Part shown: positions 1-64,000 of the stretch, in pieces
Position numbering within the stretch: position 1 is the first letter of the stretch
How the letters are laid out: each line of letters starts with the position of its first letter
Assembly (NCBI GenBank): GCA_022844125.1
Contig: JALHMI010000012.1
Span: 62,001-126,000, forward strand
Length of the DNA: 64,000 bases
Direction of reading: 5' to 3'
Source: Pirellulales bacterium
Lineage (GTDB): Bacteria > Planctomycetota > Planctomycetia > Pirellulales > PALSA-1355
Program-made: the position numbers and the translations under genes
Notes under the pieces: model-generated
The model's database searches: none
The model's input: the letters and a program-made list of their open reading frames with translations, nothing else
What the model was told of the DNA's origin: nothing

Positions 1-256
1 AGTGGCAAGGAGCATCCGCGAACGCTGGCGAGGCAAGCGGTTCAGACTCTTCGTCCGCGCTGGCGCAGCAGGGGCGAGCTTCAGCCTCGCAGCAACTGCT
101 GGTTTCCTCGACGGCTTGCGGACCGCAGCAGCACTGGCCGCTGCCCTTGAGAGCTCCGGTCTTGCAGCAACGGGGCTGGGCACCCACGACTGGCGCGGCA
201 ATCGTGCTGATTGCCAGCAGGGCGATGCCAAGTTTTCGTGCCAGCGTCGAGACCAT
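1..256 (-). CDS. Cys-rich secreted protein, C-terminus cut by window edge
   Basis: An open frame runs leftwards from an ATG at 256 to the window edge (85 codons, no stop). The N-terminus looks like a signal peptide: R7-K8, then a hydrophobic stretch (GIALLAISTIAAPVV), with a likely cleavage after GA at about residue 26. The mature part is rich in paired or tripled cysteines (RCCK, QCCCG, SCCE, PCCA), which suggests metal binding or disulfides outside the cytoplasm. No family is recognised. It resembles the Cys-rich protein at 18728 in general character only. The ribosome binding site is weak, so the start is the first ATG that gives a complete signal peptide. Confidence 0.6.
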   Translation of the reverse strand, partial: MVSTLARKLGIALLAISTIAAPVVGAQPRCCKTGALKGSGQCCCGPQAVEETSSCCEAEARPCCASADEESEPLASPAFADAPCH

Positions 257-393
257 ATGGTTCGCTTCGAAGAGCGCGATGGAGAGTACAGCGGCAGTAT
301 TTTCGGCCAGTTCGGCCCGCAAAGTCAAGCAAGTTTGCCCAGGCGGCACGGATTGTGGGATAAACCGGGGCTGAGGGGCACGGTTCGTCGGCG

Positions 394-966
394 TTAAGCC
401 CTTAGGCCGCCTGCGCTTCGTGCCGCGATGAGCATCTCCAGATAGCTGCGCCGCTCGCTGGCAATCAGCCCGAGCTCGGCGGACAGGGCAGCGATCGTTT
501 CCTGGGCCAATTGCAAGCTGCTGTCTTCGGCGATCAGCTCGAGCTCGACGAACTGGCCCACCTCGGCGACCCGGTCGAGCGCGATTTCGACCGGAAGGTC
601 TTTCCAGGTGAGTGAGAGATGGCGGCGCTGCTTGCGAACTTCGAGCACCGGTTCGAAGGAAAGGGCCGTGAGCAGTTCGGCGGCCTGGGCTGCGCCGCTC
701 TCGCCCGCGGGGAGCGAGATCTCGATCTCACGGCGGGTTTTAGTCGTCCGGTCGAGCTTGGGGCCTTTGTACGTAATATAGTTGTGGTCGCCGACGCGTC
801 GGAGGCGCAGGGCTTCATCCGTCCGGGCGAAGTCGCGCATCGGGTGGCGGTAGTAGCGATCGACCTGCTCGTGGTCCTCGCCGACCGTGGCGCCGAGCGC
901 GACGAGCCTCGCTTCGAGGGCAGCCAGATCGCTGACGGGGAATTTTTGTTCGACTTCCAGTGGCAT
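394..966 (-). CDS. CYTH domain protein, class IV adenylate cyclase (CyaB-like)
   Basis: A 190-residue protein of the CYTH superfamily (class IV adenylyl cyclases and thiamine-triphosphatases), which bind triphosphates in a beta tunnel with metal ions. The defining ExExK motif is at residues 4-8 (EVEQK). Charged tunnel residues follow in LRLRRVGD, YITYKGPK and TRREIEI. The frame stays open further upstream, but starting at the ATG at 966 puts ExExK at the very N-terminus, as is usual in the family. CyaB-type sequences are often tri- or pyrophosphatases rather than true cyclases, so the reaction cannot be fixed from sequence. It is divergent from the thioredoxin-like gene, with about 60 bases between starts. 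Confidence 0.82.
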   Translation of the reverse strand: MPLEVEQKFPVSDLAALEARLVALGATVGEDHEQVDRYYRHPMRDFARTDEALRLRRVGDHNYITYKGPKLDRTTKTRREIEISLPAGESGAAQAAELLTALSFEPVLEVRKQRRHLSLTWKDLPVEIALDRVAEVGQFVELELIAEDSSLQLAQETIAALSAELGLIASERRSYLEMLIAARSAGGLRA

Positions 967-1028
967 GGTTCGATTTCGTTGCGGTGCGGCTGCAGGTTGG
1001 ACTGCGGGTATTGTGGGGGGAGATGCGG

Positions 1029-1649
1029 ATGGAAGCAACCGACCGGACGCCGACGCGGCGGCAATCTTCGCGGACGTGGATTTCCATGTCGCTGCTCGTG
1101 GCGGTCATCCTGGTTTACCTGCTGCTGGTAACCCGTCGGTCGCATGAGCCGCTGGGAACGATCGGTCCGGCGATCGGCAAGCGGCTCGCCCATTTGGAAC
1201 TGGCTGGGCTGACAGGCGGGGCCGGGGCGGTGTTGCTGGAAGAACTGCACGGCAAAGTGGTACTGGTGAACTACTGGGGCTCCTGGTGTCCGCCGTGTGT
1301 GCGCGAGCTGCCGGAGATTGAGGACATCGGCGAGCGCTTTGCAGGCCGCGATGATTTTCGGCTGCTGGCCGTCTCATGCGGGCAAGGGGCGGATGAGAAT
1401 CTCGAGACGCTGCGCGATGAGACCGAGCGATTTCTCGCGGCGCGCGGGTCGAAGCTGACGACCTACGTCGATCCAGGCGCGAGCAGCCGGCGGGCGATGA
1501 ACATCGTGCTGGGGGTGCCGATTGCTTATCCGACCACGCTGCTACTGGATCGCGACGGAAGGATTCGCGGGCTCTGGCAGGGATACGATCCCCGCGCGGC
1601 CGGTGAGATGGAAGCGGAGATTGAGAAGTTGCTGAGGGCACCGCAGTGA
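1029..1649 (+). CDS. TlpA-like membrane-anchored thioredoxin
   Basis: A 206-residue thiol-disulfide protein. An N-terminal membrane anchor (about residues 18-36, MSLLVAVILVYLLLV) is followed by a thioredoxin fold with the active site WCPPC (about residues 86-90) in the context NYWGSWCPPCVRELPEIE. The cis-proline region (GVPIAYPTTLLLD) and a C-terminal helix are present. It probably reduces or exchanges disulfides outside the cytoplasm, as TlpA/ResA proteins do. ATG codons lie at 1023 and 1029; a GGGGGGAG stretch ends about 7 bases before 1029, so that start is preferred. The gene converges on the ThiE fusion gene. Confidence 0.85.
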   Translation: MEATDRTPTRRQSSRTWISMSLLVAVILVYLLLVTRRSHEPLGTIGPAIGKRLAHLELAGLTGGAGAVLLEELHGKVVLVNYWGSWCPPCVRELPEIEDIGERFAGRDDFRLLAVSCGQGADENLETLRDETERFLAARGSKLTTYVDPGASSRRAMNIVLGVPIAYPTTLLLDRDGRIRGLWQGYDPRAAGEMEAEIEKLLRAPQ

Positions 1650-1666
1650 TGTCCAGAAGCCAAGAG

Positions 1667-1691
1667 AGCCCCCCCGGCAAAGCCGGGGGCT
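1667..1691. repeat. GC hairpin, copy 1 of an intergenic family
   Basis: Inverted repeat with arms CCCCCGGC and GCCGGGGG around an AA-rich loop, between the convergent TlpA-like and ThiE-fusion genes; the stop codon of the latter lies inside it. On the minus strand it reads like the hairpin at 24158-24179 (CGGC-TTT-GCCGGGG). There is no good T-tract on either side, so a terminator role is possible but unproven. Confidence 0.55.
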
Positions 1692-3267
1692 AGCGGCGGA
1701 GCAGTTCCGCTAGTTCCCGCGCTGCAGCGGCCGGATCTTCCTCGCTGCTGATCGCTCCGCTGACGGCGATGCGCGTCAGGCCGGCGGCGAGCACCTCGGA
1801 GAGATTCGCCGCCGTGATGCCGCCGATTGCGAAGGCGGGCAGACGGACTTCTTCAGCGACTGCGCGCAGCAGTTCCACGCCCGCGAACTCGCTGAACTGC
1901 TTGGTGCCGGAGGGGAACGTGGGGCCGACGCCAAGATAGTCCGCGCCGTCGAGTACCGCGGCATGTGCCTGCTCGAGCGAATGCGTCGAAACGCCGACCA
2001 GTCCGCGTGTGCCAAGAATTCGCCGCGCGTCCTTCACGCTGAGTTCGTCCTGGCCGACGTGCACGCCGTCCGCCCCGCTGAGCAAGGCGAGGTCCGGGCG
2101 GTCGTTCATGATGAATAACGTATGGGTATCGGCGGTAGCTTCGCGAACCACACGGGCTCGGGCGAGCAGTTCGCGATCGGGCAGGTGCTTATCGCGGAGC
2201 TGGATGATGCCCACGCCGGCCGCGACGAGTGATTTGACGAGCCCGCGGATTTGCGATTCGCTGCGTCCGCCGTCGATGAGCACATAGAGCTGGGCATCGG
2301 CCAGACGCTCGAGGCTGGTCTGGGTGATGTCGGTAACGCGTTCGAGCGTGTAGACCCGATAGCGAAGCTGTTCGAGAGCCGCGGCCGTGTCCGGCGAAAC
2401 GGTTTTGGAGAATTCCTCCAGGCTGCGGAGCGACTGTTCAACACGTTTGAAGCTGGCGGCGAGCACGGCGGAGAGATTGCTGCGCTGGGCTTCGCTGGGC
2501 AACGTGACCGAGGCGCCGACGTCGGTTTGAGTTTCTCGAGCCGCATGACGGACCTTATTTCCGAAGACGCTGAGCGCCGCGGTGAGCTCGTGACGGATCG
2601 CTTTGGCGAGGCGCGTGAGATGGCGATCGTCGAGATGGAAGCGGAGATAGTCTTCGATCACACGGAGCCCCTCGCCAGCGCGATTGGCGGCAGCGTCAAT
2701 GATGCGAATGGCGGAGAGCTCTTCGCTGGCAAGCGGTTGATCGTCTTCCGTACGATTCGGATTGATCGACAGGATGCTGGGGCGACGTGGCTCGTCAAGT
2801 TCGACCTCCAAGGGCTCGAGCGGCAGCGGTCCGGGCTGGAAGCCGGCCAGACGGTGAACCTCGGCTTCAAGCACGTCGGCCGCGAGACCTTGCTCGGCCA
2901 GCCAGCGTGAGACGTCGCTTTCGGCCGCGACAAGCGCCAGTAGCAGATGCTCGGTCGCCAGCTCCAGCGGACGGGGATATTCGATGAGCAAGTCTTCGAC
3001 GGTTTGCAGGCATTGGTGCCAGGCCCGCGAGTGGTGGCGATCGTCGACGGGGGGAGCGTCGATTTCGCGGAGCGAGGGAAAGCGGCGGCGAACGCTTTGG
3101 GCGTCGATCTGGTGGCGTGCCAGCACGAGCGCGGCCCGACATTCGGGCTCGGCCAAGAGGCCCATGAGGACCTCTGGGAGCCCGAGCTCGTCAGATTCGT
3201 CAGAACTGATCCAACCGGCGGCGACGGCAATGGCCCGCTCGGCGCCGGGGGTGAAGGTGCTTCGCAT
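1690..3267 (-). CDS. thiE: Thiamine-phosphate synthase with Clp_N and ThiD2 domains
   Basis: A 525-residue three-part protein. Residues 1 to about 133 contain two Clp_N-like repeats: FTPGAERAIAVAAG with LGLPEVLMGLL, then LELATEHLLLALVAAE. These match the N-domain of the ClpC encoded nearby. About residues 185-310 form a ThiD2-type region (RIIDAAANRAGEGLRVIED). About residues 325-525 are the TIM-barrel thiamine-phosphate synthase, with GIIQLRDK, NDRPDLAL, GVHVGQDE, GPTFPSGTK and AIGGI. ThiE joins HMP-pyrophosphate and hydroxyethylthiazole phosphate to make thiamine phosphate. ThiD2-ThiE fusions are known; the added Clp_N domain is the oddity, since Clp N-domains bind adaptors or substrates of the protease. 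The ATG at 3267 is chosen because MRSTFTPGA aligns with the start of Clp_N. Confidence 0.88.
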   Translation of the reverse strand: MRSTFTPGAERAIAVAAGWISSDESDELGLPEVLMGLLAEPECRAALVLARHQIDAQSVRRRFPSLREIDAPPVDDRHHSRAWHQCLQTVEDLLIEYPRPLELATEHLLLALVAAESDVSRWLAEQGLAADVLEAEVHRLAGFQPGPLPLEPLEVELDEPRRPSILSINPNRTEDDQPLASEELSAIRIIDAAANRAGEGLRVIEDYLRFHLDDRHLTRLAKAIRHELTAALSVFGNKVRHAARETQTDVGASVTLPSEAQRSNLSAVLAASFKRVEQSLRSLEEFSKTVSPDTAAALEQLRYRVYTLERVTDITQTSLERLADAQLYVLIDGGRSESQIRGLVKSLVAAGVGIIQLRDKHLPDRELLARARVVREATADTHTLFIMNDRPDLALLSGADGVHVGQDELSVKDARRILGTRGLVGVSTHSLEQAHAAVLDGADYLGVGPTFPSGTKQFSEFAGVELLRAVAEEVRLPAFAIGGITAANLSEVLAAGLTRIAVSGAISSEEDPAAAARELAELLRR

Positions 3268-3533
3268 GACGTTACTTATAGACGTTTGGCCGGCCAGCGT
3301 GGAGCGGCTGGGGAAGTGCTGCGTAGAAGATGGCCGCGGGCGCATCGGCCAGCACCGTTGTATTTTACCGCTTTGACTCGGCGGTGGGCGGCGAGAGTTT
3401 GCCTAAAGTCAAGCGGCCCTTTCAGTTGCCTTGCTCCCCCTGGTTCTAAGAGTTAGAATTCCGTGGCGATTTCGAAGGGCTGGCGAAGGTATGCCAGTCG
3501 CAAAGAGCGCCAAACGCAGGGAGCCGAACAGCC

Positions 3534-4136
3534 ATGGTAAGGATGCCGTGGGCGATATATGCCTGGCCGGGACTAGTGCAATTGTGGCGGAACGGGCAAT
3601 GGCAGGGTTTGGCTGCGGCGGTGGGCTTTGGCGTTCTGCTCAACCTGCTCCTCTTGGCGAGCTTTGTCTGGGTTGAACTCATTAGCCCCCCTTGGCTGAA
3701 AGCTGGTTGGCTGTTGGCCGGATTCGTCTGGTTGAGTGCGGCTGGCTGGTCGATGTGGCACGGCTGGGGCGTGGCGCCGCGGCAGGTGCAATCGGCTGAC
3801 GCAATGTTTCGCGATGCATTGGGCGAATACTTACAAGGAAATTGGTTCGAGGCGGAGCAGATTTTGGGCCGGCTCCTGGAACTGCGGCCACGGGATGTGG
3901 AAGGCCGGTTGCTGCTGGCCACGCTCTTGCGGCACAACGGCCGGCTGAAGGAAGCCCTGGATCAGCTCGCTCGCCTGGATCTGCTTTCGGACGCACGACT
4001 CTGGAAGCAGGAAATCGACGTGGAGCGGCAAACGATTGCCGCGGCTGACGAAGCAAGCAAAGAGGCAGCCGCAAATCAGGCGGAAAATCAACCCGAACAG
4101 CCCCTGGCCCCGTATGCAGTAGAGGCAAACGGTTAG
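3534..4136 (+). CDS. Small membrane protein with TPR-like tail
   Basis: A 200-residue protein with two membrane segments (about residues 26-48, GLAAAVGFGVLLNLLLLASF, and 55-75, AGWLLAGFVWLSAAGWSMW). A soluble helical part follows that resembles one or two TPR units (AMFRDALGEYLQGNWFEAEQ, then LLATLLRHNGRLKEALDQL). The C-terminus is Glu/Gln/Ala-rich and probably disordered. The start is supported by AGGGAG about 10 bases upstream. It lies between the ThiE fusion (divergent) and clpC (same strand). Function unknown; TPR parts usually bind other proteins. Confidence 0.75.
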   Translation: MVRMPWAIYAWPGLVQLWRNGQWQGLAAAVGFGVLLNLLLLASFVWVELISPPWLKAGWLLAGFVWLSAAGWSMWHGWGVAPRQVQSADAMFRDALGEYLQGNWFEAEQILGRLLELRPRDVEGRLLLATLLRHNGRLKEALDQLARLDLLSDARLWKQEIDVERQTIAAADEASKEAAANQAENQPEQPLAPYAVEANG

Positions 4137-4268
4137 AGACTGTTCGGAACCCTACCCCCAACTAACGACCACTCCTACAATTCCCCGTAAGCAAGCGATC
4201 GACAAACGGCGGAAAGATGTCGCGGCCAGAAGGTCCGCGGCATGACTCCCGCTTCAACGGAGAGCAAC

Positions 4269-6809
<2,541 letters not shown>

Positions 6810-6849
6810 GCAGCCACGACGAAAACATGTTCAGGGTGGTTTGAACAGA

Positions 6850-6886
6850 CCGCCGTCCGGGCAAGGCGCCGGACGGCGGTTTTTTT
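6850..6886 (+). terminator. Rho-independent terminator after clpC
   Basis: Perfect 11-bp stem CCGCCGTCCGG / CCGGACGGCGG, 8-base loop, followed at once by seven T residues. It is 41 bases after the clpC stop codon, a textbook intrinsic terminator. Confidence 0.93.
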
Positions 6887-7008
6887 GTTACGGGCCGTCG
6901 CGGGAGCGAGTGATTGCGATCGTAGCTTGCTGATCGATGGGAGATGACGGTGGCGCCCTGGGCCGATATCGGTGATAGCACGCCGTCGCGCGTACTCGAC
7001 CGGACCTC

Positions 7009-7014
7009 TATAAT
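7009..7014 (+). promoter_or_regulatory. Possible -10 box ahead of the Mla operon
   Basis: TATAAT in an otherwise GC-rich region about 158 bases before the permease start. No convincing -35 hexamer is seen 16-18 bases upstream, so this is only a candidate. Confidence 0.3.
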
Positions 7015-7171
7015 GAAAGGGTTCAGCCAGTTCGCCCAGTTTGCGCCGGCGTCCGACTTGTGGTCGACCGGCAAAGTTTCCTCAAGCGGTAAGGTAGCCG
7101 CGACGAAAAACTAGAGAGAGGGCCGCACTCGGTGCGCGCCCGGTCCCTACATTTGCCAGCACTTACGACTT

Positions 7172-8038
7172 ATGGCCACGCGACCCGCGACTCACGACAG
7201 CCGACCGCCGGGCTTCCTGGAAGCCGCCGCCAACTGGATTGCCGGTTTGGGCGGGCTGGTGATGAATTGGGTGATCGCGGTCGAGGACGTGATCGAGTTC
7301 TTCTTGCGGATGGTGGGCTGGATTTTTCGACGCCGTCCGCGGGCCGATACGCTGCTGCCGAACTTTTACCAGGTGGGCGTGCTCAGCCTGCCAGTGGTTG
7401 CGTTGACGGGAACGTTCATCGGCATGGTGCTGGCCGTGCAAAGTCACGCCCAGTTCCGGCAACTGAACATGGAAACCCGGCTCGGCGCGGTGATCAACAT
7501 GTCGCTGGTGCGGGAGCTGGGTCCGGTGCTGGCGGCCACGATGCTCGCCGGCCGCGTCGGCAGTGCGATGGCAGCCGAACTGGGCACGATGCGCGTCACC
7601 GAACAGATCGACGCGCTCTCCTGCATGGGAGCGAATCCAATCTATTACCTAGTTGTGCCGCGATTTATCGCCTGCCTGGTGCTGATTCCCTGCCTGACGA
7701 TCATGGCCGACTTCATGGGCGTCGCCGGCGGCTACTTCTATAGCATTTACGTGCTGGATATCGACCGGGTCCATTACCTGGAAAACTCGCGCAACTTTGT
7801 GGGCACGTACGACCTGTTCGCGGGCGTGTTCAAGAGCCTGTTCTTCGGCGCGGCGATCGCGGTGGTGAGCTGTTATCGCGGCTTTCACTGTGACCCGGGC
7901 GCGGAGGGTGTCGGCCGGGCCGCGACGAGCGCGTTTGTGATCTCGTTCGTGTTGATTCTGATGCTCGATTTTTTCCTGGGCATCATGCTCGACAATGTGT
8001 ACCTGATGTTCTGGCCCGAAGGCCAAAGCCTGTTGTAG
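7172..8038 (+). CDS. mlaE: MlaE-family ABC transporter permease
   Basis: A 288-residue inner-membrane permease of the MlaE/YrbE family, which moves phospholipids between the inner and outer membranes. Family hallmarks are visible: FIGMVLAVQSHAQF, then the conserved ELGPVLAATMLAGRVGSAMAAELGTM split over the core helices (about residues 112-138), and EQIDALSCMGANPIYYLVVPR. Five or so hydrophobic helices are evident. It is the first gene of a three-gene set with the ATPase (29 bases downstream) and the MCE protein. There is no clear Shine-Dalgarno sequence before the ATG at 7172. Upstream gap 6890-7171 holds only the candidate -10 box. Confidence 0.93.
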   Translation: MATRPATHDSRPPGFLEAAANWIAGLGGLVMNWVIAVEDVIEFFLRMVGWIFRRRPRADTLLPNFYQVGVLSLPVVALTGTFIGMVLAVQSHAQFRQLNMETRLGAVINMSLVRELGPVLAATMLAGRVGSAMAAELGTMRVTEQIDALSCMGANPIYYLVVPRFIACLVLIPCLTIMADFMGVAGGYFYSIYVLDIDRVHYLENSRNFVGTYDLFAGVFKSLFFGAAIAVVSCYRGFHCDPGAEGVGRAATSAFVISFVLILMLDFFLGIMLDNVYLMFWPEGQSLL

Positions 8039-8067
8039 CGAAAAAAGACTCCCGTCCCCTTTTTCCT

Positions 8068-8934
8068 ATGGTTGACCTGAGCAGCACCTCGCGAAGCGAC
8101 GTTTCCGGCCGACCCGATCGGCCGATGATCGAGCTGCGCAATGTCGACATGACGTTCGGCCGCGGGCACGTGCTGCGCAACATCAACTTGACGATTCCGC
8201 GCGGGCAGACGCTGGTGATCATTGGCGAAAGCGGCTGCGGCAAGACCGTGCTGCTCAAGACGATCATCGGGCTGACCAGGCCGACACGCGGGCAAGTGCT
8301 GTTCGACGGCAAGGACCTCGCCCAGCTCAGCGAGGCAGAACTGGCCCGCGAGCGGACGCGGTATGGATTCGTGTTTCAACTGGCGGCCCTGTTCGACAGC
8401 ATGACGATCGGGCAGAACGTGGCGTTTCCGCTGCGCGAACATACCAAGAAGTCGCTGCCGGAGATCCGCGAGATTGTGCTCACACGCCTGGCCGAGGTGG
8501 GACTTCCCGAGGCAGTCATGCGCAAGAAGCCGGCGGAGTTGTCGGGCGGCATGCGGAAGCGCGTGGGCCTGGCCCGGGCGCTGGCGCTGAATCCGGAACT
8601 GATGCTGTACGACGAACCGACGACGGGTCTCGACCCGATCATGAGTGACGTGATCAACGAGTTGATTTTGCGAACACGGTCCGCGAACCCTGTGACGAGC
8701 GTGGTCGTGACGCACGACATGCACACGGCCCGCAAGGTTTCGGACCGGGTGATCATGCTCTATCCGCTGAGCCGATTGAAAGCGGACGAGCCGCAGGCGA
8801 TTTTTGACGGCACGGCCCAGGAACTCGACCGCTCGCGGGATCCGCGGGTAAGTCAGTTTGTGAACGGCGAGGCGGGCGAGCGGCTGATGGAACTCAGGCA
8901 GCTTTCGAGCTCGCAGAGTTTGAGGAAGTACTAG
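8068..8934 (+). CDS. mlaF: MlaF-family ABC transporter ATP-binding protein
   Basis: A 288-residue ATPase that pairs with the preceding permease. Visible motifs: Walker A GESGCGKT (about residues 52-59), Q-loop region FVFQLAALFDSMT, signature LSGGMRKRVGLARA (about 156-169), Walker B LMLYDEPTTGLDP and the switch His in VVVTHDMHTA. The FQ..ALFDSMT and SGGMRKR wording is characteristic of Mla/Ttg2A ATPases rather than importers. A 20-residue N-terminal extension precedes the domain, so the start could be the inner Met at MIELRNV, but no better ribosome site was seen there. Confidence 0.93.
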   Translation: MVDLSSTSRSDVSGRPDRPMIELRNVDMTFGRGHVLRNINLTIPRGQTLVIIGESGCGKTVLLKTIIGLTRPTRGQVLFDGKDLAQLSEAELARERTRYGFVFQLAALFDSMTIGQNVAFPLREHTKKSLPEIREIVLTRLAEVGLPEAVMRKKPAELSGGMRKRVGLARALALNPELMLYDEPTTGLDPIMSDVINELILRTRSANPVTSVVVTHDMHTARKVSDRVIMLYPLSRLKADEPQAIFDGTAQELDRSRDPRVSQFVNGEAGERLMELRQLSSSQSLRKY

Positions 8935-8995
8935 TCGAGACAATCGCTTACGCGGTGCATGCAGGTGCCGCGGCGAGCTAACCGGCAGAACGGCT

Positions 8996-10213
8996 ATGGA
9001 CGAACGAGTTATCAAATTCCGCGTCGGGGTGATGGTCATCGCCACCCTGTTCATTGCGGGCATTCTCGTGCTGCTGTTCGGCAATACGCCGTCGCTGGTG
9101 CGCAATGACTACATCATCTACATGCACTTCGACGATGCGCCCGGCGTGACCGAGGGGACGCCGATCCGCAAGAGCGGCATTCTGATCGGCCGGGTGCGGA
9201 ACGTGCGGTTCGCCGACCAGGGCGGGGTGATCGTCGAGGGCGAAATTCAGCACGACATCAAGCTCTTTCACAATGAAGTGCCGCAGGTCAGCGGTTCGCT
9301 GCTGGGCGGCGACGTCGTGATCCAGTTCATTCGAACTTCGGCGGCACAGCCAGTGCAGTCCCCCGCTCCGGCGGCCGAGGCGGCAATCCGCGCCCGCGGA
9401 GGGGAGGAGACCGTCCTGACGGCGGCACAAGAAGGCGGCCAGCCGGGACAACTGCCCGCGCCGGACCAGGAAATCAAGCCGGGCGACTACATCGAAGGGA
9501 CCGTGGCCCCCAACCCGTTTCAGGTGCTTGGCAACATGCAGGGAGACCTGGGCGAGGCGATCAAGGCACTCTCGAATGCCGGCACCGAGGTGAGCAAGCT
9601 GGCTGGCAACGTCAACAAGGTGCTCGAGAGCAACGACGACCAGATCAACCGGATCATCACCGAGACCGAAACCGCGATCTCGGCGTTCCAGACCGCGATG
9701 AACAACATCAACGACGTGATCGGCGATCCCAAGGTCCGGGAGAACCTGAAACAGGTGGTCGACAACCTGCCCAAGCTGTTCGAGGACAGCCGCGCGACCG
9801 TCAACACCATGCGGTCAACGCTGGAAGGGGTCGACCGCAACATGCGCAACCTGGAAGGCTTCACTGCGCCGCTCGGTGAACGCGGCGAGGAGATCATTGC
9901 CCGAATCGATCGGACCACCAGTTCGCTGGATGAACTGTTGGGCATCATGTCGGACTTCGGCCGCAAGCTGAACAGTGGGCAAGGGTCGTTCGGCAAATTC
10001 ATGACCGATCCGGAGCTGTACAACAGCTTGGTGGCTTCGGCCAAGAACGTCGAATGCGTGACGCAAGAGTTGAAGCCGATCATTTCGGACGTCCGGGTCT
10101 TCACCGACCGAATCGCCCGCCATCCGGAGCTGCTGGGCGTGCGCGGCGCGATTCAGCGCAACCCTGGCACCAAGTGGCCCGCGGCCGGCAGCGAGCAATC
10201 GCAGATGCGGTAG
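8996..10213 (+). CDS. mlaD: MCE/MlaD family lipid-transport protein
   Basis: A 405-residue protein with one N-terminal membrane anchor (about residues 12-30, VMVIATLFIAGILVLLFG). An MCE domain follows (about 40-115: YIIYMHFDDAPGVTEGTPIRK, ILIGRVRNVRF, GGVIVEGEI), then a long helical periplasmic part with repeated N/T-rich amphipathic helices. MCE proteins form hexamers that carry lipids across the periplasm for the permease and ATPase encoded just upstream. It is much longer than E. coli MlaD (about 180 residues), closer to PqiB/YebT or plant TGD2-like architecture, with a Pro/Ala-rich insert near residues 115-150. Confidence 0.92.
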   Translation: MDERVIKFRVGVMVIATLFIAGILVLLFGNTPSLVRNDYIIYMHFDDAPGVTEGTPIRKSGILIGRVRNVRFADQGGVIVEGEIQHDIKLFHNEVPQVSGSLLGGDVVIQFIRTSAAQPVQSPAPAAEAAIRARGGEETVLTAAQEGGQPGQLPAPDQEIKPGDYIEGTVAPNPFQVLGNMQGDLGEAIKALSNAGTEVSKLAGNVNKVLESNDDQINRIITETETAISAFQTAMNNINDVIGDPKVRENLKQVVDNLPKLFEDSRATVNTMRSTLEGVDRNMRNLEGFTAPLGERGEEIIARIDRTTSSLDELLGIMSDFGRKLNSGQGSFGKFMTDPELYNSLVASAKNVECVTQELKPIISDVRVFTDRIARHPELLGVRGAIQRNPGTKWPAAGSEQSQMR

Positions 10214-10410
10214 GCCAATTCCGGGCGAAGCGGCTGCCGGTGGGTAAAGATCCCATGCCCGGCGGCGAATCATTCTAGGAGGCGCACCGGGCGGTGCTGC
10301 GCGCGTGGGCCAGGATGCGAGCTGAGTAGGCGGGCCGCTGAAAGCCGGGGATCGACGCCGCGCGGCCGCCCGTGGCACACGCGATACAACGGACAGGTGT
10401 CGCGGCTTCG

Positions 10411-11022
10411 CTAATTCGGAAAGATGCTACCGGGGCGCGCGGCCGGCGGTGGCGAGGCTGGCAGACCGGGCCGCGCGCTGGGTGGTCCGTTGTAGACCGG
10501 GCCGGCAGGCGGAACGGGAAGCGGTGGACCGGCCGCCGCGTGACGCAGGTTTTCGGCGCGCTCGAGAAGTTGTTGCGGGGGAACGACCGTTTGCGGCTGC
10601 AACTGATACTCGACGGTTCGCTCGTCGCGAATCTCGCCGGGGATGAGATTCTCGGTCACGAAATCAAGCACCGGATACTGATACCAGGGCGCGGGGATCG
10701 GCTGCATCACCGTCAGCGTTTCGTACCCGCTTTTGACGATCCGAACCTTGCGAGTGCCGTAATAAATAAAGTCCGTGGAGCAGGGGGTGGTGCCGATCGC
10801 GTAGTCATCGATGTACACCAGGGCGCCGGGTGGATTCGTGCGAATCGTGATCCGCCGCTGCACGCAGCCGAACTGGCAGGCGCAGAGGACCAGCGCCAGC
10901 AGCCACAACGAGCTGCCGCCGACGAAACGTCGATGGCGGGCGCAATGTTTCACGGGGTCCACTGCGATACAGGGGTTCAACGCGATTCGGGCTGAATAGC
11001 TATGTGACAGGAAAGCGGCCAA
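10411..11022 (-). CDS. PEGA domain lipoprotein
   Basis: Up to 203 residues. A hydrophobic segment (LWLLALVLCACQFGC) ends in a lipobox-like cysteine, followed by QRRITIRTNPPGALVYIDDYAIGTTP, a typical PEGA domain. The rest is Pro-rich (PPLPVPPAGP, SPPPAARPG). PEGA proteins are secreted, surface-associated proteins; no enzyme motif is present. The start is uncertain: the ATG at 11022 gives a long N-terminal tail before the signal region and overlaps the opposite-strand phosphatase frame, while a GTG at 10953 gives a more usual signal-peptide length. Confidence 0.75.
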   Translation of the reverse strand: MAAFLSHSYSARIALNPCIAVDPVKHCARHRRFVGGSSLWLLALVLCACQFGCVQRRITIRTNPPGALVYIDDYAIGTTPCSTDFIYYGTRKVRIVKSGYETLTVMQPIPAPWYQYPVLDFVTENLIPGEIRDERTVEYQLQPQTVVPPQQLLERAENLRHAAAGPPLPVPPAGPVYNGPPSARPGLPASPPPAARPGSIFPN

Positions 11023-11099
11023 TCGGGCCGGGGCGGGAGTATACGAACCGCCGTTCCGGCTGGCCAGACCACTACTACGCCGTTTCCGGGTGGGTTAGA

Positions 11100-12449
11100 A
11101 TGGGCCTTTTGGAGCAAGCGGACAAACATCGCGCGAATTCCCCGATGACCGAAGCGGCCCCCAACGCTGGCGATGCTCGCAAGTCGATCGCGCACGCGTC
11201 GCTTACTGACGTAGGGTTGCGCCGGGGCAGCAATCAGGACTCGCTGGCCGTGGCCCTGGCCGCGGACGACGCCGATTGGCGGCGGCGCGGACATTTGTTC
11301 ATGGTGGCTGACGGCATGGGAGCCCACGCCGCGGGTGAGCTGGCCAGCAAGATTGCCTGCGAATCGATGCCGCACACCTATCGCAAGTCGCTCGATCGTT
11401 CGCCGGCCGAGGCGCTGCGGCACGCCGTCGTCACGGCCAATGCCAGCATTCACACCCGCGGGCAAGCGAACGCCGAGTTCCAGGGAATGGGAACCACGTG
11501 CTGCGCGCTGGTGCTACTGCCGCGGCAGGCGATCGTCGCGCATGTGGGAGACAGCCGGGTGTATCGCTTGCGCAGGGGGAAGTTCGAACAGCTGACGTTC
11601 GATCATAGCCTGGTGTGGGAAATGATGGCGGCCGGTCAGATGCCCAAGGGTGACGTGGCCAATTTCATTCCGAAAAACATCATTACCCGTTCGCTGGGTC
11701 CACACGCGGAGGTGCAGGTCGACCTGGAAGGTCCCCTGGCACTTGAGCCGGGCGATACGTTTCTGCTGTGCAGCGATGGCCTGAGCGGACAGGTGAAGGA
11801 CGAGGAACTGGGTGAACTGCTATCGGCCCTTTCGCCAAGCGAAGCGGTGCGAACGCTGGTGGATGTCGCGAATCTGCGCGGCGGCCCCGACAATATCACG
11901 GCGATCGTGGTGCGCGTCGAAGCGGTGCCGGCGGGAGAGGCTAACGACGTGGCGGTGGTTGAACCGGAGAAGACCAGCCAGGTCAGTCCGTTCTGGTGGG
12001 GATTGATGGCGCTCGCGCTGCTGGTGGCGCTGGTGCTGGCGGTCGCCCGGTATTACGCGGGCGCGCTGATCAGCGTGCTGGTGGGAGCGGCCAGCGGCGT
12101 GGCGGCGTTATTGCAAGGCTTGAGCCGGCCGCAGACGACACCGCAGACGGCTCAGCAGGGACCATATGGCAAGGGTCCCTATGCGACGTTTGACTGCATG
12201 CCCAATGCCGAAGCCGTACAGAGTGCGGCGCAGCTTGCCGCGCAACTCCGTGAGGCCACGCGCAACGAGCACTGGACGCTGGATTGGGCTCACTTCAACG
12301 GCCTGTGCGAAAGCGCGAGCCGGGCCTCCTCGAACGGAGACTTTCGCTCGGCCGTGAGGAACTATATGCTCGCGATCAGCTTCATGATGAACGAGATCCG
12401 CAATCAAAAAAAAACGGACCAGCGCGATAAGTCCGTGCTCGACATGTAG
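11100..12449 (+). CDS. PP2C-family Ser/Thr protein phosphatase, membrane anchored
   Basis: A 449-residue protein. About residues 30-275 form a PP2C/PPM domain with the metal-binding motifs RRGSNQDS, MVADGMGAHAAGE, VAHVGDSRVYRL, LLCSDGLSG and GGPDNITAIV. A membrane helix (about 300-320, WGLMALALLVALVLAVARYY) and a roughly 110-residue C-terminal part of unknown fold follow. It should remove phosphate from Ser/Thr on partner proteins, opposing Hanks-type kinases, which are abundant in planctomycetes; no kinase lies in this window. The start at 11100 has GGTGGG about 5 bases upstream; 11145 (MTEAAPN) is the alternative. A run of eight A residues near 12407 codes for KKK and could be slippage-prone. 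Confidence 0.9.
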   Translation: MGLLEQADKHRANSPMTEAAPNAGDARKSIAHASLTDVGLRRGSNQDSLAVALAADDADWRRRGHLFMVADGMGAHAAGELASKIACESMPHTYRKSLDRSPAEALRHAVVTANASIHTRGQANAEFQGMGTTCCALVLLPRQAIVAHVGDSRVYRLRRGKFEQLTFDHSLVWEMMAAGQMPKGDVANFIPKNIITRSLGPHAEVQVDLEGPLALEPGDTFLLCSDGLSGQVKDEELGELLSALSPSEAVRTLVDVANLRGGPDNITAIVVRVEAVPAGEANDVAVVEPEKTSQVSPFWWGLMALALLVALVLAVARYYAGALISVLVGAASGVAALLQGLSRPQTTPQTAQQGPYGKGPYATFDCMPNAEAVQSAAQLAAQLREATRNEHWTLDWAHFNGLCESASRASSNGDFRSAVRNYMLAISFMMNEIRNQKKTDQRDKSVLDM

Positions 12450-12475
12450 CGAGAAAGTGGCTGACGTGGGCGCGG

Positions 12476-13945
12476 TTACGCCGCCAGCGGACGTTCGGGG
12501 TCGGCCCGCCGCGATAGAACATTCGGCGGAGCGCTCACCGCCCGATTTCCCAGCGGAGCGGTGAGTAGCAACCCGCAGCCCGCGAAGTACCAGAGGGCCG
12601 TGCCGAGCCCCAGCACGCCGACGCGACCGGCGTAGTCCAGCGCTAGGTAGTGTGCGAAGACCAGAATCAGCGGGGCGACGGCCATCCCCAGGGCGAGTCG
12701 CACCCGGCCGCTCCGCACCAGCCACAACGGTACGAACACATTGGCCGGCAACAGCAGCATGTAGTAGTGCCCGCGGGCGATCGTGAACACGACGAGCGTG
12801 GCCAGGCACGCCATGCCGAACAGGGCAGCTTGATCGAGCGGGTTGCCAGTCCACGAGAGCCGATAGCAGACGCCAATCAGCAGCAGGCCGGCGGTGACTC
12901 GGAGTGCGAGAATTGCACGGTCCGCCCAGGCGGAGTCCATGAGCAGGCCGCTGCCACCTTTACGACGCTGCTCGGGTCCCAGGTCGCTTGGTCCACCGGC
13001 GAACATGTAGTGCGACCAGTTGCCGAGTCGATATGCGGCGTTCGCCAGGCTTTGATTGCGAACCGTAGTCGAGTTTCCGGCGAAGTCATCTTCGCTAATG
13101 CTCTCCGCACGGACGCCAACAGTCTTCCACCAGGTGCCGAGGTGTGCGACGTTCGATTGCCAACCGAGTGCTAGAGCCGGCACCAGGAACAGCCAGGCGA
13201 CCATGCCGAAGGCCAGGCCGGCGCTGGTGGCCACGGCCGCGCGCTTGCGCTCGGGATGTCGATCGTGGCAGGCGATGAGCAGTTGTCCGGCCGCGACGGC
13301 ACAGGCGGGAATCAGCGGCGTGACCTTCAAAGTAACGGCGAGTGCCAACAGGCACGCGCCGCAAAACGGTTGCCAGAGCGCTCGATTTTCGACGATCAGC
13401 CGAAATCCCCAGAGCAGCAAGTACAACTTGGCGACGCCCACCTGGCCGCGCTGCAGGCAGTTGAGGGCGGGAATGGCCGCAGCGCCCGAAGCGACGGCGC
13501 CGAGCCAGGTGGGTATGCGGCCGAACGATCCTTCGCAACAGGTGGCGGGCAACACCAGGCGGCCGATGCGGCGCAGCTCGAGGAAGCATCCCCAGCAGGC
13601 GGCCAGCGAGATCAGAAACCAGATGTAGACCTGATTCTCGGGCACGAGCTGATGCAGCGGCGCGACCGAGATCGCGAACAGCGGCGGATAGAGGTAGCCC
13701 CAGCCGCGCGGATTAGTGACTTCGTAAGGTGGCCGGCCGTCGAAGAACGCGGCGCCGGCTTCGGTATAGACCGTGAAGTCGGTTTTGTGACCGTAGTGAT
13801 CGGCGGGGCTGTATCGACCGCGATTGCGAACGTCGAGCCAACCCCAGATCACGAGCGCAATGAGAAAGCCGATCACGAACCGGCGGCGCGTTGGCCACAG
13901 CCAATGCCGCTGGCGAGTTTCGCTCGGGCTCGCGATTGCTTCCAT
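12476..13945 (-). CDS. GT87-like (DUF2029) membrane glycosyltransferase
   Basis: A 489-residue polytopic membrane protein with about ten hydrophobic segments. YLYPPLFAISVAPLHQL (about residues 90-106) and the early loop with FTVYTEAGAAFFDGRPPYE match the DUF2029/GT87 family, whose members use polyprenyl-phosphate mannose to add mannose outside the membrane. The donor here is inferred from the family only. The ATG at 13945 (MEAIASPSE) precedes a first membrane helix at about 20-38; starts further upstream add a basic, low-complexity tail. It converges on the PP2C gene with 26 bases between stops. Confidence 0.78.
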   Translation of the reverse strand: MEAIASPSETRQRHWLWPTRRRFVIGFLIALVIWGWLDVRNRGRYSPADHYGHKTDFTVYTEAGAAFFDGRPPYEVTNPRGWGYLYPPLFAISVAPLHQLVPENQVYIWFLISLAACWGCFLELRRIGRLVLPATCCEGSFGRIPTWLGAVASGAAAIPALNCLQRGQVGVAKLYLLLWGFRLIVENRALWQPFCGACLLALAVTLKVTPLIPACAVAAGQLLIACHDRHPERKRAAVATSAGLAFGMVAWLFLVPALALGWQSNVAHLGTWWKTVGVRAESISEDDFAGNSTTVRNQSLANAAYRLGNWSHYMFAGGPSDLGPEQRRKGGSGLLMDSAWADRAILALRVTAGLLLIGVCYRLSWTGNPLDQAALFGMACLATLVVFTIARGHYYMLLLPANVFVPLWLVRSGRVRLALGMAVAPLILVFAHYLALDYAGRVGVLGLGTALWYFAGCGLLLTAPLGNRAVSAPPNVLSRRADPERPLAA

Positions 13946-14278
13946 GCGTCTCGCGCGGAGAAACGAAAGTGGGCGAAGCAAACGCGGTGTGTTGGATCTC
14001 TCATCGCCAAACCACCGCGGCAGGGAAAGGGGCCCCGACGACCTCGGAACCCTAACTTGCCCCGTCGGACGGGTCAAGACAGATTGGCCAACCCGCACAG
14101 AGCCGATGCTGGCAGACTTTGGACACGCACAAAACGAGCCGCAGTTCTATTGGTAGGATCGGGGGCGCGGTGATACACTTCCACGCCCACGGGTCGACGA
14201 ACGACAGGCGGTCATGTCGGCCTCTTCAAACTTGCCCGCCGCACGCGTTATGAAGCGCCAGCGACAAGGAGGTCGCCG

Positions 14279-15919
14279 TTGCTTTCTAAGTGGCCTATTC
14301 GCAATAAGCTCTGGTTCGGCGTCGGTTGCCTGGTGGTGATCGTGGCCACGCTTTCAGCGAGCGGCTTTCTCAGCGTGTACTCGTACCGGGCCCTCGTGCG
14401 CAGTCTGCGCGGTCGCGCGGAGGAGTTGCCGCTGGCCGGTGAGCTGGCACGCGGGGTGAGCGAACTGCGGGTGTTGGTGGGCGAAGCCCGCAGCTTGCAT
14501 TCCGAGCAGGTGAAGAGATTAAGCCCCCAGGGTGAGGCGTTCATGTCGCCCGAGCTGTTTGAGAATCCATTCCTCGTGCAGCGCTTCAGCGATGGTCTCT
14601 CTCGCGTGTGTGGCACGCTGGAAGACTACCGGCGGCAATTGATCGAACTGGCGAAGGACAACCCGAAGGCGTCGATGATCAACGATTCGAGCGCCGAGTG
14701 GCAGACGGTGCACAAGATCGAGCGTTATCTCGTCCAGGTCAAGGACGCGGCGCTCGACCTGAACTGGCCCAGCGACGAAAAGCAGATCGAAAAGCTTGGT
14801 GGCGACCTGGACCGGCTGCAGCAACTGACGTTTGAGCTGCCCAGCTTTCTGCACGAGCGGATTCACGGCTTCGCGGACGGCGTAAAGGGAGAATACCGGG
14901 CGCTGATCGGCATTACCTGGGTCACCACGGTGCTGGCGGCGCTGCTGCTGTTCCTGGTCATGCGGCTGTTCTATTCGTGGGTGTTTTCGCCACTGAAGAA
15001 GTTGGTGAAAGGAGCCCGCCGCGTGGCGGCAGGTGAGTTCGGTTACCGGATCAGGCTCGACCGGAACGACGAGATCGGCGAACTGGCCGCGGCGATGAAC
15101 GACACGACCGCCCGATTTGAGGCGATTCGCGACGACCTCGACCGTCAGGTTCGCGAGCGGACCAAGCAGGTTGTGCGGAGCGAGCAACTGGCGAGCGTGG
15201 GCTTTCTGGCGGCGGGCGTGGCTCACGAGATCAACAATCCGCTGGCCTCGATTGCGCTGTGTGCCGAATCGCTGGAGAGCCGCGTGGAAGAGGTGCTTGA
15301 TGCCGCGCCCACGGTGGCCGACGCCGACCGGCAGTGCATTCGGAACTATCTGCGGATGGTCCAGGAGGAATCATTCCGCGTGAAGGGGATCACCGAGCGG
15401 CTGCTCGACTTCTCGCGGATGGGGGACATCACCCGGCAGAGCACCGATCTGCGCGAGCTGATTCAGAGCGTCATCGAAATGGTGGGGCACCTGGGCCGCT
15501 ACCAGGACAAGCGGATCGAACTGGCGCCGGGCGATGGCGTGATCGCGCCGGTCAACCAGCAGGAACTGAAGCAGGTGGTGCTGAACCTGATCACCAACGG
15601 ACTGGATAGCCTCTCGCCGGGCGGGCTGCTGGTGGTTGATCTCTCGCGCACCAAGACCACGGCCGAGATCACGTTTACCGACAACGGCTGCGGCATGACC
15701 GAAGAAGTGCTGCAACACCTGTTCGAACCGTTCTTCACGCGCCGCCGCAATGGACAAGGGACCGGGCTGGGGCTTTCGATTACCTATCGCATCGTCGCCG
15801 ATCATGGCGGGCAGATCGACGGACATAGCGACGGGCCGGGCAAGGGATCGCGATTCCGCGTCTCGCTGCCGCTGGCCGAGAAACAGAAGGAGAGTGGCCA
15901 TCGCAACCAAGCCGCATAA
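14279..15919 (+). CDS. Sensor histidine kinase with HAMP domain
   Basis: A 546-residue two-component kinase. Order: membrane helix (about 17-37), extracytoplasmic helical sensor region, second helix (about 213-235, WVTTVLAALLLFLVMRLF), HAMP (about 235-290), HisKA with the phospho-acceptor His in VAHEINNPLASIA (about 314), and HATPase with the N-box NLITNGLDSL, DNGCGM, FFTRRRNGQGTGLGLS. It starts with TTG at 14279, supported by a perfect AAGGAGG six bases upstream; the nearby ATG at 14250 is out of frame. It overlaps the next gene, a sigma-54 response regulator, so the two are almost certainly one operon and cognate partners. Confidence 0.94.
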   Translation: MLSKWPIRNKLWFGVGCLVVIVATLSASGFLSVYSYRALVRSLRGRAEELPLAGELARGVSELRVLVGEARSLHSEQVKRLSPQGEAFMSPELFENPFLVQRFSDGLSRVCGTLEDYRRQLIELAKDNPKASMINDSSAEWQTVHKIERYLVQVKDAALDLNWPSDEKQIEKLGGDLDRLQQLTFELPSFLHERIHGFADGVKGEYRALIGITWVTTVLAALLLFLVMRLFYSWVFSPLKKLVKGARRVAAGEFGYRIRLDRNDEIGELAAAMNDTTARFEAIRDDLDRQVRERTKQVVRSEQLASVGFLAAGVAHEINNPLASIALCAESLESRVEEVLDAAPTVADADRQCIRNYLRMVQEESFRVKGITERLLDFSRMGDITRQSTDLRELIQSVIEMVGHLGRYQDKRIELAPGDGVIAPVNQQELKQVVLNLITNGLDSLSPGGLLVVDLSRTKTTAEITFTDNGCGMTEEVLQHLFEPFFTRRRNGQGTGLGLSITYRIVADHGGQIDGHSDGPGKGSRFRVSLPLAEKQKESGHRNQAA

Positions 15920-17351
15920 CCGCCTGAAGCTGCTGTTCGCCGACGACGAACGCTCGTTGCAGGAACTGATGAAAATCGAGCTGCCGCGGATGGGGCACGA
16001 CGTGACCGTTTGCCCCGACGGCCTGACCGCTGTCGCCGCGCTCGAACGCAATACGTACGACTGCATCCTGGTGGACCTGGATATGCCGGGGCTGACCGGC
16101 ATCGAAGTGATCGCCAAGGCCAAGGAGCTGTCGCCGCAGACCGAGGCCGTGGTGCTCACTGGCAAGTCGTCGATGGAAACGGCCATCTCGGCCCTCCGCT
16201 ACGGCGCGTTCGACTACCTGACCAAGCCTTGCAAGCTGGTCGAGCTGCAGTCGCTGCTTAGACGGGTTGCCGAGAAGCGCGAGCTGACGAACAAGTATCT
16301 GGCCATCAAGCGGCAGCTCGAACGCGTCGAAGGCAAGAGCCAGCTCATCGGCACGAGCTCGCAAATGGAACGCGTGCGGAAGCTGATCGCCAAAGTTGCG
16401 CCAACCAACAGCACGGCCATGATTTTGGGTGAAACGGGCACCGGCAAGGAATTGGTCGCCCGGGCGCTGCACGACCAGAGTCTGCGGGCGAACATGCCGT
16501 TCGTGGCGATCAACTGCGGCGCGCTGCCGGAAAGCCTGATCGAAAGCGAACTGTTCGGCCATCGCCGCGGCAGCTTTACCGGGGCCGACGAGCATCGCGT
16601 GGGCCTGTTCGAAGTAGCCAACGGTGGCACGCTGTTCCTCGATGAAATTGGTGAGCTGCCCAAGCCGATGCAGGCCAAACTGCTGCGCGTGTTGGAATGT
16701 GGCGAGATTCGCCGCGTGGGCGAGAACGATTCGTTCATTGTCGACGTGCGCGTGGTGTGCGCTACGCACCGCAACCTGGAAATGATGGTCGACGAAGGAG
16801 ACTTCCGCGAAGACCTGATGTTCCGAATCAACACGTTCGAAATACACCTGGCTCCCTTGCGCGAGCGGACGGGCGACATCGAGCTGCTCGCCAGGCATCT
16901 GCTGAAGCGATTCCGCAAGGGTGTTCGCACGGAAGAGGAGTCGTTCACGCCTGAGGCGATTCGGGCGCTGAGCGAATACTCGTGGCCGGGCAACGTTCGC
17001 GAGCTGGCGAACGTGATCGAGTACGCCACGATCCTGTGCGAGGAAGGGCCGATTGGTCCGGATCACCTGCCGCAGCGGTTCGACGGTCGGAAGGCCCGAG
17101 CGATGAGCGCGGCCGCCGCGAGTGGCTCAATTGCAGGCGGTTCGGTTGCGAGCATGTCGAGCGGCGGATCGTTGAAGGCGATGAGCTCCAATCCGCAGAC
17201 GCTGCGCGAGATCGAAATGCAGGTGATCTACCAGACGCTTGAGCGGCTGGGCGGCAATAAGCCAAAGACGGCCGAGGAGCTGGGGATCAGCTTGAAGACG
17301 CTGTACAACAAGCTGAACCAGTCGAGTGCCTCACTGGAACGGTCAGCGTAG
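15894..17351 (+). CDS. NtrC-family sigma-54-dependent response regulator
   Basis: About 485 residues. Receiver domain with the phospho-Asp in LVDLDMPG (about residue 61); AAA+ domain with Walker A GETGTGKE (about 179-186), the sigma-54 contact loop as GSFTGA instead of the usual GAFTGA, Walker [14 protein letters not shown] and R-finger region; a Gly/Ser/Ala-rich linker; and a Fis-type helix-turn-helix ([22 protein letters not shown]). It activates RpoN promoters when phosphorylated by the kinase just upstream. The start is unclear: GTG at 15894 lies directly after AAGGAGA, leaving almost no spacer; no ATG lies near, and the next upstream ATG (15804) would overlap the kinase by over 100 bases. 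Confidence 0.9.
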
Positions 17352-17386
17352 CGACGGTTTCCTCACAACTTGCAGGTGATACGACG

Positions 17387-17794
17387 ATGCGACCTCTGAT
17401 GCTAACGACGGCCTTCACGTTGCTGGGAACCGTGGTGGCGCAGGCACACTGGCCGCTCACCTACGTTGGCAGCCCAGCGATCCATCGTTTCGATGGATCG
17501 GTGCGGCAGGTAACTCTCGTGCAGCCCCACGTGGAGCAAGCGCAGGTTCTGGTGGGCGAGCTGTCCGGTCGTGGCCACCGCAATCCGGAGTGCGCGATTG
17601 AGTCTGGGGCGTTCTTGAAAGAGCCGTTGAGCGACGAGGCCAAGATCGGCGGTGTGCAACTGTTCGACGACGAACCGCTGTCCCTGAATGGCAAACCGGG
17701 CAGACCGACCAGCGCACCGCAGTCCATCGACATTAAAGATGGCGAACAGCCGAAAGGCTCAGCGTTCGATGGGATGTGGCTCGCTGGTGACTGA
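17387..17794 (+). CDS. Possible small secreted protein, doubtful
   Basis: A 135-codon frame 35 bases after the regulator gene, with AGGTGA seven bases before the ATG. The first 20 residues (MRPLMLTTAFTLLGTVVAQA) look like a signal peptide with an AQA cleavage site. The rest has no recognisable domain. Two frames on the opposite strand cover the same bases, and coding signal is not clearly better in this one. No family recognised; it could be a decayed gene. Confidence 0.4.
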   Translation: MRPLMLTTAFTLLGTVVAQAHWPLTYVGSPAIHRFDGSVRQVTLVQPHVEQAQVLVGELSGRGHRNPECAIESGAFLKEPLSDEAKIGGVQLFDDEPLSLNGKPGRPTSAPQSIDIKDGEQPKGSAFDGMWLAGD

Positions 17795-17823
17795 TCGCGG
17801 CGAGCGCTTTGAAGAACAAAATT

Positions 17824-17845
17824 CCAGGGGAAGGTATTCCCCTGG
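17824..17845. repeat. CCAGGGGAA hairpin repeat, copy 1
   Basis: Perfect 9-bp inverted repeat CCAGGGGAA / TTCCCCTGG with a GGTA loop, followed by CTTTGGG. It lies between the convergent doubtful gene and lexA. Close copies are at 29002-29023 and 30615-30636. Confidence 0.8.
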
Positions 17846-17873
17846 CTTTGGGTGATGTCGCGACGGCGATACG

Positions 17874-18476
17874 CTAGTCCACCTGGCGCACGACGCCGAC
17901 GACCACGCCGAGCACTTTGGCCTGCTTGACGTAGATCGGCTTCATCGTGGCATTGGCCGGCTCGAGGCGGATGCGGTTCTTCTCGAGATAGAACCGCTTG
18001 AGCGTGGCTTCGCCTTCGTCGGTTTGCACCACGGCGATCTGGCCATCACGCGCCGTTCGCTGCTTGCGGACCACCACAAAGTCGCCATCGGCGATCTGGG
18101 CGTCGATCATCGATTCGCCGGAGACTTGCAGGACGAACTGGTTCTTGTGGTCGAACATGCTGCCGAAGTCGACCCGCTCGTCCTGTTCGATGGCTTCGTG
18201 CAGGACGCCGGCGGCAATCCGGCCGGCGAGGACCAGGCCGCGTTCTTCGATCGGCTCGGCGGAGAGCTGGATGGCCCGCGACATGTTCTTTTCGCGGGTG
18301 ATGAGGCCCTTCTTTTCGAGGGCCTTGAGGTGGCACATGACGCCGTTCGGTGAGCTGATCTGGAAATTGTCGCCAATCTCCCGGACGGTGGGTCCATATC
18401 CGCGATTGCGAATCTTGTCGCGGATGAACTCGTAAACGTCCTTTTGCCGATCGGTCAGTTGATCCGTCACGGACAT
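17874..18476 (-). CDS. lexA: LexA SOS repressor
   Basis: A 200-residue LexA. The N-terminal winged helix-turn-helix (LTDRQKDVYEFIRDKI, YGPTVREIGDNF, SPNGVMCHLKALEKKGLI) is followed by the S24 peptidase fold. The self-cleavage site is the AG in RIAAGVLHE (about residues 88-90), the catalytic Ser is in SGESMID (about 121) and the general-base Lys is in TLKRFY (about 158). On DNA damage, RecA filaments trigger self-cleavage and release of SOS genes. The recognition helix differs from the E. coli type, so the operator may also differ; a candidate lies at 18593-18622 in the divergent intergenic region. Confidence 0.97.
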   Translation of the reverse strand: MSVTDQLTDRQKDVYEFIRDKIRNRGYGPTVREIGDNFQISSPNGVMCHLKALEKKGLITREKNMSRAIQLSAEPIEERGLVLAGRIAAGVLHEAIEQDERVDFGSMFDHKNQFVLQVSGESMIDAQIADGDFVVVRKQRTARDGQIAVVQTDEGEATLKRFYLEKNRIRLEPANATMKPIYVKQAKVLGVVVGVVRQVD

Positions 18477-18592
18477 GGTAGGTGCCTTCCTGAGGTTGAG
18501 GGACGCCAGATGTCCCCGCGTTGGTTGGCCGCATCAGTGGCTGGCCAAAATCGGTTGGTGGGACCTGGTCGCGCTCTCAATCATAATATACG

Positions 18593-18622
18593 GGTGTACA
18601 TAATCAATAGCATCTGTACACC
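18593..18622. promoter_or_regulatory. Candidate operator between lexA and metal-efflux genes
   Basis: Perfect inverted repeat GGTGTACA-N14-TGTACACC in the 251-base gap between lexA (starts 18476, minus) and the efflux cluster (starts 18728, plus). Each arm itself contains the palindrome TGTACA, the two centres being 20 bases apart, about two helical turns. AT-rich stretches (ATAATATA, 18584-18591) that could be a -10 region for lexA sit beside it. Binding by LexA itself is inferred from position; a metal-responsive regulator of the divergent genes is the alternative. Confidence 0.5.
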
Positions 18623-18727
18623 ATCGGCGGTTTTTAGCCCGTTTCTGCACGGTGTTTCCGCTGGCCTGCAAATCCACGTTGACCCATCGACGACCCCTCC
18701 CGACAATACAGACGTAGAACCTCGTAT

Positions 18728-19189
18728 ATGGACGGGCACATGCTCCAGTCGATTCTGTCGCTGATGCTAGCAGCCGTTCAGGTCCTGGCCTGGAACGCGG
18801 CCCCAGTGTATCTGTGCCTGGAGGCGGATGGCTCGGCCTGCGTCGATCGCGGCCCGGCGTTTTGTGATTGTTGCCAGAGCGGCGAATCGTCGCACGTCTG
18901 TGGAGGCGGTGAATGTGACGCGCCTGGGCACGACGGACTGGTCACCGGCGAGCACTCGCTCAACGAAGGGCCCTGCGGCTGCGAGCACGAGCAGATTTCG
19001 GATGCCCAGGTCGCCGTGAAAAGTCAGGACCGCTCGAACATCGAGTTGACGGCAAGCGCCCCCGCGATTGCCACTCTATTTGAGGTGGCCCTCGTTTCGC
19101 CGCCGAGCGAGCTGTTCGTAAACGCGAATCAGCAGTCGTCATCTTCCAGCGCGCTTGCTGCGCGCGCAGGCATCGTCCTGCGCATCTGA
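18728..19189 (+). CDS. Cys-rich secreted protein of the metal-efflux cluster
   Basis: A 153-residue protein with an N-terminal hydrophobic signal (LQSILSLMLAAVQVLAWNA). A Cys/His-rich segment follows (YLCLEADGSACVD, FCDCCQSGE, HVCGGGECDAPGH, GPCGCEHEQ) and then a bland C-terminal half. The many cysteines suggest binding of soft or transition metals in the periplasm. It is the first gene of a same-strand set with an RND adaptor and pump. The start could also be the inner ATG at 18740. No known family was recognised. Confidence 0.65.
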   Translation: MDGHMLQSILSLMLAAVQVLAWNAAPVYLCLEADGSACVDRGPAFCDCCQSGESSHVCGGGECDAPGHDGLVTGEHSLNEGPCGCEHEQISDAQVAVKSQDRSNIELTASAPAIATLFEVALVSPPSELFVNANQQSSSSSALAARAGIVLRI

Positions 19190-19339
19190 TTCCGCCGAAT
19201 GAACGCGCTGGATTGTCGCTTGACGGTCTCGCGCGTTCTCGACTCGCGCGGACGGATTTTCTGACAACAGCAATTTGTTTGGCTTCGCGCGCACCCGGAT
19301 TTTTCGCGCGGAGCAGGCTCTTCTCACGAGGCACTTACC

Positions 19340-20983
19340 ATGTCGAGCGCAACCCCCTCGCAAACGGACCGGTTGCGGCCCACGTCGCACGGCTCGCCGA
19401 GTTCTTCCGGCCGCGGCTGGCTGCCCATGGCGCGGCAACACGGACCGACGGCCGTCGTCTTTGCCCTGCTGGGCGGCGTGTTCTGGATGGGGCATCACAC
19501 GGGCTGGAAGCTGCCGGCTTTGGGTTCCTTGACAGGCGCCGCCACGGCCCCCGAGCAGCCCTGGTGCGGCGAGCACCTGGTGCCGGAGGCAATCTGCGTC
19601 GAGTGCCAGGCGGACTTGATGCCCAAGGGCAAGCCGTTCGGATTCTGCCGCACGCATGGCGTGGCGGAGTGCGTCACGTGTCATCCCGAGTTGGCCCAGG
19701 TCCGCGGCGAGCCGAAGCTGCCGGCCTATGATACGGCCGCGGCGCTCGCGCTGGTTGAGCGGCCCACGAACAACAGCCGCAACACGCTGCACGAGCGGCG
19801 CGTGCAATTTGCATCGGCCGAGAGCGCGATGAAAGCCGGCGTGCGGGTGAACGTCGCCAGCGAGCAGCCGATGCGCGAAGCAATCAGCGCGAATGGCGAG
19901 ATCCAGTTCGATCCGACCCGCGTCGCGCACCTTTCGCCGCGCAGCGGGGGGACCGTGGTGCAGGTGTTCAAGATCGTGGGCGATCATGTGCAAGCGGGAG
20001 ACGTGCTGGCTGTGGTCGACGTGGCCGCCGTGGGTCAGGCCAAGAGCGATCTTTTGCAGGCGATCGTCAATCGCCGGTTGCGTCAGTCGACGCTCGACCG
20101 CGTCGAAGCGGCCGGGATCGGCGTGGCCGGAGCGGTCGTTACCGAAGCCAAGAGCGCGCTGGCCGAGGCCGACGTGCAGTTGATCTCCGCGCGGCAGGCG
20201 CTCGTGAACCTGGGCCTGGAAGTGCCCGACGAGATCGAGCGAGAAGATCCTCGCGAGATCTCGGACGATCTGCGGTTTCTGGGCATTCCGGCCGAGACGT
20301 TGGCCGCGCTGCCGGCCGGGACGCGCTCGGCGAACTTGTATGCGGTGCGGGCGCCGTTCGAGGGAATGGTCGTAACTTCTGAGAGCGTCATCGGCGAAGT
20401 CGTAACGGCTGAGGACGTGCTGTACACCGTGGCCGATCCGCGGCGGATGTGGCTCACCCTGGCCGTGCGCCAGGAAGACGCCCGGTATGTGAAGCGCGGG
20501 CTGCCGGTCGAATTCCGCACCGACAACAGCGGGCAGGAGCTGCGCGGCGAAATTGCCTGGGTTAGCCCCACGATCGATCCTCGCACGCGGACGCTTGAAG
20601 CTCGGGTGGTGCTGGACAATGGCGACGAGCGGTTCAAGGACAAGGCCTACGGCAGCGGACAGATTCTGCTGCGCGAAGAGCCGAACGCCGTGACGGTGCC
20701 CAGATCCGCCGTGCAGGCGGCGAGCGATGCCACGTTTGTGTTCGTGCGCGACAAGAACTTCCTGGCCGACAAATCGCCGAAGGTGTTTCACGTGCGGCAG
20801 GTGCGGACCGGTGCGGCCGATGAGAGCTCGGTCGAGATTCTGGCCGGCGTGCTGCCTGGCGAAGTGGTGGCCACCGAGGGAAGCAACGTGATATTGGCTC
20901 AACTGCTGCGGAGCAACCTTGGCGCGGGCTGTGGCTGCCACGAACCGGTCGCCAAGCCGGCCAAGCCGCTGGCGGCGAAGTAG
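19340..20983 (+). CDS. RND efflux periplasmic adaptor with N-terminal metal-binding module
   Basis: A 547-residue membrane-fusion (CzcB/CusB-like) protein. A basic/polar N-terminus leads into one membrane helix (about 36-52). Next is a Cys/His module (about 73-115) with WCGEHLVPE, CVEC, FCRTHGVAECVTCHPEL. The adaptor core follows: the beta-barrel and lipoyl halves (SPRSGGTVVQVFKIVGDHVQAGD, VRAPFEGMV), the helical hairpin (AKSDLLQAIVNRRLRQSTLD) and the C-terminal membrane-proximal domain. The C-terminus carries another possible metal site, GCGCHEP. It links the CzcA-like pump encoded next to an outer-membrane channel, which is not in this window. GAGG lies 9 bases before the start. Confidence 0.9.
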   Translation: MSSATPSQTDRLRPTSHGSPSSSGRGWLPMARQHGPTAVVFALLGGVFWMGHHTGWKLPALGSLTGAATAPEQPWCGEHLVPEAICVECQADLMPKGKPFGFCRTHGVAECVTCHPELAQVRGEPKLPAYDTAAALALVERPTNNSRNTLHERRVQFASAESAMKAGVRVNVASEQPMREAISANGEIQFDPTRVAHLSPRSGGTVVQVFKIVGDHVQAGDVLAVVDVAAVGQAKSDLLQAIVNRRLRQSTLDRVEAAGIGVAGAVVTEAKSALAEADVQLISARQALVNLGLEVPDEIEREDPREISDDLRFLGIPAETLAALPAGTRSANLYAVRAPFEGMVVTSESVIGEVVTAEDVLYTVADPRRMWLTLAVRQEDARYVKRGLPVEFRTDNSGQELRGEIAWVSPTIDPRTRTLEARVVLDNGDERFKDKAYGSGQILLREEPNAVTVPRSAVQAASDATFVFVRDKNFLADKSPKVFHVRQVRTGAADESSVEILAGVLPGEVVATEGSNVILAQLLRSNLGAGCGCHEPVAKPAKPLAAK

Positions 20984-21020
20984 GCGGCGCTCGACAAGAC
21001 AGGGATCAGGATAGCTGACC

Positions 21021-24000
21021 GTGGATCCACTGAATCTGATCATCGATCTTTCGCTGCGGCACCGGATGATCGTCATTCTGGCGACGATTGCCGTGGTGGC
21101 CGTGGGCGGCTTCGCGCTGACTCGGCTCGACATCGACGCGTTTCCGGATTCGACGCCCGTGCAGGTGCAGATCAACACGACCGCACCGGCACTCGCGCCC
21201 GAGGAAGTCGAGCGCCTGATCACGTATCCGATCGAACAGGCGATTGGTAACCTGCCCGGGCTCGAGCAGATGCGCTCGATCTCGAAGTTCGGGCTGTCGC
21301 AGGTGGTGACCGTGTTTGAAGACGGCACGGACATTTACTTCGCCCGGCAGTTAATCAACGAACGACTGGGGTCGCTCGCGCTGCCGCCGGAAGTCCAACG
21401 GCCGAAGATGGGGCCGGTCGCCACGGGTCTGGGCGAGGTGTTTCACTACGTCGTGAGCGGGCAGGGGACCGATATCACGGACCTGCGGACCGTGCACGAC
21501 TGGGTCATCAAGCCGCCGATGCGCACAGTGCCGGGCACGGCCGAGATCAACAGTTGGGGGGGCTATGAAAAGCAGTATCAGATTCGCATCGACCCGAACC
21601 GGCTGATTAAGCATGGCCTGACGTTTGGCGAGGTGGTCGCAGCGGTTGAGAAGAACAATTTTAACGTCGGCGGCGGAAACATCAGCCGGCCCAGCGGGAT
21701 GCTGCTGGTGCAGGGGGTCGGCCGGACGGTGAACGTCGACGAGATTGGCAAGATCGTGATCACGGCGGAGCGCGGCGTCCCGATCCGCGTGAGCGACGTG
21801 GCGGAGGTGACGATCGGTCACGAGATTCGCCGCGGCGCGGTCACCGCCGACGGCCGGGGCGAGGTGGTGCTCGGCCTGGGCTTCATGCTGATGGGCGAGA
21901 ACAGCCACACCGTGACCTGGAACATGCGGCAGAAGCTGGACGAAGTGGCTGCCACGCTGCCGGCCAACGTGCAAGTGACGCCGGTTTACGATCGCACGCA
22001 ATTGGTGAACTATGTGATCGACACCGTGCGGAAGAACCTGTTCGAAGGCGGGCTGCTGGTCATCGCCGTGCTATTCGCGTTTCTGGGCAACCTGCGGGCG
22101 GCGGCCCTAGTGGCCCTGGCGATTCCGCTTTCGATGCTCACGGCATTCACGGGCATGTGGCGGTTCGGGATTGCGGCGAGCCTGTTGAGCCTGGGAGCGA
22201 TCGACTTTGGCCTGGTGGTGGACAGCTCGGTCGTGATGATCGAGAACTGCGTGCGGCACCTGGCGCACAACACGGACGGCCGCAGCCGGCTGGACGTAAT
22301 TCGCGATGCGGCCGTGGAAGTTCGCCGGCCGACGCTGTTCGGCGAACTGATCATCATGATCGTGTACCTGCCGATCCTCACGCTCGAAGGTATTGAAGGT
22401 AAGCTCTTCCGGCCGATGGCGCTGACCGTGATCTTCGCCCTCGTCGGTTCGATGATCGTGTCGATGACGCTGATGCCGGTGCTGGCGAGCCTGTTTCTGC
22501 CGAAGAAGATCGCCGAGCGCGAGCCGTTCTTGATGCGCGTGGCGCATGCGATTCACAAGCCGGTGCTGAACTTTGCAATGCATCACAAGGCGGCCGTGTT
22601 AGGGTTTGCCGCGGCGGTGCTGATCGTGGCGTTCGGGATGATCACGCCGCATCTGGGGTCGGAGTTTGTTCCGCGGCTGAGCGAAGGGGCGATTGCGATC
22701 GGCGTGGTGCGGCTGGCCGGCACGGATCTCGACGAATCGATCCGCTACAACACTGAGATGGAAAAAGCGATTCTGGCCGAGTTTCCCGACGAGGTGGAGC
22801 ACGTCTGGAGCCGGATCGGTAGCGCCGAAGTGGCGACGGACCCAATGGGCGTCGAGTTGACCGACACGTTCATCACGCTCAAGCCGCGCGACCAGTGGAC
22901 CAGAGCCACGACGCAGGCCGAGCTGACCGACAAGATCGACAAGCTGCTGCGCGACCTGCCGGGCCAGCGACTCAGCTACTCGCAACCGATTGAAATGCGG
23001 ATGAATGAGATGGTGTCCGGCGTGCGGGCCGATCTGGGCGTGAAACTGTTTGGCGATGATTTCGACACGCTGGTGGCAAAGGCCGGCGAGATCGAAGCGG
23101 TGCTGAACTCGATTCCCGGTGCGGCCGACGTCGCGGTCGAGCAGATCACCGGTCAGCCCGTGCTGCAAGTGAAGGTCGACCAGGAGCAGATCGCCCGGTA
23201 CGGCGTGTCGGCCCAGACGGTGCTGGAACTGGTGGAGTCGATCGGTTCGAAACCGCTGGGAGAGATTGTCGAAGGTCAGTTGCGGTTTCCGCTTGTGGTG
23301 CGGCTGCCGGAGGACGTGCGCGAGAGTCCTGACACGATTGGCGCGATGCTGGTCGCGACGCCCTCTGGCGAGCGGATTCCGCTGTCGCGATTGGCGAAGA
23401 TCGAGATCGTGGAAGGACCTTCGACGATCACGCGTGAGTGGAACCAGCGGCGGATCACCGTGACGGCGAACGTGCGCGGGCGCGACCTGGGGAGCTTCGT
23501 GGCCGAGGCCGAGCGGCGGATCGCCGCGGAAGTTGCTTTGCCGACCGAAGGGCGGTATCGCGTCGAGTTCGGCGGGCAATTTGAAAATCTCGAACGGGCG
23601 CAGCGGCGGCTGATGATCGTGGTGCCGCTGTCGCTGGTGCTGATCTTCATGCTCTTGTACTTTACGTATCACAACGTCGTCGATTCGCTGCGTGTGTTCA
23701 CCGGCATTCCTTTCGCCTGGGTGGGCGGAATCTTCGCCCTCTGGCTGCGCGACATGCCGTTTTCGATCTCGGCCGGTATCGGGTTCATCGCGATGTCGGG
23801 CGTGGCCGTGCTCGACGACATGATCCTGGTGTCATACATCCGGCAACTGCGCGGCAAGGGGCTGCCGCTGGACGAGGCGGTGACCCAGGCGGCGATCACG
23901 CGGCTGCGGCCGGTGCTGATGACGACGCTGGTGGCGGCGCTGGGCTTTTTGCCGATGGCGTTGAGCACGGGCGTTGGTGCCGAGGTGCAGCGCCCGCTGG

Positions 24001-24149
24001 CCACGGTGGTGATCGGCGGTGTGATCGGTTCGATGATCATGTCGCTTCTGGTGCTGCGCGTGCTGTACATGGTGTTCAGCAAGGTGTCTGGCAGCAGCGA
24101 TGAGTTGGTTGCGTCGGAAGAGCGTGAGGTTGTCGCAAGCGGCACATAA
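21021..24149 (+). CDS. czcA: Heavy-metal RND efflux pump, CzcA-like
   Basis: A 1042-residue inner-membrane RND transporter of the heavy-metal (HME) family, with 12 membrane helices and two large periplasmic loops. The proton-relay motif in helix 4 reads DFGLVVDSSVVMIEN, close to the DFG..D..V..EN form described for CzcA-type pumps of divalent cations (Zn, Co, Cd) rather than the Cu/Ag type. The N-terminus, with TRLDIDAFPDSTPVQVQINT and ALAPEEVERLITYPIE, is typical. It starts with GTG at 21021, 37 bases after the adaptor stop. Substrate choice is inferred from the motif only. Confidence 0.93.
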   Translation: MDPLNLIIDLSLRHRMIVILATIAVVAVGGFALTRLDIDAFPDSTPVQVQINTTAPALAPEEVERLITYPIEQAIGNLPGLEQMRSISKFGLSQVVTVFEDGTDIYFARQLINERLGSLALPPEVQRPKMGPVATGLGEVFHYVVSGQGTDITDLRTVHDWVIKPPMRTVPGTAEINSWGGYEKQYQIRIDPNRLIKHGLTFGEVVAAVEKNNFNVGGGNISRPSGMLLVQGVGRTVNVDEIGKIVITAERGVPIRVSDVAEVTIGHEIRRGAVTADGRGEVVLGLGFMLMGENSHTVTWNMRQKLDEVAATLPANVQVTPVYDRTQLVNYVIDTVRKNLFEGGLLVIAVLFAFLGNLRAAALVALAIPLSMLTAFTGMWRFGIAASLLSLGAIDFGLVVDSSVVMIENCVRHLAHNTDGRSRLDVIRDAAVEVRRPTLFGELIIMIVYLPILTLEGIEGKLFRPMALTVIFALVGSMIVSMTLMPVLASLFLPKKIAEREPFLMRVAHAIHKPVLNFAMHHKAAVLGFAAAVLIVAFGMITPHLGSEFVPRLSEGAIAIGVVRLAGTDLDESIRYNTEMEKAILAEFPDEVEHVWSRIGSAEVATDPMGVELTDTFITLKPRDQWTRATTQAELTDKIDKLLRDLPGQRLSYSQPIEMRMNEMVSGVRADLGVKLFGDDFDTLVAKAGEIEAVLNSIPGAADVAVEQITGQPVLQVKVDQEQIARYGVSAQTVLELVESIGSKPLGEIVEGQLRFPLVVRLPEDVRESPDTIGAMLVATPSGERIPLSRLAKIEIVEGPSTITREWNQRRITVTANVRGRDLGSFVAEAERRIAAEVALPTEGRYRVEFGGQFENLERAQRRLMIVVPLSLVLIFMLLYFTYHNVVDSLRVFTGIPFAWVGGIFALWLRDMPFSISAGIGFIAMSGVAVLDDMILVSYIRQLRGKGLPLDEAVTQAAITRLRPVLMTTLVAALGFLPMALSTGVGAEVQRPLATVVIGGVIGSMIMSLLVLRVLYMVFSKVSGSSDELVASEEREVVASGT

Positions 24150-24157
24150 GGTTTTCA

Positions 24158-24179
24158 GCCCTCGGCTTTGCCGGGGGGC
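24158..24179. repeat. GC hairpin, copy 2 of an intergenic family
   Basis: GCCCTCGGC-TTT-GCCGGGGGGC, a 9-bp stem with one G-T pair and a three-base loop, just after the pump gene. It matches the minus-strand reading of the hairpin at 1667-1691. No T-tract follows. Confidence 0.55.
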
Positions 24180-24209
24180 CAGTTGGTTGAATCCTAAGGA
24201 GACGGTTTG

Positions 24210-24587
24210 ATGTTACGGATTGTTGGATCGAGTCTGGTGCTGTCTGGGTTGATCATGACACTGTCGGTCGGTTGCGCGCAGAGCGAGGCTGAGCATGCGG
24301 AGCACGGCGAACACGAGGGGCATGCCGTGGAAGCAACCGCGGCAACTCATGCTGAAGAAAGCCACCAGCACGGGGCCTGGTGGTGCGACGAACACGGCGT
24401 GCCGGAAGAGGTGTGTGCGCTGTGCAGCACGAAGCTGGCGGCCGACTTTCAGAAGAAGGGAGATTGGTGCGCCGACCACGATCGGCCCGACTCGCAGTGC
24501 TTCAAGTGCCATCCGGAGCTGGAAGCCAGGTTCGCCGCGCAGTACGAAGCGATGTACGGCAAGCAGCCGCCGAAGCCGGAAGGCTGA
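24210..24587 (+). CDS. His/Cys-rich metal-binding lipoprotein
   Basis: A 125-residue lipoprotein: signal LRIVGSSLVLSGLIMTLSVGC with the lipidated Cys at about 22. A His/Glu-rich stretch follows (HAEHGEHEGH, THAEESHQHG), then a Cys module WWCDEHGVPEEVC...LC, WCADHDRPDSQCFKCHPELE. This module matches the one in the RND adaptor at about residues 73-115 position by position (WC.EH.VPE..C..C, C..H, C..CHPEL). It probably binds and hands metal to the pump. AAGGAG lies 8 bases before the ATG at 24210, which decides the start over the TTG at 24207. Confidence 0.85.
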   Translation: MLRIVGSSLVLSGLIMTLSVGCAQSEAEHAEHGEHEGHAVEATAATHAEESHQHGAWWCDEHGVPEEVCALCSTKLAADFQKKGDWCADHDRPDSQCFKCHPELEARFAAQYEAMYGKQPPKPEG

Positions 24588-24599
24588 TGCGGCCAGTCG

Positions 24600-26483
24600 C
24601 TACAGCGGTTTGCCGTTCCAGCGGACGAAGCCTTCCAGCGCGAAGTACTCGGGCAGGCCCATCTGGTTGTAGACCGCGGCCGTGTTGCGGTTGCGGTCTT
24701 CGGCTCGCTGCCAGAACTCGCGCGGGTCATCAGGACCAGGGAACAAGGCTGAGTCCTTTTGCGATTCGTGCATGAAGATCGCCTGCCGCTTTTGCCGCAG
24801 ATCGCGCGGCGAGAGCGGCACGGCGATCTCGATCTCGTGCGGGGCCCATTCCTGCCAGGCGCCGCGATAGAGCAGCACTTCGGGACGCGAGCCGGTATCA
24901 CGCTCCAGCTCGTACAGGGCCCGAAAGATTGCCTCGGCACACACGCGGTGCGTGCCGTGCGGATCGGAGAGGTCGCCCGCGACGTAGACCTGCGCCGGCC
25001 CGACACGCTCGATCAACCCGCGAACGATCGCCACGTCTTCGTGCGTGATCGGCTTCTTGGCGATCGTGCCGGTCTGATAGAACGGCAGGTCGAGGAAGTG
25101 CAGGTGCTCTTCGCGGCAGCCGGCCACGACGGCGCCCGCCTTGGCCTCGCTCCAGCGGATGAGCGACTTGATCTTGAGCACCTCGGGAATGTCGCTTTCG
25201 CCGGCAGCCTTAGAGGCCAGGGCCTTGGCCACACTTTGCTCGAGCGCCTTCGAGCGCTCGCTGTCGATGCCGAACATCCGGTTGTACTCGGCGACGATGT
25301 CGGCCACGCGCCAGGCATCGTGATCGAACACGGCGATGTTGCCGCTGGTCATGTAGGCCACGTGCACTTCGTGCTGGTCCTCGACCAGGCGGATCAGGGT
25401 GCCGCCCATCGAGATAACGTCGTCATCCGGGTGCGGGCTGAAGCAGATCACACGCTTGTGCTCGCGGCCGGCCGGGTGATACTCGATCGTGTCCATCATC
25501 CAGCGAAACACACGGTGGCCGACGCGCTCGGCCGGGCCGTGGTGGCGCAGGAGCTGGTGCAGGTTGTGCTTGCGGAAGTCGTCGTCGTCGAGCTTGAGCA
25601 GGGCTTTGCCCGACTGCTCGCAGAGCCAGAGGATGGCCCGCTTGATGAGGGTGTCGGTCCATTCGACCTTGCCCAAGAGCCAGGGCGTGGTGGTCGCGGT
25701 GAGCTTGCTGGCCGCCGCGGAATCCAAGAGCAGCGTGGCGTTGGCGTGCTCGCGGAGGAAGCAGGCCGGCACGCGCGGCGTGGCGGGGCCTTCGGCCGTT
25801 TCGCGCACGACGCCCGCTTTGTGCTCCCCCTGGGCGATCAGCAGAATCTTGCGGGCGTCGAGAATCGTGCCCAGGCCCATCGTGATGGCTTGCGTCGGGA
25901 CGTTCTCTTCGCTGAAGAAGTCGCTGGCTGCGTCGCGCCGGGTGAGCGGATCGAGCGTGCAGACGCGGGTGCGGCTGTCGCGCGTACTGAACGGTTCGTT
26001 GAAGCCGATGTGGCCGTTGCGTCCGATGCCGAGGATCTGCAGGTCGATGCCGCCGGCCTCGCGAATCTTCGCTTCGTACCAGCGGCAATGCTCGTCGAGT
26101 CGCTCGGGCGGCGTCAGGCCGTCCGGAATGTAGATGTTCTCGGGCCGGACGTTGATGTACTTGAACAGGTGCTCGTGCATCCAGCGGCGGTAGCTTTGCA
26201 GGCGGTCTTCGCCGAGGCCCAGGTACTCGTCGAGGTTGAAAGTGACGACGCTCGAAAAGTCGAGGCCTTCGTCCTTGTGCAGGCGAGCGAGCTCGCGATA
26301 GATGCCGACCGGGGTGCTGCCGGTCGGAAGGCCCAGGACGGCTTTCTGGCCGAGGGCGGCGCGGTCGCGAATGACGCCGGCGATCATTCCAGCGACATAG
26401 CGGGCAAGTTGTTCGTGCGAATCGAAGACGTAAGCGGGGAGGGCGGTGCCTCCGAGCGGACCCAGTGGCGGCGTGTCAATCAT
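24600..26483 (-). CDS. nagB: Glucosamine-6-phosphate deaminase fused to PIG-L deacetylase-like domain
   Basis: A 627-residue two-domain protein. Residues about 1-270 are NagB: GLPTGSTPVGIYREL, FNLDEYLGL, GIGRNGHIGFNEPF; it converts glucosamine-6-phosphate to fructose-6-phosphate and ammonia. From about 335 there is a LmbE/PIG-L type zinc deacetylase fold with the metal motif SPHPDDDVISMGG (about 344) and the second metal site DLSDPHGTHRVC. Such fusions occur in several phyla and suggest that an N-acetylated sugar phosphate is deacetylated and deaminated by one chain, although the second domain's activity is not proven here. It converges on the metal lipoprotein gene. Confidence 0.93.
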   Translation of the reverse strand: MIDTPPLGPLGGTALPAYVFDSHEQLARYVAGMIAGVIRDRAALGQKAVLGLPTGSTPVGIYRELARLHKDEGLDFSSVVTFNLDEYLGLGEDRLQSYRRWMHEHLFKYINVRPENIYIPDGLTPPERLDEHCRWYEAKIREAGGIDLQILGIGRNGHIGFNEPFSTRDSRTRVCTLDPLTRRDAASDFFSEENVPTQAITMGLGTILDARKILLIAQGEHKAGVVRETAEGPATPRVPACFLREHANATLLLDSAAASKLTATTTPWLLGKVEWTDTLIKRAILWLCEQSGKALLKLDDDDFRKHNLHQLLRHHGPAERVGHRVFRWMMDTIEYHPAGREHKRVICFSPHPDDDVISMGGTLIRLVEDQHEVHVAYMTSGNIAVFDHDAWRVADIVAEYNRMFGIDSERSKALEQSVAKALASKAAGESDIPEVLKIKSLIRWSEAKAGAVVAGCREEHLHFLDLPFYQTGTIAKKPITHEDVAIVRGLIERVGPAQVYVAGDLSDPHGTHRVCAEAIFRALYELERDTGSRPEVLLYRGAWQEWAPHEIEIAVPLSPRDLRQKRQAIFMHESQKDSALFPGPDDPREFWQRAEDRNRNTAAVYNQMGLPEYFALEGFVRWNGKPL

Positions 26484-26541
26484 CGTTGCGAGAGTGGTCC
26501 CAAAGCCATGTGGAATGGAACGATCGAGTATGGCGGATTGA

Positions 26542-26579
26542 GGGGGCGGGGGCTAGGGGTGGGGGCTAGGGGCGGGGGG
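26542..26579 (+). other. G-run tract with quadruplex potential
   Basis: Six runs of four to six G residues separated by one to three bases (GGGGGCGGGGGCTAGGGG and onward), about 60 bases upstream of the nagB start and on the strand opposite to it. It is also a near-tandem repeat of GGGGGCTAGGGG. Quadruplex formation is inferred from the pattern only. Confidence 0.5.
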
Positions 26580-26605
26580 CAGGACGCAGTGATACCGCTT
26601 GAAGA

Positions 26606-26953
26606 TTATGCCCCGTCTGGAAGTGTTTCTTTGAAGATCACATAGGGCTGGCCATAGGGAATGTCCTCTCCTTCGGCGGCGACCTGTGCGAATATCGCAT
26701 CAGATGATAGCTCGACTCCTGCTCGGGCAAGCTTCTTCCAAAGAACGCCCGTTCCGTTCGCCATTGCAACGTACTTCATAGATGCGGAGTGAAGTTCAGC
26801 AATCGGCTGGCCTGCTTGAACCGGCCCCCATTCGTCGAGGCACCATTTCGTGATCGTGAGTGGTCCTAGTTCGGACGGCACCTTTAACGTGTAGTGAAAA
26901 GCCACGTTCCCCCCCATCCGAAACAGCGGACTTAGCGCGTACGCAAACCCCAC
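26606..26953 (-). CDS. Stand-alone biotinyl/lipoyl-like domain protein
   Basis: A 115-residue protein with no signal peptide. The segment VPSELGPLTITKW, EWGPVQAGQPIAELHSASMK, then YVAMANGTGVLWKKLARAGVELSSD has the pattern of a swinging-arm domain: strands around G/V positions, a central SMK where biotin domains have (A/V)MKM, and a following A..G.L segment. Whether the Lys is modified is unknown; the residues around it are not canonical. It begins with GTG at 26953, eight bases after the DUF433 gene; an inner ATG (about 26917) or GTG is equally possible. No carboxylase or dehydrogenase subunit is nearby. Confidence 0.6.
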   Translation of the reverse strand: MGFAYALSPLFRMGGNVAFHYTLKVPSELGPLTITKWCLDEWGPVQAGQPIAELHSASMKYVAMANGTGVLWKKLARAGVELSSDAIFAQVAAEGEDIPYGQPYVIFKETLPDGA

Positions 26954-26961
26954 CGCAATCG

Positions 26962-27204
26962 CTAGGGAGCATTGCGCTCAAGCACCTGCTCGCCCATAAC
27001 CGAACGGTGGGCATAGGCAATGCACGCCTGAATATCTGCGGGCTCAAGAAACGGATATTCGGCGAGGAGTGTTTCCGGCGAATCGCCTGCGGCCAACATG
27101 CCAAGAATGTGCTCAACCGCGATGCGCATGCCGCGAATGATCGGCTTGCCACCAAAGATGGCGGGATTCACCGTGATCCGCTTGAGTGCTTCGTCTTCTG
27201 TCAT
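26962..27204 (-). CDS. DUF433 domain protein (antitoxin-like)
   Basis: An 80-residue DUF433 protein: ITVNPAIFGGKPIIRGMRI followed by VEHILGMLAAGDSPETLLAEYPFLEPADIQACIAY, a small DNA-binding-like helical fold. DUF433 genes usually sit directly before a PIN-like DUF5615 toxin and are treated as its antitoxin. Here the next gene on the strand is the biotinyl-like protein, and no DUF5615 frame is seen. So this is an orphan, or it has another role. RBS: AGGAGCATATCGCC, with AGGAG about 9 bases before the ATG. Confidence 0.85.
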   Translation of the reverse strand: MTEDEALKRITVNPAIFGGKPIIRGMRIAVEHILGMLAAGDSPETLLAEYPFLEPADIQACIAYAHRSVMGEQVLERNAP

Positions 27205-27345
27205 GGCGATATGCTCCTAAGGATATTGTGGCACACCGATCAGGCAGGCGTCCAGAGAAACGCAAGTTCGCTGTGGATTTATCGCGGATACTCGCAGTTT
27301 CCCGAACGTCGGTGTTCATTCATGACAACGACTAAGGCTCTCAAA

Positions 27346-28113
27346 CTATTCTGGAATCTCCACGGTTTCGCCGCCGGCGGGTGTGAGCAAACCGCGAAGA
27401 GTATCGCGATTGATGCTGTCCGTCAGAAAATGCGCCGAGGCGTCGGCGAACAGCGCGAATGCGCCGCCCGTGTGGTTACTGCGAAACGCAGGTCCCGTGG
27501 AGTGGACACTGATGCCCGAGGCAGCGTCGTCGAAGGTAACGTCGCGTGGTTCGAGCCAGTTTACGCCGGAGCCGACACACTCAACGATCGCGATCGTCTT
27601 GGAAGTGCCGTCACTCATCTCGGGAATCGCGATGGGTTGCGGGCCGCGCCACATCGAATCGGGGCCGACGATGGCCAGGTAGCTCGTTTCGCTCTCATTG
27701 CCCCCATCGCTCGGGCAGCGGTAAGGATAAGGCGCCTTGTCGAGGAGCTGGCGATTGTTAGGTCCGTTCCAAGGCTCGTCGAAACGGTACTGGCTAGCAA
27801 GACGATGGACTTCTTCACCCTCGAAGTATGGGAGCAGGATCGCTCGCCAACTATGCGTTGGTGTGCCGTGCTCATCGGCAAAATAGGCCGGCGGGAGGCA
27901 GTGATGCGCGTCGTGATACGTTTGCAGGGCGATGCCAATTTGCTTGAGAGTGTTCCTACAGATACTTGGCGGGTTGGCAGGTCTGAAACCGAAGTCAATT
28001 CGTGGTCCGAGGATCGCGAAGATCACAACAGCCACAGGCACCGCAATGATGCCGTAGGTGATCAAGCGACCGAGGATCGATGGCCCACGAGCTTGAGCAA
28101 CGTCTTGCGGCAC
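27346..28113 (-). CDS. DUF1559 (prepilin-like) protein
   Basis: A 255-residue protein. A short basic N-terminus is followed by one membrane helix (about 14-36, LGRLITYGIIAVPVAVVIFAIL) and a DUF1559 domain: [52 protein letters not shown], and the C-terminal H-x-DG-like region FRSNHTGGAFALFADASAHFL. DUF1559 proteins are pilin-like and greatly expanded in planctomycetes; the usual type IV prepilin cleavage motif is not seen at this N-terminus. A second, frameshifted copy lies 15 bases upstream. Confidence 0.88.
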   Translation of the reverse strand: MPQDVAQARGPSILGRLITYGIIAVPVAVVIFAILGPRIDFGFRPANPPSICRNTLKQIGIALQTYHDAHHCLPPAYFADEHGTPTHSWRAILLPYFEGEEVHRLASQYRFDEPWNGPNNRQLLDKAPYPYRCPSDGGNESETSYLAIVGPDSMWRGPQPIAIPEMSDGTSKTIAIVECVGSGVNWLEPRDVTFDDAASGISVHSTGPAFRSNHTGGAFALFADASAHFLTDSINRDTLRGLLTPAGGETVEIPE

Positions 28114-28128
28114 GGCGGCGCTTCTCCA

Positions 28129-28894
28129 CTATTCAGGAATCTCGACATTTTCTCCGCCGGCGGAGGTGAGTAGGCCACGGAGCGTCTCGGGTTTGATGTC
28201 GTCAGCAAGGAAATGCACGGAGCCATCGGCGAAGAGAGTGTTCGCTCCGCCTGCGTGTGAACTGCGGATGGCAGGCCGGCCAGTCAATTGGTTGATCCCG
28301 TCTGCAGCATCATGGAAAGTCACATCGCGCGGCTCCAGCCAGTTGATGCCAGAGTTGGAACATTCGCCGACGGCGATCGTTTTGGACGGGCGATCGCTGA
28401 TTTCACTGAACACCATCGGCTGGATGCCGCGCCACATTGTTTCTGCTCCGGTCACGGCAACGTAGTTCGTTTCACTAGCATTGTCTTCATCGCTCGGGCA
28501 GCGGAACAACTCGGGTGCCTTATCTAAAAGTTTGCGGTTATTCGGCCCGTTCCAGGGTTCATCGAAGCGGTACTGCTGCGCCAGCGATGCACACTCTTCG
28601 TCTTTCGTAGTACGGGAGTAGAATTGCCCGCCAACTGTGTATCGGAATGCCTTGCTGGTCGTTGATGACTGCTGGCGGCAGGCTGTTGTGCTGGTCGTGA
28701 TAGGTTTGGATCGCAATGCCAATTTGCTTCAAGCTTTGCACGCATTGTGAGCGGCGGGAGGATTCGCGTGGGGTAATAGTCGATGGGGTTAGGAATACAA
28801 AGGCGAAAACGATCCCCAAGCATGCGACGATCGCCCAGTAGCCCCATGGGACTGGTCGTCGCCTCGGCGGATCGACATGATGGGCCTGCGACAT
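28129..28894 (-). pseudogene. DUF1559 protein broken by a frameshift
   Basis: The N-terminal part (from ATG 28894: [13 protein letters not shown], membrane helix, [32 protein letters not shown]) and the C-terminal part ([19 protein letters not shown] onward to ENVEIPE at 28129) are in different frames. Compared with the intact neighbour (PYFEGEEVHRL), the break falls at about 28597-28606, where GAAAGACGAAGAG has one base more than needed. Both halves align well to the neighbour, so this is a recent inactivation, a programmed shift or a sequencing error. It is a tandem duplicate of the gene at 27346. Confidence 0.82.
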
Positions 28895-29001
28895 GGCCGT
28901 CTCGCGGAGAGATGCAAAGACAGGGCCGCGACGGGAGTGCGGCGACAACTTCATCTATCGTAGCAGAATTCGCCGCTGGAGGGGGGGAAGTGCGAATCGG
29001 T

Positions 29002-29023
29002 CCAGGGGAAAGTATTCCCCTGG
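29002..29023. repeat. CCAGGGGAA hairpin repeat, copy 2
   Basis: Perfect CCAGGGGAA / TTCCCCTGG stem with an AGTA loop, followed by CTTTAGGG. It lies between the DUF1559 pseudogene and the 3' end of purB. Confidence 0.8.
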
Positions 29024-29058
29024 CTTTAGGGTCCAATGTGAGAGCGCAAAGAATCGCG

Positions 29059-30489
29059 CTAGACCGTGATTTCGGCTTCGCCGGCGAGGCGCTGCGGATA
29101 GCGCTGCAGAATCGGCGTGACGATCTCGGCCAGGAACTCGTCGACCTGCTCGGGCGCGCGGCCGACGAAGCGGGCCGGGTCGACCATTTCGGTGAGGTCG
29201 ACGGACTTGAAGGCGTCGTCGCCGGCGAGGCGACCCATCAGGTCGTTCGCCAGGCCGCGCTGCTTCACTTCGGCAGCGGCCGACTGACTGTGCTGGCGGA
29301 TGCGTTCGTGCAGGTCTTGGCGATCGCCGCCGGATTCGACTGCTGCCATCAGGATCGCCTCGGTCGCCATGAACGGAAGCTCTTCAGCCAAGTGCCGGGC
29401 AATTACCTGCGGATAGACAACGAGCCCGTTTGCGACGTTCTCATAGAGCATCAGCAGGGCGTCGATCGCCAGGAACGCCTGCGGCAGCACCAGCCGGCGG
29501 TTGGCGCTGTCGTCGAGCGTGCGCTCCAGCCACTGCGTGGCCAGCGTATTGGCGGCGCTCGATTGCAGGCTGATCACGAACCTAGCGAGACCGCAGATGC
29601 GTTCGCTCCGCATCGGGTTGCGTTTGTAAGCCATGGCCGAGGAGCCGATCTGGTGCTTCTCGAACGGTTCTTCGATTTCCTTGCGACTTTGCAGGATGCG
29701 CAGGTCGGTGGCCGCCTTGTGGGCACTGCCCGCGATGCCGGCCAGGGCGTCAAGGACTTGGACGTCGACCTTGCGCGAGTAGGTTTGCCCGGTGACGGCG
29801 TAACTGCTGTCGAAGCCGAGCTTCTTGGAGACCAGCGCGTCGAGCTGGCGGACCTTGGCATGATCGCCGTGGAACAGCTCCAAGAAACTGGCCTGGGTGC
29901 CGGTCGTGCCTTTGACGCCGCGGGCCTTGAGCGATGCGATGCGGTGTTCGAGCTCTTCGAGATCCTGGACGAGGTCGTAGATCCAGAGCGTGGCGCGCTT
30001 GCCAACCGTCGTGGGCTGGGCGGGCTGCAAGTGCGTGTAGCCCAAGCAAGCCAGATCGCGATACTGCCTGGCGAATTCGCTGAGCTGCGCGATCACTCCG
30101 ACGAGCCGATCGCGCACCAGTTCGAGCGACTCACGCATCAGGATCAGGTCGGTGTTGTCGGTGACGTAGCAGCTTGTGGCGCCGAGGTGGATGATCGCCC
30201 TGGCACTGGGGGCGGCATCGCCGTAGGTGTGGACGTGAGCCATCACGTCATGGCGAAGCTTGCGTTCATAGTCGGCGGCCTTGGCAAAGTCGATGTCGTC
30301 CGTGTGGGCCGCGAGCTCGGCGATTTGTGCCTTGCTGATCGAAAGGCCCAACTCGGCCTCGGCCTCGGCGAGCGCGACCCACAGCCGGCGCCAGGTGCTG
30401 AACTTCCGCTGAGCGCCCCAGAGCGTGGCCATCTGGCGCGAGGCGTAACGAGAAATCAGCGGGTTCGAGTAGACGGAGTCGTCGGACAT
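29059..30489 (-). CDS. purB: Adenylosuccinate lyase
   Basis: A 476-residue member of the fumarase/aspartase superfamily. It cleaves SAICAR and adenylosuccinate, releasing fumarate, in purine synthesis. Visible features: N-terminal [24 protein letters not shown] with the active-site His region; [12 protein letters not shown]; and the signature [14 protein letters not shown] at about residues 284-297 holding the catalytic Ser loop. It is single, flanked on both sides by copies of the CCAGGGGAA hairpin. The start ATG at 30489 gives the expected N-terminus and length. Confidence 0.96.
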
Positions 30490-30614
30490 GAGTGGTTCGT
30501 CAGTGGGCGAAAGTGTGCGTGCGTGGCGAAACTACTAAGTTAACAATTCGCGGAGGCAAAGCCCAGGGAAGGCTGTCCCAGGGAACTCCGCGGTGAGCGT
30601 GAAAGCAAAGAATT

Positions 30615-30636
30615 CCGGGGGAAAGTATTCCCTCGG
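30615..30636. repeat. CCAGGGGAA hairpin repeat, copy 3 (diverged)
   Basis: CCGGGGGAA-AGTA-TTCCCTCGG with one mismatch in the stem, followed by CTTTAGG. It lies upstream of purB and downstream of the HD hydrolase gene. A more decayed, reverse-oriented relative may lie at about 30563-30590 (CAAAGCCCAGGGAAGG). Confidence 0.7.
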
Positions 30637-30671
30637 CTTTAGGTGGAGTGGAACGCGGTTACGAGTATCCA

Positions 30672-32066
30672 TCACATGTTCGTCAGATCGTCGGTGGCGC
30701 TTGAACCAACCACGGCGTCGAGCGCGGCTGACAGCTCCGCCGCGTGCGCCTGGTCGTGGGCATACACCCGGCAGATGCGGTGCGCGAGTGGCAGCTGACT
30801 GAAGAGTTGATCGTCGGTGAGCGGACGAGGTTCGCCGCGGCCGGGGTCCCAGAGGAAATTCTGCCCCGTGCTGGGGCCGCGCGTGTCAGGCCGGTGGATG
30901 TGCCGAGCCAGGTCGATCCGCAGCGGCAGGTCCTTCAGCGCCGCGGGAAGCTGCGCGCGGAGTTCGGCTTCGACATAATCCGGGCGGCTGAAGATGCTGC
31001 TGCGTTCGAGCCCGGCGGCGTCGAACACCAGGTTGCGCTGGCAGGCCATGACCCAGGGGATTTGGCGTTCGAGCAGTCCTTGCCAGCGCACGCCGAGCTC
31101 GCGCTTGCGCGGATCTTCGGCTGAGCTCCAACGCGAAACATCGACCAGCAGCGCGAACTCGGTAAACTGCCGATAAAGGTCGAGCTGCTCCAGAGGGTTG
31201 CCGGGGAAGAGATAGTCGCGGCTGTCGGCGAAAAGATCGGCAAGCGTGAGGTCGATCGCGCGAACGGTGCGGTGGAAGTAGACTGCGCGAAAGAGTTCGG
31301 CCCGGACGCCCATAAAGCGAACGAGGGCCGCCACGCCGCGGGAATGAATCGTGAGTCCTTGAGGCGTGAAGAAGCTGTAGTGCAGCAGGCGATCGAGGTC
31401 GAAGGCGCGGTTGTTGTAGCCGGACATGTAGGCGTCGCGGAGGACGAAGTCCATGTTGTCGACGGTGTAGATGCCACTGAACAGACTGCGGAGCAGCTTG
31501 AGCCAGTGCGGCGCATCGGGCGCGTCGCCTGGGCGCGGCCGCGTGATCAAGAGTGCGATCTGATGCGGGTCGAGCACTTCGCCTGTTTCGAGCTGGCTGT
31601 TCGGGTTGCGGCGCACACGGGAGAGCTGGGGGCCGAGCTCCTGGGTGATAATCTTGCTGCCGAGCGTCTCGTGCGTGAGCCCGTGGTGGCGGAGCAGGTG
31701 CTCGTCGAGGAAGTGTCCGAAGGGTCCGTGCCCCACGTCGTGCAGGAGGCCGGCCAGGCGCATGAGCGATTCGACGTAGCCGCGGCTGGGCGTGTCGGGG
31801 CAGCTTTCCTTCAAGCTGTCGTAGAGCCGCGCGACGGCGCGGCTGGCCAGGTGCATGACCCCCACGACGTGCTGAAAGCGGGTGTGCTCGGCAGTGGGGA
31901 AGACCCACCAGGCGGTCTGAAGCTGGTGAATCTGGCGAAGCCGCTGGACCCAGGGGTGGTCGATGATCTGGCGTTCGGTGGCCTCGCCCGGGGCGCCACG
32001 GCTGGTGAAGGGGATGTAGCCGTGGACGGCGTCGTGGCAGAGATTCTCGGCAAGGAAGTCGCGCAT
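30672..32066 (-). CDS. HD-domain phosphohydrolase (dNTPase/SAMHD1-like)
   Basis: A 464-residue HD superfamily protein (COG1078 type). The metal-binding set is visible: EHTRFQHVVGVMHLA (first His), LLHDVGHGPFGHFLDEHLL with the HD pair at about 107-111, and YTVDNMDFVLRDAY (last Asp region). Relatives include deoxynucleotide triphosphohydrolases and SAMHD1, which cut dNTPs to nucleosides and triphosphate; the substrate here is not certain. The frame is open for 74 more codons upstream, but the ATG at 32066 (MRDFLAENLCHDAVHGYI) fits the family N-terminus. Confidence 0.88.
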   Translation of the reverse strand: MRDFLAENLCHDAVHGYIPFTSRGAPGEATERQIIDHPWVQRLRQIHQLQTAWWVFPTAEHTRFQHVVGVMHLASRAVARLYDSLKESCPDTPSRGYVESLMRLAGLLHDVGHGPFGHFLDEHLLRHHGLTHETLGSKIITQELGPQLSRVRRNPNSQLETGEVLDPHQIALLITRPRPGDAPDAPHWLKLLRSLFSGIYTVDNMDFVLRDAYMSGYNNRAFDLDRLLHYSFFTPQGLTIHSRGVAALVRFMGVRAELFRAVYFHRTVRAIDLTLADLFADSRDYLFPGNPLEQLDLYRQFTEFALLVDVSRWSSAEDPRKRELGVRWQGLLERQIPWVMACQRNLVFDAAGLERSSIFSRPDYVEAELRAQLPAALKDLPLRIDLARHIHRPDTRGPSTGQNFLWDPGRGEPRPLTDDQLFSQLPLAHRICRVYAHDQAHAAELSAALDAVVGSSATDDLTNM

Positions 32067-32528
32067 GCTGGCAGTCGAAAAATGAGGGTGCAAGAACGCG
32101 GGGTCGCAAGCGCCGCTCGATCTGGCTGGCAGTGTAGCAGCCATCTGCGGGCGATCGAACCCTTGCCCGCGGCCCTGGCCGCTAAATTCTCGCGAGGCGG
32201 AAAACGCGCAAACGGGACGCCGAGCGAGGGACGACGCGCGGCCGGTCAGTCGATACAATTCCCCTAGTTTCACATCCGCAGGCCGCACGGACTACCAGAC
32301 CGGCACGATGTGACCCCCAGTCGCACTGAAATGCGCTTTTTGGAAACTGCCAGCGACGATGGCAAGAATTGGCGCGCAACTTGTTGCTAGTGATTATGCC
32401 CCGGCGCAACTGCCGATCTAGTATGGCCAGCGCTCGGCCTTTAGATTGACCGCGCCAACCGCAACCCAACCGCTCAACCCAGGCAAGCTTCCGCTCGCAC
32501 ATTCGCCGCCGAGACGGCCAAGGAGAGG
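32067..32528. other. Intergenic region without recognised gene
   Basis: A 462-base divergent gap. Frames of up to about 100 codons exist but lack family similarity, a ribosome site or a sensible N-terminus. It must hold promoters for both flanking genes; no clear hexamer pair, hairpin or RNA gene was seen. AGGAGAGG at its right end serves the next gene. Confidence 0.6.
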
Positions 32529-34490
32529 ATGATCGTGACGCGATTCTGTTGGACCTCTTGTGCCTCGCTGCTCGTTGTCCTCACCTCGCAAGTCGCCAGT
32601 TATGGCGCGACGCCCGCATCGGAAACGCTGCTCCCGAATACGACGAAGGCTTACGTTTCGGTCGCCAACGTCGAGGAGTTTCAGGCCGCGTTTGACAAGA
32701 CCCAAATGGGGCAGCTCGCCAACGATCCGGCCATGAAGCCGTTCGTTGACGACCTCAAGCGACAGCTCACCGAACAGTGGACCAAGACCCACGAAAAACT
32801 TGGCATCGGCTGGGAAGATCTGGAAGGCGTGCCGTCGGGCGAAGTGGCGATGGCCCTCTTGCTACCTAGCGAGACGAAAGACGCCGTGGTGGTGCTGGCC
32901 GACGTGACGGGCCGCGACGCCAAGACCACCGAGTTGCTCAAGAAGATCGACGACAACATGGGCACCCGCAAGGCGGTCAAGAGCGAACGGGCGGTGCGTG
33001 GCACGAACCTGGTGATCTACAACATCCCGAAGCGCGAAGACATTCCGGAGCGTCAGGTTGGTTACTTCGTGAAGGACAACCTGCTGGCGGCGTCGGATGA
33101 TCTGGCCGTGCTCGAGAGCGTGCTGATTCGGACGGAAGGCGCCAAGCAGGACGACACGCTGGCGACGCTCTCGGCCTACGACGCGATTATGAAACGATGC
33201 CAGCAAGCCGCCGGAGAGATGAAGCCGCAGGCTCGCTGGTTCCTGGAGCCGTTCGGCTATGCCGACGCGATGCGGCTGGACCAGCCTAAGAAGCGCGGCA
33301 CCGACATGCTGAAGATTCTGCGGACCGAAGGCTTCACCGCGATTCAGGGCGTCGGCGGGTTTGTGAACCTGGCCACGGATAAGTACGAACTCGTGCACCG
33401 CACTTTCATTCACGCCCCGGGCAACCAGGCGGAAGGGGCTGAGCGGTTCGAGCTTTCGGCCCGGATGCTGAAGTTCCCCAACGGTGGTGAGTTCACTCCG
33501 CCGGCCTGGGTGCCGCGCGACCTGGCCTCGTACATCGCGGTGAACGTCGACACGAAGAACGCCTTTGAGAATTCGAAGACTCTGGTCAACCAGGTTGTGG
33601 GCGACGAGGTGTTCGAGGACGTGCTCGAGTCGATCAAGACCGACGAAAACGGCCCGATGATCGACATCCGCAAGGATCTGATCGCGTATCTGGGCGACCG
33701 GATCACGGTGATCTCGGACTTGCAAGTGCCGATCACTCCGAAGAGTGAACGGCTGCTGATCGCGGTTGACACGAAGGACGAGAAGCATCTGGCGGAAGTG
33801 ATTCGCGACTGGATGGAAACCGACCCCGACACGCGTAAGCGAGAAATCGCCGGGCACGTTGTGTGGGAAATCGTCGACGAACAGGCCGAGCTGCCAATGA
33901 TTACGATCGAGAACAGCCCGCTTGATCGGCCTTCGGTGGACGAGGAGATGGAAGAAGAGGAAGAGCGGGCGCTGCCGCCGAACTCGGCCGTGACCGTGGC
34001 GCATGGTTACCTGATGGTGGCCACGCACATCGACATCCTGACCAAGGTGCTCACCGAGTTCGAGAATGGTCCGAAGCTGGTCGACAGCGCGGACTACAAG
34101 CGAGTGGCCCAGAACTTGGCAGGGATCGCCCAGCCGGAGCAGTTCGGCCAGGCCTTCACGCGGACCGACGAAGCCTATCGTGGGACGTATGAGCTGCTTC
34201 GCACCGGCAAGATGCCCGAGAGCGAGTCGATGATGGGCAAACTGCTCAACTCGCTGATGGGCGAGCAGAAGGAAGGCGTGCTGCGTCCGCAGCGGCTCGA
34301 CGGCAGCAAGCTGCCCGAGTACGACATGGTGCGACGCTACCTGGGCCCGGCCGGCATGACGATGACGACCGAGCCGACGGGCTGGTTGCTGACCGGCTTC
34401 ACGCTGACGAAGGAAGTTGAACCGAGCGGCGCCCCCGCGGAAGACGAACGCCTGACCAGCGGTGCGAACGCCGAGACAAACGTGAAGTAA
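32529..34490 (+). CDS. Secreted planctomycete protein of unknown function
   Basis: A 653-residue protein with a signal peptide (FCWTSCASLLVVLTSQVASYGA). The mature part starts with ETLLPNTTKAYVSVANVEEFQAAFD, followed by mixed alpha/beta sequence with several D/E/K-rich stretches, an acidic patch (EEMEEEEERALPP, about residue 475) and no catalytic motif. The opening resembles large extracytoplasmic DUF3352-like proteins, but that is only an impression. AGGAG precedes the ATG by 3 bases and the GTG at 32535 by 9, so the true start may be the GTG. A terminator follows. Confidence 0.8.
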   Translation: MIVTRFCWTSCASLLVVLTSQVASYGATPASETLLPNTTKAYVSVANVEEFQAAFDKTQMGQLANDPAMKPFVDDLKRQLTEQWTKTHEKLGIGWEDLEGVPSGEVAMALLLPSETKDAVVVLADVTGRDAKTTELLKKIDDNMGTRKAVKSERAVRGTNLVIYNIPKREDIPERQVGYFVKDNLLAASDDLAVLESVLIRTEGAKQDDTLATLSAYDAIMKRCQQAAGEMKPQARWFLEPFGYADAMRLDQPKKRGTDMLKILRTEGFTAIQGVGGFVNLATDKYELVHRTFIHAPGNQAEGAERFELSARMLKFPNGGEFTPPAWVPRDLASYIAVNVDTKNAFENSKTLVNQVVGDEVFEDVLESIKTDENGPMIDIRKDLIAYLGDRITVISDLQVPITPKSERLLIAVDTKDEKHLAEVIRDWMETDPDTRKREIAGHVVWEIVDEQAELPMITIENSPLDRPSVDEEMEEEEERALPPNSAVTVAHGYLMVATHIDILTKVLTEFENGPKLVDSADYKRVAQNLAGIAQPEQFGQAFTRTDEAYRGTYELLRTGKMPESESMMGKLLNSLMGEQKEGVLRPQRLDGSKLPEYDMVRRYLGPAGMTMTTEPTGWLLTGFTLTKEVEPSGAPAEDERLTSGANAETNVK

Positions 34491-34517
34491 GTTGCCGCGG
34501 CGAGTTGTGAATCACAC

Positions 34518-34551
34518 GAGCCCGATGCGCTGTGAAAAGTGCATCGGGCTC
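34518..34551 (+). terminator. Probable terminator after the secreted protein
   Basis: Perfect 11-bp stem GAGCCCGATGC / GCATCGGGCTC with a 12-base loop, followed by ATTTAG. The T-tract is short, so strength is uncertain. Confidence 0.65.
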
Positions 34552-34588
34552 ATTTAGTTGATGCCCCGTGGCCAATGACACGGGCAAC

Positions 34589-34712
34589 TGGGTGCCACAG
34601 GTGGCCGCGTCGCGGCTCACCTGGGTTGCTAGCCGCGTCAGAACTCGATGCGGACCCAGTCTTCTATCAGCGACCTGCACGGGTGACTGCTTCGCAGCAC
34701 CCATGGCACCCA
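34589..34712. repeat. Intergenic palindromic element, long copy
   Basis: About 124 bases bounded by TGGGTGCCA and TGGCACCCA. It contains an inner hairpin GGGTG-A-CTGC-TTC-GCAG-CACCC (34681-34702). Its first 32 bases (34590-34621) match 30 of 32 bases of the reverse complement of 40899-40930. It holds no plausible gene; it looks like a dispersed, possibly mobile, non-coding repeat. Confidence 0.65.
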
Positions 34713-34737
34713 CCCGAGGCGACGGCCCTAGGGCCGC

Positions 34738-37083
34738 TTACGGTTCGAACTTCGCCCAGAACGGGTGCTGGCGATCGCCGCGGGTGCGAACGTCGTCGAG
34801 CAGCACGCTGAGATTGGGCGTGACGTCGGCCGTGTGCCGACGCCCACCGAGGTGAACGTCAATCTTGTCGCGGCCCGGGTTGAGCATCTCGGGCGCGAAC
34901 CAGATCGTGGCAGCGATGCCCGAGCCAGGAATGAAGATGTCGCCGTTGGCTTGAATCTTGGCGCGAATCTCGGCCGCGCGCGTGCCGCGACCGGGTGGCC
35001 AGTTCACGGGCTCGACGATCGCACGCGGCGGCAGCTTATTGATTTCCAGCCACCAGAAGTAATTGTCCCAGGTGCGCATCGTGGCGACCTCGAACTCCTT
35101 CGGAAAAAAGTTCCGGTCGGGCTTGCGGGCCATCCAGTCGAAGATCTCCTTGATCTCTTCGTAGAAGTCCTCGTGGCCACGTCCCTGGTACTCGACCACG
35201 GTCACATCGTGACGATGGACCATGTAGCGGTCGAGATCGCGGGCGTTCTCCTTAAGCTTGTCGCCGTCGAGCTCGCCGCCCACCACGTAGAACGGCACCA
35301 TCGACGCGTTGGGCCAATAGTGCGAAGAGTACTTTTGCGTGCGGGCGACGATGGGAATCACGCCGGCCCAGAGGTCGGGATGCGCGAGGCCGATGTCCCA
35401 GGCCGCATCGCCGCCGGCGGAATGCCCGGTGAGGAACACGCGATCCGTGTTGATTGAAAAGCGGCGAGACGCATCACGCAGACTGGCGAGCACCGCGGCA
35501 TGCTCGCGAGCTGTGTAGCCATATTCGCGCTGACCGTCGGCGAGCCAGTCGACGGCGATCACGATGTAGCCGAAGCGACTGGCCTGGCCCAGCCGCTGGC
35601 CGTTTTCTGCGCGAGCGCCGGCCCACCAGTCGACCTGCTGCTCGGGCGAGGAACCAACGCCGTTGAGCGTGACGATCGTCGGATAGCGGACGTAAGGGTC
35701 GTATTCCGGCGGAAGCTGGACGTGGTAGGTCGCGTCCGGCTCGTTGTCCATGCCGATCGGGACGTTGAAAGTGTAATTACCGGGCGTTTCTTTGGCGGCG
35801 GCGGGCGTTTCGAGCGGGGGCTTCATGTTGGCGATCAGCTTCGCGACCAGCGGCGGCGACGCGCCTTCCATCGTGCGAAGCTCCTGCTCGATCTCGTTGC
35901 GACGGAGCAGCACGGGCTCGTTCATGTAGCGGCGAATCAGCTCGCGGACGCGGGCCGTGGAGGCGGTGACCAGGAGGCTCGTTTCGGCCGAATCGGCGCC
36001 GAGCAGCCAGCCGCTGATGGCGATTGAAAGCCGCTGGCTGTCGGACAGCGACTTGTCGTCGCGGAGGCGAATGTAGCCGGCCAGGCGATCGAAGTTGCCC
36101 AGGCTCATTTCGGCATTCATTTCTTTGACGATCGCCTCGAAAGTCGTGCGATCGGGACCATCAGGCAGCGTGCTCACGAGCTTCGCCAACTCGGCGGCCA
36201 CCTCCTCGCGGCGCTGGCGAACCTCTTCGTACTGCCGGAGCATTTCACTGACTTGAGCCAGCGTCTCCCCGGCCACATCCTGGCTGGGAAACTTCTGGAG
36301 CAGACTGTATGCGAGAAAGTGCTGGCCTGAGTTGCGACGCAGCTCGATTTCCTGGACGATGCTGCGGGCATGCAACTGGCGAAGCGACTGGACCTCTTTT
36401 TCGAGGTCCTTCTGATCGGGAAAGTCGGCGATGACGTCTTCCAGTTCCTGCTGGGCGTCCTGGTAGCGTTCGGCCTGCAAGAATAGCCGCACCACGCGGA
36501 GCCGCGCGTCGATGCTGTTGCGCGCACCGGTTTTCATGAGGATCTTGTGCAGCGTCTCGCGCGGGATCGAACTGGTGGCGATTCGCATGTCCCACACCAC
36601 CGGCGTGAGCTGCGCGGTCAGCAGGCCTTCGACTTTGGTCCACCGTGGCGTGACGAGCGTGATGCCCTGAATCACTTCAACCGGGCCTTCCGACGTGTTC
36701 ATCGTAAACACGCGGCGGCCGTACTCGTCGAACGGCGAGACCTTGAGAATCGGACCCACGCGGTTAACGCGCTTGCCGCCCACGGCGGTCCGCTGGTGGA
36801 TCGTAACTTTCTCGGGAATGTCGCCCGCGTTCAGTTCGTCGACAGCTTGAATCTGAAAGGTGGGGACGAAGACCCGGCGGAGGTCGTCATCGACGAGCGT
36901 GATCGTGGCGGGCGCGCCTTGCTGATTGCTTTGCGGATTATCGGCCAGACCCGTGGTCTTGCCCAGGCGGCCATAGAGCCGGCGGCCATCTTTCATGATG
37001 ACGTTCGAAGCGAGCGCACTCGTCGCGCACGCGAACACGGCGACGGTTACGGCCAGCCCGACCTGGAGACGGGAAAATTTCAT
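34738..37083 (-). CDS. Large secreted alpha/beta hydrolase (esterase/peptidase-like)
   Basis: A 781-residue exported protein: signal peptide (LQVGLAVTVAVFACATSALAS), a roughly 400-residue N-terminal region with helical, charged repeats of unknown fold, and then an alpha/beta hydrolase domain. The nucleophile elbow is GHSAGG (Ser at about 554), the likely acid is in GELDGD (about 604) and the His in GRGHEDF (about 635), with LPPEYDPYVRYPTIVTLNG marking the oxyanion-hole strand. This resembles PHB-depolymerase/feruloyl-esterase or prolyl-oligopeptidase-like proteins; the substrate cannot be told. The long N-terminal half is unusual. Confidence 0.85.
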   Translation of the reverse strand: MKFSRLQVGLAVTVAVFACATSALASNVIMKDGRRLYGRLGKTTGLADNPQSNQQGAPATITLVDDDLRRVFVPTFQIQAVDELNAGDIPEKVTIHQRTAVGGKRVNRVGPILKVSPFDEYGRRVFTMNTSEGPVEVIQGITLVTPRWTKVEGLLTAQLTPVVWDMRIATSSIPRETLHKILMKTGARNSIDARLRVVRLFLQAERYQDAQQELEDVIADFPDQKDLEKEVQSLRQLHARSIVQEIELRRNSGQHFLAYSLLQKFPSQDVAGETLAQVSEMLRQYEEVRQRREEVAAELAKLVSTLPDGPDRTTFEAIVKEMNAEMSLGNFDRLAGYIRLRDDKSLSDSQRLSIAISGWLLGADSAETSLLVTASTARVRELIRRYMNEPVLLRRNEIEQELRTMEGASPPLVAKLIANMKPPLETPAAAKETPGNYTFNVPIGMDNEPDATYHVQLPPEYDPYVRYPTIVTLNGVGSSPEQQVDWWAGARAENGQRLGQASRFGYIVIAVDWLADGQREYGYTAREHAAVLASLRDASRRFSINTDRVFLTGHSAGGDAAWDIGLAHPDLWAGVIPIVARTQKYSSHYWPNASMVPFYVVGGELDGDKLKENARDLDRYMVHRHDVTVVEYQGRGHEDFYEEIKEIFDWMARKPDRNFFPKEFEVATMRTWDNYFWWLEINKLPPRAIVEPVNWPPGRGTRAAEIRAKIQANGDIFIPGSGIAATIWFAPEMLNPGRDKIDVHLGGRRHTADVTPNLSVLLDDVRTRGDRQHPFWAKFEP

Positions 37084-37354
37084 GTAAGGCTTTCTGAGGC
37101 GGATGCCTCACGCGAGCGCCATGTGGTGCGCGACGCGAGCGGACGAAATGCGTCCGCACTTTTCAGAAGGCACTTCTTCTCTGGGATTGTACGCCGGCGA
37201 GCTGCGAGAATCGCGGGCGAGGCCTCTAGAGTTTTATTGTGTTTGAGCCCCGGGGAGAGTCAACCGGCGGACTGGCAGGGAAGAAGATGCCAAAACCGGC
37301 AGAGGTGGCAAAATAGGCACGCTGGCAGAGGCAGTGTGGTCACTTGCCCGAGAA

Positions 37355-39304
37355 TTACCCCGGCGTGTCGAGATACGGATCCTGGCCCATTTGGAGCTGC
37401 AATTTCTTGCGCTCCTTTTCGTGGTACATCAGGACCTTGCGGTCGAGGAAGTGCCGCTTTTCGAGCTTCCGCTGGGCTTTGACAAACAGCTTGGCGAGTT
37501 CGTCATAGCGGCCGGGATTGTCGCGGCCATACTCGTGATAGTACTTGGCCTTGTCGGGCCCAAGCCCCAACAGTAGTTCGTCTTCGAGCGCGAGGTACAC
37601 GCGGTAGCAACCGGGATCGCCCTGGCGGCCGCAGCGGCCGACGAGCTGGCGATCGATGCGGGCCGAGTCGTGCATCTCGGTCATGATCACGTGCAAGCCG
37701 CCCAGCTCGTGGACGCCTTCGCCGAGTTTGATGTCGGTGCCGCGGCCGGCCATGTTCGTGGAAACCGTGACACGGCCCTGGCGACCCGCCTTGGCGACGA
37801 TCTCGGCTTCTTCCTCAATGTGATTGGCGTTCAGCACTTCATGCTCGATGCCGCGCTGCTTGAGCATCCGCGAGATGATCTCGGACTTGTCGATAGTGCG
37901 GGTGCCGATCAGGACGGGGCGGCCCGTGGCGTGGACTTCGGCCACCTCATCAACGATCGCGTGCCACTTTTCCTCTTCGGTGCCAAAGACGCGATCTTCG
38001 AGGCGTTGGCGGATGGCGGGGCGATTCGTGGGAATCTGCACCACGCGCAGCTTGTAGATCTTTTTGAGCTCGCCGGCCGAGGTGATGCCGGTACCGGTCA
38101 TGCCCGCCAGGTGCGGATAAAGGTGGAAGTAATCCTGCACGGTAACGCGGGCGGCCTGGCCGGCTTCGGCCGTGACTTCGACGTCGTCCTGGGCGGCTTC
38201 GACGGCCTGGTGCAAGCCGGCCCGCCATTTGCGACCTTCGGCGGCGCGGCCGGTGAACTCGTCGACAATCACGACTTCACCTTCGCGGACGACGTACTGC
38301 CGATCGCGGAAGAATTCGCGATTCACCTTGACAGCGCGTTCGATGTACTCGTAGATGCTGAACATGCCCACCGCGTGCATTTGGTCGGGCTTGGGAAGAT
38401 TCCGCACCAGGCGGCGGCCTTCGGCCGTTAGCTCGATGCTCTTGCGCTCGTGATCGTAGTCGTAGTGCTCGTCCTCAATGAACTGGCTGGCGACGCCGGC
38501 CGCCCACTTGTAGCACTCGACCGCGATCAGCTGGGCCTCGCTTGGTAGCGCGCTGATGATGAGCGGCGTGCGGGCTTCGTCGATAAGGATGCTGTCGGCC
38601 TCGTCGACCAGCACGAAGTAGGGCGTACGCTGCACGGGGCGTTCGCCTCCCTCGCTGACCATGCCCAGCATGCCGCCAAGAAAGTCGGTTTGCCCCTCGC
38701 CAATGCGGCGGAGCAGGAGGCGGTCGCGGAGGAAGTCGAAGCCGAATTCCTTGGCCGTCCCGTACGTGATGTCGCACTGGTAGGCTTTGCGGCGCTGGTT
38801 CTGATTCATCTGGGTTTCGACGATCCCGACCGTGATGCCCAGGCTTTCATAGAGCGGCTTCATCCACTCGGCATCGCGACGAGCGAGGTAGTCGTTGACC
38901 GTGGCCAGGTGAGCGCCTTTGCCTTCGAGGGCGGCCAGGTACAAAGGGAGCGTGGCGGTCAGCGTTTTGCCTTCGCCTGTCTGCATCTCGGCGATCGAGC
39001 GATTGTGCATCGCGATGCCGCCCAGAATCTGGACGTCAAAGTGACGCATGTTGAGCGTGCGGCGGCCGGCCTCGCGAACCAGGGCGAAGGCCTCGGGCAG
39101 CAGGCGTTCGGCCGGCTCGTGGCTCTTGAGGCGGTAGCGGAGTGAAAGGCTCCGCTTGCGCATGTCGTAGGCGTTCAGTTTCTGCAGCTCTTCTTCGTAG
39201 CTGGCCACCTTGGGGATGATCGACTGCCAGCGCGCAAGCTGACGACGAGCTACGCCACTGGAGACGGACTGCCAACTGGAACGCAGGCTATCGACAATCG
39301 ACAT
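37355..39304 (-). CDS. secA: Short SecA-like ATPase
   Basis: A 649-residue SecA homolog, against about 850-1000 in ordinary SecA. It has the motor: QTGEGKTLTATLPLYLAAL (Walker A, about 110), YGTAKEFGFDFLRDRL, VDEADSILIDEARTPLIIS (Walker B, about 232), a preprotein-crosslinking region, DEFTGR, HLAGMTGTG, STNMAGRGTDIKL and QLVGRCGRQGDPG. It ends shortly after motor domain 2 with a basic tail (RKVLMYHEKERKKLQLQMG), so most of the helical wing/scaffold and the zinc-binding C-terminus are absent. It may be a second, accessory SecA. The ATG at 39304 (MSIVDSLRSS) is preferred. Confidence 0.85.
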   Translation of the reverse strand: MSIVDSLRSSWQSVSSGVARRQLARWQSIIPKVASYEEELQKLNAYDMRKRSLSLRYRLKSHEPAERLLPEAFALVREAGRRTLNMRHFDVQILGGIAMHNRSIAEMQTGEGKTLTATLPLYLAALEGKGAHLATVNDYLARRDAEWMKPLYESLGITVGIVETQMNQNQRRKAYQCDITYGTAKEFGFDFLRDRLLLRRIGEGQTDFLGGMLGMVSEGGERPVQRTPYFVLVDEADSILIDEARTPLIISALPSEAQLIAVECYKWAAGVASQFIEDEHYDYDHERKSIELTAEGRRLVRNLPKPDQMHAVGMFSIYEYIERAVKVNREFFRDRQYVVREGEVVIVDEFTGRAAEGRKWRAGLHQAVEAAQDDVEVTAEAGQAARVTVQDYFHLYPHLAGMTGTGITSAGELKKIYKLRVVQIPTNRPAIRQRLEDRVFGTEEEKWHAIVDEVAEVHATGRPVLIGTRTIDKSEIISRMLKQRGIEHEVLNANHIEEEAEIVAKAGRQGRVTVSTNMAGRGTDIKLGEGVHELGGLHVIMTEMHDSARIDRQLVGRCGRQGDPGCYRVYLALEDELLLGLGPDKAKYYHEYGRDNPGRYDELAKLFVKAQRKLEKRHFLDRKVLMYHEKERKKLQLQMGQDPYLDTPG

Positions 39305-39528
39305 GAACGCACCGGGGAGATCGAGCACAGCGGAACGCGGGTGAGCGGAGGACCGTAGGTAACGACTGTCCGCTAACCGACTTATTCTATCTTAGGGTAC
39401 GCAAATATTGCGGCAATCCCGCGGAATTGTGGGCCGCTCAGCAGGAGGGCTGCGTGCGGTTAGGCGGTCTGAGGGGAGGATTCCGGGAGAAGCGGGGCGG
39501 GCGGCTGAGGTCGTGCCAGGGGGGAGTT

Positions 39529-40653
39529 CTAGCGGCTCGGCGGCGAGATCGAGGTCGTGGTGGCAGGTCCAGCTGGCTGGAAGGAGGTCTGGATCACGTT
39601 CTGCTCCTCAGTCGCTGCCGGACTGACGATGCGGGCCGTTGTCGATTCGGCCGGGTTTGATTTGATGGTCGAAGATGCCGTCGTGGTTTCGATGGACGAG
39701 CGAATGGCTGGCGTGTTGTTGCCGGCGGTGATCCGCATGACCGAGCCGGTCGACGTTGGCCGTGGGGCAGGCGGCGCGATCGCCACTTGCGTCGTGGGAC
39801 TTGCAGCCACCAGCGCGGATGCGGTCGGCGGCGAAGACTCGCCGACGATCCGCAGTGTATTACTGCCCGAGTTGGATTCGACCGAAACGAAGCCCGCCGT
39901 GTCGGGCGGATCTCCTCGACTGGTGCCCAGGCTGATACGCGTCGGTGCGGGGGGTTGCGCCGGCGGGCTGACCTTTGCGACAGCTTCAGGCCGGGCGATT
40001 GGTAGCGGCGGCGCGACGGTCCGGGGTTGGCTTGCCGGTTGCGTTTGGACGGCGGCCAATGGCTGGGCGGCAGGTTGGGGGCTGAGCACTCGTGGCTGCT
40101 CGGCGGTCGTCGCTGGCGGCGACGCGTTCTTTGCAGTCACGTAGGGGTTTTCGATGATCGGAGCTTGCGACATGGGCCCGGAAACGCGAATCGGCGCCGG
40201 CTCGACGTACGTGGCCTGCGTGAGACCGGATCTATCGACTGACTCGGTCAACGGCAGGTTCGCGCTGGCGAGTTGCACGCGGCCAACGTCGGGCGCTGCC
40301 GGTGGCGGGTCGTTCGAACTCTGGTGGAAGATGTATGACCCGCCGGGATAGCGGAACTGATCGCCTTGCGGCGCCACGCTGGGAGGTGCTGCCATCGGCG
40401 CTGCCGGTGGCGGTCCAGGCATGACGGGCACCGGCTGCGTGGTGACCGGGGCCGGCGTGGTGATTACGGGCGCAGGCTGGGTGACCAGCGGCGGAGAAAT
40501 GCCCTGCGCATAGGGCGTTCCAGGGGTGACCATCACGCCGGTCGTGCCGGGCGGTGGGACCGTGGTCCGCATAAACGGGTTGGTCGCCGGCTGGTTGCTA
40601 CGGCAACTCGCCAACGTGGCGGCAGTCAGTAGGACCGCCCAGTACCGCTTCAT
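39529..40653 (-). CDS. Pro/Thr-rich lipoprotein
   Basis: A 374-residue lipoprotein starting at 40653, supported by AAGGAG seven bases upstream. Signal MKRYWAVLLTAATLASC ends in a lipobox-like LASC with Cys at about 17. The mature chain is low-complexity: Pro, Thr, Ala, Val and Ser rich (PVTTQPVPVMPGPPPAAP and similar), probably extended and possibly glycosylated, with no enzyme domain. NPFMRT follows the lipid anchor, like the NPF motifs of the next gene. The frame stays open upstream, but those codons lack a ribosome site. Confidence 0.78.
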   Translation of the reverse strand: MKRYWAVLLTAATLASCRSNQPATNPFMRTTVPPPGTTGVMVTPGTPYAQGISPPLVTQPAPVITTPAPVTTQPVPVMPGPPPAAPMAAPPSVAPQGDQFRYPGGSYIFHQSSNDPPPAAPDVGRVQLASANLPLTESVDRSGLTQATYVEPAPIRVSGPMSQAPIIENPYVTAKNASPPATTAEQPRVLSPQPAAQPLAAVQTQPASQPRTVAPPLPIARPEAVAKVSPPAQPPAPTRISLGTSRGDPPDTAGFVSVESNSGSNTLRIVGESSPPTASALVAASPTTQVAIAPPAPRPTSTGSVMRITAGNNTPAIRSSIETTTASSTIKSNPAESTTARIVSPAATEEQNVIQTSFQPAGPATTTSISPPSR

Positions 40654-40898
40654 CGGACGAACTCCTTTTCGTCGGGGCTGCTGAATGATGTGGCGCTGCG
40701 CACCTGAATCGCGCGCGAAACTGCGACAGACGCCTTGATCTAGAGCAACCGACTTGTTCGATCGAACGTGCGAACGCAAGTTATCGACGGGACCTTTCGG
40801 CGCGTGCGCGAAGCGCAAGGCCGCCGAGGGGCGGATAGAATAGCGAATGCCGCCGGCGGGTCCAGAGCGCTTTGCGGAGCGAACCAAATGTACGCGCT

Positions 40899-40930
40899 GG
40901 TGAGCCGCAACGCGGCCACCTGTGGCACTC
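40899..40930. repeat. Intergenic element, short copy (reverse orientation)
   Basis: The reverse complement of these 32 bases matches 34590-34621 at 30 of 32 positions, including GTGCCACAGGTGGCCGCG and GCGGCTCACC. Only this end of the longer element is recognisable here. Confidence 0.7.
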
Positions 40931-40946
40931 ACCTTGAGGACGGCAT

Positions 40947-41396
40947 TTACTTGCTGCTGGCAGTCTGGGCCGTTTCGACGAACGGGTTGTAGTACATCCG
41001 CGGCAAGCTGGCAGTCTGGTCGACCGGGGCAGCCACAGGGGCCGGGATCGACGTCTGCTTGTTGTCCGCTGGCGCGGCCGGTGTGGTGACCGGCTCGGTG
41101 AACGGGTTCTGATACTCGACCGCGGCCACCTTGGGAGCAGCGGCCGGCGTCATCGTTCCCGGCGGATAGGCGAACGGGCTGTAGCCGTAGGTCCGAGCGA
41201 CCGGATAGCTATAGTAGACCGGGGGATACATCGAGTAATACGGCACGCGGTAGACATTCGCGTAGGGCCGCGAGCCGTAGTTGAAGAAGCCGAGTCCATA
41301 GCCACCGGCACCGAACTGGGCCGAAGCTTCGGAAGCCTGCAGAGATGCTGCCAGAAGGACGCCACAACCGATCCACAGACTTACGCGACGAAACAT
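40947..41396 (-). CDS. Tyr/Pro-rich secreted protein
   Basis: A 149-residue protein from ATG 41396 (GAGG about 10 bases upstream). Signal peptide MFRRVSLWIGCGVLLAASLQ with cleavage near ASA. The mature part is rich in Tyr, Gly and Pro (GGYGLGFFNYGSRPYANVYR, VPYYSMYPPVYYSY), followed by a Pro/Ala/Thr stretch. NPFTEP and NPFVET motifs occur. Composition suggests a surface or wall-associated structural protein; no family recognised. A 292-base gap to the preceding lipoprotein holds the short repeat at 40899. Confidence 0.72.
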   Translation of the reverse strand: MFRRVSLWIGCGVLLAASLQASEASAQFGAGGYGLGFFNYGSRPYANVYRVPYYSMYPPVYYSYPVARTYGYSPFAYPPGTMTPAAAPKVAAVEYQNPFTEPVTTPAAPADNKQTSIPAPVAAPVDQTASLPRMYYNPFVETAQTASSK

Positions 41397-41499
41397 GACC
41401 CGCAACCTCACGATGACAAAGCGGACGAATGGTCTACCTTTCATGCAGGGTATTTAGCGGCCCCGGATGTTGCAATCGGTAAAATAGGAAAAATAGGTC

Positions 41500-41736
41500 C
41501 TATTTCAGCGCTGGGTCAGGGGCCGACGAGTTTTCGCCCGAGGATTGCGGGCCAGGGGCCGGGGTCGTGGATGGTGGCTCGAGTTCAGGCAGCGGGTAAG
41601 GCTTGTCGAGGTGGGGTGGTACTCGGCGAATGATCTTGCCGTACTCAGGGGAATCGAGCGAGGGTTCTCCGCAGCCGCAGAGGCCCAGGAGCGCGCCCGC
41701 CATGAGAACGGCGGCCAAGGTACGTTGTGAGGACAT
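41500..41736 (-). CDS. Small Pro-rich lipoprotein
   Basis: A 78-residue lipoprotein from ATG 41736 (MSSQRTLAAVLMAGALLGLCGC). The lipobox is LCGC or GLC. The mature chain (EPSLDSPEYGKIIRRVPPHLDKPYPLPELEPP) ends in a Ser/Pro-rich tail. Such tiny lipoproteins are common in planctomycetes and have no known role. It is divergent from queG, whose start is 47 bases away. Confidence 0.72.
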   Translation of the reverse strand: MSSQRTLAAVLMAGALLGLCGCGEPSLDSPEYGKIIRRVPPHLDKPYPLPELEPPSTTPAPGPQSSGENSSAPDPALK

Positions 41737-41782
41737 CGGGCCGCCTGTCTTGCAGAGTGTTTGATTGGGAACGCAACCGCCG

Positions 41783-43009
41783 ATGGCCAACACCGCCCTC
41801 ACCGCCGAGCTCAAGAACGAAGCCCAGCGATTGGGGTTTTCGCTCACGGGCGTCTGCGCCGCGGTCGAGCCCACGGGGATCGAGCGGTTCGGCGAGTGGC
41901 TCGCGGCGGGTTATGCCGGCGAGATGCACTACCTGGCCGGCCGAGCCGAAGCCTACACGCACCCGCGGCACGTGCTCGATGGCGTTCGCAGCCTGCTCGT
42001 GCTTGGGTTCCCGTATCGTACCTCTGAGCCGGAGCCTCCTCAACCGATGCGCGGTCGGGTGGCGCGTTACGCCTGGGGCGAAGACTATCACCAAGTGCTG
42101 TGGCGGAAGCTCAAGGAGCTGGAGAATCTTCTGCTGGCCCGCGAGCCGCAGGCCGCGGTACGGACGGTCGTCGATACCGCGCCGCTGCTGGAGCGCGAGT
42201 TCGCCGAGCTGGCCGGCTTGGGCTGGATTGGCAAGAACACGCTGCTGCTCAACAAGCACGAGGGGAGCTACTTCTTTCTGGCGGCGCTGCTGACGGATGT
42301 GGAACTGGAGATCGACGCGCCACACGCGATGGATCATTGCGGGACGTGCCGGGCATGTCTCGACGCTTGTCCGACCGAGGCGTTTGTCGCGCCGTATGTG
42401 CTCGACGCCCGCAAATGCATCAGCTATCTGACGATCGAGCTGAAGTCGCCCATTCCCGTCGAGCTGCGCGGCGGGCTGCAGGATTGGGTGTTCGGCTGCG
42501 ACGTCTGCCAGAACGTTTGTCCCTGGAACCATCGGCCACGGTTGACCGAGGAGCCCGCACTACAACCCCGCGCCGAAACAGGGACATCACTGAATTTGCT
42601 GCGCGCGGAAACAGGCGCGGAAACGGGGACATCACTGAGCGCGGAAACGGGGACATCACTGAATTTGCTGGAGCTGTTTGAGCTGGGCGACGCGGAGTTC
42701 AGGCGGCGCTTTCGCGATACGCCGCTGTGGCGGCCGAAGCGGCGCGGCATCCTGCGAAACGCGGCGATCGTGCTGGGGAATCAGCGGGCAGTGGCAGCGA
42801 TCCCGGCGCTCATTCGCGGATTGCATGATGCCGAGCCGCTGGTGCGCGGGGCGTGTGCCTGGGCGTTGGGGCAGTTCACGAGCGAGGCAGCACGGCGCGA
42901 ACTACGATTGCACTTGAGCCTAGAGAGCGAGGAGATCGTTCGCCAAGAGATCGAGCACGCCTTGACTGAGGCTAAGGCCGACGCTCCGTCGGCGATACCT
43001 CCGGGCTAA
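41783..43009 (+). CDS. queG: Epoxyqueuosine reductase
   Basis: A 408-residue QueG, the cobalamin- and iron-sulfur-dependent enzyme that makes queuosine from epoxyqueuosine in tRNA. Two ferredoxin-type clusters are visible: CGTCRACLDACPTEAF (about residues 186-201) and CDVCQNVCPWN (about 238-248). A C-terminal HEAT-like part follows (LRNAAIVLGNQ, AIPALIRGLHDAEPLVRGACAWALG). Between them, residues about 265-296 are an in-frame repetitive insert of ETGTSL units absent from ordinary QueG. The ATG at 41783 (MANTALTAEL) is preferred over the TTG at 41765. Confidence 0.94.
   Translation: MANTALTAELKNEAQRLGFSLTGVCAAVEPTGIERFGEWLAAGYAGEMHYLAGRAEAYTHPRHVLDGVRSLLVLGFPYRTSEPEPPQPMRGRVARYAWGEDYHQVLWRKLKELENLLLAREPQAAVRTVVDTAPLLEREFAELAGLGWIGKNTLLLNKHEGSYFFLAALLTDVELEIDAPHAMDHCGTCRACLDACPTEAFVAPYVLDARKCISYLTIELKSPIPVELRGGLQDWVFGCDVCQNVCPWNHRPRLTEEPALQPRAETGTSLNLLRAETGAETGTSLSAETGTSLNLLELFELGDAEFRRRFRDTPLWRPKRRGILRNAAIVLGNQRAVAAIPALIRGLHDAEPLVRGACAWALGQFTSEAARRELRLHLSLESEEIVRQEIEHALTEAKADAPSAIPPG
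42575..42670 (+). repeat. Short direct repeats inside queG
   Basis: GAAACGGGGACATCACTGA occurs at 42620-42638 and 42644-42662, with a one-base variant (GAAACAGGGACATCACTGA) at 42575-42593 and a truncated piece (GCGGAAACAGG) at 42605-42615. The first and last copies continue with ATTTGCTG. The reading frame is kept, adding about 32 residues between the second iron-sulfur cluster and the HEAT-like tail. Confidence 0.9.
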
Positions 43010-43031
43010 GCGGGCGAGATGTTGAACGGCG

Positions 43032-44093
43032 CTAGCCCGCGGGCTCGGCGCAGTTCATTGCCAACTCTTCCTCGGGGACCGGGTGCACGCCGGAGGCATC
43101 GTCGGAGTACCAACGCGCGAGCACGGTGGTCCACTCGCCGGGCCGTGCGACCTTGATGAATGCGTCTCGCACTTCTTTGCTGTGCGGATGAAGTTGCGAG
43201 TACTTGATGCCGAACTTCCGCATCTGCCGGCCGCATAGCTCAGGACCGTAGAGATCGTCGCACAGCCGGTAGTGCTCGGCGATCACCTCGCGCTGCTCGT
43301 GCACCGTCGGCGGTTCGGGCAGCGGCAATCCGGCGGCGAGCGCGCGGGCCTGGCTGAAGATCCAGGGATTGCCGATCGCGCCGCGGGCGGCAGTCACGCC
43401 GTCGACGCCCGTCTCGCGAATCATGTCGAGGCAGGCCTGGGCTGTGAACAGGTCGCCGCTGCCCAGCACGACTCGGCTGCCGGCGTGCCGCTTTACTTCG
43501 CGGAGGAACGTCCAGCGGCTGGGGCCAACGTACCGCTGCTCGACCGTGCGGCCATGCACGGTGATCGCTGCCACGCCGCGCTCGAATGCGCCGTCGAAGA
43601 TGGTGTAGAACTTGTCGCGGCTCTCGGCCGAGTCGTCGATGCCGCGGCGCATCTTGACGGTGACCGGCACATCAGGCGGCAGAGCTTCACGCACTCGGGA
43701 AACAATCTCGAGCGCTGTGTCGACCTGCCCCAGCAGGAAGCCGCCGCGATGCTTGCCCAGCACTTTTTTCACGGGGCAGCCGAAGTTGATGTCGACCACG
43801 TCGAACCCGGCGGCGACAAGCTGCTGGGCAGCGGGGCCAAACTCCGCGGGGTTTGCGCCCATGAGTTGGCCGGCCACGGGATGCTCTTCGTCGCTGACGC
43901 GCAGGTAGCGGCGGCGATTCTTCGCCTTGTGCATGTCGTTGACGAACGTGTCGAGCATCACCTCGCAGAGCGTGTACGGCGCGCCCAGGCGGCGAGCGAT
44001 CACCCGCATCGCCCAGTCGCTGTAGCCCGAGAGGGCCGCCTGGACGACGGGAAAGTCGAGATTGAATTTTCCGATGCGAAGGGTGGGGAGCAT
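43032..44093 (-). CDS. tRNA-dihydrouridine synthase (Dus family)
   Basis: A 353-residue FMN enzyme that reduces specific uridines in tRNA. Visible: the N-terminal QAALSGYSDWAMRVIARRLGAP (flavin-binding), the active-site Cys in INFGCPVKKV (about residue 106), VTVKMRRG, ITVHGRTVEQRY, VLGSGDLFTAQACLDMI and ARGAIGNPWIF. It is closest in wording to DusB-type enzymes, but the subfamily is not certain. The ATG at 44093 (MLPTLRIGKFNLDFP) is chosen because it precedes the barrel by a short tail. It converges on queG with 22 bases between stops. Confidence 0.9.
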   Translation of the reverse strand: MLPTLRIGKFNLDFPVVQAALSGYSDWAMRVIARRLGAPYTLCEVMLDTFVNDMHKAKNRRRYLRVSDEEHPVAGQLMGANPAEFGPAAQQLVAAGFDVVDINFGCPVKKVLGKHRGGFLLGQVDTALEIVSRVREALPPDVPVTVKMRRGIDDSAESRDKFYTIFDGAFERGVAAITVHGRTVEQRYVGPSRWTFLREVKRHAGSRVVLGSGDLFTAQACLDMIRETGVDGVTAARGAIGNPWIFSQARALAAGLPLPEPPTVHEQREVIAEHYRLCDDLYGPELCGRQMRKFGIKYSQLHPHSKEVRDAFIKVARPGEWTTVLARWYSDDASGVHPVPEEELAMNCAEPAG

Positions 44094-44165
44094 GGAGCAA
44101 TTGGCCGAAGCGATTCGTCGGGGGAATGTATGAATTCTAACTCGTTGCTGAATCAACGAGCAGCC

Positions 44166-44981
44166 CTATTCGGACCGCACCGCAGGCTGCCCACGTAACA
44201 CCGGCGAATATTCAGGCGGCTCAAGGCCTGGCAAATAGTCGTAACAGCGCAGGAGGGTGGCAATCGGATCATCGACAAACTGCCAGTGTGCGATCTTCAT
44301 CCAGCCAGCAGCGGCGGTGAAGCGGCCCTGCCCGAGCCACTGCGGGATGGAACGAGTAAGGAAAGCATCGAGCGTCTGGATAACCAAGGGCTGGTCGTAC
44401 TCAATGCCAAGCATCTGCTTGGCGATCACATAAGCCATTGTCCCCTGACTGCGAATCCTGCTCAGGCTGGCCGGCGTTTGCAATCCCGCAGATTCGAAAC
44501 GGGTGAGCAACTTTTCGTATTCCTGAGCTTCCAGATATACAGGCAGCGCACGCTGCACTTCCGCCTTGCCGGGCGCTCGCCGTTCAGCATCAAATGAATT
44601 CTCATACCATTCGACGGCCGCCCTGGGCGTTTTCTTGTCATCCTTACGATACTGGAGCCAGTCCAACAACGCCGCGCGTTCGAAAATGACTCCTTTGTCG
44701 AGCTCATTCCGTTCCCTGCGATCGAGCGACAACCTGAGAAACGTGTTGGCCCTGTTGAGCAGATCCTTGCCATCCTTAATGAGGCCCACGAGCATCGTTT
44801 CGACGGCCACCTCGCTGGCTGGAATACCGCAGTAACCGAGTTGTTTCTGGTGATAGGCGTCTTCGAAAGAGAGATTCTGGAACACTTCGAGTGTCCAGTT
44901 TTGTAGTTCCTCGCGGCTTCGCTGCGGGTCGAATACGCGAGCGAGCGTGCGTTGCTGGTTTGGTCTAGTTGCCGAGGACAT
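44166..44981 (-). CDS. Unknown protein, paralog of the upstream gene
   Basis: A 271-residue, mostly helical soluble protein with no signal peptide. It shares with the gene at 45028 a pattern along the full length: VETMLVGLIKDGKDLLNRA, a middle LPVYLEAQEYEKLLTRFESAGLQTPASLSRI, GTMAYVIAKQMLGIEY, and the ending WMKIAHW..DDPIATLLRCYDYLPGLEPPEY. The last motif is nearly identical in both. No known family was recognised; helical proteins of this size in tandem paralog arrays are sometimes immunity proteins, but that is speculation. The ATG at 44981 leaves a 46-base gap to the upstream gene. Confidence 0.78.
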   Translation of the reverse strand: MSSATRPNQQRTLARVFDPQRSREELQNWTLEVFQNLSFEDAYHQKQLGYCGIPASEVAVETMLVGLIKDGKDLLNRANTFLRLSLDRRERNELDKGVIFERAALLDWLQYRKDDKKTPRAAVEWYENSFDAERRAPGKAEVQRALPVYLEAQEYEKLLTRFESAGLQTPASLSRIRSQGTMAYVIAKQMLGIEYDQPLVIQTLDAFLTRSIPQWLGQGRFTAAAGWMKIAHWQFVDDPIATLLRCYDYLPGLEPPEYSPVLRGQPAVRSE

Positions 44982-45027
44982 GGCTTGGAAAATCCTTTCG
45001 AGTCGGCATCGGTTGGGAAACCACCTC

Positions 45028-45783
45028 TCACTTCGCATTTTTGGGCGGGTACTTCGGCGGCTTCAGGCCGGGAAGGTAGTCGTAGCACCGCAGCAGCGTG
45101 GCGATCGGATCGTCGCCGGGCTTCCAGTGAGCGATCTTCATCCAGCGGGCGGCAGTTGAGAACGCGCCATAGCGACCGAGCCATTCCTTGACCGATCGCT
45201 TGAGGAATGTTTCGAGTGCAGCGGCGATCTCTTCGTCGGTGTACTCCAGCCCCAGGCGATGGCGAGCCATGACGTAGCACATCGTGCCTTCGCCCTTGAT
45301 GCGGCGAATGTTCGCCGGTTTCTTCAGGCCCGCGCTTTCATACCGGGCAATCAGAAGCTCGTAGCTCTCACGTTCGAGGTATGGAGCTAATGAGAGTTGT
45401 ACGTTTACCTTGTCGGGCTTCGTCCTTTGTGCGGCGAACCAGGCTTCTCTTAGTTCGACACAGCGGCGCAGCGAATCGAGATCTATTTCTCGATTCAAGA
45501 ACCAGTTCGCCAGGGCGAGCTTGTCGAAGACAGACCCCGCTGCAACCTTACTTTCCTCATTTCGCTGATCTGCCGACTGAAGAAAGTGCTTTGCCTTCAC
45601 GATGAGCTTCTTGGCGTCTGAAAACAAGCCAACCAAACAGCACTCCACCGCCGTGTCAACCATCGACACCCCCCAACTTCCTAACGCTGTTAGTTGAGAA
45701 GCTTTTTCGACTGTGATCTCGTAATCAATCTTGAGACCGAACGCCTTTAAGTTGCGTCGGCATGTCGTTGGATCAAATGTCAT
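45028..45783 (-). CDS. Unknown protein, paralog of the downstream gene
   Basis: A 251-residue helical soluble protein, related to the 44166 gene (shared VETxLVGL / VECCLVGLFSDAKKLI region, LAPYLERESYELLIARYESAGLKKPANIRRI, GTMCYVMARHRLGLEY, WMKIAHWKPGDDPIATLLRCYDYLPGL). Its ATG overlaps the stop of a 39-codon gene (ATGA), which points to translational coupling. Function unknown. Base composition is somewhat more AT-rich than the flanking metabolic genes, especially in the 5' half, which may hint at acquisition. Confidence 0.8.
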   Translation of the reverse strand: MTFDPTTCRRNLKAFGLKIDYEITVEKASQLTALGSWGVSMVDTAVECCLVGLFSDAKKLIVKAKHFLQSADQRNEESKVAAGSVFDKLALANWFLNREIDLDSLRRCVELREAWFAAQRTKPDKVNVQLSLAPYLERESYELLIARYESAGLKKPANIRRIKGEGTMCYVMARHRLGLEYTDEEIAAALETFLKRSVKEWLGRYGAFSTAARWMKIAHWKPGDDPIATLLRCYDYLPGLKPPKYPPKNAK

Positions 45784-45899
45784 TTAGTCACCAATGGTGG
45801 AATTCTTTGCATTGCCGGCCCTAACTGTAACCGTTTGGACTGTGCCGGCTGCATCAATTCGTCATCATCATCGTCCGGATCAAAGAATTCGGTCGTCAT
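45780..45899 (-). CDS. Small acidic protein leading the paralog cassette
   Basis: A 39-residue frame from ATG 45899. GGGAG lies eight bases upstream. It ends in TGA that overlaps the ATG of the next gene as ATGA. The start is acidic (MTTEFFDPDDDDDE) and the rest is polar with a few hydrophobics (LGPAMQRIPPLV). The strong ribosome site and the stop-start overlap support real expression, either as a protein or as a coupling leader peptide. No family recognised. Confidence 0.6.
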   Translation of the reverse strand: MTTEFFDPDDDDDELMQPAQSKRLQLGPAMQRIPPLVTK

Positions 45900-46167
45900 C
45901 GGTTATGCTCCCTTCAGCAAGAGTTCGGGGACTCGAATCGTCTGAACAGAACCTAGACGAAGTGCTGGCCTGTTTTCGACAGGCAAAAACAGCCACGAGA
46001 AAGTTTCGCACTAGAGGCCAAGTGGCTCGTTTCCAGACTTGACCGAACGGCCCGCGCGCTGTTGACGAACGCGCGCAGAACGCGAACACTTGTGCTTGTT
46101 AACGCTTGGGGCGTGCGACCGTGTCCAAGCATCGTGTGCTCATCGCAGAATCGCGGCGAATGAATCC

Positions 46168-47490
46168 ATGAAAGTCGTCTACCTGGCAGCCGGGGCGGCG
46201 GGGATGTACTGCGGCAGTTGTCTGCACGACAACACGCTGGCGGCCGCGCTCGCGCAGCTAGGTGAAGACGTGCTGCTGGTGCCCACCTACACGCCGCTGC
46301 GAACCGACGAAGACAGCATGAGCGATTCGCACCTGTTCTTCGGCGGAATCAATGTCTACCTGCAGCAGCATTCGCCAATCTTCCGCCATACGCCATGGTT
46401 TCTCGACGCGCTGCTCGATCATCCCGGCATCATTCGCTGGCTCACACGCGGCGGGCCGAAGGTCGAAGCCGAGAAGCTTGGCGCGCTGACCGTCAGCATG
46501 CTCGAAGGAGAACACGGCCGGCAGCGCAAGGAAGTCCGGAAGCTGGTCCGCTGGATCGAGCGCGAAGCGAAGCCCGACATCGTGCATCTTTCGAATGCGA
46601 TGCTGATTGGCGTCGCGGCCGAGATACAGAAGCTCGGTATCCCGGTCGTTACCACGCTCTCGGGCGAGGACATTTTTCTGGAGAAAGTTCCCGAGCCGCA
46701 TTACAGCCAGGCGCGCAAGGTACTTCGCGAGCGGGCCGCGAAGCTGGATGGCTTTGTGGCGCTCAACCGCTATTACGCCGACTACATGGCGGACTATATC
46801 GACGTGCCGCGCGAGCGCGTGCGTGTCATTCCGCACGGGCTGAACCTCGCGGGGCACGGCGCACGACCGAGCGGACCACGCTCCCCACAGACAATCGGCT
46901 ACTTCGCGCGAATCTGTCCGGACAAGGGACTGCACAATCTGATCGACGCGGCCGAGCGATTGCTGGCCGACAGCGAAGTCCCGCCGTTTCGGATCCGCAC
47001 GGCCGGCTACCTGGGCGCGCTCGACCGGCCGTATCTCGAAGCTTTGCAGAAGCGGATCGACGGCTGGAATCGTTTGGGGATGTTTGAATACCTCGGTGAG
47101 GTCTCGCGGGCGGAGAAGATCACCACGCTGCAAAGCTTCGACCTGATGTGCCTGCCTACGGTGTATCACGAGAGCAAGGGGATCAGCGTGCTCGAGGCGA
47201 TGGCCAACGGCGTGCCGGTGGTGCTGCCCGATCACGGGACCTTTCCCGAGGTGGTCGAGGCAACTGGCGGGGGAGTGCTTTATCGAGCGGACGACCCGGC
47301 GGCTTTGACCGCGGCGCTTAAGCAGTTGCTGCTCAATCCGGCCGAGGCGAGCGCCATCGGACGGCGAGGAAAAGCCGGCATCGAAGGCAACTTTACGGCT
47401 GAATTGATGGCCGAAGCGACCCTGGCGATGTACCGCGAGGTGATCGCGGGGCCGGGGAGTCCGGCCGCTTCTCGGGTGGCCGCAGGCTAA
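46168..47490 (+). CDS. Glycosyltransferase family 4 protein
   Basis: A 440-residue GT-B glycosyltransferase. N-terminal acceptor domain: MKVVYLAAGAAGMYCGSCLHDNTLAAALAQLG with a GxG-type loop. C-terminal donor domain: IGYFARICPDKGLHNLIDAAE and the GT4 signature PTVYHESKGISVLEAMANGVPVV with the EXE/D-like pair. It uses a retaining mechanism with a nucleotide-sugar donor; donor and acceptor are unknown. The start at 46168 begins with the first beta strand; upstream codons in the frame are not part of the fold. It stands alone between the unknown cassette (divergent) and the RRM gene. Confidence 0.9.
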   Translation: MKVVYLAAGAAGMYCGSCLHDNTLAAALAQLGEDVLLVPTYTPLRTDEDSMSDSHLFFGGINVYLQQHSPIFRHTPWFLDALLDHPGIIRWLTRGGPKVEAEKLGALTVSMLEGEHGRQRKEVRKLVRWIEREAKPDIVHLSNAMLIGVAAEIQKLGIPVVTTLSGEDIFLEKVPEPHYSQARKVLRERAAKLDGFVALNRYYADYMADYIDVPRERVRVIPHGLNLAGHGARPSGPRSPQTIGYFARICPDKGLHNLIDAAERLLADSEVPPFRIRTAGYLGALDRPYLEALQKRIDGWNRLGMFEYLGEVSRAEKITTLQSFDLMCLPTVYHESKGISVLEAMANGVPVVLPDHGTFPEVVEATGGGVLYRADDPAALTAALKQLLLNPAEASAIGRRGKAGIEGNFTAELMAEATLAMYREVIAGPGSPAASRVAAG

Positions 47491-47714
47491 GCTCAGGCCT
47501 GCCGAGCGTGCGCCCACCAAATTTTGGGGGTTCAAAGCTTGCATTGCGCACTTTAGCAACGCTACATTGATCTCGCCTCGGTCGCCTGGCGTGCGGCCGC
47601 AGTCTAGCGGGAGCGCACCATCCGACGGGGTGCAGCAGGTGCGCGTCAACGGACGATTTCAGGCAAACTTTTCCGCCGCGCCCCACGTGTCCGAGTGCGC
47701 AGAGGACTTTAGTG

Positions 47715-48050
47715 ATGGCGAAGAAGATCTACGTCGGAAACCTACCCTGGTCGGCCACCAGCCAATCGCTGGAGCAATTGTTCAGCGAGCACGGCAAAGT
47801 CCGTTCGGCCGAAGTTATTTCGGACCGCGAGACCGGTCGATCGCGGGGTTTTGGCTTTGTCGAAATGGAATCCGACGACGAGGGGACACGAGCAATCGAG
47901 GCCCTGAACGGCGCCGACATCGGCGGCCGGGCGATCACGGTCAACGAAGCTCGCGAACGGGCGCCTCGCACCGGTGGCGGCGGCGGTTACGGTGGTGGTG
48001 GTGGGGGATACGGTGGCGGCGGCGGCGGCGGATACCGTGGCGGCCGTTAA
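47715..48050 (+). CDS. Glycine-rich RNA-binding protein (RRM)
   Basis: A 111-residue single-RRM protein with RNP2 IYVGNL (residues 5-10), RNP1 RGFGFVEM (44-51) and a Gly/Tyr-rich tail ([14 protein letters not shown]). It should bind single-stranded RNA; relatives in cyanobacteria and planctomycetes are often cold- or stress-induced. The frame allows a GTG at 47712, but the ATG at 47715 (MAKKIYV) is the family start. A 224-base leader separates it from the glycosyltransferase; no conserved structure was recognised in it. Confidence 0.93.
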
Positions 48051-48086
48051 GTGCGGGTAGATTCAGGACTGGCAGCACGCGAAAAC

Positions 48087-48123
48087 GCAGCCCCGAAAGC
48101 CACGTGGTTAGGGGTTGCATTTT
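48087..48123 (+). terminator. Possible terminator after the RRM gene
   Basis: GCAGCCCC / GGGGTTGC stem (one G-T pair) with an inner CCACGTGG palindrome in the loop, followed by ATTTT. Weak but correctly placed 37 bases after the stop codon. Confidence 0.45.
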
Positions 48124-48195
48124 CGCTGCAAAGTGAGTCTGATGACGTACTATCCAAATCTGATTTCCCCAGAGCCATACTGACAGCCAAACGCT

Positions 48196-48456
48196 ATGAG
48201 ACCGACTCCCAAACGGCGGAGCAACAAGAACAAGGTTCGGGCCAAGAAGAAGGACCCGATTTTCGTCGACGGCGCGCGCCCCCGGCCGATGTACGTTGAC
48301 TACAAGGACTTGGAGTTGCTCGGCAAGCTCACGAATCGTCAAGGTAAGATTGTCGGCCGCCGCAAGAGCGGTTGCACCGCCGCCAGCCAGCACGCGGTCA
48401 CCCAGGCGATCAAGCGGGCGCGGTTCATGGCTTTGCTGCCGTACGTTTCCGACTGA
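48196..48456 (+). CDS. rpsR: 30S ribosomal protein S18
   Basis: An 86-residue bS18, which binds S6 on the small-subunit platform. The core VDYKDLELLGKLTNRQGKI, GRRKSGCTAASQHAVTQAIKRAR and LLPYV matches the family, with a basic N-terminal extension (PTPKRRSNKNKVRAKKK). It is not next to rpsF, rplI or ssb, its common partners. No zinc-binding cysteine set is present, so it is the Cys-minus form. The start at 48196 is the only ATG that gives the full domain. Confidence 0.95.
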   Translation: MRPTPKRRSNKNKVRAKKKDPIFVDGARPRPMYVDYKDLELLGKLTNRQGKIVGRRKSGCTAASQHAVTQAIKRARFMALLPYVSD

Positions 48457-48610
48457 GTATCCATTCAGTCGGGCGATTGATTTGTCCGCACGTAAAGCGT
48501 CGGGGGCCACGCGCGGCGAACAGCCCGCAGCACCAGGCGCTTTTTGTGCGCGCCGAGGATTGTCGCAATCATTGTCGATGAAGCCGTAAACCGCGCGATT
48601 GCAGTTACGC

Positions 48611-49030
48611 ATGGGCCAATCGTATCACACCACGCGCCGCGTTGAGTTCCGCGATACCGATGCGGCGGGGATCGCGCATTTCTCGGTGTTCTTCGTTTAC
48701 ATGGAACAGGCCGAGCACGAGCTGCTCAGGCACCTGGGCCTCAGCGTGATGTTTCACGATGACCACGGCAAGATTTCCTTCCCGCGCGTCGGAGCGCGCT
48801 GCGACTACCAGCGGGCCGTGAAGTTTGAGGACATCATGGACATCGAGGTTTCGATCGTCCGGCTGGGCACCAAGAGTGTGACCTTCGAATTCAATTTCTC
48901 GCACGACGGGCAAGCGGTCGCCAGCGGCCAGACGACGACGGTCTGCTGCCGGCTCAGTGACACAGGGCCTCCGCAATCGATGCCGATTCCCACCTGGATT
49001 GCCGAGAAGCTGTCGGAGGTGGTGGTGTAG
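48611..49030 (+). CDS. Hot-dog thioesterase, YbgC/4HBT family
   Basis: A 139-residue acyl-CoA thioesterase-like protein. FRDTDAAGIAHFSVFFVYMEQAEHELL carries the catalytic Asp (in DTD, residues 15-17) of the 4-hydroxybenzoyl-CoA thioesterase fold. The RAVKFEDIMDIEVSIVRLG and SVTFEFNF strands complete the hot-dog. Substrate unknown. The ATG at 48611 is preferred over the TTG at 48599; neither has a clear ribosome site. Not obviously linked to its neighbours. Confidence 0.88.
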   Translation: MGQSYHTTRRVEFRDTDAAGIAHFSVFFVYMEQAEHELLRHLGLSVMFHDDHGKISFPRVGARCDYQRAVKFEDIMDIEVSIVRLGTKSVTFEFNFSHDGQAVASGQTTTVCCRLSDTGPPQSMPIPTWIAEKLSEVVV

Positions 49031-49144
49031 GCGGCTGGGCGTTTCTGGTGGCTGAAAACACGGCGGCTACGCTCATGTGCTGGTTGCGTTAGAATACATC
49101 GCCTGCGCGTCAGCTAATCAACCTCGCCGCCGCATGTTTCTGAA

Positions 49145-49825
49145 ATGCCTGATCTCGTTGTCGAAGACCTGACCAAGACGTTCCCGACCCGGGCCGAACC
49201 GCTTGAGGTGCTGCGGGGCGTGTCGTTTCGCCTGGCGGCGGGCGAGAATCTGGCGGTGACTGGGCCGAGCGGCTGCGGCAAGAGCACGCTCCTGCATATT
49301 CTGGGGACGCTCGATGGGCCGACCAGCGGCCGGGTGCTGCTCGACGACGAAGATCCGTTCCAGTTCGATGAGCCGCGGCTGGCGGCGTTTCGAAATCAGA
49401 AGATCGGATTCATCTTTCAGGATCATCACCTGCTGCCGCAGTGTTCGGTGCTGGAGAATGTGCTGGTCCCGACGCTGGCCGATGGTAAGCCTCGGCAGGC
49501 GGCCGCCGAACGGGCCGTGATGCTGCTGGAGCGTGTGGGGCTCGCCAGCCGGCTCGATCACAGGCCGGCGGAACTCTCGGGTGGCGAGCGACAGCGGACC
49601 GCGATCGCGCGGGCGCTGGTGAACAATCCACGACTCTTGCTCGCCGACGAACCGACGGGCAACCTGGATCGCTCGACGGCGGCAGGAATTGCGGAGCTGC
49701 TCTTGGAACTTCAAGCGTACGAAAAAACCATGTTGGTCGTCGTGACGCATAGCCTGGAACTGGCCGGGATGCTCGAGCGGCGGGTGGAGCTCAATGCCGG
49801 GCAGTTCGAAACCAGTGCCGTCTAA
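49145..49825 (+). CDS. ABC transporter ATPase, LolD/MacB type
   Basis: A 226-residue ATPase with Walker A GPSGCGKS (40-47), Q-loop FIFQDHHLLPQ, signature LSGGERQRTAIARAL, Walker B LLLADEPTGNLD and the H-switch VVVTHS. The FQ..LLPQ and PTGNLD wording is typical of the LolD/FtsE/MacB group, which does mechanical work on envelope substrates (lipoproteins, peptides). It overlaps the following permease gene by 32 bases, so the two form one transporter. Confidence 0.93.
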   Translation: MPDLVVEDLTKTFPTRAEPLEVLRGVSFRLAAGENLAVTGPSGCGKSTLLHILGTLDGPTSGRVLLDDEDPFQFDEPRLAAFRNQKIGFIFQDHHLLPQCSVLENVLVPTLADGKPRQAAAERAVMLLERVGLASRLDHRPAELSGGERQRTAIARALVNNPRLLLADEPTGNLDRSTAAGIAELLLELQAYEKTMLVVVTHSLELAGMLERRVELNAGQFETSAV

Positions 49826-52800
49826 AGAACCTTCTCTATCACTGGGTGGCCTGGCCCTGCGCGGGCTGCGCTATCACTGGCGCACCAACCTGGCCGTGGC
49901 GCTGGCCGTGATGGCGGCCGCCGCCGTGCTCACCGGTGCGCTGCTGGTAGGCGACTCGATGCGCGGCAGTCTGCGGCATTTACTGCTCGATCAGCTCGGT
50001 TCGATCGACGAAGTGCTCGTGACCGATCGCTTCTTTCGCGCTGAACTGGCCGGAGAGATTGCCAATAGCGAAAAGTTCCAGCAGCACTTCAGCGCGGCCG
50101 TGCCGGCGGTCTATGTGCAAGGGACCGTCGATCATCCGGGCAGTTCGCTGCGCGCTGGCCGCGTGAGCGTGATTGGCAGCGATGCGGCGTTCTTCAAACT
50201 GGGTGGCGGTGGCCCCAAGCAGCCGCCGGTGCGGAACCAAATCGTGCTCAACGAGCCGCTGGCGCGCGAGATCGGCGCGAAGGCCGGCGATGAAGTGCTG
50301 CTGCGGATCGGCAGCGCCAGCCAGATTCCTGCCGACAGCGCCCTGGGTCGAAAGACCGAGACGATTCGCAATCGCCGGCTGACCGTGAGCGAGGTGATTC
50401 CGGCGACGGGCTTGGGGCGACTGGCCTTGAATCCCAGCCAGCTCGTGCCACTCGTGGCATATGTCGATGCCAGCACGCTGCAGGATGCGCTTGAGCAGCC
50501 GGGCAAGGTCAACGCGATCTTCGTGGCCGGCAAGGCAGGCGCGATGCCGACCGTGGCCGCACACTCGCAGTTGGTGACGGCGCTCAAGCCGAAGCTCGAA
50601 GATTACGGCATCACGATCGCCACGCATAAGCTGGGTTACGTGCAGCTCACGAGCAACCGGATGCTGGTCGAGTCGAATGTCGTCGACGCGGCGGAGAAAG
50701 CGTTCGCGGCCGACCGCGCGCAAGAGATCCTCACCTACCTCGCGAACTGGATCTCGAAAGGGGACAAACAGATCCCCTATTCAACCATCGCGGCGATCGA
50801 CTTCGCCGCGGAACCGCCGCTCGGACCGTTCAAGAATGTGGGTGGCGAGACGATTTCGCCGCTGGCCGACGATGAGATCGTGCTCAATAGTTGGGCCGCT
50901 GAAGACATTGGCGCAGAGCCGGGGGACGAGATCGAGATCGTGTACTTTGAGCCCGAGAGCACGCACGGCGACGTCCGCGAGTCGCGTGCGAAATTCCAGC
51001 TCAAGGACGTCGTGCCGCTGGAAGGGCTGGCAGCCGATCCGGACTTCACGCCAGCACTGCCGGGAGTGACCGATCAGCTTTCGATTGGCGACTGGGATCC
51101 GCCGTTTCCGTACGACTCCGGCCGGGTGCGCGACAAGGACGAGCAGTACTGGGACGAGCATCGCACGACACCCAAGGCGTTTATCTCGCTGGCTGCGGGG
51201 CGGAAGTTGTGGTCGAGCCGGTTTGGCGATACGACGAGTGTCCGCTTCGCGCCACCGCCGGGACCGACGCTGCAGGCTCAGGCCGATCAACTGCAGCTTG
51301 AGCCCGAGTCGCTGGGGTTTGTGTTCCGGCCGGTGAAGCGGCTGGGACTGGAAGCCGCGCAAGGCACGACGGGTTTTGACGGTCTGTTCCTGGGCTTCAG
51401 CCTGTTCATCATGGTGGCGTCGCTGCTGCTCGTGGCGCTTTTGTTTCGGCTGGGGATCGAACAGCGAGCCGCGGAGATCGGCGTGCTGGAGACGGTCGGC
51501 ATGCGCGGCAGCCGGATTCACCGGGTCCTGCTCACCGAAGTTTTCGTCGTAACGCTGAGTGGTTCGCTGCTTGGTGTGGCCGCGGGTGTGGGTTACGCCT
51601 GGTTGATGCTCGCGGGGCTTTCGACCTGGTGGCTAAGCGCGATCAGCACGCCGTTTCTCGACTTGTACATCACGCCAAAAAGCCTGGTCATTGGTTTCTT
51701 CGGCGGACTGATCGTGTCGCTGCTGACGGTTTGGTGGACGCTGCGCAGGCTGAGAAATGTCTCCGTGAGACGCCTGCTGGCCGGGCAGACGCAAGAAGAT
51801 CGCTTTGCCGCCGGCGACGGTTCTTCGCGCCGGCGCTGGATTGCCGCGGGGCTGCTCGTGCTGGCGATTCTCAGCGGGGCCTCGGCGCCATGGCTGAGCG
51901 GTGAGGCGCAGGCGGGCGCGTTTGTAGGAGCAGGGGCGATCATGCTGGCGGCGGCGCTAGTGTTCATCGCCGACGCGCTGCGCCGGCCGGGCCGGAGTAC
52001 GACCACAGGGCTGACGATTCCCAAGCTGGCTGCCCGAAACGGCGCGCGTAACCCCGGCCGGAGCGTGCTCTCGATCGGGCTGATTGCCGCGGCGAGCTTT
52101 CTGATCGTGGCGCTCTCGGCGTTTCGGCTCGATCCGGCGGCGCTGAGCACGGGGCGCGACAGCGGCAGCGGCGGGTTTGCATTGGTGGCTCAAAGCGATG
52201 CTCCAATCTATCAGAACTTGAACGACGAATCGGGGCGCGAGCAGCTTGGCCTGTCGGTCGAGGCGGATGAACTGCTGGCGAAGGCAGAGACGGTCGCGCT
52301 GCGAGTGGAGACCGGTGACGACGCAAGCTGTTTAAACCTGTATCAGAGTTCGCAGCCGCGCGTGTTGGGGGCGACGAGCAAGCTGATCGAGCGCGGAGGA
52401 TTCAGTTGGGGTGGAACGCAAGCTGAGACGCCCGAGGAAGCGGCGAATCCCTGGCTGCTGCTCGACAAGCCGCTGCCGGTGGACAGCGGCCGGACGGCGA
52501 AGGTCGTGCCGGCCATCGTCGACTTCAACACCGCGACGTACAGCTTGAAGAAAGGACTTGGCGACACGATCGAGGTCACCGACGGCGATGGCAAGACAGC
52601 GCATTTGCAGATTGTCGGAATGCTCAAAAACAGCATCTTCCAAGGAGACGTGATCGTCAGCGAAGCGAACTTCCTGAAGCTGTTTCCTGAGGTGAACGGC
52701 TATCGGTTTTTCCTGGTCGACACCAAGGGCGAGCCGGAGACCGCGGTGCGACAGGCGCTCGAAGATTCGCTCGGGGACTATGGGTTTGATGCCGAGACCA

Positions 52801-53219
52801 GCAGCGCGCGGCTGGAAGCATTTTTCGCCGTGCAGAATACGTACCTCTCGACCTTTCAGAGTCTTGGCGGACTGGGACTGCTGCTCGGTACCTTCGGATT
52901 GGCGACCGTGCAATTACGCAGTGTGCTCGAGCGCCGCGGCGAGCTCGCGCTAATGCGGGCGGCGGGCTTCCGACGTTCGCTTCTCGCGCGACTGGTGATA
53001 CTCGAAAACATCGTGCTGCTGGTGGGCGGACTCGCCCTGGGTGTGCTGGCCGCGCTTGTGGCCGTGCTGCCGCACTGGATCCTGGGCGGCGCGAGCATTC
53101 CCTGGCTCTCGCTCGCCGGCACGCTGGCCGCGGTGCTCGTCGTTGGGCTGCTGGCAAGTCTGCTCGCGGTGCGGGCGACCGTGCGGGCCGAGCTGATTCC
53201 GGCACTGCGGGCGGAATAA
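49794..53219 (+). CDS. ABC transporter permease with two FtsX-like domains
   Basis: A 1141-residue permease. An N-terminal helix (about 32-48, NLAVALAVMAAAAVLTGALLVGDSM) precedes a large periplasmic MacB-like domain. Two FtsX cores follow, with helices near 535-650 (SLFIMVASLLLVALLFRLG...) and at the C-terminus (GLGLLLGTFGLATVQL to the end), where ERRGELALMRAAGF and EQRAAEIGVLETVGM are the paired coupling motifs. It works with the overlapping LolD-type ATPase, probably in lipid, lipoprotein or peptide export. The chain is about the size of two fused LolC/E-type subunits. The start could also be the GTG at 49815. Confidence 0.9.
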   Translation: MPGSSKPVPSKEPSLSLGGLALRGLRYHWRTNLAVALAVMAAAAVLTGALLVGDSMRGSLRHLLLDQLGSIDEVLVTDRFFRAELAGEIANSEKFQQHFSAAVPAVYVQGTVDHPGSSLRAGRVSVIGSDAAFFKLGGGGPKQPPVRNQIVLNEPLAREIGAKAGDEVLLRIGSASQIPADSALGRKTETIRNRRLTVSEVIPATGLGRLALNPSQLVPLVAYVDASTLQDALEQPGKVNAIFVAGKAGAMPTVAAHSQLVTALKPKLEDYGITIATHKLGYVQLTSNRMLVESNVVDAAEKAFAADRAQEILTYLANWISKGDKQIPYSTIAAIDFAAEPPLGPFKNVGGETISPLADDEIVLNSWAAEDIGAEPGDEIEIVYFEPESTHGDVRESRAKFQLKDVVPLEGLAADPDFTPALPGVTDQLSIGDWDPPFPYDSGRVRDKDEQYWDEHRTTPKAFISLAAGRKLWSSRFGDTTSVRFAPPPGPTLQAQADQLQLEPESLGFVFRPVKRLGLEAAQGTTGFDGLFLGFSLFIMVASLLLVALLFRLGIEQRAAEIGVLETVGMRGSRIHRVLLTEVFVVTLSGSLLGVAAGVGYAWLMLAGLSTWWLSAISTPFLDLYITPKSLVIGFFGGLIVSLLTVWWTLRRLRNVSVRRLLAGQTQEDRFAAGDGSSRRRWIAAGLLVLAILSGASAPWLSGEAQAGAFVGAGAIMLAAALVFIADALRRPGRSTTTGLTIPKLAARNGARNPGRSVLSIGLIAAASFLIVALSAFRLDPAALSTGRDSGSGGFALVAQSDAPIYQNLNDESGREQLGLSVEADELLAKAETVALRVETGDDASCLNLYQSSQPRVLGATSKLIERGGFSWGGTQAETPEEAANPWLLLDKPLPVDSGRTAKVVPAIVDFNTATYSLKKGLGDTIEVTDGDGKTAHLQIVGMLKNSIFQGDVIVSEANFLKLFPEVNGYRFFLVDTKGEPETAVRQALEDSLGDYGFDAETSSARLEAFFAVQNTYLSTFQSLGGLGLLLGTFGLATVQLRSVLERRGELALMRAAGFRRSLLARLVILENIVLLVGGLALGVLAALVAVLPHWILGGASIPWLSLAGTLAAVLVVGLLASLLAVRATVRAELIPALRAE

Positions 53220-53357
53220 TTGCGGCGCGCTGCGGAGGCCTGTTTCCGCTGCTACTCAAGCGCCGGGGGCCACATTACAATAAGGTGGTCGATGGAAATC
53301 CCTCCTGGCATGGTCGCAAGCCGTGCCCGCCAACCCTCCTAGCAGCGTGAGTTTTCG

Positions 53358-56300
53358 ATGATGCGAGTTGGTTTCGTGTGCGCGATGCTGCTCGGGGCCT
53401 CTTCGGCCGTCGCTGCCGAGCCGGTCGACTTCCAGCGCGACATTCAGCCGCTGCTGGTGCAGCACTGCTACGAGTGCCACGGCCCGGTGAAACAGGAGGC
53501 TGGCCTGCGGCTCGATCGGCGCGACGCAGCAATCTCCGGCGGCGACGTGGGCAATACGATCGTGGCCGGCAAGAGCGGCGAGAGCGTGCTATTGCAAGCG
53601 CTGACCGGGGCGAGCGAAGCGGTTTCGCGGATGCCGCTCGACAAGGAACCGTTGGCGCAGGATCAAATCGCGCTCATCCGGCGGTGGATCGACGAGGGCG
53701 CGAATTGGCCGGCCGACGAGCCGGGCGAGCAACAAGACAGACGGCGCGAGCACTGGGCGTTCAAGACGCCGGTGCGGCCGGCGGTCCCGGCGGTGAAGAA
53801 CGAGGCCTGGCCGCGCGGTGACGTCGATCGCTTTATCCTGGCCAAGCTCGAAGCCGAGGGCCTTGCGCCATCGAACGAGGCCGACCGAATCACGCTGTTA
53901 CGACGGTTAAGCCTGGACCTGATTGGCCTGCCGCCCACGATCGCCGAGGTTGACGCCTTCCTGGCGGACGAAACACCGCAGGCATATGAAAAGCAAGTCG
54001 AACGGCTGCTTGCCTCGCCGCACTATGGCGAACGTTGGGGCCGGCACTGGCTCGATGCCGCCCGCTATGCCGATTCGGATGGTTTCGAAAAGGACAAGTC
54101 GCGGGCGATGTGGCTCTATCGCGACTGGGTCGTCGGCGCGCTCAATCGCGATCTGCCGTACAACCAGTTCCTCGTCGAGCAACTTGCCGGCGATCAGTTG
54201 CCCGGCGCGACGCAGGACCAGATCGTCGCCACGGGCTTCTTGCGCAATTCGATGCTCAACGAAGAAGGAGGCATCGATCCCGAGCAGTTCCGCATGGAAG
54301 CAATGTTCGATCGGATGGATGCGCTCGGCAAGAGCATGCTGGGGCTGACGATCCAGTGCGCGCAGTGCCACGATCACAAATACGATCCACTGACGCAGGC
54401 CGACTACTACCGGCTGATGGCGTTCCTGAACAACGATCATGAAGCCCAGCCGACGGTGTACGGGCCGGAAGAACTTGCCAAGTGCCAGCAATTGCTCGGC
54501 GAGATGAACCGCATCGAAATGGGACTCAAGGAAGCGACGCCCGACTGGCAGTCGCGGATGGCGGCTTGGGAAGCTAGCGTTGCTGGCGGTCAGCCTGAGT
54601 GGCGTGTGCTCCAGCCCACCACGCACGTCGACACTGGGGGCGGCGCGAAGCTGAGTTTGCTCGCCGATCAGTCGATGCTCTGCGCCGGCTATGCTCCGAC
54701 GCATTGCACGTTCCGCGTGGAAGGCACGTCGGAGCTCAAGACGATCACCGCGCTGCGGCTGGAACTGCTTACCGATCCGAACCTGCCGCATGGCGGACCG
54801 GGGCGGTCTTACAAAGGGACCGCGGCCCTGACGCAGATCAACGTCGAAGCCCAGGCGGCTGACGGCAGTGGCAAGCTGGAAGGCCAGAAGATCGCCGCCG
54901 CCAGCGCCGACTTCGAGCAAACCGAAACGCCGCTGGAAGCTGTGTTCGACGACCGCTCGGGCAAGAAGCGAGTCGTCGGTCCGGTCTCGTTCGCGATTGA
55001 CGACAAGAATGAAACTGCCTGGGGTATTGATGCCGGACCGGGGCGTCGCAATCAGGCGCGCAAGGCGGTGTTCCGGTTCGAGAAGCCGATCGCGTTTGAC
55101 GCCGGCGTGAAGCTGGCGGTGTCGCTCGCCCAGAATCACGGCGGCTGGAATAGCGACGATCATCAAAATAATTTGCTAGGCCGCATGCGGGTCTCGGTAA
55201 CCGATGCGCGCGAGCCGGCGGCCGATCCACTGCCCGCGCAAGTGCGGAAGATCATTTCGATACCCGCCCGCGAGCGAAGTGCCGATCAAGTGGCGACCGT
55301 GTTCAGCTATTGGCGCACGACGGTGGCGGAGTGGAAGGATGGGAATGACCAGATTGAGAGTCTCTGGCGGCAGTGGCCCGAGGGTTCGACGAGCCTGGTG
55401 CTGGCCAGTCGCGACGACGCGCGCGAAACGCGGATGCTCAAGCGCGGCGACTTCCTCAAGCCGGGCGATCCCGTGACGGCCGGCGTACCCGAGGTGCTGC
55501 ACGATCTGCCGGCCGATGCACAGCCGACGCGGCTGTCGCTGGCACGCTGGCTGGTCGATCCGGCCAGTCCGACGACCGCCCGCGTGATGGTGAATCGCGT
55601 GTGGCAGGCGTATTTCGGCACAGGCATCGTCAGCACCAGCGAAGACCTCGGCGTGCAAAGTGAAACGCCGAGTCACGGGGAATTGCTGGACTGGCTGGCG
55701 TGTGAGCTGATGGACTCGGGTTGGAGCTTGAAGCAATTGCATCGCACGATCGTGCAATCGGCCACGTATCGACAATCGTCGAACGTTTCGCCCGGGCTGG
55801 CCGAGCGCGATCCTTACAATCGGCTGCTGGCGCGCGGGCCGCGGTTCCGCGTGGAGGGCGAGATCGTGCGCGACGTGGCTCTGGCCGCGAGTGGGCTGTT
55901 GAACCCGACGTTGGGTGGCGAGAGCATCTACGCGCCGATTCCGGAGAGCCTGCTGGCACTGAGTTATGCGCCGCTCACCTGGAACGAAGAGCGCGGGCCG
56001 AATCGCTATCGCCGGGCGCTGTACACATTCCGGCGCCGCTCGCTGCCGTATCCGATGCTGCAGAATTTCGATACGCCCAACGGCGACTTCTCGTGTGTGC
56101 GACGGCAGCGGAGCGATACCCCGCTGCAGGCGCTCACAACGCTGAACGAAGTGATCTTTACCGAGTGTGCGCGGGCGCTCGCCCGGCGAACGCTAGCCGA
56201 GGCGCCTGCGGATGATCCGCAACGAATTGCCCATGCGTTCCGATTGTGCGTGAGCCGGACACCAAGCGATGTGGAGTGTCAAACGCTATTGGACCTGCTC

Positions 56301-56474
56301 GACAAGCAGCGCGAACGCATCGCCGAGGGATGGCTGAATGTGCGCGAGATCGCCACCGGCGAGAACGCGCTGCCTGGCAAGCTGCCGCAAGGCGCGACGC
56401 CGGCCGACTTGGCGGCTTATACCGTCGTGGCCCGGGTAATTTTGAACCTCGACGAAACGATTACCAAACCGTAG
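53358..56474 (+). CDS. Planctomycete cytochrome-like / DUF1549 / DUF1553 protein
   Basis: A 1038-residue secreted protein: signal peptide ([17 protein letters not shown]), an N-terminal cytochrome C-like domain with CYECHG (haem-binding CxxCH), then DUF1549 ([64 protein letters not shown]) and the C-terminal DUF1553 ([18 protein letters not shown]). These proteins are a planctomycete hallmark, often in pairs with DUF1501 proteins as here. They are thought to act in polysaccharide or sulfate-ester breakdown, but the activity is unproven. The DUF1501 gene follows after 14 bases. Confidence 0.93.
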
Positions 56475-56488
56475 GGGCGAGCGCGACG

Positions 56489-57907
<1,419 letters not shown>

Positions 57908-58070
57908 GTCCCAGCCGGCTTTGTCCTCTTTTTGCCACGTCCCGTTTCGCGACCTAAGTATCTGGTAAGTGCCCGTACCGCATGCGGTGCGCGCATGCGT
58001 TATTACCGATACAACCCGCCGTTCGGCCATTCGTTGGCCGCGGCGCGAAATACTCGCGAAGGACAGCAGC

Positions 58071-59510
58071 ATGTTGCGCGTGGCAGTAATTGGCGCCGGG
58101 CCGGCTGGCATTACCGCGGCCTACGAACTGGCGAAGGCGGGCGTCGAGGTCGAAGTATTCGAGGCCTCGGACAGCATCGGCGGGCTCGCACGCAGCTTTC
58201 GCCTGTGGGATCAAACAGTCGACCTTGGGCCGCATCGCTTCTTTTCCAGTGACGCCCGGGTGAATCGGCTGTGGCTGGAAGTCGTGGGGCGCGACTACCA
58301 GATGGTCGATCGGCTCACGCGGATTTACTATCGCGGCAAGTTCTTCAACTATCCGCTCTCGGCCAGCAACGCGCTCAAGAACCTGGGCCCGGTGGAAGCG
58401 GCGAATTGCCTGGCGAGTTACGCGCGGCAGCAGGTCGCGGCGAAACTCGGCGGCGGCGCAAGCGCCGACGACGCCAGCTTCGAAGACTGGGTGGTCAGTC
58501 GCTTTGGCCGCCGGCTGTTTGAAATATTCTTCAAGACCTACAGCGAAAAGCTGTGGGGAATCACCTGTCAGCAGCTTGACGCCGACTTCGCGGCCCAGCG
58601 GATCAAGAAGCTTTCGCTCGGCGAAGCCGTGAAGAACGCGGTGGGCCTTGGCGGCAACAAACATCGCACGCTCGTCGATCGCTTCGCCTATCCCAACGGT
58701 GGAACCGGCATGGTTTACGACCGGATGGCCGACTATGTGCGCGGTCTCGGCGGACAGGTGCATTTGAATCGGCCCGTGCGGCGCGTGGTCGTCGAGCGCG
58801 GGCGAGCGAGAGGACTCGTCACCGTGGGCGGCGACGTGCACAAGTTCGACCAGGTGATCTCGACGATGCCGCTCACGCAGATGGTGAAGAGCCTGGACGA
58901 CGTGCCGTTCGACATCGTGCGTGCGACCGAGGCCTTGAGCTTCCGCAATACGATCCTGGTGTACCTCCGCGTGGCGGGTCAGGACCTGTTTCCCGATCAA
59001 TGGCTCTACGTGCATTCGCCGGAATTGCTAACGGGACGCGTCACCAACTTCCGTAACTGGGTGCCAGAGCTGTGCGAAGGCTCGGACGATACGATCCTGT
59101 CGCTCGAATACTGGTGCAATGACGGCGAGCCGCTATGGAGCCAGGAAGACGGCGACCTCATTCGACGCGCGACGGCTGAGATGACGACCACCGGCTTGCT
59201 CGGTGGCGCTCGCGTGACCGACGGGCACGTGGTGCGCGTGAAACGTTGCTATCCGGTTTATGCCCGGGGCTACAAGCGGCACGTGTCCAAGATCACCAGC
59301 TACCTGGACACGATCGGCGGCATCACGGCGATCGGCCGTTACGGGGCGTTCAAATACAACAACCAGGATCACAGCATCCTGATGGGACTCTTGGCCGCCG
59401 AGAACATCCTGGCCGACAAGGAGCACAACCTGTGGAACGTGAACACCGACTACGAGTCGTACCAGGAGTCGGCGGTGATTACGGACGAGGGGTTGGTCAC
59501 GTCGAGCTAA
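58071..59510 (+). CDS. FAD-dependent oxidoreductase, UGM/protoporphyrinogen-oxidase-like
   Basis: A 479-residue flavoprotein with the N-terminal dinucleotide motif VIGAGPAGITAAYELAKAG (GxGxxG at 8-13) and GGLARSF. HRFFS, YYRGKFFNYPLSASNAL and the C-terminal TIGGITAIGRYGAFKYNNQDHS (FAD contact) resemble UDP-galactopyranose mutase-related and amine-oxidase-like proteins of glycan clusters. AAGGA lies about 8 bases before the ATG at 58071. It precedes three membrane glycosyltransferases on the same strand, which favours a sugar- or lipid-modifying role. Confidence 0.85.
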   Translation: MLRVAVIGAGPAGITAAYELAKAGVEVEVFEASDSIGGLARSFRLWDQTVDLGPHRFFSSDARVNRLWLEVVGRDYQMVDRLTRIYYRGKFFNYPLSASNALKNLGPVEAANCLASYARQQVAAKLGGGASADDASFEDWVVSRFGRRLFEIFFKTYSEKLWGITCQQLDADFAAQRIKKLSLGEAVKNAVGLGGNKHRTLVDRFAYPNGGTGMVYDRMADYVRGLGGQVHLNRPVRRVVVERGRARGLVTVGGDVHKFDQVISTMPLTQMVKSLDDVPFDIVRATEALSFRNTILVYLRVAGQDLFPDQWLYVHSPELLTGRVTNFRNWVPELCEGSDDTILSLEYWCNDGEPLWSQEDGDLIRRATAEMTTTGLLGGARVTDGHVVRVKRCYPVYARGYKRHVSKITSYLDTIGGITAIGRYGAFKYNNQDHSILMGLLAAENILADKEHNLWNVNTDYESYQESAVITDEGLVTSS

Positions 59511-59554
59511 CGCCGCAAGCCGTGGGTGTGCTGTTACGAGAATGAGGAATTTCG

Positions 59555-60934
59555 ATGGGTTCAACCACCAGCACCCGACTGTCGACCTGGCAGTTTCCTG
59601 AAGCCCGGCGGCGCAGCTTCGCGGTCAGCGGCCTTATGCGCGCAGCCGGACTTGCGCTGCTGATCACGCTCGTGCAAGTGGCGCTGCTGCTCTCGCTGGC
59701 CGCGATTGTGAGCGACGCGCCCGAGGGAGAAACTTACCAGGCGCTGTGCCAATGGGACGGGCATCTGTATGCGCGGATCGTCCGCGATGGATATAGAACG
59801 ACCATTCCGCCGATCGCATCCATCGACTTTGAACAATCGAACGTGGCGTTCTTTCCGGGCTATCCGCTGTCGGCGTATGCGGTGCGCAGGCTGTCGGGCG
59901 ATTGGCTTTCGATCAAGGGAAGCCTGGTGCTGGCGGCCCAGATCGCGGCCTGGGGTTTCTGGACATACTGGCTACTGATGATGCGGCGGTTTCGCGCGCC
60001 GCGGCAAGTGGGCATTCTGGCAACGTTGACCGTGGCGCTGCATCCGGCGAGTTTCTACCTGGTGGCCTCGTTCAGCGAGTCGTTGTTTCTGTTCTCGTTG
60101 TTGGGATTCTGCTATTTTCTCGGCGACAAAGAGCCGCGGCGCCGGCTGTGGGCCTTGCCGCATGGCATCGTGATGAGCGCGACGCGGCTGGGCGGACTGC
60201 CCGTGGCGTTTGTGCCACTGATCGCACAAGCGATTGTGGAAGTGTCGCCCGCCGTGTACGCGGCCTGGATCTATCGAACGGCCGCCGACCGGCGCGAACA
60301 GGTCAAAGGCGCGATCGCGGCCTGCCGCCAGCGGGTGTGGGACGACCGCGGGACGCTCGCGCGGCTGGCACTGGTGGGCGTCGTGGCCAGCCTGGGCGGG
60401 CTTGGCTTTTTTGCTTACTGCCAGTGGAAGTTCGGCTACTGGAACATGTACTTCTGGACGCAGCAGGAAGGCGCGACGGTCTCTGCCGACTGGCTGTGGT
60501 TCGTGCGGCCGCGGAATTACATCTTCGTCGGCTCGCTGTGGTTCAGCCACCTGCACTGGCCCGACGACGTCAGCCGACTTTGCGTGGGGCTGTCGATCGT
60601 GCTGCTGGCGGTGATGGCGCGCTGGGAACTAGTGCGCTATCGTGCCGGCGATCGCAGCTTGCCGGAGAGGTTGGCGTTTTATCTGTGTGCGGCGGGATTG
60701 TTCTTTCTGCATGCGGCGGGCGTGTCGCCGATCATGATGCAAAGCTTTTTCCGCTATAGCCTGATCGTGCACGTGCTGCTCCTGCTCGCCCTGGTGCATG
60801 CCTGCGGCTGGGGGCTCGTGCCGCGCTGGCTCGCCAGGTCAAACGTCACCTGGCTCACCGCCGCGCTGGCTGCGATGGCGGGTCTGCAGCTGGCGCTGGC
60901 GGCTCGCTACTTCACGCACCTGTGGGTGGCGTAA
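59555..60934 (+). CDS. PIG-V-like membrane mannosyltransferase, paralog 1
   Basis: A 459-residue polytopic protein with about nine membrane helices. Family landmarks shared by all three paralogs: CQWDGHLYARIVRDGY, SNVAFFPGYPLSAYAV, AWGFWTYWLL, SFSESLFLFSLLGF, and MSATRLGGLPVAF. The WDG..Y..I..xGY and FFPGYPL pattern fits PF04188 (GPI mannosyltransferase 2-like), GT-C enzymes using polyprenyl-phosphate sugars. Substrate unknown. GAGG lies about 8 bases before the ATG. Confidence 0.8.
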   Translation: MGSTTSTRLSTWQFPEARRRSFAVSGLMRAAGLALLITLVQVALLLSLAAIVSDAPEGETYQALCQWDGHLYARIVRDGYRTTIPPIASIDFEQSNVAFFPGYPLSAYAVRRLSGDWLSIKGSLVLAAQIAAWGFWTYWLLMMRRFRAPRQVGILATLTVALHPASFYLVASFSESLFLFSLLGFCYFLGDKEPRRRLWALPHGIVMSATRLGGLPVAFVPLIAQAIVEVSPAVYAAWIYRTAADRREQVKGAIAACRQRVWDDRGTLARLALVGVVASLGGLGFFAYCQWKFGYWNMYFWTQQEGATVSADWLWFVRPRNYIFVGSLWFSHLHWPDDVSRLCVGLSIVLLAVMARWELVRYRAGDRSLPERLAFYLCAAGLFFLHAAGVSPIMMQSFFRYSLIVHVLLLLALVHACGWGLVPRWLARSNVTWLTAALAAMAGLQLALAARYFTHLWVA

Positions 60935-60958
60935 CGGAAAGACGAAGCCCGAAGCCGG

Positions 60959-62284
60959 ATGCCGCACATGCGTGGGATATCGCCAGTAACTGTCGTCAAC
61001 TCGCCGTGGTTTGCGACGGATTCGCGAGAGCGAGTCCGGTTGACCGCCGTTCTTCGGCTGGCGGTCTTGGCACTGGCCATCACACTGGCCCAAACGGCCG
61101 TGGCACTGGTGGTGTCGATGGCGGCGGGGAATGGTTCGCCCCAGCACGCATATCGGGCGTTCTGCCGCCGCGATGGGTTCATGTACGCCGCGATCCTGAG
61201 TAGCGGTTATCAGTCGACCATACCGCCGACGGCGTCCACCAACTTCGACGAATCGAACGTGGCGTTCTTCCCGGGGTATCCGCTGGCGGGGCGATTGGTG
61301 CATCGCGCGTCGGGCGGGGCACTTTCACTGCACACGAGCCTGGTAATAGCGGCGCAGATCGCGGCGTGGGGATTCTGGACGTATTTGCTGTTGTTCTTAC
61401 GGCGATTTCAGGTGAGCGCGGCGAATGCGACTGTGATCGCGATGGCCGCGGCGGTGCACCCGGCCGGGTTCTTCCTGGACGTGGCGTATAGTGAATCGCT
61501 GTTTTTGGTGGCGCTGCTGGGATTTCTGTTTTGGATTACGAGCTCGACGGCGCCGGCGCGCTGGGTGGCCGTGACACACGGATTTGTAATGTCGGCGACG
61601 CGGCTGGGCGGGTTGCCGCTGGCGTTTGCGCCCATTGCTGCTCAGTTGTTCGTGGATGCGATCCCTTTCGCGGATGCCCTCGAGCAACTTCGACTACGCA
61701 AGCGGCAAGGGATACGGTTACTTGCGATCGGCATGCTGGCGAGCCTCGGCGGGCTGGCATTCTTCGGGTACTGCCAGTGGCGATTCGGCGCTTGGGACCT
61801 GTACTTCCAGACGCAGCGCGAAGGGCAGGGGGTCGCGGCCGATTGGCTGTGGTTCGTCCGGCCGTCGAGCTATGTGTTCTTCGGCTCGGTGTTCCATCCG
61901 GACCTGGATTGGACGGATGATCTCAGTCGGCTGTCTGTCGCGGTGACGGTCGTGCTGCTCGCTGTGGTTGGCCGCAGAGAGTGGCGACTGGCTCAAAGCG
62001 GCGACGAGGGGTGGCGCGTACGGCTGGTGTTCTATCTATGCGCGGCGGCGCTGCTCTTCATCCATGCGGCCGGCGTTTCCCCCAAACACATGCAGAGCAT
62101 GCTGCGGTACGCGTACCCCGTGCACTTGCTATTGCTCCTGGCGCTGGCTCAGTGGGCCGGCAGCAAGTCGATCGACCTGCGCGGCTGGTTCGGCTCACGG
62201 CGACTGGCAGTCGGGCTCACGCTCCTGGGGTTGCTGCAACTTGTACTCGCGTATCGCTACTTTCAGGGAGGCTGGGTGGCATGA
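60959..62284 (+). CDS. PIG-V-like membrane mannosyltransferase, paralog 2
   Basis: A 441-residue paralog of the preceding gene: FCRRDGFMYAAILSSGYQST, ESNVAFFPGYPLAGRLVH, AQIAAWGFWTYLLLFLRRF, VAYSESLFLVALLGFLFW, MSATRLGGLPLAF, and the late HAAGVSPKHMQSMLRYAYPVH. The first acidic motif reads RRDG where paralogs 1 and 3 have WDG, so an aromatic residue is lost near the presumed active loop. It starts 24 bases after paralog 1 and overlaps paralog 3 (ATGA), so all three are one transcript. Confidence 0.8.
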   Translation: MPHMRGISPVTVVNSPWFATDSRERVRLTAVLRLAVLALAITLAQTAVALVVSMAAGNGSPQHAYRAFCRRDGFMYAAILSSGYQSTIPPTASTNFDESNVAFFPGYPLAGRLVHRASGGALSLHTSLVIAAQIAAWGFWTYLLLFLRRFQVSAANATVIAMAAAVHPAGFFLDVAYSESLFLVALLGFLFWITSSTAPARWVAVTHGFVMSATRLGGLPLAFAPIAAQLFVDAIPFADALEQLRLRKRQGIRLLAIGMLASLGGLAFFGYCQWRFGAWDLYFQTQREGQGVAADWLWFVRPSSYVFFGSVFHPDLDWTDDLSRLSVAVTVVLLAVVGRREWRLAQSGDEGWRVRLVFYLCAAALLFIHAAGVSPKHMQSMLRYAYPVHLLLLLALAQWAGSKSIDLRGWFGSRRLAVGLTLLGLLQLVLAYRYFQGGWVA

Positions 62285-63627
62285 GCTACGCCGCGGAGCA
62301 TGCAGCGCAAGATGCCACCTTGTCGCCGGCCTGGCAAGCGGCCGACACGCGCGCAGGCTTGGTTCGGGCCATGCTCGTCGCACTGGCGATCGTGCTGCTG
62401 CAGATCTTGTTTCTCGAGATCATCTCGCTGGCGGCGGGCGCCGATCGTGTGCGCGGGCTATACGACTCGTTCTGTCGCTGGGACGGTAACTTGTACGTGC
62501 AGATCACTGAGCGCGGGTTTCACGGCGACCTGCCAGGAAGCCCGGTAAACTTTCAGAAGTCGAACGTGGCGTTCTTCCCGGGCTATCCGCTTGCTGCTCG
62601 CTGGTTGCACGATGTGTTGGGCGGCGCGATCTCGTATCGCGCGGCCATGGTGGTTACGGCGCAAGCGGCGGCCTGGGGCTTCTGGACCTATTGGCTGCTA
62701 TTCCTCGGGCGGTGGGGAACACCGTCGCGGCTGGCGGCGCTCGTGACCGTGGTTCTGTCGCTGCACCCGGCAGCGTTCTTCCTGGTCGTGGCCTATAGTG
62801 AGTCGTTGTTTCTGGTGGCGGCACTTGGCTTCCTCTACTGGGTGACCAGTTCCAGCGGCATGCGGTGGCCGCTCGCCGCTGCACACGGATTCGTCATGAC
62901 GGCCACGCGGATGGGCGGCGTACCGGTTGCCCTGGCGCCACTGGGCGCAGCGATTTTCTGCGACGCCGTAGGCATGGGTCCGCCGGTGTATGGAAGCGCC
63001 TTCGACTTAAAGCAGCTCGCTCGAACGCTCGTCGCCGACCGACGGCGTCTGGTGTCGCTCATAGCGCTGGCCGGATTCGCTTCGCTGGGTGTGGTGAGCT
63101 TCTTCGCCTGGTGCCAGTGGCAGTTCGGGGCGTGGAACCTCTACATGCTGACGCAAAAGGCCGGCTGGAACCTCTCGGCCGACTGGCTGTGGTGGTTGCG
63201 CCCGGTGAACTACGTGTTCCTGGGGTCGACGTGGCATCCAAACGTGGTTTGGCCGGACGATCTCAGCCGATTCACGGTGCTGGCCACACTGGTTGGGTTC
63301 GGGCTGATCGCACGCTGTGAAGTGCGCCTGGCACGCACCGGCGATCGCGGCTGGCAGAGACGGCTCTTGTTTTATCTGGCGGCCGCGGGGCTGTTCTTTC
63401 TGCACGCGGCGGGCGTCTCGCCAATTCTGATGAAAAGCCTGATCCGCTACTCGTTCGGCGTACACGCGCTGCTGCTGTTGGCGCTGGTGCACCTGGCGAT
63501 TGACCGGCAGCTGCCGCTGGCCTTCTCGCGCCGCCAACTGTGGTGGCTCGTGGTGGGCCTCGTCGCGCTCGGCGGCATTCAAACCGCGATCGCCTGGCGG
63601 TTCTTCGTCAACGAGTGGGTGGCCTGA
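62281..63627 (+). CDS. PIG-V-like membrane mannosyltransferase, paralog 3
   Basis: A 448-residue paralog: FCRWDGNLYVQITERGF, KSNVAFFPGYPLAARWLH, AAAWGFWTYWLLFLGRW, VAYSESLFLVAALGFLYW, MTATRMGGVPVAL, HAAGVSPILMKSLIRYSFGVH. The start at 62281 overlaps the previous stop as ATGA. The frame remains open for another 100 codons upstream, but that is inside paralog 2. Downstream, 63628-63727 holds only the ribosome site of the next gene. Confidence 0.82.
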   Translation: MSYAAEHAAQDATLSPAWQAADTRAGLVRAMLVALAIVLLQILFLEIISLAAGADRVRGLYDSFCRWDGNLYVQITERGFHGDLPGSPVNFQKSNVAFFPGYPLAARWLHDVLGGAISYRAAMVVTAQAAAWGFWTYWLLFLGRWGTPSRLAALVTVVLSLHPAAFFLVVAYSESLFLVAALGFLYWVTSSSGMRWPLAAAHGFVMTATRMGGVPVALAPLGAAIFCDAVGMGPPVYGSAFDLKQLARTLVADRRRLVSLIALAGFASLGVVSFFAWCQWQFGAWNLYMLTQKAGWNLSADWLWWLRPVNYVFLGSTWHPNVVWPDDLSRFTVLATLVGFGLIARCEVRLARTGDRGWQRRLLFYLAAAGLFFLHAAGVSPILMKSLIRYSFGVHALLLLALVHLAIDRQLPLAFSRRQLWWLVVGLVALGGIQTAIAWRFFVNEWVA

Positions 63628-63727
63628 CCTGGCGTGCGAGCTGCGTACCTGGTTGCCTAATCAGGCGACTCCTCCTATAAAGAGCGCTGCGGCGAATTGG
63701 CCCAGGTTGCTTCAGGAGGTGCAAGCG

Positions 63728-64000
63728 ATGAACGCGCGATGGCTGGCCAGCGTAACGGCAATGGGAGTTTCGGTCGCGAGTCTCGGGCTACAGGTTGCTT
63801 CGGCAGCCGATTGGGCGCAGTGGCGCGGGCCGCAGCGGACCGGCATCTCGGCCGAAACGGGTTTGCTCAGCGAGTGGCCTGAGGGTGGGCCGCCGCTCGT
63901 GTGGCACGCCAAGGAGATTGGCGACGGCTACTCGACGCCGGCCGTAGTCGGCGATCGGATCTACCTGATCAGCAACCAGGGCATGGACGACGAGTATGTG
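63728..64000 (+). CDS. PQQ-like beta-propeller protein, C-terminus cut by window edge
   Basis: The first 91 residues of a secreted protein. AGGAGG lies about 8 bases before the ATG at 63728. The signal peptide (WLASVTAMGVSVASLGLQVASA) is followed by ADWAQWRGPQRTGISAETGLLSEWPEGGPPLVWHAKEIGDGYSTPAVVGDRIYLIS, the standard opening of planctomycete PQQ-repeat (BamB-like) propellers: W.QWRGP and one blade with Y.TPAVVGDRIYLIS. These are usually exported alcohol-dehydrogenase-like or scaffold proteins. It follows the mannosyltransferases by 100 bases, so linkage is uncertain. Confidence 0.88.
   Translation, partial: MNARWLASVTAMGVSVASLGLQVASAADWAQWRGPQRTGISAETGLLSEWPEGGPPLVWHAKEIGDGYSTPAVVGDRIYLISNQGMDDEYV

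Follow-up and report, generated by a model that had tools for sequence, protein, structure and literature searches.

The queG gene lies in the stretch of DNA analysed here (64 kb, hereafter the window) and carries an array of short repeats inside its coding sequence. The features of interest, all on the forward strand, are as follows.

41783..43009, + strand: queG, tRNA epoxyqueuosine(34) reductase, 408 aa, ATG start
42338..42526, + strand: two [4Fe-4S] motifs (CGTCRACLDACP ... CDVCQNVCPW), residues 186-248, intact
42570..42670, + strand: repeat array in the ferredoxin/HEAT linker, residues 264-296
42575..42593, + strand: repeat copy 1, GAAACAGGGACATCACTGA, with one mismatch, followed by ATTTGCTG
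42603..42614, + strand: truncated head GCGCGGAAACAG, family D2
42620..42638, + strand: repeat copy 2, exact, inside the 24-nt unit GCGCGGAAACGGGGACATCACTGA (42615-42638)
42644..42662, + strand: repeat copy 3, exact, inside the unit 42639-42662 and followed by ATTTGCTG
42737..42970, + strand: C-terminal HEAT-type helices, residues 319-396 (helices of the model; HEAT/alphaRep chain matches)

The curated score, the cluster cysteines and the fold all agree with the assignment of the product as QueG. It scores 340 bits against TIGR00276 (E 1.2e-101; curated cut-off 200), aligns with PDB entry 5d08 at E 3.7e-53 and keeps the invariant cysteine columns C186, C189, C192, C196, C212, C239, C242 and C246. 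An AlphaFold2 model adopts the QueG fold (pTM 0.84), and a Foldseek search with this model gave TM scores of 0.81-0.83 to 5d08/5d0a (0.83 for 5d0a_C). The pLDDT falls below 50 at residues 268-288, within the array, and again in the C-terminal tail; the surface loop proposed in the preliminary description of this DNA thus corresponds to a linker that is predicted to be disordered. Because the QueG of S. thermophilus changes from its ferredoxin region, ending at residue 257, to its HEAT domain, starting at residue 258 (PMC4646009), we place the array at the ferredoxin/HEAT domain boundary.

The 19-mer of the array, GAAACRGGGACATCACTGA, encodes ETGTSL units, and the order of elements between the CDVCQNVCPW motif and the HEAT-type helices is GCGCCGAAACAGGGACATCACTGAATTTGCTGC / GCGCGGAAACAG / GCGCGGAAACGGGGACATCACTGA / GCGCGGAAACGGGGACATCACTGAATTTGCTG. 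The two exact copies, the single-mismatch copy and the truncated piece were all recovered where they had first been described, and the reading frame runs through them unbroken. The start-to-start distances of successive copies are 33, 12 and 24 nt, all multiples of three. Three matches to the 19-mer in the 64-kb window are far beyond chance, the mean in dinucleotide shuffles being 0.01. Since the genome is a draft of 27 contigs and short tandem repeats are prone to mis-assembly, one could ask whether the array is an artefact of assembly; the copies differ from one another by an A/G mismatch and in their tails, the whole array spans no more than about 100 nt with an open frame, and we find this explanation scarcely credible.

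To establish whether there is an insert at all, the length of the linker was taken as the distance from VCPWN to FRxRFR in 58 distinct QueGs of the order. This distance is 32 residues in 52 of them, 31 in two, 36 in two, 40 in a genome of another genus (G049) and 56 in the window genome, so that 56 of the 57 other QueGs fall between 31 and 36 residues. The insert is absent from the QueG of the three genomes of the same family (G001-G003) and from all the other QueGs compared, as the alignment proposed at the outset was meant to reveal, and among the full-length matches read in a 397-genome survey only the QueG of the window genome was split at the linker. The repeat stretch covers 33 residues, in keeping with the original estimate of about 32, while the net gain is smaller than that estimate implied, at 24 aa (72 nt). 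With 69 of these 72 nt due to duplications, what is left is a single unit that exceeds the native linker length by a residue, and the initial event could thus have exchanged native bases instead of simply adding to them. There is also a likeness between PRAETGTSLNLLELF and PRAGTTNLDLVGLF, which is native to G002. The change therefore does not look like a simple, clean insertion; native bases may have been exchanged, or the sequence may be partly native.

The fit of one unit to the native length within one residue speaks for an explanation in which ordinary linker sequence duplicated itself, as a native minisatellite, and its likeness to repeats elsewhere is a coincidence. The direct tandem units and their multiple-of-three spacing are indeed those of slippage minisatellites; the queG unit differs from these in belonging to a dispersed family. 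We searched the window genome (G000, 6.44 Mb) with sequence patterns and found 22 places matching AAACGGGGACATCACTSA with up to three mismatches, compared with 2 for the reversed control, and 20 matches to AAACGGGGACATC with at most one mismatch, compared with 1 for the control. After likely coding coincidences were removed by inspection, about 11 loci remained, queG among them and about 10 elsewhere. The exact full 19-mer was not found in this genome outside queG, and the relatives of the queG repeat were recognized through close variants such as AAACGGGGACATCACTCA. The genome-wide count suggested earlier therefore shows that the repeat is not confined to queG and that it belongs to a small family of related sequences, partly in the form of intergenic palindromes.

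Coding DNA can match the core of the repeat by chance, which is a point in favor of a native origin. Exact 14-mers at C7:110767 and C13:218502, together with a match in G121, were set aside as coding coincidences, apparently of the KGDIT or NGDIT type; from their translated context, we take these motifs to fit the proteins at the three places. The queG unit has a GAAAC head that is missing from the C7 and C13 coding matches, and a match of 17-18 nt to a palindromic family that can be recognized independently is improbable by chance. Codon use bears on the same question. ACA and TCA are rare in the genes of the window, with relative use of 0.12 and 0.10; they make up 8 of the 33 codons of the array and none of the 375 in the rest of queG (Fisher p 8e-10, which overstates the case because the array is made of non-independent copies of a single unit). 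The direction of this bias is clear, and it points to array DNA that is foreign to queG. Taken with the confinement of these rare codons to the array, a native minisatellite appears unlikely.

The members of the family outside queG, with its AAACGGGGACATCACTCATTT hairpins, differ in their state of preservation. Direct copies and one inverted copy lie at C1:329884-329962, in the gap that separates two long ORFs of convergent orientation, with a hairpin z of -5.2; the copies at C4:136930-136982 give a hairpin z of -4.0, and an inverted pair similar to those of C1 and C4 is visible at C3:40227. Several degenerate arms occupy C16:94601-94729, again in a gap between long ORFs (z -0.5). The queG array is built of single arms repeated directly in tandem; the inverted partner is missing, and a hairpin role was rejected for the array (folding z +0.35). 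As its copies are direct tandem arms and not inverted pairs, local tandem duplication explains most of its length. Short internal duplications of the head are found at many loci of the family (CAAACAACGGGGAT/CAAACAACGGGGGCATC and TTCAGCGCAAACGG/TTCAGCGCAAACGGGGACATC), as are duplications of the tail (GGGACATCGGGACATCGCTCA). Outside queG the head duplications are about 14 nt, a length that would disrupt a frame, and the whole would fit one duplication-prone family under frame selection in queG.

Outside the window genome, a search across the order (297 genomes) found exact ACGGGGACATCACTSA in two genomes only, within coding sequence in G121 and apparently between genes in G213 (JANXOJ010000423.1). 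The pattern GGGGACATCACTSATTT, run over 392 genomes of the phylum, gave 0 matches even in the window genome, as the real copies break it. Two further observations concern repeats of the window genome. At three places close to the ends of contigs, C18:165501 (L089), C7:375010 (L092) and C24:225 (L098), GGGGACATCAC runs into an identical (A/T)CGTCTGTTCGGCACGC, a picture that an insertion sequence landing at one fixed position in repeats of this family would give. At C17:86920 and C17:102439 (L096, L097) a longer repeat has more than 80 bp of common 3' flank, and its heads differ by a duplication of GGGACATCA.

A mobile intergenic repeat, domesticated or drifting in a loop, was the original interpretation; the dispersed family and the disordered site uphold it in part, and a transposase flanked by the repeat does not appear. 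Transposases of the Y1 and REP type are present in the window genome, as had been thought worth checking, with ten Y1_Tnp matches. Five of these were compared with the curated NF047646 model (REP-associated tyrosine transposase), and all fell below its cut-off, with E values down to 1.5e-20; one Y1_Tnp gene passes the IS200 model. The flanks of the ten Y1_Tnp genes contain no GGGGACATCACT. Two REP-type transposase genes are bracketed by repeats of a similar plan and of other sequence, one at C23:1015 (L077) by inverted AAAnGGGGACGGGAGTC repeats and one on C17 (L075) by AAAAAGGGGTCAGAACTATTT. An origin of the queG repeat family from a transposase of the RAYT type is plausible. Several GGGGTCTRTCACTYAGGA hairpin repeats occur near another REP-type transposase gene, at C6:79459 (L076), and apparently form a separate REP family.

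REP elements are short, palindrome-forming and mostly intergenic sequences, some of which lie in frame within genes and add 20-30 aa as dimers or groups (PMC3733652, Di Nocera et al. 2013). Like REP/REPIN sequences, the family described here is dispersed above chance and lies in gaps between long ORFs at C1 and C16. In structure it gives a mixed picture, with a palindrome or inverted pair at C1, C4 and C3 and none at the queG array or C16. It departs from REP/REPIN sequences in its roughly 11 loci, where the copy number of REPs is usually above 100 (PMC2817692), in the lack of a cognate RAYT flanked by the queG repeat in the window genome, and in its inverted pairs, whose long arms take the place of the short REP hairpin. 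The GTAG or CGTC tag that marks the foot of that hairpin was not apparent when the repeat heads were inspected by eye. Because two usual features, copy number and the flanked cognate RAYT, fail, we call the family REP-like and not REP. The queG array resembles the known in-frame intragenic REPs in being absent from orthologues, in its open frame and in a sequence shared with a dispersed family, and differs from them in carrying direct tandem half-elements. Rickettsia palindromic elements also sit in frame in genes that are likely still functional (PMC3733652); they are palindromic, whereas the queG array is not.

The explanation we favor (with a probability of roughly 0.77) is that an arm of a low-copy REP-like repeat entered the queG linker, expanded there by in-frame tandem duplication and is tolerated as a loop. 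The palindromic family would first have been spread by a RAYT-type transposase. One arm would then have entered between the ferredoxin and HEAT parts and grown by tandem duplications of 33, 12 and 24 nt that preserved the frame, presumably through slippage or unequal exchange, and the ETGTSL units would make up a disordered loop at the surface of QueG, which accepts it, presumably with its activity retained. The window genome has one QueG gene, and a search of it for QueH as a backup enzyme found none; with all the cluster cysteines kept, this argues that queG is still needed, and the insert is probably tolerated since no second epoxyqueuosine reductase was found. The likeliest effect of the array is none, as a tolerated disordered loop in a QueG that would remain active.

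One may also suppose that the array was domesticated, being kept for some benefit of the extended linker, perhaps to tRNA binding or to contacts between domains. The linker adjoins the C-terminal domain, for which a contact with tRNA has been proposed (PMC4646009), and the frame was held across three duplications; purifying selection on the remaining QueG would hold it equally well. The array is predicted to be disordered, is of low complexity, is missing in all other QueGs and retains its rare codons, and we consider domestication very unlikely.

The linker of 40 residues in G049 provides a second case. The QueG on contig C125 of that genome has 8 additional residues (24 nt; L044/L111, 10294-10315) containing GGTGCCTGGGGGAACGCCCCAGCC, and GGTGCCTGGGGCAACGCCCCAGCC recurs elsewhere in the genome at least four times (L112, L113, L116, L118; control 0), once in an inverted pair. 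This repeat is REP-like and unrelated in sequence to that of the window queG, so two genomes appear to have gained REP-like DNA independently in the same linker, and its presence there in another genus suggests that the linker is a tolerant landing site. G049 also carries another QueG, on C116, whose linker is normal, and its contamination is estimated at 5%; for these reasons the function of the C125 QueG is less certain. A wider proposal, which we regard as rather doubtful, is that unrelated palindromic repeats have landed again and again in the ferredoxin/HEAT linker of planctomycete QueGs, and that REP-like DNA regularly supplies the conserved enzymes of these bacteria with new disordered linkers that later grow by frame-preserving duplication.

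In-frame REPs are already known, with targets that include tRNA pseudouridine synthase and tRNA synthetase genes and with different REPs at about the same recB site in two Xanthomonas species (PMC3733652). The queG array is a further case, peculiar in its half-elements and its low copy number. It is a recent-looking example of an intergenic repeat turned into protein sequence, being absent in all relatives seen, and its host appears to be the sole epoxyqueuosine reductase gene of the genome. With the independent case in G049, which affects this linker too, the tolerance of the site becomes testable.
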